Below, piece after piece: positions 1 to 64,000 of a stretch of DNA of 64,000 nt; positions within the stretch are counted from its first letter, which is position 1, and each line of letters opens with the position of its first letter. Where the stretch lies: the NCBI RefSeq assembly GCF_041260155.1, contig NC_091928.1, positions 44,804,637-44,868,636 on the forward strand, read 5' to 3'. The translations under genes were made by a program, and so were the position numbers. The DNA is from Ptychodera flava (lineage: Eukaryota > Hemichordata > Enteropneusta > Ptychoderidae). The notes beneath the pieces were generated by a model. The model did no database searches. It was not told the origin of the DNA and saw only the letters and a list, made by a program, of their open reading frames with translations.

Positions 1-3000
1 CAAAACTTTTACAATGCTTTTTTAGTCTACCACTTGCGAGGTCTCAAACTTTTCACAGGCTTACTTATGTGAAAATCGAAAGTTGAATTTTTTCTCATAA
101 AGTTATCCTTTTGAATGCCAAGTTTGGAATATATTTGGTAATATGCTTCTCTACATCAAATATTATCCAGTATCATTTATTTTCATAAAGAAAGCATACA
201 TCTTTCAATTTCAAGGTGCGAATGACCTTAGCTTGGTATTCAGCCTATTTTTTGGATGTTCATACACAGATGACAGGTTAAATGTGGGATATTTGGGACG
301 GTATTTGTTTCAGCTTTATGTGACAGTGGTGGATACTGGAGATGGCACAGCAAGAAATCTGAATGTCTACGGTAGCAGCATTGTCTGATATTTCCATTTT
401 CTGCTTCGTGATTTTTCAAGGGTACATATTGTCTTATAGGAGTGTGTTGAGTCACCCATGCATTGGGTGAAATTTGAGTCTCACTCAGCCAAATGCATAC
501 TGTAGTAATAGTAGCATTCATTCAACAAAAGCTCATAATTCTGGCATACAGAGGTTCAAAGGTTATATCTGATTGGTAAATTGTCATTATTTACAGACAC
601 TTTAGGAGTTTAGAACTAGGGCTATTCTCTACCTCATTGGCTGTTAGAAAAAATTCCATGAGAAGAATGTGTTTCAGGCAACAAATTGGCTACAAGCTTG
701 CAAGAAATGAAAATGAGTTATTTCTGTTTGATCCAGCAATGACCAAACACAGTTGCATTTTGAGTCAAACACGACTGACAAAAGTCAGAGTGGGAGAAAA
801 GTACACATAGACATCAACCTTGTCTGTTTTCTGACTCCTTAAATGTACAATGGGTTATACACTGAATTGAAATGGATCTCGGTAAAAACAAGACCATGTG
901 TACAAATATGTGTATTTCCGTGTGCCTTTATACATGTGATTTTGTTTGTACCGCCATCATGTGACCTCTTGGGTGTACTGACTCTGTACAACACACCATG
1001 ACCTTTTTATTCTAGAGTAGAACCACTGCTAGAGCATCGCAGTCTGATATTTCCATCAAAACTGTGTGCATTGATTTTGTTAAGCAGGTAAATATTACTG
1101 GCGTTTCATCATCATTTTAACAGGGTGACCATTGGTACATCAATGCAAGCAGATTTGGGGACAGCTGGCATATTACCAGATTCCCAAATCATTTCCCAAC
1201 GTTCTTCAGCCTTAGCAAAAACATGGGGTTGAACTTGCTTTTGGTCTGACGGTGAACTACTTGTTCGTGGATTGTTTGTAAACCATTTAATGTGTAACTG
1301 CTGACCTACGACCTCGAAAGTCAGTAATTTATGCAAGCTGGCTGATCAGAGGAAGCAATCAAGCCATAAACTTTCTCATATTTTCAGCGGAATGTTAAAT
1401 TGTACAGAAAAGTTTCCTTGAAGAGTTGACACTGGTAATCAAGGTGACATTTGAAGTGAAATAAATTCACCAAAATTTACATCATGTTATCACTACAAGC
1501 ACCAGCTTCATTATTCAAGACAACTATTCACTTAAACTACAGTACGGCTAAAGAGAGGTGATGCCTGCTCACTGAAACAGCTTACTAGCACTGTAAGATC
1601 TGGAAAAGTACACGTAGACCAACCTGCCAACAAATGCACAATGGCCTGCCCTGTGGCAAGATCTCATAAGACTAGCTATTATATTTATCAAATGCTTGCC
1701 AGCAGTGTGCCCTCTCAGCTACTTTGACTTATTACTGACTCATGCATTTTCTTTGACTCCGAAAATTTACATATACAACACAAGTATTAGTATGAAGCTA
1801 ACTCAAGGAAATTTCAAGATCATTTCTAAACTGAACTGAAAAGATTAAAAAATCTCAAAAACTGAAGGGCACTCAACACAGTAATACAAATTACCGAATT
1901 TCTCTTCGATTTTTACCCTTGAAAGTTGCTAGACTAATCAGTTTTTCTGTTCTATATATGAGCAAAGTGAAGCATAATTATTTTCTGATATGCAATAGAA
2001 CTACCTTTAGATACTTTAGTAATTACTAAAGTTTCACAGTCTCTATCATATAAACACAAAAGTTATGGTTAGTTGCAGGTACTGCAAATACCATACTTTT
2101 GGGAAGCATGTTATGACGGACCGAAATGGTCATTTTCTTAAAAAACTAACATCACCTAACATGTAAGTTTCTTTTCTCACACAACAGGAAAAAATCAGTA
2201 TCTTTTTGTTTGACAAAACAGATGAAACTGGTCTCCCCATTTTCCTCACACTGTTTTGTATGGCCAAGTAAACAGGGGTTGGAAAAGTTTACAGAAATGC
2301 CATCTCTTCTCTCAATCAAACATATTTCAAGTCATTCAAAATGGGAATGGAGGTAAACATTGTGTATTAATCTGCTCTATACACAGGAGACATTGCAGAC
2401 TGCAATGAGGAATTTTATAGGTTACAAATCATAATGAATCATGGATATCTCCAACACTGTGCACTGCTTGCAAGCTATGTAATACAACTCACAATCTGCA
2501 TAACTGTGGTGTATCTGTAGTCACATAGAATGGTTCTACTCCGGAATAAAAGGAGGCAATGCATTCTACAGACTCAGTATGCCCAACAGATTACGTGATA
2601 AGTGGTACAAACAAGCCAACATGTTTACAAATGCATATGGATACACGTACATCTATGTGCCTTTGTGCACACAGGATTTGTTTGAATCGTGGTCCATTTG
2701 AATTTTGTGTTTGATCTATTTTGTGATTTTTTGTACAGTTCTCAGTACTGTACATGGATGTGCTATTGTCCAGAGCCACAAAATATGATCTTGAAAACAT
2801 TACAGCCAAATAAGATTCTGTATTCTGACTTCCCTGGTACACTGGCAGTGGGAACACACCAGTGTAGGATCCATTTGTTTCAACTCAGTGTTGTAGTGCA
2901 AGAAAAATATACATTTGTTTGACAAATGTGGGCTGGTCGTTCATTGTCACCATGCCAAAGGTGTGTGTGTATGAGTTGACAAATGGATTGTCGCGTACCG

Positions 3001-4435
3001 TTCACGCACAAGCAGATCACACACTTTGAAGGGACCAGTCTCTAGTGTACCATCAGAGACAAATATCCATGAAAAGAGAGCAAAGCACGTATATTTCCAT
3101 TTTTTTTCTAAAGCATCAAAAAATAATAATTTCATGATGCTATTAGAAGTACAGTTGTGAGAAGAACACTTTCATCAGTATAAACATGTTTTGCACAGAA
3201 TTCTATGTGGCTGCATTTTTCAAAGAGGTAAGATTTAAATCAAAGAAAGTCAGTGATAATGATGGTGTTCTCCACAATTAAAGATCATAACTGAAATTTT
3301 TTGCAAATATTAAAATGAGCAAATTAGTGCGACACATTAATGGGGACAGAGAAACATGGTTGAACGCTCATCAGGTAATTTCTGTCTCACCTGAACCGGA
3401 GGTGTGTTAGACAGAAATTTCCAAACAAATGTGAGACATTCCATCTCAGCCTGGAGGAGTGTGGATTTCTAAGAATCCTTGTTCAGCATGGATAATGGCA
3501 CATTTTGTTGTGATGAAATAGGAATTATGCATCACACTAATATCGCTTACAGCCCGTTTCTCCTTACACTAACTTCAATATCGACAAAAAGAACAAACTT
3601 GTACCACAGTATGATTGTGAAGGATGATATCAATTTTGTGTTTCATAAATGTACAGTAAGCATGGATGAGACTGAAAAATAACTATAGTAAAATCAACAG
3701 TATCTACTGGGTATGCTTGTATTTACCTGCAAATGATCCTTTGATGTTGAATATTAGTAATTTTTAACCCTATGGAGAATTACTACTGTAAGGTATATAG
3801 CATGAATGTTGATAAGTTCCCACAAGATCAAATAAACTGCCACAGTATGTTTGGTACAGCATACTGTTTTTTGCTAAGCGTGGTAAAGCATGTAAATGTT
3901 ACTTGGGTTCCATGTGGTAAATCAATGCAGTCGCACTGGGGACGGTAGAACCGTTTGCCAACTCATTTACCATGTTCCCCAACCTTAGCTAACACACTGC
4001 AGCAATTTAACCACTGTGTGGTAGTCACAGGGTCAAGAGCATCACCAGTTAGAGGGTTACGTCTGCGGCTGCACGTACAGGGCTGTTGCTATGTACACAT
4101 CAAAAATTGTGAAATGGCAGCTGTAGTAGAAATGGTGACCACTGCAAAAGTAGCTTAATATAAAAAGTTTTATTTGGCAAAGTCTTGCAGTGACTAGAAA
4201 TAGCAGAAAGCTGCAAAATTTGTGGACTGTGATCAAATGCTGAATTTCCTTCACAGTTATGGGATTTCAATTGCCTATTTCGGAAAGAGGCAACCAATGT
4301 TTGTCAACAAGAAAGTTGTGCAGCCACAGATGAGAAGACCCCCTTCCTTTTTAGACTCTGCTTTCTACAATAAGAAAGATGCGGCCCAATGTGCATCAGG
4401 AGTGCTCAAAGATAGATTGATGAGATATTACTTAC
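1..4435. other. Presumed RPL27A intron 3; no confident gene
   Basis: AT-rich sequence in which neither the missing RPL27A exon nor another recognisable exon was found. A minus-strand open frame at 1336-1112 ends after about 70 codons and resembles nothing I know. Sequence around 2180-2500 is weakly similar to the long repeat seen at 33.8 kb and 56.7 kb (for example AAAATCAGTAT near 2195 followed by TTTTGTTTGA). A short hairpin lies at 3377-3419. Confidence 0.4.
3377..3419. repeat. Short imperfect hairpin
   Basis: AATTTCTGTCT at the left is exactly complementary to AGACAGAAATT at the right, with partly paired CACCT/GGTG inside. The whole is 43 bases. It may be the remnant of a MITE; no target duplication is clear. 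Confidence 0.5.
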
Positions 4436-6899
<2,464 letters not shown>

Positions 6900-6905
6900 G
6901 CTGTT

Positions 6906-8288
6906 TTTCTCGTGAAGTCTCGTACATCAAAACGTGAATTCGCATGTTATTGTCCATAGAGGGCGCACATCTTCGCCGGACGCTGGTATGGACCGAATCT
7001 TCATGATACAGGTACGAACGCGTTGTGGGCTTGGTAGTTTACCTAGTAGACTGCTTGATCGATCGATCTACTGTCTACCTCAGCGTTGGTGATTGGTAGA
7101 ATAAAATAAATGAGGGGGATTAGGGAAGAAAATAAATAGATGTGGACTGTTTTCTTTGAAATACTATACACAGATAGCGAGGGTAAAGTAATAAGCTAAG
7201 ACGGGACAAAGCTGGGTCAGGCCAAGTTGTGTAATTATTAAGAAAAGTTTAACACATTACATTTATTTATCATAACTCCTAGACGAATATTGCCTGCAAT
7301 ATCCTGTGCCGAAATCATAGTTAGTTAGCGGGAGACTGTAGTCGAAATAACGACTCGTGCCAGCGGACGGCCTTCATGATCGATCGTAATAATAATTCCT
7401 CACAATCTTGCATTGGAGTTTAAGTTGTACTTGTAGTGACACTTCAACAAACTCAGCGATAATTGTTTTACAGTAATATTTTGAAATGCAAATGCCGTAA
7501 GGCACACACAGTCACAATTATCATATACGAGAGGAAATAAGCAACACACACAATCATATTAAAAATGAGATGCAGCTAGAGAATATACAAGAGATAGTGC
7601 CACTTCTTAACCTTTTCAATTCTTTTCACGTTTCAGAAAGATGTACACACCTAAGTTTACTCACCTTGATTACAGTAATTGCTTTATGTTTTCAGTTCGA
7701 ACAGCAAAGCAGTAAAATGTGCGGGTATTTACCGTTGTAGAATTTATTTGGTAACTTTCCATTATTTGTAAGTGTTCTGTCAGGAAAGAGTATTTGTATA
7801 ATCCAATATCATCTACCTGGCACAATTTCGATCAAACCTTTGCAACCCCGTTGTTACATTAAATATATCTGTGGTTCACTAAAAATCTCCTATTTTTGAT
7901 AAATGTCATATTCCTGGGATGGAAAAATTCCCCTGTTGCAAGTCTTAAAAACTATGTGGTTAGTTTTTCTAACGCATTCCATGTACAGTTGTACGGTGTT
8001 TAATTCATTTTAGACACAAAACTTACACACCGTACCCGGCATAGATTTTGTGAGGAGTGACAATTACTGGGTCACGATTAGTTTTAGTGTATATAGTGAG
8101 ATTATACATGCATCCATTGAACAGATGTTTTGGTTTCACCGCTGCAAATAACCAATCAGCACAGGGTTTGGGTGTTTTTTGAATAGAAAAAAACACAGAG
8201 CTATATAACAGAAACCTGAATACATGTGCATCAGTGGAAATCACTTACTCGTATTTGCATTCAACAGCATCACTAGGAGATCCATGGT
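6906..8288. other. Intergenic region upstream of RPL27A
   Basis: Contains the RPL27A promoter side (6.9-7.1 kb), a short GATC run near 7058 and AT-rich sequence. No open frame with protein-like composition or recognisable splice structure was seen. Confidence 0.5.
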
Positions 8289-9217
8289 ACTCCCTCCCTC
8301 AGCTGCAATGAGTTTTGTTTATTAAATGTTTCAATATTTTAATTGGACATGACTCTTAAGACACAAACAGATTACTGCAGAAGACACGTAGCAGGGTCAA
8401 CATGAAGGTGATGTTTGTGTGACAAAAGTCATGTTTGTTCTGACTTTGTTCTGTAAAGATTTATGTTTACTTGTTCAATATTTATGTTTATTAAAGAAGT
8501 CTTGCTTTTTTCAGCTCCTGGAAATGTAGGACAGTATCATTGGTTGATCATTTTGTCGGACATAACTTGCTGTACGTAGCGTGCCTTTCTCAATGCTGGT
8601 ACCAAGTCGATTGATTAAAAGTTTTAGGATTTACAGTACCAATGCATACAATTTTAATATTTTTATCTACATACAATACAAAATAATGTTTATCATTTAC
8701 ACTATCTAAAGCATTCATTTTGAAATTTACACACTTTTTTTCTCAAAATGTGGGAAATGGGAATGTTGTTAGCCCGCTATTTACAGTAGGTGTTTAGATT
8801 CAGGTGGTAGTAATTATGGTCAGACGGATGTCTTAATTTAATTGCAGCTGATGTCAAGGTTCTTCCTTCAGTTGAATAAAATTCCATTAAATCAAGTGTG
8901 ATAACATAAATCCTTAAATTCACAGCATGTATTTATGCTTGCTAGCATTGTTTGTCTTAATTGTCATCTTGAAGTTGTATCAAAGTAGTTTAAAAAAAAT
9001 TAAATATAAGATTTCTATATTGTTGTTCTGAAAACATAACATTTGACATCTTTGATCGGTACATTCAGTTCAACTTTTTAAAGCAAGAGTGAGTAATTAA
9101 ACAATACACTAAACTTAATTGAGTATAGGAAAAGGTTACCCAGTCTTATGGAATACCTGTAGCAATACTTTAGTCGTACCTTCTGTTCTCTTGGTCAATA
9201 TTTAATCTCATTGTTAA
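8289..9217 (+). repeat. Long direct repeat, copy 1 (partner at 12936-13908)
   Basis: This block reappears 4.65 kb downstream in the same orientation with small indels. Shared landmarks include CTCTTAAGACACAAACA, TTACTGCAGAAGACA, ATGAAGGTGATGTTTGTGTG, GTTAGCCCGCTATTTACAG and CTTCTGTTCTCTTGGTCAA. No terminal inverted repeats or target duplication were recognised, so it could be a local segmental duplication or two copies of an unknown repeat. Confidence 0.75.
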
Positions 9218-9994
9218 CTTCTTACTTTATTGTGTTTTTAAAAGTTTATGGACAAAAAGTTGCAGTCAATATTATTAGTATGTCTGTATATCCCACAACT
9301 TTACTTCCATACTCTGTAAGTCCAATCACTGATCACTTAAAATATGGGTCGAATTGATTCAAACACCATTTCTTAGAAGGTCGTCAGTGTAGGCTATTTC
9401 CCCTTAAAATGATTTAAAATAATGTGTGTTGGTGCAACACGTCACTGTGACACTGTCAAACCAATCAAGCTCCATATTGTAATGTTTGATTTTGAACCTT
9501 TAGTAAATAAAGTTTCGTTTTCTTCTCCACAAATGATGTGGAAATGCAAAGTATTCAACTTGTAAACACATACTGGAATAGATGCATCGTGAAATTTCGC
9601 ATTGAAACAGTTTACCGTTACATTCCTGTGCAGCAGATCAAAGGAGACTGTCAGCTTGGTTGAAATGTTGAGCCTGTGTTATAAGCACTGTTGTAAGGCA
9701 CTTGAATTCAATGACTCATATAGTGGGTTAATAATTAAGTGGGACAGAGTTGGTTAATACTTACCCATGTCTGAAGATAAAAGGTCATATATCTGGCAGT
9801 TACAGACAAACACAGTTGATACATGTGATCAACGTAGTAATAAGTGCTAAAGCTTTCCCTGTATATGCTCAGCACGTGGACATCACGGCAAGCAACTTGC
9901 CTCAGAATGTGACATCCTACTGCCATTTGATACGGTAACCCCAATAACATCATGCAATATAGCTATTTCATTGTAGGGTCGTTTCGTGAGTGCA

Positions 9995-12619
<2,625 letters not shown>

Positions 12620-12935
12620 CCTACTAAAAATGATTGCTTGCTTTTTTGTAGAGTTTATAATTAAACATGCTCAAGGCATCACCTCACACTCCCTCCCCCG
12701 GCTCGAAGAAAGTTCATGTACAGTTCATATGTTCTTGTAATGAACATATGATACCAACTTCCCAGAAAGCAGGATCGATTGCTCAAACATCTTTTATGAA
12801 GTTTAAACTACAGACTGGTTTCTGAATCACAAACTTAACACTTCAAAACAGTCATCGAGTGTCATGTATATACAAACGGTTTCCATCGCCTAACAGGGGC
12901 ATATGTGTGAATTTGTGTATGATAATCAATATTAA

Positions 12936-13908
12936 CTCTCCTTCCCCCGGCAGCAATGCGTTTTCTTTATTAATATGTAAGTATTTTTAATTTTAGAGGG
13001 CTCTTAAGACACAAACATATTACTGCAGAAGACAGGTAGCTGGGTCGACATGAAGGTGATGTTTGTGTGACAAAAGTCATATTCATTTGTTCTGAATTTG
13101 TTCTGTAAAGATTTGTGTTTACTTGTTCAATGTTTATGTATTTTAGAGAAGTCTTGCTTTTTTCAGCTTCAGGAAATGTAGAACGGTGTCATCGGTTGTC
13201 ATTTTCTTGGACATGACTTCCTGTAGGTAATATGTCTTTGTCAATGCTCATACCAAATAGATTGATTAACAATCTTAGGATTTACAGTACCAATGCATAC
13301 AATTCTAATATTTTATCTACATATAATACAAAACAAAGTTTATCATTTACATTATCTATAAAAGTATTCATTTTGAAATTTATACACTTTTTTTCTCAAA
13401 ATGTAGGAAATGGCAATGTTGTTAGCCCGCTATTTACAGTAGGTAGATTCAGGTGGCTGTGATCGTGGCCAGACGGATGTCTTCATAAAATTGCCGCTGG
13501 TGTCAAAGTTCTTCATTCAGTCGAATAAAATTGCATTAAATCAAGTGACTCAAATTCTATCAAAGCTCAGCGATAACGCAATTCCTTAAATTCACAGCAT
13601 GTATTATTGCTTGCTAGCATAGTTTGTTTTGTCATCTTTAAGTTGTATCAAAGTTTAGTAAAATTTGTAAATGTAAGATTTTTATATTGTTGTTCTGAAA
13701 ATATGACATTTTGATCTTCAAATTAAGTTGTTGTTTTTTTTACTTTTTCAAAGCAAGGGTGAGTAATTAAACAACACAGTATACTTAATTGAGTATGAGA
13801 AAAGGCTACCCAGTAAACATTTGTATTTATAGCATACCTGTAACAATACTTTAGGCTTGCTTGTCATTTACCTTCTGTTCTCTTGGTCAAGTTTATCTCA
13901 TTGTTAAT
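12936..13908 (+). repeat. Long direct repeat, copy 2 (partner at 8289-9217)
   Basis: Same order of landmarks as copy 1, from CTTCCCCCGGCAGCAATG to CTTCTGTTCTCTTGGTCAAG, with scattered substitutions and indels that suggest appreciable age. Together the two copies bracket the TNF-receptor-like gene. No exon is recognisable inside either copy. Confidence 0.75.
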
Positions 13909-14755
13909 GCGCTTGTGATGTCATATCTGTGCTCGTCATCAAATTTCTTTGAAAGTAAAGAAATAAAAATCAAACGATGATACTGGCATTAAGACAGTAT
14001 GTACAACGCTCAGACATCAAGACAAATAAATTCACTAATTTGCGACAAATGTGGAAAGCAATGTGGTACATTAGTGTTGGTGTCACATTGAAAAACAGTA
14101 GTTCTATTTTTAACAGAAAATGAACAAATGACAAAATCAATGTTCTTGTATGACCTGTCTTGAAATATTGATGAACATCCTTAAGAAGTGATGAGCGAAG
14201 AGTACCAGCCACTTTATAGTAGCATCATAATGACAGTAATTCACGATTTCCTTCAATGATGTAAACAGGTCTTAGTAAGTTAAAGTAGCAAGTGAGCTCC
14301 TTCAAAGTTTCAAGCAAGCTTTAAACTATTTTGAAATATTGACATGCAAATTCTGGTGCTTAGAAACAAATTATTGAAATGTAACTGGTATTTGATGTTT
14401 AATTGCCACTATCCCTATTTTTACTCCTCGATGAAAATTCAACTGTCAATTTCACTACAAACACACAGTCAAAACTTGAGCGACTCCACATAAGTCACAC
14501 AAACGTAACAGCAAACCAGTGAAATGTTGTAAAATTTGAGAGTCTGAATACCTGTTCCTGTGGCACGTTCTAACTTAAAATGGAACCATAAAGGTGATAT
14601 CACAAATGACTGTCGGTTTGAAATTCGAACTTGACTGTTCTTATACAGTGCTTCAGATTCGATCCATCCTGAACGTTGCGAAATTTATACAAAGACAAAA
14701 GATTCTAAGACTTGGTGGGGTTGAGGGCGTTGTATAATGTTCGCTCAAGAAAAAA
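13909..14755. other. Intergenic region upstream of KRR1
   Basis: AT-rich sequence with no recognisable gene. The last ~100 bases before the KRR1 ATG presumably hold its promoter and 5'UTR; no TATA box is evident. Confidence 0.45.
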
Positions 14756-23005
<8,250 letters not shown>

Positions 23006-23484
23006 ATTTTAGTCGCATGGTAGAATTTAATCACAAAAGAGAGAAAGGAAGAGATTGGAAAAAGCTAGCACTTTCAACTGAGGAAATAATTCCTATGAAA
23101 GGATGGGGAAGGCTATTCCAGGCTTGGCCAAACAGAAGTGGAAGTAATTATTATCAAGCCTTTCACCCCCATATTGCAGTGTATCGGTCCATCCACCCTT
23201 CTAAAAAAAAAGAAGTTGAGAAAGGGTTAGGTTAAAAAGGAGATATTTCATTTTATCCAGAGATTGCAGCCAGTTTTGATAAGGACAGGAGGAAGGCAGC
23301 GTATGGGTGCAGTGTTGGGATACTGTGTACATGACAAGATTATGCCATTCTGCAAGGACGAATGTTTCATATCGTATTACTGTGCAAGCAACCCTGTGAA
23401 AACATGACTATTTTATAACGGAGGATTGTTATAGCAAATGTTCAGAAGTTATGTAAGCTTGTCACCCTTCATTCTCACTGGTTG

Positions 23485-23510
23485 AATAAAATGTTCAATG
23501 TATAAACTCT
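23485..23510 (+). terminator. Likely KRR1 polyadenylation site
   Basis: AATAAA at 23485-23490, about 480 bases past the KRR1 stop, is followed by the GT-rich stretch CTCTGTGCTTTTTG. It is the best poly(A) site between KRR1 and the convergent NDUFA9. Confidence 0.6.
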
Positions 23511-24737
23511 GTGCTTTTTGACCAAATGCCTTTCTCTTCATGTTCCGTGTTATTATGGGATGGATTGGCAATGGAGGATATTGAGAGGTTCAGTCAGGTG
23601 ATGGCCAACTCTCCAGGGCCTCCGGTCCATATGGCCAGGTCAGAGCGCCCTCACATGACTGAATCTTTCAGTGTAGAGTTGGAGGGCAAAGTTGGGATAA
23701 AATGTTGTGTCACTTGGAGTATATGTACTTCTGTAGATTTTGATTCCCTGAATTTTATTTTTTTTTGTAGAATTAACATAGGTTTAAGAGTATGTTTGAA
23801 GCATGGTTGACTGTGTTTACTGTATACGGGAACAACAGTGTAAGCAAATCAATCTCTCACAATATTTTAAAACATCTGGTTGTTCATAACACACCAACGT
23901 CAGCTGCCTATACTATAGAGGATTAAGTATCTTCATACATCCATACAGAATAACTGTACTTTGATCTTGGTGAACTCCCATATACAGTGTACACTGATTT
24001 ATGATTGTGTAAATGTGAGACTCATCACTCAATGATAATGTTCTAAAGAACACTGGCAAACTTTTATTTTCTTCAAAAATCCTTGCAACATGGTACAAGT
24101 CTACAGAAATCTTTTCAAGCCACACCCATACCTAACGGAAATTAATGCCAAGCATAACTATGGTGCCATGTCATTATGCAGTGTACAGTTTGGTTCTGGG
24201 GGAAATCAAGCTTGTGGACTGGTGATTTTAAGTTGAAAATTCTCATTTCAGCAGGAAACATGAATAGTTTTCATCTTGAATGACGTAAGAAACTGCACAA
24301 ACTCTAGTCTATACATGTATGTCTCTTGCTGCATTTTCTCTATCCCCTTTTCTGCAATAGACTAGTCCAGGACAATCAGACTATTCTTGTAAGAAGTGGG
24401 GGAAATGTCATGAACCAATGTCAGTCAATGTCTAGTTGTTTGTTTGGCCAAAGAGTTCACAAATTTCAGATTCAGATTGTGACTTGAATACCTCAATAGT
24501 GCAAGTTTTAGATTCAGATTGTTAATTTACAAAAGATACAGAGCCGTTTTATCCATCTTTCATTACTGTTTCCTTGAAAGTAAATGATGAAGCTCTTATT
24601 TGGACTCACTCAATCTTAAAACACAAATAACAATTCATACTCTGTAACAACAGCTGTATTTCAGTGCTACTTCTGTCAAAACATGACATGCTGATAACAA
24701 CATTTTAAATTCTCATCAGAAAGTTTTTCGATATTAT
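23511..24737. other. Convergent intergenic region KRR1/NDUFA9
   Basis: Holds the 3' flanks of the two converging genes. A possible minus-strand AATAAA for NDUFA9 is the TTTATT near 24061. No other gene is recognisable. Confidence 0.45.
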
Positions 24738-27700
24738 TTAAACATGTCTTGCAGGTTCAGCTTCACCAACGGCTTCCTCAAAGTATCTGTCTGCACGATG
24801 TCTTCGGAGTCCGTAGATGGCAGCCTCCTCTACACTGGTCACTTTGACTCCTAAGTCTTCCAGACCAGGCATTCCAGGTGCTATTGATTCTGATGTGTGA
24901 TACTGTAAAGTACAAAACACAGTGTATGAAGTTTAACTCATTTGCACACTATACTCTTTGAACTCTAACCTCTAGTAACCTATGATATCATCCCTTGACT
25001 TGTGACACTCATATCATAGACCCCTGGAGACCTTTGACACATCATTGACCCCTGGTGACCTATGACATTGATGTCAAGATAAACGCCTCTGCAGGATGCG
25101 GATGCAAAGGCTTGACTACTTTCGTACATTTGCATCTCATCCTGGCCCTGACCTTAAGGTGACTTATGACATCACGCCACAGATTTTACACATGAGCATG
25201 GTTGGGTTAAAAAACTGCAGGATAGGCCTTGGTGTTCCCAATGCCAAAAGAGGAATACAAATGTGCGAAGTGAGGCACACAGAATGAAACTTATTTGGGT
25301 CATTGTCTATCTTTGTAACCTCACATTAAGTGAAAGTTTCTCATCTCTTTTCATTAAAAGGTTATTTTTTGATATAATTCAGGTCAGAGGTCAAATGTTA
25401 TATGACTCACTCATTATACATGACTTCAAGATCCCGTTTGAGTTTTGGAAATGGCATACCTCATAGCAAATATAACATTTGAAATTAGAGGCTGAACAAT
25501 ATAGTTATTTTTGAATTGTTGGTCACCAGAGCCCTGCTCTAATTTCATATGTAGATACAAGTGGGTGCAAAGTTGCCCCTGGAAAGTTCACACCACAGTA
25601 ATGACAACAGTATTGTAGGTTCACTGATAATCAACTAGATACATATAAACTTTTCAGGCTCCAATTTCATACAGTCAGCACCAGTGGATTACTTTCAAAA
25701 AATTACCATAGCTGATATTACACTGCAGCCATCCAAATGAACAGTTAAAGAACCCTTATCTTGTATCATGTACATGGAAAACTGTCAACAATGTGAAGTT
25801 ACAGTTAACATCCTATTGAACAAACATCACACTTTTCATGTCAGCTTTACTGAAACTACCATCAACATACCCTCTCTAGCTTGTCTCTGGAGAGCCATGG
25901 ATCAAAGTACGAAATCTCAAAGACCCTAGCCACACTTCGGAGGAGGACTCTTGGCACTGGAACGTAGACGTATGGACGACGTGTTATCCTGAAGATGTAG
26001 TGAACCAGCTCATCCAGATGGTAGCGATGAGGCCTGCGATGGTAAAGAGTAAATCACAGGTGATCAGCCATACACTGTACATTGAAACATGATTCAGATT
26101 GACTGTAGTTCACCTGTATAACATTGAGAGCCCTAATTACAAACTCAAAACTTTTTTTTTTATGGCCACACAATGTAAACACACATTTGACAACTGCATG
26201 TAACTTTGAAAGAGACTCAATTTCATCTACTGGTAAACAGCAGATGTTTATCTATGACAATATATAACATTTGAAAGACTCGGCTCAAAATTAGACCTTG
26301 CTCAAAACTTGTGGTTTACGGCACAGCTGATGTTATAGTTGTCATTTAGAAGCTGTCACTTCTGGCTCACAATTAAACCTGTACTAGGATTGGAAAGAGA
26401 GCATACAATCTTAATTTGTGATTGGCTAACACACTGAATTTTTCACACAAATTTGAAGCCACAATTTTTCATGTATCTGACCTCTTGTCTATTTTCCTGC
26501 AGCATACACAGTCAAATGCTAACTTTTTGTGATGTGGGCAAACGTACAAATATCTAAGGTGACATTCAAACGGCGACCCATCTCTGGTCTACACTAGCAT
26601 GGACACTTTTAGATCCAGCAGTACATACCCTGCCAGTTCATAAGTTTTTCCTATGGTGTCTCTGTCTTTGATAACGTTCATGACAGCTGTGGCTACATCA
26701 GATACCTGTCAGGAAAGATGAATGAATAAAATCAGACAATGCAGATAGACAGACCTACATATAATTCAGTCAGAGTTTGTGGAACCCTACGGTCTTATAT
26801 CACAGTGCGGCAACACCGTTAAAACAAGCTTTATCACTGAGATTTAACATGAATGACCCACTTGTCTAACATTGCCAACATTATCCCATGTAAAAGAGAT
26901 AGTGAACACACACGTTATCTAACCGGAAATTCCGGCATTCATAGGTACACAAAGGCACTTAAGAGCAGTCTTCCTTCAAGGTTTACCCCTGTTCCATGAA
27001 TCACTATCGTTTTCGAAAAAAATGGACATGCAGTGTGTGCCTTGAGCTATTTAGATTGGCTTTCAAAGAGATCTGATTTGCTACTTTGATGTTTGAGACA
27101 TTTCCCATGGAAAATCAATTCACTGCTTTGCCAGAAAGAAGAATCAATGTGGCTTTTTCACTGGATTTAGCAAATTCATCTCTGAGTGAAAACAAAAATA
27201 AATCCCTGTGAATACTTATTCATTTTATGGCAAAGTTATAAGAAAACAAAACAAAACAACACTTATTCAACCTGCTGCACAAACAATTCTTCAAAAATGT
27301 TTCATACCGGGTACTGGCTTACTTTTTCCCTACCTACCACTGGACAACGTTTCATAGTAGCTGATGAGTGATATGTTAACTGCAGCATATTGTGATCACA
27401 AGAGCATTTCTGGTCTATTTGTCTACAGGAACATTGCACTTGCTGGTATTAAAAAATCAAGTCATTTCCCCGTTGGAAACTTTCTCGCTAATGAGAACTT
27501 TCTACTTACATAGACAGGTTGCTTAACTGCTTTCCTATCACCGTAGAACAGAGGTACAACGCCACCAAATCTGAGATCTGCAATGAAACAATGTACATGA
27601 ATTGTGAATGAGAGTTTCTAGATATTGCAAATGATACAGGCATGAGTTTGTTGAATTGAATTGAAACTAGTATAGTTTCTCAGAATTAATTATGCCATTT

Positions 27701-30700
27701 TGGACAGGTACTTTTCTCACTGGGACAGGTACTTTTTATTTTGACTTGTCCAGTGGACAGGTGGTTGAAAAAAAGTATTTCGAGCCCTGCACTCTGTATT
27801 AACAAAAGCATTAATAAACAGATGTTAGATTCAGGCACTGAAAGACACGAATTCCCTACTGCTCTGAATCAAAGTAAAGACTCCAAATAATTCTGTAGAA
27901 TTTGCAGTCATCAAGTTGCACTTGAACAAAGGTCAAACTGACTTACTTGAGAAGTAGTTGAAGTATCTGTCCTCACGTCCATAGATCTGAGCTGGTCTCA
28001 ATATTGTCACATCAGGGTACTCTTTCTTAACAACTTCTTCACCAGCAGCCTATTGACAAGACAGCAGACCCATCACATGTGAAGTAAGCTGGTTCACAAC
28101 AAGTTTACCATTGCCAAAAGAAATAATACTGTCACATGACATTTTTGTACATCCTGTCTCACTAGCTCTTTCTTATCCTTTACACTGAATAGAGTTACCT
28201 TACGCAGGTTGCCATTGGCCAAATCATCATGTGACATTAACCCTTTGAGTGCTGCAATTTTTCCATCAAAATTTTAGTGCAAAATTTTATCAACTTTTAT
28301 GAATTTTTCTGGAATTTTTTTTGATAATTTTGAACCAAATGAGCATCACATTTCATTGGCTAGTTTCTTATCAAAATTTTTGGAAAAATCTGAAAAAAAA
28401 AATTGGGATATATTTTATAAAAGCGACAAAGATTGACTTTGGCGCTCAAAGGGTTAAAAGTATTAAACATGCTGTCATTGGTCAAAACATCATAATGTGC
28501 CATCACAAGCACAGAAGTTTACCTTCGTTCGTAGAAATTTGGATCTTGATGTCATATCTGCTCCAAGTGCTGACATGTGGACAAGTCTGGGTACCTTCAA
28601 TTCTCTTGCAATTTTTGCTATCTTACCGGCTATGTCAATGTTTGTGTCATTGAAGTGAAAATTCCTGGGAACAGACGGAAAGGAAGGCAGCACTATGAAG
28701 CATCATTATTTATAGATATTTTAGCCTAAGTTGCATCACTTCGGTTTAGCCAAAAACCAGTTGTTATTAATGGTGATTAGTATCCTGATTGTAGGAAATG
28801 GCGATGAACAGACTGAAGATAGAATGAGATTGTACATGTACTAGGATGTAGGACCACTGTATCAATAATGAAAGCGGTGATGCAAACCGGTGGATGGCAA
28901 ATTTCAATCACTGCTGAAATAGATATCACAGTTACCTGGTTTCAAAATCTTTGCTCATCAAGTTCACAACCACATTGGAGTGTTGCATCATTTCCCGCAG
29001 TGAATCATCTGACCTGGCGTTGAATTCCTGGAGGAAAGAAAAACAAACACACATTACAAAGCCACACTTTTTGAAAGATCTCGCTCACCACTTCAAAAAA
29101 ACATACACAATTTGAACAATACAGATGCAGAAAATTTCAGTAATGTAATTTGGCTCTCCAACTTTTTGCAGGTAGGAATGAGATGATACCTGAGGTGCCT
29201 GTGTCCAGCCAGCTTTTAATGTACACATAAATATAAATAACATAGTTCAGGACAAAATGAAACGTGACTGAAGCATACTGGGTCCCACCTTGATTGATTT
29301 TACAAATCAACGTGATTCTAGGGGGTTCAGTTGCCTAACAAAACTTTTCAATGTCCCCTCAGAAAATTTCATGGTTTTCAAAAGACTGAGTCTAGTGCCT
29401 TTAGTAAGTCCCTGAATACTTACCAGCATGGTGATTTGTCCCAGATCTCCCATCAATTTCAAATGTCTAGTATCGTCAGGGTCACATCGATATGGCACAA
29501 TGACTTGGGATCCTTCCCGACCTGTAAGAAAGCACCAATGTTTGACAGATGCCTCATATCAACATATCAGTGTGAAACAATGTGAGAAGTTGTTGATGAT
29601 GTTATCTTGTTGTAAAGGTAATTTGACTGTACAATCACAGGTACATGTACTTTAGTAATCATAGGAAACTTGGCTGTACAATCATATCTTTGAACAGTTG
29701 CTTCTTTTTATGGTGTCACTCACTGTTGTTGTTTGCACAAATTACTTCATAAAATTGTATTTACTTGACAAGGCAAATTTGAACTCACAGGTTCATGAAA
29801 GCATATCCGTTCATACAGGTCGACCACTTTTCAGCACCAGAATAACTCAAGGCAGTGATTAAATGCACATGCAATATTAGTCAATCCAACAATACCTAGT
29901 CTGTTGACGACATAACGTCCAACAAATCCTGTAGCACCAAACACAGTGGCAACGATACCACTGAATGAGGATCTACCACCTCGTCCCTTAGGAACCAATG
30001 AATGATGATAAGTTCCGGCTGTCCCGGCGCAACCTGATGGTGACAATCTCTCTTACAGATGACTGCAAAGCTGATTGCCGGGCTCACCTGACCCCCTGTG
30101 AAACAGAAAACAGAAAATTAAATAAATGTTAATCACATAAGAACACAAGAAAATTATATATCCCCTCTTGCTAATCAAACTTGACTAAGAAAATTATAGA
30201 CAACTTGAACAAGATTTATCAAAGTTTGTGGGTTTATTAATATCCCTAGTGGATATATTCCAGCAGAGAGGGTTCTTTTATTGTGTGGGTTGAGGGAATG
30301 TGCAGTGCTGCTGTGGGTGCCATTAACTTGGAGTATGCAGGAAAAAGATAGACATCAAAAGTGACATACATATGGTAGGCACTGTCACAGGCGTTATGTT
30401 GACTGGGTAGTTTGCTACGTTCTATGCTACGTTCCGATGCTCTGTTCTGTAATAGTATGTCAGAACGTAGCATAAACTCTCAGCATAAACTACACTTTTA
30501 CAAACTACCCGGTCCACATAACGCCTGTGGCACGGTTTGGTAAATAATAGCCCACTATTCTTGACCGCTGAGTGACGTCACTTTCACCTCACGCACGCGA
30601 GTGAGGTGAATATTGGGATTTGACTATACAGGACAGTGAACAATGCAGAAATTATGTGGCAAAGGACAGAACTTAGTGTTTATCATTGACATAATGTTGA

Positions 30701-31458
30701 AACTTTGAATACTGGTGTAAAGGTTGGAAAATCAACACTTCAATATTTTGTTCTCACGGCAGTGTGACACAAAAATGACGCAAAAACCGCAAGTTCCCGG
30801 ATGTCCGCAGGCAAGAATAGTTTAAGTCGCTGGACATCGATGCTAGAATAGGATAATCTGGAGCCATTTACTTGATAATAGTAACATTTTTGTGCATGTA
30901 ACTCATGCTTTTACTTAAATTCATGTGAGAAATCATTTACATAGCAAAAAAGCACATTTGTTCAAAACGTTAATACATTAGCACTTTGATAGAAGGATCA
31001 GAAACGTCCATGGAAAGATGTATCCATGGAATGATGGATGGAGGAGGTACCGTTTGTGCACATACAAGTTAACGAGGGGGAACTTGTATGAAACCGGGCG
31101 AATGGTATTGTAAACGCTAACAGACACATCAGACGTGCTCGAGAGGGTCAACATACCGGGATTGTTCTTACACTATTTGTCATGTTGTGCATTATCTGGA
31201 ATATGCTAGGGTCAGCAGGTGTGTAGCGGGTTATTAGACCCTATGTTTCAGGTTACAGCAGGGTCAAATTATTTGTGTTGTACTACTTGCTTGAACATAT
31301 CATGGACTTTAAAATAGTGATTGCTAGTCCTTCTACTTATACATCACTAACGTAAGAACTGAATTCAATTGCAAAATACGACGAACCTTTATGAATGCAG
31401 AAGAAATGCGGTACTTACGTGCAGAGGAGGACACTCGACCGATCAGTATCGCCGCCAT
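24738..31458 (-). CDS. NDUFA9: NADH:ubiquinone oxidoreductase subunit A9 (complex I, 39 kDa)
   Basis: Accessory complex I subunit of the atypical SDR family, on the matrix side of the inner mitochondrial membrane, where it binds NADPH. Ten minus-strand exons join to 367 codons plus stop (human 377): 31458-31419, 30051-29896, 29521-29424, 29027-28936, 28664-28523, 28049-27947, 27577-27510, 26705-26629, 26033-25871 and 24902-24738. Phases agree throughout and all introns are GT-AG. The N terminus [13 protein letters not shown] is basic, as for mitochondrial import. The Rossmann motif GATGFVG is at residues 52-58 inside [20 protein letters not shown]. Other landmarks are [49 protein letters not shown] and [19 protein letters not shown]. 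The acceptor of exon 2 (after GTAAG at 30056-30052) is chosen because an in-frame TAA lies upstream. The strand is divergent from TXNL4A. Confidence 0.96.
28241..28453. mobile_element. piggyBac-type MITE in NDUFA9 intron
   Basis: 213-bp non-coding element. The ends are CCCTTTGAGTGC and its approximate inverse GGCGCTCAAAGGG, and TTAA flanks both sides (28237-28240 and 28454-28457). TTAA targets with CCC-starting ends are the piggyBac signature. The interior is T- and A-rich. Confidence 0.75.
30386..30529. mobile_element. Palindromic MITE in NDUFA9 intron 1
   Basis: CACAGGCGTTATGTTGACTG at the left is inverted at the right as GGTCCACATAACGCCTGTG, continuing through GGGTAGTTTG/CAAACTACCC. A smaller inverted pair (CTACGTTCTATGCTACGTTC against GAACGTAG) lies inside. 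The flanks GGCACTGT and GCACGGTT are similar but do not form a clean duplication. Confidence 0.65.
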
Positions 31459-32522
31459 CTTTGATGGCCAACTGCGCACAGTGAGCGTGCGCAATTTTGG
31501 CTCCCTTAAGTTCTTTATTTAATTCACAACCACGCAGGTAATACTTATGCGATCATCGGTGAACTTATGTAAATTAAATTAAATTAAATTCATATTTATA
31601 TTTACATTGTCTTTACAGGATGCCTCAACCATCTTGAGATCACTTAAATATCAACAGACTGCAAGCATTGGGAAGACAAACATTATAGAGGGCGCTTACG
31701 ATTATTACTTTTGGCATCATTTTTCACACACATGGGGGTTCATAATACGATTTTCGGTCGTTTCAAGACAACTCGGTCACGTTGCGATTGAGCAAACACG
31801 CATAAATCGTGTTTCGAAAACTATTTTAATCTGTACAGGGGCACCATTCAACGTTACACATAAACACAAAAGGGTGGTGCGGTTGAAAACATTTCGTAGG
31901 TTTGATCTTGAAGTGTCCAAACAAGGTGAGTACGTAAACAATGTCAGTTGTCAGAGTGTGAATGGCTTCCCTTTCTCCTCTTCCGGGTGCTGGTGGTGTT
32001 GGTGTTGGTATTCTAGCACTGGATTTGGTATTCTAGCACTGGATTTGCAAAGCAAGTCATTAAGTTTGTATGATATCAAAGATCAAGTTTAGGAGCCGTC
32101 AAATTCCTAACCCGATGAACCTCACATACGTCATACCATGAACCAATAAACATTACCATACTAATATCCGAACACAGGGACCACCTGACCAACCGATTGG
32201 TAAGCAAGCGCTGGGATAGTCCTGTCTGTTCTTTAACCTACTTAAGACTCCCGCAAGTCCTTCAGCACTAGAAAATAATGTATTTCGATTACTTATGATC
32301 GTTTGAACTACATGTCGTGACCCAAAAAAATTATAACTTGTGTTTGGACACATGACACGCTCCCTCAATGCAATGGTAAACGGCCTCAGGTTCACAGGAG
32401 CCGGGCGCGGCCCCAGGGCAAATTTAGAACGTTTAGGGCCTGAGAGTTCAGTGTCAGATTGGTTGATATTAAAGGTTGTGCTGACATAGCCGACAAGTTC
32501 ACACTTTTTTGTATTTTTTAAG
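31459..32522. promoter_or_regulatory. Bidirectional promoter region NDUFA9/TXNL4A
   Basis: About 1.07 kb separates the divergent start codons. GGCGGCGATA directly at the NDUFA9 ATG, then the GC-richer stretch at 31440-31505, mark the NDUFA9 promoter. A donor-like ACAAG|GTGAGTAC at 31925/31926 and a strong acceptor (TTTTTTGTATTTTTTAAG ending 32522) suggest that TXNL4A has a non-coding first exon ending at 31925. A pentanucleotide AATTA run lies near 31571-31590. Confidence 0.5.
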
Positions 32523-32526
32523 CATC

Positions 32527-32955
32527 ATGTCGTACATGTTGGCACATCTCCACAACGGATGGCAAGTTGACCAAGCCATTCTCTCGGAGGAGGACAGAGT
32601 TGTGGTCATCCGCTTTGGACATGACTGGGATCCTACCTGCATGAAAATGGACGAAGTCCTATACTCCATAGCTGACAAGGTGAAAAACTTTGCTGTTATA
32701 TACCTGGTGGACATCACAGAGGTTCCTGATTTCAACAAAATGTACGAACTCTACGACCCTTGCACCTGTATGTTCTTCTTCAGGAATAAACACATCATGA
32801 TTGACTTGGGAACAGGTAACAATAATAAAATCAACTGGGCGCTTGAAGACAAACAAGAAATGATTGACATTGTGGAAACAGTCTATAGAGGAGCCAGGAA
32901 AGGCAGAGGTCTTGTGGTGTCTCCAAAAGATTACTCAACTAAGTACAGATATTAG
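32527..32955 (+). CDS. TXNL4A: TXNL4A / DIM1, U5 snRNP 15-kDa thioredoxin-like protein
   Basis: Spliceosomal protein of the U4/U6.U5 tri-snRNP with a thioredoxin fold, needed for pre-mRNA splicing. The single open frame gives 142 residues, exactly the usual length, from MSYMLAHLHNGWQVDQAI to DYSTKYRY. It contains VVIRFGHDWDPTCMKMDEVL, VDITEVPDFNKMYELYDPCT and the C-terminal GARKGRGLVVSPKDYS. Residue 81 is Cys where the human protein has Val (PCTC instead of PCTV). The coding part has no intron here although vertebrate genes are interrupted. The near-identical, intact protein and a plausible upstream acceptor at 32521-32522 argue for the functional gene rather than a dead retrocopy. Confidence 0.96.
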   Translation: MSYMLAHLHNGWQVDQAILSEEDRVVVIRFGHDWDPTCMKMDEVLYSIADKVKNFAVIYLVDITEVPDFNKMYELYDPCTCMFFFRNKHIMIDLGTGNNNKINWALEDKQEMIDIVETVYRGARKGRGLVVSPKDYSTKYRY

Positions 32956-33063
32956 AGAATCAATTGTCGGAGAAGCCATATTCTTACATTTTCTGTTAGC
33001 TTTACCCTCTTGTTGAAACTTTTTATTTTGGTCACTTTACCCCTTCAAAATTCTCCTTTTTAA

Positions 33064-33069
33064 AATAAA
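33064..33069 (+). terminator. Likely TXNL4A poly(A) signal
   Basis: AATAAA about 110 bases after the TXNL4A stop codon. Confidence 0.5.
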
Positions 33070-33599
33070 ATTACCGTACTAGGGATAGTGTCTACCCTGG
33101 AGCCATACAACATAACAACCTGTATTTTCTAGATTGTTGAAAATTATGGAACATATACATGTATTGTCAATAATTTGTGTTTTTGTGGAAGTGATCTGCT
33201 ATGAAGCAAGAAATATCTAGAGAGAATAATGATTGAGTAAAATACTTGTAAAGCAAATGATTTTGTGAAATCCTTTCAAAAAATATACTGACAAAGTACT
33301 GCCAGTCAGAATTTTTTGAACACAAAGGGTGACATTCAAGAAGTGGTACAGCCATATTTACAAAATGATTAAGACATACCTGCCATAGTTTAACCGCAGA
33401 CACTAAAGGAAACACTGTCTGTGACCAAACAGAGGCCCCATTATGGTGGCACTTACTGCCAATGTCCTACATGTAGCATACTTCTTAAACCTTGCCTACA
33501 TGTAGAATACCACTTCTTAAACATTGTGTACATGTTGCATACCACTTCTCAAACACTGTCATATGAAACCTAAATATGCCAGTAACATCAGTATGTTGT

Positions 33600-36500
33600 T
33601 TCTTATGTTGTTGGTGGACTTCTGTGAGGATTTTGATGAAAGCAACAGCATGTGAAGTGATGTAAGCATACAGGAAAAACAGTAGCTTTCATGAAAAATT
33701 CTTTTGGTAAGCAAGTTAATATCAACTGAAGTGATCATCCTCTATGAAAAGTTTGACATTTCACACCAGTTGGTAAAAATCAGTATACTTTTGTTTGATA
33801 AAAGTTGTGCAGCTAGTCAAACTACTTTCCTTCACAGTGTTCTATGAGTTAGTACAACATTGTTGGAAAGTTTTAAGTAACAGTATTGTCTCCTCCTGGA
33901 ATCAAAGATATTTTCCCAAATCATTCAAAAGGAGAATTTAGAGGAAACGTGCACTTTATAAAACTTGTCTATATATTTTTGTACATGTAGGTGACATACC
34001 GTATGTCACCAATGATCCACTGAGGAATCTCCAATGGTACAAATCAGATTGGATCATGGGATATCTCCTGTACTGTACACTATGTAATGTCCTTTAAACT
34101 ATGTACATAAACAAAAATAGAAGAAACTACTGCAAAACCTTAAAGAAAGCTAGCCCAACACGGATGTTGTTAGCTTTTGTTTCTATTATTTTAAGAGTGA
34201 TTAAAGTAAATATTGCTTTAATAAAGACAATTCTGTAATTATAGATTCCTGTCCCTCTATGATATTTCCTGTAATTTAGCCTGTGTAACTGACCGGTATC
34301 TTAGACTACAGGAATTCCTGCCAATGTCCATTCAGACAGTTTGGGCATTTTAAAACTTACTTAACATGGTTAAACTTCCCTTGAAATTAACAGGCAACTT
34401 CCAGCTGGTTTCAGACTGGCAGCTGCCATGAAAACACTTCTTCCCAACAGGGCTCATATATTGTATGTCATTTGTAGTTTTTGTGTGACAGTACCCTTTT
34501 AATGTGTTCTGAATCTGATGCCTTCAATCAAATGTACGAGTGTGTGTGTAAAATTTATCTAAAACGTTGTGTACATGCCCTGCTATGAAGTAGTACATTT
34601 TATGACAGCTACCAGTCTAAGCCCAGCTGGAAGTCACAGGTGATTTTTCAATGGAAAGCACCCAGCAATCTACACTGTGTATGTTGGAATTACTGTAGTG
34701 AATTTGCAAGTGTCTGACTGACGTTTCATTTAACACGATTCAGGGTATGTGTATAATGTTGAAAAATGTCATCCGATCAAAATAAGATTTTGTACAAAGA
34801 TTCTAATGTAAATGGCAAGACCTTTTAGTTTGCAATAGGTGTAGCTTGCATAATGCAATTAATTGCATAACTATTTGTATAGAAGTTGGATATTTGTAGG
34901 GCTTTATTGAATTTGATGAAACTTGCCACATATATTAATGATAAGATGATCTAAATTTGAAAAACATTTAGCAGCTCCTTGTCAGCTGATTAGTAACTTG
35001 CATATGAAAGGACCTTCATAATCAGGGAGTATAACTGGAAGGGTGTGAACAAAGGCAATGAAAACCTGTTTAATACGTTGATAATACAAAGATAGGATAT
35101 AAGTGAAAGATGGGAGTTTCATGTCAGCTACATGTAATTGCTAATGTGTATTTATATTTTTCAGTCCAGAGATATATGAACAGTGACTGACTGCATTAAG
35201 TCAGTGAAACTAAACATGTTTGCATACAATAACTTATGAGTGATCTAACAGGAACATAACGTAGTTCCATGTCATATAATTGGTATGGTAATTTGCATAT
35301 TTCATTAATTTAAATGAACATTTAGTTTTTCTTTGACTGCACCAAAATGTAATGTTTTCCTTTGTAATGTTGACATGAGCATATTTAAACACAATTTGTG
35401 GTCAGTCTTTGATTTGATATTTATTATAATGGCAACTTTGTGGAGATGATTTCAAAGAAAACACAAGTACTAGTATCAAATCACAGACAACTGCCCCAAG
35501 TATTCTGGTAAGAGCAAGCATTCTTAAATGTAAATCAAATCAAAAGAAGCCTACAAAGTTCAGTACAAGATCAAACCTTAGCTTCAGTCATAAAACCAAA
35601 ACACAGTAGGTCAAACAGCTCCATTTACCGTACTCGTCCGAGTATAAGCCCCCGGTTCGGCAACACTAAACAGCGGTAAAACTAGGGGAGGGGCTTATAC
35701 TCGAGCAACCCCATGTTATCTGGCATGGACGCTTAATTTATGCTAATTTTATGCACGATTTTTTTCAACACCACTCGATCTTTCTATCTCTTTCAAAATC
35801 GACTTACACATCCAAAGAAATTGATTGTACAATCTCTGAATACAGAAGTGACATTTTGGTGAAATTTCAGCGTCGAAAAAAAACCCAAACTTGAAACAAA
35901 GACGTCATGTATGCTGCTGATCAACAGTAATGACATGTGATTGTGAACAGGCATGCATTGCCCACACGGAAAGGCAACTCAATATTCCAATATCAAACTG
36001 TCTACATCTTGTGAAAACAACAACATAGCAGTGAAAATTGTAATAGTCAGCAGGAAAAGTCTTCACAAATGAAAGGATAATTGCTTCAAACAAAAGAAGC
36101 TGCATGTTTCAAGCATGAAAACATCGTGGCCGTGAATGAAAATAAACAATGGCGGACGTGAGTGAGACTATTCTATTTAGGCGACGGGGGTGAGTAGGGT
36201 CAAAGAATCAAGATAGTACTGGAAAAACGTGTCATTTTCCTTACGATATTGTCAAGGGAACTCCAGTTTCCCATTGTTTTAACATCTTTTAATGGTTTCT
36301 TTATTATCTAAAATTAATTTTACCAAGTTAAATGACCGAATATACTCTCCTAACCTTTCTGTATTTGAGTTACACTAGGGTAGGGGCTTATACACGGATG
36401 TAATGCATTTTCTAAAATCCTATAAAATCAGTAGGGGGGCTTATACACGAGCAGGGGCTTATACTCGGACGAGTACGGTAAGTAGACAGCTCTGCAGAGC

Positions 36501-37960
36501 CCTCTTTGTGGAGTAAAACATGATTTAGTATTGATGGTGTCATGCAAGTGATCTCATTATCTGCATTCGAATGTTACAGTTGGTGAGTATAATTAGGCCC
36601 TTTCTAAATTTATCATTCTGGTCAAAACTTAGTGATTAAAGAGACTGTTTGTATTCTGGTTTACAGCACTGTATCCAAAGTGTCTACACATATCACACCC
36701 GAGAGAGAACATTAAGTTGCCCTCTAAGCTTATGTGCCAACATTAACACTAGGACTCTGAGATACACTGCTCAATTTTTTTTTATTTCAAAAAAAGGAAA
36801 AGTATCTGAATATTAATTTCATATAAATTGCGAATCATTTCATACAATAGTTTTATTAGCTCATATTTGGCGTACATATGTATACCACAGAGAGCTTTAG
36901 TCATTATACCATGATCATCCTGCTGGTTGAAGAGCCTCATGGAGTAGTGGGAAGACTTCATCAAAGTGTCATGAACTTGTGTGAGAATGGATAGGGAAAA
37001 GCCAAACACCAGTCTGAATAACAAGAAAGAAAACTATTGAAGTCATAAACATGGAAGCATTTGAATGTACAATCCCAGCAAAATACATATCAGATATTTG
37101 TAATGAACAAGGTAAGACCAAAAAAAGAAAAAGTAACATAAAATACCTGTTTGAGGTTGTCCTGTTCTAATATCTCGTTCATTACAAAATGTCACTCTTT
37201 TGCTATCCTATGATGTTGTGTCGTTACATTTGGGTACTATTCAATAACTATATCCAAAGGATTACATCATACTCTCAATCTGACATCAACTCGACTTTAC
37301 TCTTTTGAATTCTATTGTTTGAAGGAGAGCTGTTGTTTTAGGGAGACTTCGGTTCCAAACAAATGAATTTCATATGAGTTATGTATGTGGGAATCATAAG
37401 CCGTCCCTGACAGGTTCTGATTCAAAGGGAAAGTCAAATATTTGTACAATTTCTTTTCATATCCATCCAGCAAAATTCTGGACAGCCAATTTGCAAATTT
37501 TCTGCTCGGTGTAAGTTTTTTAGAAAGTCATTGTTTGTCACGTGATAAACATATATGCAAGTAAGGCATGTTGTTTGCCCAAGTAATGAAAACTTTGCTC
37601 AGAAAATGTATGCTTTTCTCATTGTCAGCAAAATTAGATATTGTTTTTGTTGTAAATCTACACTTTGTTTAATGTACGTCACAAGTTTCATCACCTAATT
37701 GGGAAAGTTCATTAAATATGCAACTGGGCAGTGCCACTGTCATAAATCTGGTACATGACCTTGAAATTTGTCATATAATCCCTTGATAATATCTGCAAGC
37801 AGATTCATAGGATATGCTAGCTCTTGTCTTTCAGAGATATGTGGCTTCAACAAAATATATAATATACATGAAAATAAAGTGCTATTTGTGCATGCCACGC
37901 CCACCTAAAAACTAATCACTTTTTGCCCTTTCCAACTTGAAACAAAACCATGCACCAATA
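33600..37960 (+). repeat. Long interspersed repeat, copy A
   Basis: Non-coding sequence matching 56640-59790 over several kilobases in the same orientation. Shared segments include GTACAAATCAGATTGGATCA (34036/57292), ACAGTACCCTTTTAATGTG (34489/57703), CATGCCCTGCTATGAAGTAG (34574/57789), AATTTCATATAAATTGCGAA (36815/59586) and CTAATCACTTTTTGCCCTTT (37912/59730). Shorter copies lie at 42.3-43.9 kb. Copy A is interrupted by a TA-flanked transposon at 35628-36478 and, relative to copy B, has an extra ~0.95 kb near 36.93-37.88 kb, part of which matches 43.75-43.9 kb. No protein, LTR or inverted ends were recognised. Confidence 0.7.
35628..36478. mobile_element. TA-flanked DNA transposon, 851 bp, with verified empty site
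   Basis: Perfect 25-bp inverted ends (CCGTACTCGTCCGAGTATAA continuing GCCCC) with TA on both sides (35626-35627 and 36479-36480). The related copy B of the host repeat reads ATTTAAGTAAACAGC at 58934, the uninterrupted target, confirming a 2-bp TA duplication as for Tc1/mariner-like elements. Sub-terminal GGGGCTTATAC motifs recur near both ends. No transposase frame is visible, so it is non-autonomous. Confidence 0.88.
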
Positions 37961-38804
37961 TCGTGGATACTTAGGTTTTTGAAGTATTGCAGTGCTAGCA
38001 GCTAGCAATGATTAGGTTGAGTATATATACATGTACAGAAACAATAGGCCCGATGTACAGGCTATTCCTCTACATAAGGGAACATTCGTTTTTTACAGGG
38101 AGGGGGGGGGGGTGACTTTTACAAAACCGCTTTTTAGAGGGGGTCAAATTTTACAATCAATGATTGAAAGGGGGGGATCAAATTTTACAAAGTTTTGTAT
38201 TGAGTTACGGAAAAAAAATTGACTTTGGAATTTCACCGAAATGTTGCTCGTGTAACCGATTTTTCGAGACGGCAGAATAATAACCGACCGAAGCTCAGCC
38301 AAATTTATTTCTCTAGCAGGGCCAACAAGTCCGAGACTGGCGTTAACCTCTCTAGAGCAGCAACAGAGCATGTAGCCATGAGTACAGGTCTGTGTGTTCC
38401 TGGCATATACGGCCTCCACCACAGCCAAGCAATGGTCTGTGGAGATAACTGGGGTCTCTGCAGCGAGATTCAAAATGGGGATCTCCATGGGTAAACAACT
38501 TGTCGAGTACGTTGTGTTTCAGAAAATGAGCGGTTTTGGACGTTTTTGCATAATCAAAGGGGGAACAGCACTTATCATGCTCCACTTTAATGATGATGGA
38601 ATTAAAAACAAAGTGTGAATTAATTCACCAACGTCATACAGGCAAAGCGTAGGAAAATATATCGTCTTAAGCTAGGGCCAGTTGATTCGGCAGGTGAGCT
38701 GTTACACTCTCCTTAACGGATTCTGACTTCCATGGACACCGTCCTGCTGTCTGTATCAAACAAAAAACTATAATATAACAACACAGGAAGTTTTTGTACT
38801 CTTA
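37961..38804. other. Gene-poor stretch with G-run sequence
   Basis: Contains AGGGAGGGGGGGGGG at 38097-38111 and related G-rich lines (GGGGGTCAAATTTTACAA, 38139 and 38173), an arrangement like the G-run subterminal repeats of the Harbinger-like element that follows. Open frames at 38.1-38.6 kb on both strands do not resemble known proteins. Confidence 0.4.
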
Positions 38805-38988
38805 GGGACTGGTCAGTTTCTTCAGCCGGGGGGGGGGTCACCCTGTTTTTGACTTTGGTGATAGGGGGGGTCACCATGTTTTTGAAATGCCCAATAGGGG
38901 GGGTCAGTGTGTTTTTGAATTTTGACACAGGCTCATCATTGCCTAAAATGCTAGTGTCCGCCACAAATTTCATCATTCAGTTGTATTT

Positions 38989-39275
38989 TTCGGCGCGCCC
39001 TTCGGGTGCGTAACTTTAATAATCAGTCATATTTTTCAGCACGCCCAACTTTTTGTATCAAGCATACATACATCAGAGATATCTGTATGTTAAATATTTT
39101 TCAGCGTGCTCTTCAAGCTCATTACTTTATTATATCAGACATTTTTCAGCATGCCCTTCAGGTGCATGACTTTAATATACCGGTACAAGGCATATATATC
39201 AGAGATATCAGGATGTTTCATACTTTCCGGCGTGCCCTTTGGGCGCCATACTTTAATAAATCAGAGATATCTTGA
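38989..39275 (+). repeat. Degenerate ~75-bp tandem repeat inside the Harbinger-like element
   Basis: Four to five units of the form TTTTTCRGCGTGCCCTTCRG, then GTGC...ACTTTAATAAATCAGAGATATC, with frequent indels. Confidence 0.65.
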
Positions 39276-39958
39276 TGTTTGCTAAGTGAAAGTGTAGCAT
39301 TATGAAATCTGCATTTCATATGAAAAGGATGACAAATTCCTGATACTTTTCTGTTCTCTCTATGAGAATTCAGTATGAGAAAGCAACATGCACAAATATT
39401 TAACAATATATATTTGATACAGTGACTTATTTTAGAGATAGAAAAATAACAAGATATCTTTCCTTTTCATTGATGCAATTATTTTCCTTTGTTTCACAGG
39501 TTTTCTGTAGAAAGATGCTTTTTATGAACAAAATAACAGTTAAAAAAGGCAGTTTTTGTCATTATTAGCTGTGCTTTTATGGTTTCAATGTTACAAGAAA
39601 AGGTCCTCTCAGACACTGTACACATCAGATTTGGCTAAAAAAGCTCTCTATGGCTCCTCAGGAGATTTAATTGGATGGTTGGCAAGTCTTAACACCCATC
39701 AAAGTTTTTGATTCACTGCTTTTTCCTCTTTGATATTAATGATTGACATCCATTTCTGTACAACAGTTCAGGACATCTGGTTAAGCATAGAAAGTGTGAA
39801 ATACATTCACAGCTCATTCAAAATACAGCTCATTCAAAATGTACTGTATTCAAACTTTAAGATTGACACTTTGAAATTCCTATCTTACAACTGACATGTC
39901 AACAATTTCATTAAAACATAGAATGACTATTTAAAATATAAATATATGTAAAATGTAA

Positions 39959-39961
<3 letters not shown>

Positions 39962-40035
<74 letters not shown>
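39962..40035 (+). repeat. (TA)n microsatellite
   Basis: About 74 bases of nearly pure TA dinucleotide. Confidence 0.97.
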
Positions 40036-40040
<5 letters not shown>

Positions 40041-40501
40041 GTCCACCTTTTGTTTTACCTATGTCGCGCCCTGGGGGGGGGTCACCCTGTTTTCGAAATT
40101 TGGAATAGGGGGGTCACCCTATTTTCAAAATTTGGAATAGGGGGGTCAGCCACTTTTTGACGTCGGCAAAAAATAATTCACCGCCCCCCCCCCCGGCCGA
40201 AGAAACTGACCAGTCCCTTATTATGTGAGCAAAAAAATCCATGCGAATTAATTCTGAGCAACAACACATGGTAGGGTTGACACCGGAATTGTTTTCATTA
40301 CCGTATATGCTTGTAAAGACGGTATTGTAATAACTCTTTCCTAACCATTTTACAGAGTATTAATATCTAAGCTTTGAAACTAGAAGATAATGATTGACCA
40401 CCATAAAGCTGTTCATATTTTATGTTTCCCCCTTTTCAACACTGAAACGATGATCAATATATTTTCATGACCTGGACAATGTTGCTTGCGCTCAGCCTTC
40501 T

Positions 40502-40537
40502 CAGCTGTATGACGACATTATTGTCGTCATACAGCTG
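40502..40537. repeat. Perfect 16-bp-stem hairpin
   Basis: CAGCTGTATGACGACA and its exact inverse flank a TTAT loop. It could be a small MITE core or a terminator-like fold; its role is unknown. Confidence 0.85.
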
Positions 40538-40832
40538 GTTCAACAACTCGAGGTACCCTGGGGCACTCTTCGCCAATTGTTGAGTTGGGGACAGAAAAAT
40601 AGCTAAATACTGTAAATATATAGCTGGGCCAAATGATCATTTAGAACTCGGCCACTGTAATTAACATCAGCAATGACCACCTCATCAGATACTAAACGTA
40701 TAACTACAGTTTCAACAAAACGATGGACTTTGCTCGGGGAGAGAAAGGAAAGTGCCCTCGAATATGACATGTTTACATACATCATGCTATTATATTGATT
40801 AGTGCAAAATTTCATCCATTTATAGACAATTA

Positions 40833-41018
40833 GAGGTTATACACGGCAAGCGAGGGTATGTGGTAACGGATATAAGACATCTGGGGTGAAAATTAGCATA
40901 TTTGGCGGGAAATAATCACCGAGCGAAGCGAGGTGATTATTTCACCCAAATATGCTAATTTTCACCCCAGAGGTCTTATCTCCGCAACCAAATACCCGAG
41001 CGCACTGTTTATAACCTC
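40833..41018. mobile_element. Hairpin MITE with ATTA flanks
   Basis: 186 bp. The ends GAGGTTATA/TATAACCTC are inverted, and the core CTGGGGTGAAAATTAGCATA pairs with TATGCTAATTTTCACCCCAG around a GAGCGAAGCGAG loop. ATTA stands on both sides (40829-40832 and 41019-41022). No coding capacity. Confidence 0.78.
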
Positions 41019-41022
41019 ATTA

Positions 41023-42330
41023 TAATATGCTAAACTTAAAAACAAGTTGACCATTTCGTTATTTAGGGCCGAAGTTGAATCTTTCTAATGCATACGCTCT
41101 AATTATGAATCACTTCTCACAATTCTTTTCTCACACTAACAAAGTAGCATCGTCCGCTCGCACGGCTCGTTAGCCAGACAGGAGTCTTCCTTCCGGAAGC
41201 ATCCAGCTGCCCGGAGCGGAGACCTTGGCAAGCGAAGATGATAAAGTAGAAGCGGTCGTATTCTTCGTATTAGTCAAAGCGTGGCAATTTAGGTTGCGGG
41301 TGGTAAATTTGTCACGCGTGGGCTGTGCGAAGCCAGTGATTTTACATGCTTTGCATTTCTGTGACCTGCCAACACAATGGAGAATAGAAAGAATTTCGCG
41401 TCTGCTCTTTCAAAAAGCAAAGAATTTGAATTTTTATGGATTGACATTCTCTAACATATTAGACACACTCTTTTCTTACTAGTTCCATCACGATCTGACA
41501 TTTCCACATGATCTAAATTCAATAAAAGGGAAAACAACGTGAAATACATAAATCATTCACCCGATCAAAGATGTAGACAGAAATTCAAAGCCTTCGTACA
41601 GCCCACGCATGATAAAATTACCATCCTAAAGCTAAATCGCACGCTTCGAATAATTCAAAGAATTCCACTTTTACTTTCTTCCTGTGAGAGAAGAACCATG
41701 GGAGGTGATTCATGATCAGAGCGTATACCGTGGGAAATTTTGGAGCTCGCTTTATCTCGGTTTTAGCATTTGGGATCCAGTAAGACTTGTGTGTACTTTT
41801 CATAATCGGAAGAATCGTTATCACGTCATCTATACACTTTTACCCTGACATACTTTTGACAAAGCCCTTGTTTTTATATTGTGATGCGTTCTGTAACGCA
41901 AACATCAAATCTTAAGACAAAGACTTTACAGAATATCTGAAGATCAGGAGGTGACTTTTTCTATCATAATTACATTGCAAATCAATAAAGAGTCCCACTA
42001 CTATAGCGCGTTATTGTGTCATATGCAAAGGTGCTTTCCTTGTCTCTTTAACTGGAGTCTTTCATTTTTCTGCGCTTGAGATATGTTCCATATCTGGTGA
42101 ATTGGTCATTGTGGGTTTTTATTTCAGTGACCGAGCTGTAAATTGTCATTTCACCCATCTGTTTAGCATTCTCCGGAGCCAGAGCATAATTTCCTCTCCG
42201 CTGACCCACGCAAAACGTGTAGCACTAAGCTGTTGCCGTAAAGAGGCGTGTTGTTTACGACGATGTCTACTTAGCTGTTATTCCCATCCCAAACTCAACA
42301 AATAATGACGAGTACTCCAGAGTACTTGGA
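41023..42330. other. No recognisable gene
   Basis: A somewhat GC-richer block at 41150-41350 has an open frame whose translation is not recognisable. The rest is AT-rich. Confidence 0.35.
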
Positions 42331-43990
42331 TGTCTTGAATTTCACTTATGATGTTGGCATAGGCATATTTCAAGATTATGAAGATATATTGTGGTCATTC
42401 ACTAATTGAATAATTATTGCACGTTTTTGCAACTTTGTGCAGATAATTTTAAAGGAAACAAAAATAAAGTATCAAATTACAGACAACTGCCTTAGGTAGC
42501 CTGGTAAATGTAGGCATTCGTACACATAAATTAAAAGCATGCTTCATAGTTCAGAACAATATCAAACTTATTCGTAAAACCAAAACACAATCTGTCAAAC
42601 GACCCCTTTTAAATAATATACAGCTCTACAAAGTCCCATTCGTGAATTGAACCATGATTTAGCATTGATGGTGCCATGCAGTTGGTCTCGTTATCTGCCA
42701 TGGAATATTTTGGTTGCTGAGCATAAAGAGACTCTTTCTAACTTCATCACTCTGGTCAAACCTTAGTGATGTGAAAGAGACCGCGTGTTTTACTCTAGCT
42801 TACAGCACCGCGCAACACACCTGAGAGAACAGGACGTTGCATTCTATGTGCCGACATTAACACTAGGACTCTGAGACACACAACTCATTTTGGTAATTCG
42901 AAAAAAAAAAGGAAATTGTTAAATTATGAGCTTTTTCACGTATCGGAATAATTTAATGATTTCAACGAAATTAAGAGTACATTAGATTACAGATAACTGC
43001 CCTAGGTATCCTGAACACAATTGGAACTAATTTGGGATAATTGGATCTTCATATTTTTCAAATTTCTCAAAAGTTACAGGTGCGATATAGCTGAATGTTG
43101 CAATATTACAAATCACTCATAAAAACAAGTGTATAACTTAAAAAGAAAAGCAGGTGAGCTTACATGTGCAGATTAAATAGACATTACTTCACCAGCCAAT
43201 TATCCCAAATTAGTTCAAATCGTGTTCCTGGTAAATGTAGGCATTTTGCACTTAAATCAAATCAAAAGAAGCCTACAAAATTCAGTACAATATAAAACCG
43301 TAGCTTTAGTCATAAAACCAAAACAATTAGTCAAACAGCTCCTTGTAAATATACAGCTTTACAAATCCCTGTTTTTGAATTGAACCATGATTTAGCATTG
43401 ATGGTGCCATGCAGTTGGTCTCGTTATCTGCCATGGAATATTTTGGTTGCTGAGCATAAAGAGACCCTTTTTAACTTCATCACTCTGGTCAAACCTTAGT
43501 GATCAAAGATCGCGTTTCTATTATAGATGACAGCACTGGATCCAATTATGTCTGCACCCAACACGCCTGAGATAACAGGACGTTGCGTTCTATGTGCAAA
43601 TATTAACACTAAGACTCTAAGGGAGCGTTCAGTTATTATAGCCTTGGGTGGGCAGGCAAATTTCGTACTTCGATGGATTGGACGGTGCATCAACATTTGT
43701 TCAAATACACTTGACTATGAATATCACAATCTAAGGTCCATGTCATATTATTAGTGTATAAGCAGGACTGAATTTCTGTCAAAGCAATGAAAACTTTGCC
43801 AAGAAAATGAAAGCTTTTATCGATGCGAGCAAACATACGATGTTGTTTCCGATGGTACATACATGCACTTTGTAAAGTGTCTGCCAAGAAAAGCGGTAAT
43901 AATGCAGATGTTAACTTTGACAAATGCACTTTTAAGCTCCTAGTTCACAAGTATAATGCTGTTGAAGGGGACTCTGAAGTTCAATATGCT
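42331..43990 (+). repeat. Long interspersed repeat, tandem partial copies C1 and C2
   Basis: Two partial copies of the 33.6-38 kb repeat in direct orientation. C1 is about 42331-42915 and C2 about 42985-43990. They share ACCATGATTTAGCATTGATG, GCAGTTGGTCTCGTTATCTG and TTGCTGAGCATAAAGAGAC with each other (42651/43383) and with copies A and B in diverged form. C2 is interrupted by a 213-bp MITE. Similarity between C1 and C2 is higher than to A or B, which suggests a later local duplication. Confidence 0.7.
43014..43226. mobile_element. MITE with 31-bp inverted ends in repeat copy C2
   Basis: Left end AACACAATTGGAACTAATTT and right end AAATTAGTTCAAATCGTGTT are inverted copies over 31 bp with about three mismatches. 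CCTG lies on both sides (43010-43013 and 43227-43230), possibly TCCTG. Copies A, B and C1 of the host repeat lack it (GTAGCCTGGTAAATG at 42495), so the insertion site is confirmed. Confidence 0.82.
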
Positions 43991-46536
43991 AACCTAGATC
44001 TTTTCTCTTCTTCATTAGCAGTTTTAAAATACACAATACTGTCCCAGTAAAAGGAGCAGTAGATGGCAGGACTGAAATAAACAAAATATGGTGCACTAAA
44101 ATATATCAAATCGCTCCACTGGTTTCTAAAAGAAATGGAGGAAAGAAAAAAGGTTTTGAATTCTTTAACCTTCAGAAAAAGCCTAAGGCTACCATTAATT
44201 TAATTTGACTCCAGAAGGCCAGTGACGTTACGGTATGCCATCTCCAGGCGATGCATAGTATAGGTTGTTCTCCCTGCTATAGGCCTTATAGGCATTTTAT
44301 TATATGAAATATCTATGTTTAGCCTTGTGCCCATCTCTGGAAACCATAGAAAGCAGACTATAGAAGGTTATGTGGAAACGAAGTTGTCAAATTAGCCAAA
44401 TTAATGCGCTGCTAATGCAGTACAGCTTTGCAGCACATTACTTGTGTGCCAGCTCTTAATTCCTGCCAGAAAAAAAATAACACCTGCATGACCATGGCAA
44501 TGAAAAGGCCTTGAAAGTGACACCTTTTCTCTTTGTTCGTGTTGACACAAGTATGAAGAGATACCCACAGATGTCTTTTCTCCCGAGCCACCTTTCCATT
44601 AAATAGGATGAGCTAAGAAATCAGGTGAAATTGTCTTTCAGTTCTCCTTAGTATTGTATACACTGCTTTACATTTTTAGACTGAAAAATATTCACACTGA
44701 TTAAAATGCGAACAGCAGGTCAATCGTCAATATTTTAATGTACTTAGCTACTGTGAAATTCTTTGATAGTTGGCACATATATTGCTCACGTCAATTTTTC
44801 AATATTTTCCCCATTTTTGATGAGAACATCTTCAGTTTTTTCAGCCATGGAGATTCATAGTTAGATTCCTTAGGGATATCCCTAGTCAAGTTTTTTGACT
44901 TGCTGATGAAATGGGCAGGGTAATATTTTTAAGCTGGTGTACTCCTTTACTGTTAAAATATCTTTGGAAACACTTGTCTGATGAAATTTTTGGGCCAATA
45001 TTCTCACTTCTTTGAAAGTACCCTGTCATATTTTTTAACTTTTGATAAAGTGCCGGGGAAACCCTATTTCTTGATTCACTCAGTATTACTGACAAAATGT
45101 TACTAGTATAAGTATCTCAAAGTACTCTTTACAATATTTCGAGCTATTTTGCATAAATAGTAACACGATGAAAACAGTGTCAAAACGCAATGAACTACCG
45201 CTAATCTTTAAATCTGTTGACCCAACAACGGTCTGTTGAATATCAGGCAATACTTTTTATAGCACATTAAGAGTAGGGAAAGACTTCCTTTCGGCCCACC
45301 CCGATTTTTTTTCTTAGAAGGATATACAACACTTTTAAGTATGCTAACCCTAATACTAACCTTGCCCTTTTTCTGATTTCTCCAAAAAGTTGTATATGAT
45401 GTGCTTCTCCCAAGGAAAGTCCGTGGTTAAAGTGATTTCCAGGTATGAGAGGGCCTAATGGAACTCTTGCTTAGAGCAACAGTAATTTCAGCACACGCAG
45501 TCATGCCTTCGGCATTTCGCGACTCTCGCCTTTAGGCGCTACGCTTGAGACACCCTTTTCCCGTATATTTGGTGGAGACACTGGTACTATAATAAAAAAG
45601 AAAACGCACAGGGGACTGTTGGCAGTCTAGCCCTGATCCCGTTGGACAATGACAGTTGAATGCAACCGATGTTCACCATACCCGTTCCTCGACATGGCTG
45701 ACGACAATGTTTTTAACAGTCCTTGCTCGACAGTGTTGAAAAAACAGGCCGGCCTCGGTAGTCTAGTTAATGTAGGTCGTGTGTAGGCCCAATCAAGCTG
45801 AAAAGAGGCTCACGAAATTCAGTAGCGCATCAAACCAGACTAGGAGTCAACCAGAGCATTTGTCGTAAAACAAAAAGTCTGTGTAAAAAAGCTCCTCATG
45901 CTCCTTGTAAAGTAAACACCTGCTAAAAGACACTCAACAATAATTAAGTGTTGATAGTGCCATGGTTGTGATCTCTTTACTCTACTAGCTTGTTCCAGCA
46001 AGTGAGAAAGAGATAGAGGGAGTACGCGCGTTTGGGAGTCCTGTCATCTGGTTGTAAATATGTCATGTGGTTGTTGGCTATGACACACCCATATTTGGTT
46101 ATGTTTCGATGTCAAAGATCAGAGTTGAAAGTCCAAGCATGGGTAATTCCTTGCATTCTTGATACCTTGTGCCAGCTCTGGTTGTCAAAGCACGTTTTCA
46201 TTTGTGCCATTTCGAAGCAAGTGAGTACAAGTATAGTAGTCTGTTCGATTCTTGATCGTAGGCTTGTAACACAAGGATACGATTTCTCATATATCTCTGG
46301 TGTTAGCATGCAGGCGGTTTTAAAATTCAGAGGTCTTTAAAATTCAGAGGTCAGACGAAATCAGGTCTACATGACAGTCCGCCTCTGACTGTACATCAGT
46401 CATCATGATCGACCTCGACAGATTCAGCACTTTAGTGTTTGATTGTTATGGTCCAAAGCCGTACAAAGCTACTGTGCTTGCTTTTGTATTCATGGCACTG
46501 CTTCAGTAACAACGGTCGAAAATGCTCAAAGCATTA
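43991..46536. other. Gene-poor region with a diverged repeat remnant
   Basis: About 45745-45990 is a further diverged copy of the long repeat (TTCAGTAGCGCATCAAACC, GTGTTGATAGTGCCATGG). The open frame ending before a GTGAGT donor at 46221 is a possible exon (ending VFICAISKQ) but has no recognised relative and its phase does not match the next exon found at 51664. Confidence 0.4.
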
Positions 46537-49500
46537 TAAACCTGGTTGCATGGACACTCCGGCGCATCTCTCTTAGTGTGCTATGGCTGTGACTTCTAAG
46601 TTTTCCCAGTGGTTTTTCATCTTTCTATGCTATCGCCAACTGATTTAAGTTGTCTAATCAAATATTTTTGCAGAATCTGCATTTTTAGTATGCTGAGTCA
46701 CAATGTGTCACCTGGTTGCACGGACACTCTGGTGCATCTCTCTTACTGTGCTAAGGCTGTGACTGATAAGTTTTCTCATTGGTTTTCATCTTTCTATGCT
46801 ATCGCCAACTGATTTAAGTTGTCTAATCTAAATTATTTGCAGGAACTGCATTTTTAGTATCCTGAGTCACCATGTGTCACCTGGTTGCACAGACAGACTG
46901 GTGTATCTCTCTTACTGTGCTAAGGCTGTGACTGCTAAGTTTTCTCATTGGTTTTCATCTTTCTGTGCTATCGCCAACTGATTTAAGTTGTCTTATCTAA
47001 ATTCTTTGCAGGAACTGCATTTGTAGTATGCTGAGTCACCATGTGTCACCTGGTTGCACGGACACTCTGGTGCATCTCTCTTACTGTGCTAAGGCTGTGA
47101 CTGATAAGTTTTCTCATTGGTTTTCATCTTTCTATGCTATCGCCAACTGATTTAAGTTGTCTAATCTAAATTTTTTGCAGGAACTGCATTTTTAGTATGC
47201 TGAGTCACCATGTGTCACCTGGTTGCACAGACACTCTGGTGCATCTCTCTTACTGTGCTAAGGCTGTGACTTCTAAGTTTTCTCATTGGTTTTCATCTTT
47301 TTATGCTATCACTAATTGATTTAAGTTGTCTAATCTAAATTTTTTGCAGGAACTGCATTTTTAGTATGCTGAGTCACCATGTGTCACCTGGTTGCACGGA
47401 CACTCTGGTGCATCTCTCTTACTGTGCTAAGGCTGTGACTGATAAGTTTTCTCATTGGTTTTCATCTTTCTATGCTATCGCCAACTGATTTAAGTTGTCT
47501 AATCTAAATTATTTGCAGGAACTGCATTTTTAGTATGCTGAGTCACCATGTGTCACCTGGTTGCATGGACACTCTGGTGCATCTCTCTTACTGTGCTAAG
47601 GCTGTGACTGCTAAGTTTTCTCATTGGTTTTCATCTTTTTATGCTATCACTAATTGATTTAAGTTGTCTAATCTAATTTTTTGCAGGAACTGCATTTTGA
47701 GTATGCTGAGTCACAATGTGTCACCTGGTTGCACGGACACTCTGGCGCATCTCTCTTAGTGTGCTAAGGCTGTGACTGCTAAGTTTTCTCATTCGTTGTC
47801 ATCTTTCTATGCTAACGCCAACTGATTTAAGTTGTCTAATCTAAATTTTTTGCAGGAACTGCATTTTTAGTATGCTGAGTCACCGTGTGTCACCTGGTTG
47901 CACGGACACTAGCGCATCTCTCTTACTGTGCTAAGGCTGTGACTGCTAAGTTTTCTCATTGCTTTTCATCTTTCTGTGCTATCGCCAACTGATTTAAGTT
48001 GTCTTATCTAAATTCTTTGCAGGAACTGCATTTGTAGTATGCTGAGTCACCATGTGTCACCTGGTTGCACGGACACTTTGGTGCATCTCTCTTACTGTGC
48101 TAAGGCTGTGACTGATAAGTTTTCTCATTGGTTTCCATCTTTCTATGCTATCTCCAACTGATTTAAGTTGTCGAATCAAATTTTTTTGCAGAATCTGCAT
48201 TTGGAGTATGCCGAGTCACCATGTGTCACCTGGTTGCACGGACACTCTGGTGCATCTCTCTTACTGTGCTAAGGCTGTGACTTCTAAGTTTTCTCATTGG
48301 TTTCCATCTTTCTGTGCTATCGCCAACTGATTTAAGTTGTCTTATCTAAATTCTTTGCAGGAACTGCATTTTTAGTATGCTGAGTCACCATGTGTCACCT
48401 GGTTGCACGGACACTCTGGTGCATCTCTCTTACTGTGCTAAGGCTGTGACTGATAAGTTTTCTCATTGGTTTTCATCTTTCTATGCTATCGCCAACTGAT
48501 TTAAGTTGTCTAATCTAAATTATTTGCAGGAACTGCATTTTTAGTATCCTGAGTCACCATGTGTCACCTGGTTGCACAGACAGACTGGTGTATCTCTCTT
48601 ACTGTGCTAAGGCTGTGACTGCTAAGTTTTCTCATTGGTTTCATCTTTCTGTGCTATCGCCAACTGATTTAAGTTGTCTTATCTAAATTCTTTGCAGGAA
48701 CTGCATTTGTAGTATGCTGAGTCACCATGTGTCACCTGGTTGCACGGACACTCTGGTGCATCTCTCTTACTGTGCTAAGGCTGTGACTGATAAGTTTTCT
48801 CATTGGTTTTCATCTTTCTATGCTATCGCCAACTGATTTAAGTTGTCTAATCTAAATTTTTTGCAGGAACTGCATTTTTAGTATGCTGAGTCACCATGTG
48901 TCACCTGGTTGCACGGACACTCTGGTGCATCTCTCTTAGTGTGCTAAGGCTGTGACTTCTAAGTTTTCTCATTGGTTTTCTCTTTTATGCTATCACTAAT
49001 TGATTTAAGTTGTCTAATCTAAATTTTTGCAGGAACTGCATTTTTAGTATGCTGAGTCACCATGTGTCACCTGGTTGCACGGACACTCTGGTGCATCTCT
49101 CTTACTGTGCTAAGGCTGTGACTGCTAAGTTTTCTCATTGGTTTTCATCTTTCTATGCTATCGCCAACTGATTTAAGTTGTCTAATCTAAATTATTTGCA
49201 GGAACTGCATTTTTAGTATGCTGAGTCACCATGTGTCACCTGGTTGCACGGACACTCTGGTGCATCTCTCTTACTGTGCTAAGGCTGTGACTGCTAAGTT
49301 TTCTCATTGGTTTTCATCTTTTTATGCTATCACTAATTGATTTAAGTTGTCTGATCTAAATTTTTTGCAGGAACTGCATTTTGAGTATGCTGAGTCACAA
49401 TGTGTCACCTGGTTGCACGGACACTCTAGCGCATCTCTCTTAGTGTGCTAAGGCTGTGACTGCTAAGTTTTCTCATTCGTTTTCATCTTTCTATGCTAAC

Positions 49501-50950
49501 GCCAACTGATTTAAGTTGTCTAATCTAAATTTTTGCAGGAACTGCATTTTTAGTATGCTGAGTCACCGTGTGTCACCTGGTTGCACGGACACTAGCGCAT
49601 CTCTCTTACTGTGCTAAGGCTGTGACTGCTAAGTTTTCATTGCTTTTCATCTTTCTGTGCTATCGCCAACTGATTTAAGTTGTCTTATCTAAATTTCTTT
49701 GCAGGAACTGCATTTGTAGTATGCTGAGTCACCATGTGTCACCTGGTTGCACGGACACTTTGGTGCATCTCTCTTACTGTGCTAAGGCTGTGACTGTCTA
49801 AGTTTTCTCATTGGTTTCCATCTTTCTATGCTATCTCCAACTGATTTAAGTTGTCTAATCAAATTTTTTGCAGAATCTGCATTTGGAGTATGCCGAGTCA
49901 CCATGTGTCACCTGGTTGCACGGACACTCTGGTGCATCTCTCTTACTGTGCTAAGGCTGTGACTTCTAAGTTTTCTCATTGGTTTTCATCTTTCTGTGCT
50001 ATCGCCAACTGATTTAAGTTGTCTTATCTAAATTCTTTGCAGGAACTGCATTTTTAGTATGCTGAGTCACCATGTGTCACCTGGTTGCACGGACACTCTG
50101 GTGCATCTCTCTTAGTGTACTAAGGCTGTGACTTCTAAGTTTTCTCATTGGTTTTTCATCTTTCTGTGCTATCGCCAACTGATTTAAGTTGTCTAATCAA
50201 ATTTTTTTGCAGAATCTGCATTTTTAGTATGCTGAGTCACCATGTGTCACCTGGTTGCACGGACACTCTGGTGCATCTCTCTTACTGTGCTAAGGCTGTG
50301 ACTTCTAAGTTTTCTCATTGGTTTCCATCTTTCTGTGCTATCGCCAACTGATTTAAGTTGTCTTATCTAAATTCTTTGCAGGAACTGCATTTTTAGTATG
50401 CTGAGTCACCATGTGTCACCTGGTTGCACGGACACTCTGGTGCATCTCTCTTGGTGTACTAAGGCTGTGACTTCTAAGTTTTCTCATTGGTTTTTCATCT
50501 TTCTGTGCTATCGCCAACTGATTTAAGTTGTCTAATCAAATTTTTTTGCAGAATCTGCATTTTTAGTATGCTGAGTCACCATGTGTCACCTGGTTGCACG
50601 GACACTCTGGTGTATCTCTCTTACTGTGCTAAGGCTGTGACTGCTAAGTTTTCTCATTGGTTTTGCTCTTTTTATACTATTACAAAGTGATTCAAAATCA
50701 AAATTTTATGCAGTCGTCTGCTTTAGGAGTATGCTGAGTCACAATGTGTCACCTGGTTGCACGGAGTCATGTGGTACATCTCTCTTTCCTTATAAGGCTT
50801 TGTCATCTAAGTTTCTCCTTTGTTTTGCTCTTTTTATGCTATTAAAAAGTGATTCAAGTTTTCAAATAAAAAATTTATGCAGGAATCTGCTGTTAGATCA
50901 TGCTGAGTCAGAATGTGTCACCTGGTTGCACAGAGACTTTGCAGTGGTAT
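46537..50950 (+). repeat. 169-bp satellite array, ~26 monomers, with higher-order repeat
   Basis: Monomers repeat at exactly 169 bp in the well-preserved part: GCAGGAACTGC recurs with AGG at 46841, 47010, 47179, 47348 and 47517. Each contains TGCTGAGTCACCATGTGTCA, then CCTGGTTGCACGGACACTCT, CTTACTGTGCTAAGGCTGTG and GCCAACTGATTTAAGTTGTC. Variant monomers recur about 1683 bp apart: CACTAGCGC near 47907/49590, ACACTTTGG near 48073/49755, GAGTATGCCGAGTC near 48203/49885 and GTATCCTGAGTC near 46857/48544. This shows a 10-monomer higher-order unit present twice. A two-monomer unit (339 bp) is repeated near 50.15/50.49 kb. The final units (50.65-50.95 kb) are diverged. Open frames inside are period artefacts with a stop in each monomer. 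Confidence 0.95.
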
Positions 50951-51663
50951 AAAACTTGCTAATTAAGGGGCGCTGCACCCAACACAGGGTATTTTGCACC
51001 AAAATCACTTTTTTGTAGACATTCATTTAATTTAATGAAATTGTTAACCCATGATTAAAATATTATTATTTTGGTTCATCTTCAAGGCTGTCAAGCAGTC
51101 GTAGGTTGCTTGATAAAGAAGTGTTAATTTTTGCAAATGTTTGCAAATCACCCAATTTCCTGGCTTCACTATTCTTCAAGTTTCAAGATTTCCAAACAAT
51201 TTAACTCCATACTGACTTGGTCAAACTTTCTTAAATTTTCACATTATTTTTTTTAAATGTTGTTAAACAAAACTTTTTTTGATTGGCAATAAAGTTCTTA
51301 CATTTTGAATAAGAGGCATTTTAATTTGTATGAGGATCATGTACTGTAAAATATGTTCAGATGTAACCTGCCAAAAGAAGGAAATGACAACCATGTTAAA
51401 AGTGATATTTTATTCAAATCATATGTGTCACTGCCCATTTAGGGCAACTGTTGTCAGCTCCACTTATATATAACCATTGCAAGACTGATATCATTTTTTA
51501 TATACAAAGTAAAACAAACTGTGGCATATATGTCTTTTGAAGGTTTATGGCATGTCTGTTGAAAACAGAGAGTATTAAAAAAAGACTAATTTTTAATATG
51601 AAACGTCTGTGAACAGTGTCTATTCATTCTGATGTAATAATGGATTTTTGTTTGTTTTGACAG
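50951..51663. other. Spacer between satellite and unknown gene
   Basis: AT-rich, no recognisable element. It is presumably intron of the gene whose exons follow. Confidence 0.4.
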
Positions 51664-52472
51664 TATCTTTGAATGCTATGACACTGCCTTAACAACAGAT
51701 GGTAAGAAGTTTGTTTTGGAAGAGGAATGTGAAAGAAACGTCAATGTAAGTAGGGTATTATGTTCATATGTTGCTTCTCACATTGGTGTACCATTTTGTA
51801 GTTACAACTTGAGCTGTATCCTGTGAATGGTTTTGGGATAATTGTGTAAGTTATTATATTACAACTCTCAAAAATTTAGAGGGCCTGTAATGCTTACTTT
51901 TGATATTTTTTCATTATTTATATTTGTCCACTGTAAGTTGTTATTTTACTACAAAAAGATTGCTAAAAAATCAATATTTAGCTTGTCAGCATAGCACTTG
52001 TATGTGTGATTGCACTGGTATTAGAAAGCAGCCATAAGGACTTGTTTTAAACATCAGCATCCTGGTGCACAGTATACTGGGTAATCAGACTCAACAAGGA
52101 GCCACATGCATAAGCAGTGGAGGTCATCAACACCAGTGCTAAATAAGAGTATTTTAACAAATATTTTTATTGCACACAGAACTCATATAATTATTGAACT
52201 ATTACATTCTATTGAATTACATTTCCAATGTTACTGTGCACAAGTTTATGGGCTAGCCCTATCATGATATCATACATTTTATGACATTATCTACCACAGG
52301 TTTACATGGGTGAAAGAAATATACAAAAATGTATTAACAGTATATCTATATTTCTATTTTTCTCACTCAGGTTTGTTGTAGACTACATCACAATTGTGTT
52401 GTTGAGGAGGCTGAAGTTTACCTTATGTCAAGGAAAAGAATGGTTATGCTTGAAGAAGCAAATAAACTCTAG
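51664..52472 (+). CDS. Unrecognised gene, last two exons
   Basis: Exon 51664-51745 begins after TTTTGACAG, carries one base of a split codon and reads IFECYDTALTTDGKKFVLEE then ECERNVN to a GTAAGT donor. Exon 52371-52472 follows a strong acceptor (TTTTTCTCACTCAG) in the same phase and reads VCCRLHHNCVVEEAEVYLMS then RKRMVMLEEANKL, ending TAG. AATAAA overlaps the last codons (GCA AAT AAA CTC TAG) and may be the poly(A) signal. Phase agreement, consensus splice sites and protein-like composition (charged, five cysteines) support a real gene. I do not recognise the family. Upstream exons were not found; if they lie left of 46.5 kb, the satellite array is in its intron. An alternative internal donor (GATG|GTAAGA, 51701) exists. 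Confidence 0.6.
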
Positions 52473-54420
52473 TATTGCCACAGAAATCTAAATATACTGT
52501 TCTGCAGGGATAACCTTATTGACATTTGTCCATATTGTTATGAAATATTTTAAAACTTAAATTTTAAGGCAATTATTGTCATATTTAACCAAAAATATCA
52601 TTCAAAAGTTCTGGTCAGACACATTAATATTGATTATACATGTCCCTTAGGATGACAGCAATAAGATTTTGTAAAATCGTGCCAAGATATGCAACTTTGT
52701 ATTTTTGAGATTATTTTTGACATTGTAGATCTATTTTTTTCTTGAAAACTCCTTGCCAGACTTTTTGATATTCAGTATACAGGTCCTTAGGATGACTTAA
52801 GTCAGATATTTTTATACAGTGAGAAAATGCAAAATTTTGTATTTTTGGAGCAATTTTTGTCAATTTTGGTCAAAAAGTGCTTTTGTCTAATTGGTGTTTA
52901 TCTGATAGCTTTGCATTTTCTTATAAAAATCCCTGGAGAGTACCTAAGCCAAATCATTTTTCAAACTGGGGGAACCCATGATTTTTTATTTTGGAGCCAA
53001 TATATTAGTCTGCAAACTTGAATGACCTATTCCAAATCTGAATACTTTGTAAATCAATTTTGAAGACACTGAAAATAATGTAGTTTTATTTGGTGCCAAT
53101 TTGTAGTGAAATATGATAAGAAAAAAGTTGTAAAACTATGTTTCATGTAGTGGATCAACTTTAGCAAATATTTCATGGAGGAAACCCCATACACTGATGA
53201 GGGATTTCAATCCACAAGAAGGCATATGGCAAGATGCACCATACCATTAAAACAGACTCCAGTTTATTTGTATCAGTTCCAATCATTTTGTTACATAAAC
53301 AAAAAAATCTGTCATGGTATCACTGAATAAAGTAAATCTTCACAAAGATGAAGGCAGCCGAGTGAAATCATGTGTAGATTGAATAAGATGAGTGATGAAT
53401 GATAATATCAGGTCACTTCACCACACAAACAGAATAAACAACGATATTACTGTTGACGACCTATCCCTCTGACACCATATTGTTTTTTGATCAGTACACT
53501 GCATATATTTACTCCTTCCAAGGTTTGAATTTATCAGTTATCATCGACCAATTACCAGTGGTTGCCTGCTTTTGATTACAACTTTGAACTTGCAGTAGAA
53601 AATGTTGACTTACAATATATTTTGCTTGCAGTAATTATCAAAATATAGTTGCACATTTTTATCTGAAACCGAGAAGTTTTCACATTTAATGTTACACATA
53701 CTACTCATACAACTAGGAAGTTATTGAAATCTTTCAATTTTCCTCTGACGTCCAACATTTGAAAGTTAATTGACCTGTTGGAGGTTTCCTTCTCACCAGT
53801 TTATTTGGTGTGTATATTGCACATTGTATTCTTGGCTCATCTGTGTATAACTTAACTCTGAGTAAATCTTAACATTTCAAGCAAGGACCATCAAATTTTT
53901 ACTGTTGATCTACAAAATTGAAAAGTGGCTGTTAAAACGGAATTCTGCCTATGAAAATTGAAAGTTCAAACTCTTTGCAAACACAATAGTATTTTGAGTG
54001 AATAAGTGGAAATAGGAATACCTCTTTTTGTTTGTCAGATAGGAGCAATACTGTGCCCTTGGTGGTATATTTTTAAATGACTTGCAGAAATTGATATTTA
54101 TTACTGTTGTTATTATTGCTAACTGTTGTTTTGCCTGATTGAGGCACACACCTAGCTATCCTATGGATTCTCTTGAATATTATCACAGTACAGCTACATG
54201 AGCCACCAGGCCGCTGCTAGTTGAAACGCCTATTTGTAGGGGTTTTAATGACTGCTAAGCTAGGCGAATTAGTATTGTAGATATTGTGAGTTCAAGCCCC
54301 ATAAAATGCATCAGCAAGACTGCATCAAAGTTGACCACTTTTACTGTACATGTTGTTCACAAATTTAGTTCTAAGGCCATCAAGAATATTTTGATGGGTC
54401 TTTTAGAGTAATTTAACATA
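52473..54420. other. AT-rich region, no gene recognised
   Basis: Contains weakly repeated motifs (CCTTAGGATGAC at 52646 and 52782; TTTTTGGAGCAATTTTTG). A tRNA-like promoter pair may lie at 54240-54305 (TGCTAAGCTAGG then GAGTTCAAGCCCC), hinting at an old SINE. Confidence 0.35.
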
Positions 54421-54890
54421 AGGGCCTGGGGGGGGGGTCAGAGGAATGTGAGGGTAGTCACTCAAAAAATTGAAAGCTACAAGGAGGTTGTTCAAAATTG
54501 GAGAGAAAGACAATTTTTGGTACAAAATGAATTGAAATACCTCTCAGATTGCACCATTTCATCAATTTCTCAAAATTCTTAATGCGACCCCCTGTCACTT
54601 CCTCTCCCCCTGGGGTGTTCTGACAGTTTTACTTAGTAAAAACAAATAGAAAACACCTAATATTACACCAGACTGCATCATTGAACTCATTAATTTCTCA
54701 AAATTTCCGACGTGGCAGAGGGGACACGCCTCTCACACTTTTCCCCTGTGGGGTGTTCTAACAGTTTTACACAAATTGATAACATCTCTCATGTTGCACC
54801 AGACTGCATTATTGCACATATCAATCTCAAATTTTCAACACGAGAGGGTACAACTCTGACACCCCCCCCCCGCGCGCCTCCCGACTGTTC
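54421..54890 (+). repeat. ~137-bp tandem repeats between G- and C-runs
   Basis: Three degenerate units each contain a CCCCTGGGGTGTTCTGACAG-like line followed by a TGCACCAGACTGCATCATTG-like line (54609/54750 and 54664/54795). The block opens with GGGGGGGGGGTCAGAG and closes with CTCTGACACCCCCCCCCC, inverted to each other. It resembles the interior of the Harbinger-like elements here but lacks a clear target duplication. Confidence 0.55.
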
Positions 54891-55816
54891 TCCTGTACTT
54901 TCAAATTCTGCCCTGTCAGATATCTTAGTGGAAACCTTGTCATGATGCCCATCCAAAATAAACAATACTGTATGGTAAACAATACTATATGGTTGGATAG
55001 TGGTTACAGCATGAGCTTTTGTATCTACATTTTATTGTGACTCTGAATTTCCTTTTGCCGGTCACATCTTTTTCAACTGTCATGAGGTAACCATGATATT
55101 CCAGCAGGATATGAAAGGTCTGTACTATTGCTGCAGTTTTGTAAATGTTACAAATATATGTCTTGGTATTTAACTGGTCTAAGTGGTTGGGGGGAGGGGA
55201 GGGATCAGTCAAAATTTCTTGTTAGAGGTTGGCATGGGGTTTACTCGAAATTTCAGAATACTACGAAATTCCCCCGACTTCCCCCCAAGGTCGTAAATAA
55301 TTACGACTCCCTAAGTAAGATTTTTACCACAGGAAAACGTTAATTTTATTCACTCTTCATCTTTTGTTAACCTTAGAAATTTGATTATGTAAAATGTGTT
55401 GTTACTTGTTGTAATCTTGAATTGTTGAAATGAATAAAATCTTGGAAAGTAAAACATGATCCTGTGTCACTGTTGTTCCTGTCTTGTTTCACCATCAGAG
55501 AAAAAAAAATTCTTATAAATTCACACCCAATTGCTCTACCAAAACAGAAAAATTATTGACATTTTTCAGGCAAAACACGTGCCGTCTCACCAGTTATACT
55601 TGTAAGTTCAATGCAACTCTGCATAACATGTTCGGACGAGAGAGGTGACCATAGAGGGCGAACGTCCTACTGGTACTCGTGTGACAGGCTTGCAACCACA
55701 TGACATACTCCGGGTGCGCGCGTACTGGTCTACAGGAGAAAGATGCGCAATGAGCCCCTATCTGTATAACCTCAGGTCAAACCCGAGTGATCATGGGGAC
55801 AGGGTTTGTATTCTAA
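54891..55816. other. No recognisable gene
   Basis: Includes GGGGGGAGGGGAGGG at 55190 and the inverted CCCCC-rich line near 55270. No supported coding sequence. Confidence 0.35.
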
Positions 55817-56409
55817 GGGGAGAACCATATGATTGGGGGGTGGCTGGAGGAAATGGGTGTGGGAGCAACATTTTTCGACCACTGTGGCAGCAAGTTTTTT
55901 TCTATAGTAGATCTGTCCTGTGTCAATTTTATTTCCACATGTGGAAGGAATGCAAATTTTATTAGTGATTATCAATTTTTTACTATGCGGTTCACTATCA
56001 TTAGTAAGTCAATCTAAAACATCTCTATATAAGTTTTGATCATCACAGTGTTTATTGCAACACAATGAAATATGTTTGCTAGGACGTAGTATACAACAAA
56101 AAGCCTTTTGTTGAACGAATTTTTACAAACCTTTTGCTGTGTGTTTATATCACGAGTACTGGCAAAAAGACGTTGGACTTCTTCATGTGTTAATGTTAGC
56201 ATCGCAAAAGGCAGCGCATCTCCTGAGAATGAGAGAATGAGAGAGTCAGCTTTCCCAAATTTTGTAACAATTTTTTTTCTTTGGTTTGATATAATCAATT
56301 TTTTTCTCAAGGTATTACTGGAACAATTTTTTTTCTTCTTCTTAACTTGCCGACTATTTTTTTCCTACCAAAAATCCTCCGGTCCCCAAGAAATGAAATG
56401 GTTCTTCCC
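55817..56409. mobile_element. Possible Harbinger-like MITE with imperfect ends
   Basis: The left end GGGGAGAACCATATGATT and the inverse of the right end GGGAAGAACCATTTCATT agree well, followed by GGGG in both. The flanks are TAA and TAT, not identical. T-run interior as in the element at 60501. Tentative. Confidence 0.4.
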
Positions 56410-56805
56410 TATCACCGATCACTATTTCGTCCAGCGTTCCTTTATCTGGTTGTCTGCCAAATTCATTAACTAACGCATGAAGAATGAGCATTTATTTAAC
56501 ACACCACTGCTCTAACAGACTGCCTCAGTTGCTTCCGTCCGTGAAATAAAAAAACCAACCAAAATTCGTGTCGTAATTTCAATTTTGTGTTGTAGTGATG
56601 AACTCTTTCACGGAATAATCTATGCTTTTCCGTAGTGCTTGCTTGCTCTGTAATTGTCATATAAACTGTGGTTGTACTAAAAACACAGGAGCTAACATGA
56701 AAAATTCTATTGGTGAGCAAGGTAATATAAACTGAAGTGGTCATTCTCTAGGAAAAGTTGATAATTCATAGCAATTGGTAAAAATCGCTATCCTTTAGTT
56801 TGATA

Positions 56806-57035
56806 GTACAGTAGATTTTCGATCGGATTCGAACTCACTACGTAAGGCCCCCACCATCTAGCGAAGATATCACAGTCACAACTACTCAGCCAAGTGCTCA
56901 CCCTTGAAAAGAGTGGTTCAATTAAACCGAACTAAGTTGTTATAATTTTTCTGACTGCGACCTCCTCTTGCCGTAGCGTTGATAAAGCACTCGCACTCAC
57001 ATACAAGCTATCACACATCACACACAAACTTTATC
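56806..57035 (-). mobile_element. tRNA-derived SINE-like insertion
   Basis: Read on the minus strand it has a box-A-like TGGCTGAGTAGT (56893-56882) and a box-B-like GAGTTCGAATCC (56838-56827), about 68 bases apart in all. This is too long for an ordinary tRNA but suits a tRNA-derived promoter. Copy A of the host repeat lacks this segment, so it is an insertion. Ends and target duplication are not resolved. Confidence 0.5.
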
Positions 57036-59235
57036 AGAGGTGCAGCAAGACTCTATACCACTTTCCTTTAAAGTACTCCATGCGAGAGAGTACACAGTTG
57101 TTGGAAAATTTTACCTAAAGTATTGTCTTCTTGAATCAAATATATTTTTCCAAATCATTCCAAGGGAGAATTTAGAGAAGTTATGTGCTTTAAAGTACAT
57201 TTGTACAATTTATAAAACTTGTCTATACATCTGTGTGCATGTGGGAGACAAACTAGATTTTACTTAGGATATACAGAGGAATATTTAATGGTACAAATCA
57301 GATTGGATCATGGGATATCCCCTGTAGCTGTACTGTACACTGTGTAATGACCTTTAAATCTATGTGCATAAACATCATGCAAATAGACAAAAATACAAGA
57401 GCCAGCCAAACGCTTATGTTGTAAGCTTTTTTCTTATTACTTTAAGAGTGATTAAAACAAACATTGCTTGTATAAAGGCAGTGCTGTAATTATTGATTCT
57501 AGTCCGTCTATAACATATCCTGCAAGCCAGTGAAATTTCCTTAGATAACAGCAATTCCTGCAAGTCCATTCAGACTGCTCAGGCATAGTTTAAACTTCTC
57601 TTGAAATTTATTGGCGACTACAAGCTGGACTGAGACTGGCAGCTGCCATGGAAACTCCCCTTCCCAGAAGGGCTTCATATGTTGCATGTCAGTTTATGTG
57701 TGACAGTACCCTTTTAATGTGTACTGAATCTGATGCCTACAATCAAATGTATGAGTGTGAGTGTAAAATTTATCTACAACGTTGTATACATGCCCTGCTA
57801 TGAAGTAGCACGTTTTATGACAGCTACCAGTTTTAGCCCAGCTGGAAGTCACTGATAATTTTGCAAGTTGAGTAATACCCCGGCCATCTAAACTGTGTCT
57901 GCAGCAATTTCTGCATTGAATTTGCAAGTGTCTGATAGATGTAACATTTAGCATGATTGATGAAAATTCAGTATATGTGTATCCATGGAGACAAATAAAC
58001 CTTAATCCTTGTCTGCAATACTCCTATATCTTAAAGTCCAGGTCATTCAGAAAGACCGTTCAATGACATTTATATGTTTATCTGTTTGTACGGTGCGATA
58101 TCTCAAGAATGGCACAGCTGATCAAAATCAGATTTGGTACACGGATTCTATTTGGGAAGGGCAAGACCTTATTGCCTTGCTTTAGTTGTAGCTTCCATGA
58201 TGCAATTAAGATGTATAATTGTTTGTATAAAAGTTGGATATTTGCAGGACTTTACTAACTCTCGGCGAAACTTGAGATTAAATGACATAAATGTGAAAGA
58301 CGTGGCAGTTTCTTGTCATCTGATTGGTAACTTGCATAAAGTGCCTTTCATAATTTGGGAATATGACTGGAATGATATGACATAGGGAAATAAAAACCTG
58401 TTTAATTTATTTATAATACATAGATATGATATTGGTGAAACATGGCAGTTTCATGTCAGCTAAATGGAATTGCTAATGTGTATTTATATTTTCAACGAAG
58501 AGCTATATGAGCAATGACTGACTACATCAAATCAGTGAAACTAAACATGTTTGCATATATACGTAAAAACTTGTGAGTGTATTTAGAGGAACATAATGCA
58601 CTTCCATGTCATATAATTGGTAATTTGCATATTTCATGAATTGAAATGTAGTTTTTGACTGGCTGCACCAAAATGTAGTGAGATTTATGTGTGATGTTGA
58701 CATCGGCATGTTTCAAGACATGTTGTGATAAGTCACTCATTGAATATTTATTGTAATTGCAGCTTTGTGGCAATAATTGCAAAGAAAATAAATTAGAGGC
58801 CACTGGATCAGATAGCCTGGTAAATGTAGGCATTCTTACATGTAAATCAAATCAAAAGAATCCCAAAAAGTTCAGTACAATATCAAACCGTAGCTTTAGT
58901 CATAAAACCAAAACAGAATCGTTCAAACTGCTAAATTTAAGTAAACAGCTATACAGAGTGAAGTAAATCATGATTTAGTATTGCGGGTGTCATGCAGGTG
59001 ATCTCGTTATCTGCATTGGAATGTTACGGGTGGTGAGTATAATGAGGCCCTCTCTAAATTTATCACTCTGGTCAAAACTTAGTGATCAAAGAAACTTTGT
59101 TCGTATTCTAGCTTACAGCATTGTATCTAGACTTGGTTCCAGTCTGTGATGATTTGTGTTCTCTTTCATGTCAAACGTATGAGTGGGGTGAACGCTAAAC
59201 AGGGGAGTTTCTCCCGGAATCAATCCGGCAGAACG

Positions 59236-59282
<47 letters not shown>

Positions 59283-59283
59283 T
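59236..59283 (+). repeat. (AAT)n microsatellite
   Basis: About 16 uninterrupted AAT units. Confidence 0.97.
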
Positions 59284-59790
59284 ACTGCGCAGACTCAAAG
59301 GTAACGCGTTCAATTAATCGCAAGGAAACCTGGCCTTGGCTGGCAAATTCCAAATAGGTCTGTATGAAATAGGAGAAACACAAGAGAAACTATTACAAAA
59401 GATTTTGTTTAAGAAATTCTTCGACTTGAACCAAGTGTACTCTGTATCCAATGAGTCTACATATATCACGTCTGACAGAGTACATTAAGTTGCCCTCTAT
59501 GTGCCGACATTAACAACACTAGGACTCTGAGATACTCTGCTCAGTCTTGTTATTTCAAAAAAGGAAAAGTTGTTTCTGAATCTTAATTTCATATAAATTG
59601 CGAATCATTTCATATAACAGTTTTATTAGCTCATATTCGGCGTATGTATATATAAACCACAGGGAGCTTTAGTCATTACACCATGAGCATGTAAATTAGT
59701 ATTAATGATGCATGCAACACCCACCAAAAACTAATCACTTTTTGCCCTTTCCAACTTGAAACAAAACCATGCAACAAATTTTGTTCTAAT

Positions 59791-60500
59791 TTGATGAGCA
59801 ATTCTTGAGATATCACGCCAACAGTCATACACAGACAGACAAACACACGCACACACACACGAAAGAAACATATTCACCATAGTCCACACGCACACAAAAC
59901 CCACAGTACGATTTTAGGTCATGTGCGTTAACACGTTAGCTAACAAGACACGCTAAAGCACCGAGAAACTGAGATTTCTAATTTAATTGCATTAGCTGCG
60001 AAACTATTATCAAATGCGTAGGACAAGATTTTTAAATACATTCACAATACAATTCTCATTTGCCACCATTTACAAACCAAATAAAAAAGGAAAACATCAG
60101 TAAGTGAATGCGTACGAAAATAAATTCATCTGAGATGTAAGGAAATTTTACCGTGGTTTTTGGGGCTTGGAAATTTATGACTCGTCCCATTCTATGCAAA
60201 GGTCCATTGAATTAAGTTGCAAACAAATCGTCTTCAGCGATTGCCTTATTGTTTTAATTCGCCAACATCATCAGTGTTCGCGTTTACGCAAAAAATGCGT
60301 AATTTACTCATTGAAATTTTTACGCATTTTTTTCATTGTTATGAGTTTTCTTTACGCAAAGGATACCAGTAAAATGTTTACGAAAGCACTCCCCGCGACT
60401 GAGCTCAGGCGACAACCAGACAAGATGAGTGCCCGCTTGACATTGAATTTGTTGCAACATTTCTGTCAATCACTCATTTTGTGTGGAAAGTTTCGGATTA
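59791..60500. other. No recognisable gene; inverted arm near the end
   Basis: A (CA)n-like stretch lies near 59840-59900. The segment 60438-60478 (CATTGAATTTGTTGCAACAT region) is an inverted match of 62446-62487, on the far side of the next transposon. Confidence 0.45.
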
Positions 60501-62357
60501 GGGACGGACTATCAGATCTTGGGAGGGGGTGGTCAAAAACAGAAAAAAAAAATTTCAGAGTAGAAAGTTAGGAAAAAAAAATCTTCAAACTAGTTTGCAA
60601 AATAAAAAAAAAATAAATAAGAAGACAAAGGCGTAAAAAAAAATCTGCAAAAGTCTTTAAAATTTTGAATTTTTTTTAGATTTAACCGACAGTAAGCAAC
60701 TTTCTGTATTTTTAATACATCCTCCCGGCACATTTTTAATTTTAATTTATACATTTAGAGTGACTGTATCCCTTATACTGGAAGTTGTGATTATCTTATC
60801 TTTTCAGGACTTTTGTATTCTGATCACTTGAAAATTATGAAATTATAGAGCCTGTTTTCTACTTGTTTCCTGCGTACAAACCAAGCAGGTACACTAGGTA
60901 AAACATTGAAACTATGGTATGGTTGTCAAGACAGAAAGTTGTATTTGCCTTTTAAGATCAAGGTAAACAGATGCAGGCCACATCATTTCATTTTTTTCAC
61001 AGCATTTTATTACAATGATGAATGCAAGAATGGGTGAACAAGTAGAAACACGTCAATAATGATAAAACAACATATCAAGTCATTATGTATTATTTTGCTT
61101 TAAAAAGGCATTTTCAATTCTTTTTTCTCAAAAAACAGCCTCAAAAACAACAGCAACACATGTTTTAACATTCAACAATACACTACGTAGAATGCCATCT
61201 ATCCAACAAATCCCAACACAAAAACACTTAAAGGGTTGAACTTTGAAAGTTTCTCGATAGCAAATACTGAATAAATCTGCATGGTTAATCGTTTTTGTGT
61301 AGCAAATTTCAAAGAAATTGGACAAGCCCTTTCAGAGAATACAGATTTTTTGACCATGAATGGCATAAATTGCCCAAAAAGACAAATATTGAAATTTCAA
61401 CACATCTATACACATCCAATCAATTTGGACATGCTGCTACAGAGAAATAGATGTTTTGATCAAAAAGGGCAACAATTGCTCTAAAAACACAAATATGCAA
61501 ATTTCACTATATTATTTAGCTTATTTTAGCTTCTCAGCTTGTCAAAATCAATTGTAAATCATGAGATATGCATGATGTTTGGTGGGGTGAATGTAGGCAT
61601 TTCACCACGCAGTAGAAAGGGAAGCCAGGAAACCAAAATAGTCAATTTTCAAAACTATACGAAGCTACTGAGGAGCAAGAAGACCATGTTTCAGAGGAAG
61701 ATGTGTAATCCAAAAAAAATGCTCCCAGAGTGCCACCAAATAACACCATTTTTATCTATTTTTCAAACGCTCCAACAGCAGGAGGGGGGACACCCCCCTC
61801 CTGACCTCCCCCCACAAAAATACTCCCCAAGTGCCACCAAATAACACCATTTTAATCTCTATTTTTCAAAAGCTCCAACGGCAGGAGGGGGACACCGCCC
61901 TCCTGACCTCCCCCCGCAAAAATACTCCCCAAGTGCCACCAAATAACACCATTTTAATCTCTATTTTTCAAAAGCTCCAACAGCAGGAGGGGACACCCCT
62001 CTCCTGACCTCCCCCCGCAAAAATACTCCCCAAGTGCCACCAAATAACGCCATTTTAATCTCTATTTTTCAAAAGCTCCAACGGCAGCAGGGGGACACCC
62101 CTCTCCTGACCTCTTCCCAGTGACCGCTTGCGTGACCGCTTGTGGTGCTTGGCACCACATGTTTGCCCTCTTTATCTTCAGACAGTGACGAACGAAAAAA
62201 AAATTATAAATCTGAAAATTTACTCTGAAAAAAAAAATTTCCACAGCTAATCTCAATTGGAAAAAAAAAAATTCAGAAATTTACAATAGTAAAAAAAATA
62301 TTTTCACAATTTCATTGTGACCACCCCCCCCCCTCCCAAGGTCTAATGGTCCATCCC
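60501..62357. mobile_element. PIF/Harbinger-like element, 1857 bp, TTA duplication
   Basis: The left end GGGACGGACTATCAGATCTT and the right end AAGGTCTAATGGTCCATCCC are inverted copies, each continuing into a G-run (GGGAGGGGG) and TGGTCA. TTA flanks both sides (60498-60500 and 62358-62360). Near each end are runs of A(8-10) alternating with short AT-rich words. No transposase frame is seen. The two Harbinger-like elements in the window share GGGA-starting, G-run-containing ends and internal tandem repeats, so they may be related families. Confidence 0.82.
61712..62115 (+). repeat. Four tandem ~101-bp repeats in the Harbinger-like element
   Basis: Units start near 61720, 61821, 61923 and 62024. 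Each reads CTCCCCAAGTGCCACCAAAT, then ATTTTTCAAAAGCTCCAACG, then GCAGGAGGGGGACACC and CCTCCTGACCTCCCCCC. The last unit is diverged at its end. Confidence 0.92.
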
Positions 62358-62546
62358 TTATCTGGGCGTAGTCTGAAAAATCGGCATCGTTCAAAGGCAC
62401 GTTGCTAATTTTCAGGCGAGCGATAGTTTCTGAAGCTGATGACCTAAAGTGAGTGATAGACAGAAATGTTGCATCAAATTAAATGCCAACCGTTCACGAT
62501 CATCGCGTCTCGCTGTTCCAAAATTTGATCAAAGCACACATGCAGC

Positions 62547-62931
62547 ATGGCGCCGAAGCAAACAACTCTATTTTCTTTCAACTTTGCTCATCTAGTCCGT
62601 GAAAAAAAAAGATTCAGAGGGTCAATCGAAAGACACAACCGGGCAACCCGACATGGAGAACACGGAGAAGCGTAGTGAAATTGAACCCGTGTCGGTATTC
62701 ATGACGTATTGTCCTGTTGTCGCCGATACAACAACAAGCAAAAGGGGATCAGCACCACGGTGAAGCCGTGAGCCGTGATGATAATGCACCGGTTACCAAC
62801 AAATCCCGTCCACAACCACTCACAGGCTACCAAGAGCAGTGGGAGACTGAATATCCATGGTTACGTTTTGATGTTGAGTATAAATGTATACATTTTGAAA
62901 GCTGCCAATGCCTGGATGAGCTGCAATAACT
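62547..62931 (+). pseudogene. Decayed fragment resembling a TTF-type zinc-finger protein (ZNF862/ZMYM-like)
   Basis: An ATG at 62547 opens MAPKQTTLFSFNFAHLVREK, a start like those of TTF-type zinc-finger/hAT-derived proteins, and closes at TAG 62673. A second frame two bases out of phase, 62705-62931, contains QEQWETEYPWLRFDVEYKCI and HFESCQC, resembling the W...PWLxFD...CxxC segment of the same families. Loss of frame and the early stop after CLDELQ suggest decay. An intron joining the two parts cannot be excluded. Family call from memory of motifs only. Confidence 0.35.
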
Positions 62932-63161
62932 CTGAGCTTTGAATTGAAAGACCTATGGCAATATAAGAACAAGGATTTTGCCAAAAGTTTGTCAGAACAA
63001 AAGTGTATAGACGACGTGATGATTCTGATTATGAAACACACAAGTCTTACTCGAAATTGTTCCACGGTGTACGCTCTAAAAATCACTGATGTGTACAAAA
63101 CGTAAAAGCAAAGGCCCAGCCGCCAGCGCGTCTTACCGCAAGGTATTTCGGATGCGCTATT

Positions 63162-63206
63162 TTGCGGGTTGCGGGCTGCGGGTTGCGGGCTGCGGGTTGC
63201 GGGCAT
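63162..63206 (+). repeat. 14-bp GC-rich minisatellite
   Basis: About three units of GCGGGTTGCGGGCT in otherwise AT-rich sequence. Confidence 0.9.
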
Positions 63207-64000
63207 GAAAAAATGTGTGATTTTTGGTATCATTTTCGCTAGTAGATAAAATAAATGCTAAAATAGTATCTAGATGTATTTGTTTATGGAATAAAAGCCG
63301 TGAACTTCTTGAATAATGCCGTTATTTTAGCTTACATCTGGTAAAGCACCACCAACGTCAGAATAGTCCATTTCCCATCCAACATTCGCCGTTGCACAGC
63401 GCACTGCCGATCGAAGCTTTCGAAATGATATGACTGAACACGGATGAGTAATAATATGAACACAAGACAGATTTCACAACAACTCGCTATATTAACTTTT
63501 TATGTAATGATTAGGACGGATAGTTTAAAAGTAAGTTTCGGATCGTTGACAGTTCGGTTCGTTGAAACTCGACACGCCTAATAATTTGTTACTTTTTCAT
63601 AGAATGCCATGCCCTTCTCACACTTCAGATTAGTTCAACCGCCGATAAAAGCACAATTTTCAGAATCGTTTTCAATGCCGTTTAAAATTTATTTTATTGT
63701 GGTGAACACGATAATAGTCCTAGGAAATTTTTCATAGTCACGCTGGATCAAATGCATATGGAGCGACTATCAAGCTGCAGGTGCAAGTCATAGAATATGT
63801 TCATGATATTAGGAGATACACAATTATTGAGAGCTGCAGAACACAAACTCATCCAAAAATATTCCTATTAGATCGATTCCTGAAAATAAGTCAACGCACC
63901 GACGTGTTTTTCCCGCTGAAATTCTCGCGTAAAATGTTAGCGGAATGTCGTTCTCTGTGGTCGTGACCTCGGTTGAACCGAAACGGCAAAGTAAGCTAAG
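63207..64000. other. No recognisable gene
   Basis: AT-rich. The open frame at 63781-63966 has no recognised relative. Confidence 0.35.

Follow-up and report, generated by a model that had tools for sequence, protein, structure and literature searches.

A short satellite-like array with a probable incipient two-copy higher-order repeat in gene-bearing DNA of Ptychodera flava

The window, that is the whole stretch of 64 kb that we analysed, contains exon matches to RPL27A, KRR1 and NDUFA9 as well as an open frame that encodes a complete DIM1 domain, which we take to be the protein known as TXNL4A. Due to these matches to housekeeping genes, we consider the window to be gene-bearing. The nearest identified gene ends at 32.95 kb, which is 13.6 kb from a tandem array that spans 4.4 kb (46540 to 50941). 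TRF reports this array in one row (46540-50938, period 169, 26.1 copies, 91% matches). With a profile search, it is divided into 26 full monomers and a 24-bp partial monomer (50918-50941), all head-to-tail on the + strand, and splitting at an anchor results in a start-to-start spacing of 163-170 bp. All three approaches thus confirm the array of 169-bp monomers that had been described in the first-pass annotation. Numbering the monomers from m01 to m26, we distinguish the following features:

46540..46707, + strand: left-edge monomer m01, 84-93% identical to m02-m24, nearest to m22/m24
46708..48394, + strand: 10-mer unit A, m02-m11, 1687 bp
48395..50076, + strand: 10-mer unit B, m12-m21, 1682 bp, separated from unit A by 12 substitutions and 9 indel events
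49908..50246, + strand: dimer copy 1, m21-m22, where m21 is also the final monomer of unit B
50247..50585, + strand: dimer copy 2, m23-m24, with 99% identity between m24 and m22 and between m23 and m21; m23 equals m11
50586..50748, + strand: m25, probably mosaic, as judged by comparison with the core consensus and m26
50749..50917, + strand: m26, diverged edge monomer, matching the core consensus at 126/169 positions
50918..50941, + strand: 24-bp partial monomer at the array end, its first 14 bp being part of a 32-bp low-variability box

The mean identity among m02-m24 is 93.5%. Compared to m01-m24, the last two full monomers are more distant (78-85% for m25 and 69-75% for m26). The observed/expected ratio of CpG is lower in the array (0.29) than in the remaining window (0.53), a contrast that is weak because the array is one copied sequence. 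No long open reading frame was found in any of the six frames of the array, where the longest stop-to-stop stretch has 103 aa and each frame contains 71-115 stops; a coding repeat was rejected on this basis. A structured RNA was rejected as well, based on the lack of an Rfam match within the window and on the folding of one monomer, m04, which revealed no structure beyond chance (z 0.27 on the + strand and 0.10 on the - strand). With many head-to-tail copies of a non-coding unit, the array is satellite-like, a term that here rests on a single instance in one 64-kb window.

To describe the higher-order structure, we compared monomers by their distance in the array and observed that identity reaches its maximum at a lag of ten. 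Among m02-m24, lag-10 identity is 97.5% compared to a permutation mean of 93.5% (z 7.7), and none of 2000 permutations was as high; the same holds for m01-m26 (94.4 versus 90.6; 0/2000). There is a weaker peak at lag two (94.5% in m02-m24, 34/2000 permutations; 0/2000 for m01-m26). The dimeric rhythm that this peak might indicate is visible over the whole array but is not robust within a single 10-mer (p=0.05 in m02-m11 and p=0.20 in m12-m21). The 10-unit periodicity is also found in a maximum-likelihood tree of the 26 monomers, where seven of the ten pairs formed by a monomer and its counterpart ten positions on are either identical or sisters. Of these, 02/12 and 04/14 are identical, 03/13, 08/18, 09/19 and 10/20 are well supported, and 05/15 are sisters with weak support (86/74). 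Monomers 11/21 cluster with m23, and the two pairs 06/16 and 07/17 fall within an unresolved fork.

An alignment of the two units over 1690 columns shows 12 substitutions (0.7%) and 9 indel events. Eight of the 11 gap columns fall in unit B, and a sequencing or assembly error in B is therefore possible. The duplicated blocks comprise whole numbers of monomers. As the two units resemble each other more than their monomers do, the array qualifies as a higher-order repeat (HOR), with only two copies of the unit. The recurrence at about 1683 bp that had been noted at first pass holds as far as the two 10-monomer units are concerned, both by lag-10 identity and by the tree, whereas a uniform length does not, as the units measure 1687 and 1682 bp. 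Similarly, the duplicated two-monomer unit is present (m21-m22 and m23-m24), but it does not form the very right edge, since the diverged monomers m25 and m26 lie beyond it.

The right edge is informative in its own right. In its first half, m25 agrees with the core consensus in 76 of 77 columns; over most of its second half, it agrees with the consensus in 54 of 80 columns and with m26 in 61 of 80, suggesting that m25 is probably a mosaic monomer. Under unequal exchange, one would expect the edges to diverge and an edge monomer to be mosaic. Layered unequal crossing-over, as initially proposed for this array, is thus well supported by the lag-10 identity, the tree and the diverged right-edge monomers.

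Both ends of the array lie at or near the box ATGCTGAGTCACCATGTGTCACCTGGTTGCAC of 32 bp. This box is the best-kept stretch of m26 (30/32), and in the core, no more than 4 of 169 windows vary less. The array start (46540) falls inside the box, and the final partial monomer extends about 10 bp beyond it, with similarity stopping at 50941. Taken singly, neither conservation measure is significant (491 of 5000 permutations equal the best m26 window, and 1446 of 5000 equal the core minimum), and the box at the array ends thus remains a lead. By analogy with a proposal for HORs of Meloidogyne, the array might have grown and broken at a protein-bound or recombination-prone box, outside any centromere; we consider this very doubtful. 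The array would gain importance if this box were to mark array ends genome-wide.

HOR satellite DNAs with conserved boxes at monomer junctions are described for the root-knot nematodes Meloidogyne chitwoodi and M. fallax (PMC3694981). The array resembles them in its HOR organisation and in having a box, which here is of low variability and sits at or close to the array ends, and there is conserved at the junctions. In contrast to Meloidogyne, it is a two-copy HOR of closely related monomers, and its box lacks a CENP-B core and is statistically insecure in its conservation. The monomer itself was not found in the literature when searched by one 17-base core string. Exact pattern matches were absent from viral_contigs (one pattern) and genome_contigs (two patterns), and a blastn search of unit A against phages returned no match; these results say little because the collections are not of eukaryotes.

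In oysters, short dispersed satellite-like arrays are well described (PMC7492417, PMC11136912). In the Pacific oyster Crassostrea gigas, monomers of 160-180 bp make up 51.41% of all (PMC7492417), and the 13 largest array clusters, with 49% of the detected arrays, are borne by HINE elements. The array shares with the Cg_HINE arrays, including the Cg170/HindIII family, a monomer of about 160-180 bp, a short array and a position in sequence that is assembled and putatively euchromatic (PMC7492417). This agreement raises the question of whether a mobile element, be it a non-autonomous Helentron/HINE or some other type, carries the array as its central tandem repeat. However, the likeness concerns length and array size, and no HINE flanks were found. 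Furthermore, the array has 26 units, while 15.64% of oyster arrays hold at least five (PMC7492417). We compared the flanks (245 bp on the left and 195 bp on the right, exact matches only) with the 11-12 bp subterminal inverted repeats of such elements and found none above chance: the longest flank-to-flank inverted match has 7 bp and was equalled in 187 of 200 shuffles, a poor test as it involves one copy. A palindrome near the 3' end is also expected, and perfect stems of 6-8 bp do occur on either side of the array. Among these, a 6-bp hairpin (AATGCT-CAA-AGCATT, 46521-46535) lies 4 bp from the left array edge, and hairpins of this type are present in 34 of 1608 other 25-bp windows; it was picked out after the fact. 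Such elements would also carry a microsatellite-like segment at a distance of 10-500 bp from the first repeat; the only TRF result near the array at a score of 50 is a two-copy 17-mer (46319-46352), and an eroded microsatellite could escape this search. The motif TATAAA at both edges was rejected as a target-site duplication, since random pairs of windows have a 6-mer in common in 898 of 5000 draws. Finally, the window contains no convincing second copy of the left flank (best E 0.099), the right flank (best E 0.002 over 20 bp) or the monomer (profile search, best outside match E 0.03). We thus consider a mobile-element origin unlikely.

The higher-order structure could also be deceptive if unit B were an assembly artefact, with an allelic copy or unpolished sequence mistaken for a duplicate, in which case the plain array would still be real. 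Allelic copies reach a substitution difference of 0.7% in many marine invertebrates, which is the level seen between the units, and the excess of gap columns in unit B is what unpolished long-read sequence might show. Units A and B join in register, and repeat-driven misassembly would yield the same. The dimer duplication and the edge divergence, however, are independent of unit B being an artefact, and we regard this explanation as quite improbable. Another possibility is that the array acts in cis, either as an enhancer cluster or as a set of splice decoys. There are 24 perfect copies of TGAGTCA, presumably an AP-1-type heptamer, in the 26 units, and most units contain TTTTTTGCAG, which we take to be a 3'-splice-site-like motif. 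Acceptor-like sites number 24 on the + strand (5.4 per kb, while the two strands of the remaining window have 2.0 and 2.5 per kb) and one on the minus strand of the array, and the donor-like word GTRAG is missing from the + strand of the array, compared to 1.7 per kb in the rest. Nonetheless, 26 copies of one sequence count as a single observation, the motifs were chosen after looking, the acceptor model is crude, and the Pfam scan of 100 open reading frames around the array found no host gene; a role in cis is therefore highly unlikely. According to the least probable reading, the array would be an outlier of a satellite at or around the centromere that has a 10-mer HOR. The monomer has a near-nucleosomal length and the duplication is HOR-like, features that had suggested a centromeric likeness at first pass. 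Primate alpha satellite has a monomer of about 171 bp, and its HORs are similar to the array in monomer length and in a multimonomer unit that is repeated whole. The monomers of the array, about 93% alike, resemble each other more than those within alpha-satellite HOR units do. In contrast to alpha satellite, the array lies in a gene-bearing place and has no CENP-B box core. This core, TTCGNNNNANNCGGG, has 0 matches on both strands of the array, a weak test because many centromeric satellites lack the box. With only two HOR copies, only 4.4 kb of array and housekeeping-gene exons within the same 64 kb, the centromeric likeness finds no support, and we consider a centromeric origin extremely unlikely.

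We also inspected the surroundings of the array for coding sequences. Beyond 37 kb, 224 stop-free open reading frames of at least 44 aa are listed, and 100 of these, between 43.3 and 60.6 kb, were scanned with Pfam; the scan left out some frames at 57.7-60.1 kb and exons below 44 aa. It resulted in one weak match (IRF-2BP1_2_M, E 0.0082). The placement of the array in an intron, as suggested in the first-pass annotation, is thus not borne out by these 100 frames, while shorter exons would escape the scan. An exon-like stretch at about 51662-51747, flanked by AG and GTAAGT, has no match in Pfam or PDB, and four exon pieces of the window served to train a crude coding score, which ranked no notable exon beside the array. 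For the frame at 55627-55962, PDB gave a weak match (interleukin-9 receptor, E 0.016) that was not trusted, and Pfam gave none.

The reading that we favour, and that we consider likely, is a short non-coding satellite-like array of an ordinary, dispersed kind in gene-bearing DNA that carries a two-copy incipient HOR from unequal exchange. Its unit count, the 10-mer and dimer duplications, the edge divergence and one mosaic-looking edge monomer are seen directly; for the rest, we infer a mechanism, an order of events and a euchromatic state of the array. The array may have started with the tandem duplication of a 169-bp segment and would have expanded to about 14 units, either through unequal exchange in register or through slippage during replication. 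A dimer would have been duplicated, and the recent duplication of one ten-unit block (m02-m11) as a whole would have created the incipient two-copy HOR. The right edge would have escaped homogenisation and then diverged. Without the ten-unit and dimer duplications, 14 full monomers remain, which presumably correspond to the earlier array. Under such a history, the array would require no function of its own. The formation of HORs from plain tandem arrays is a known process, to which this array adds another case. It cleanly illustrates how a plain tandem array begins to turn into an HOR, with units that are 0.7% apart by substitution and in gene-bearing DNA.

Further repeats are present in the window. 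The array lies between two regions (33675-37958 and 56681-59777) with pieces of one interspersed repeat, colinear and directly oriented. Their similarity is about 75% across the two longest pieces, and shorter ones reach 83-94%; partial copies occur at 42.3-42.9 and 43.2-43.6 kb. A direct repeat of about 0.95 kb (8290-9217 and 12938-13907) is 80% identical, and a second tandem array with a period of 101 and 3.9 copies is found at 61715-62113. At 5230-5934, there is a nearly perfect inverted repeat with arms of 338 nt that are 99% complementary and a spacer of 29 nt. Lastly, nested inverted repeats with 16-bp tandem units of the type CACTTCGCACCAAAAC extend over 15135-17152, possibly a fold-back-like mobile element, and a short motif similar to these units occurs to the right of the array, near 50991-51011.
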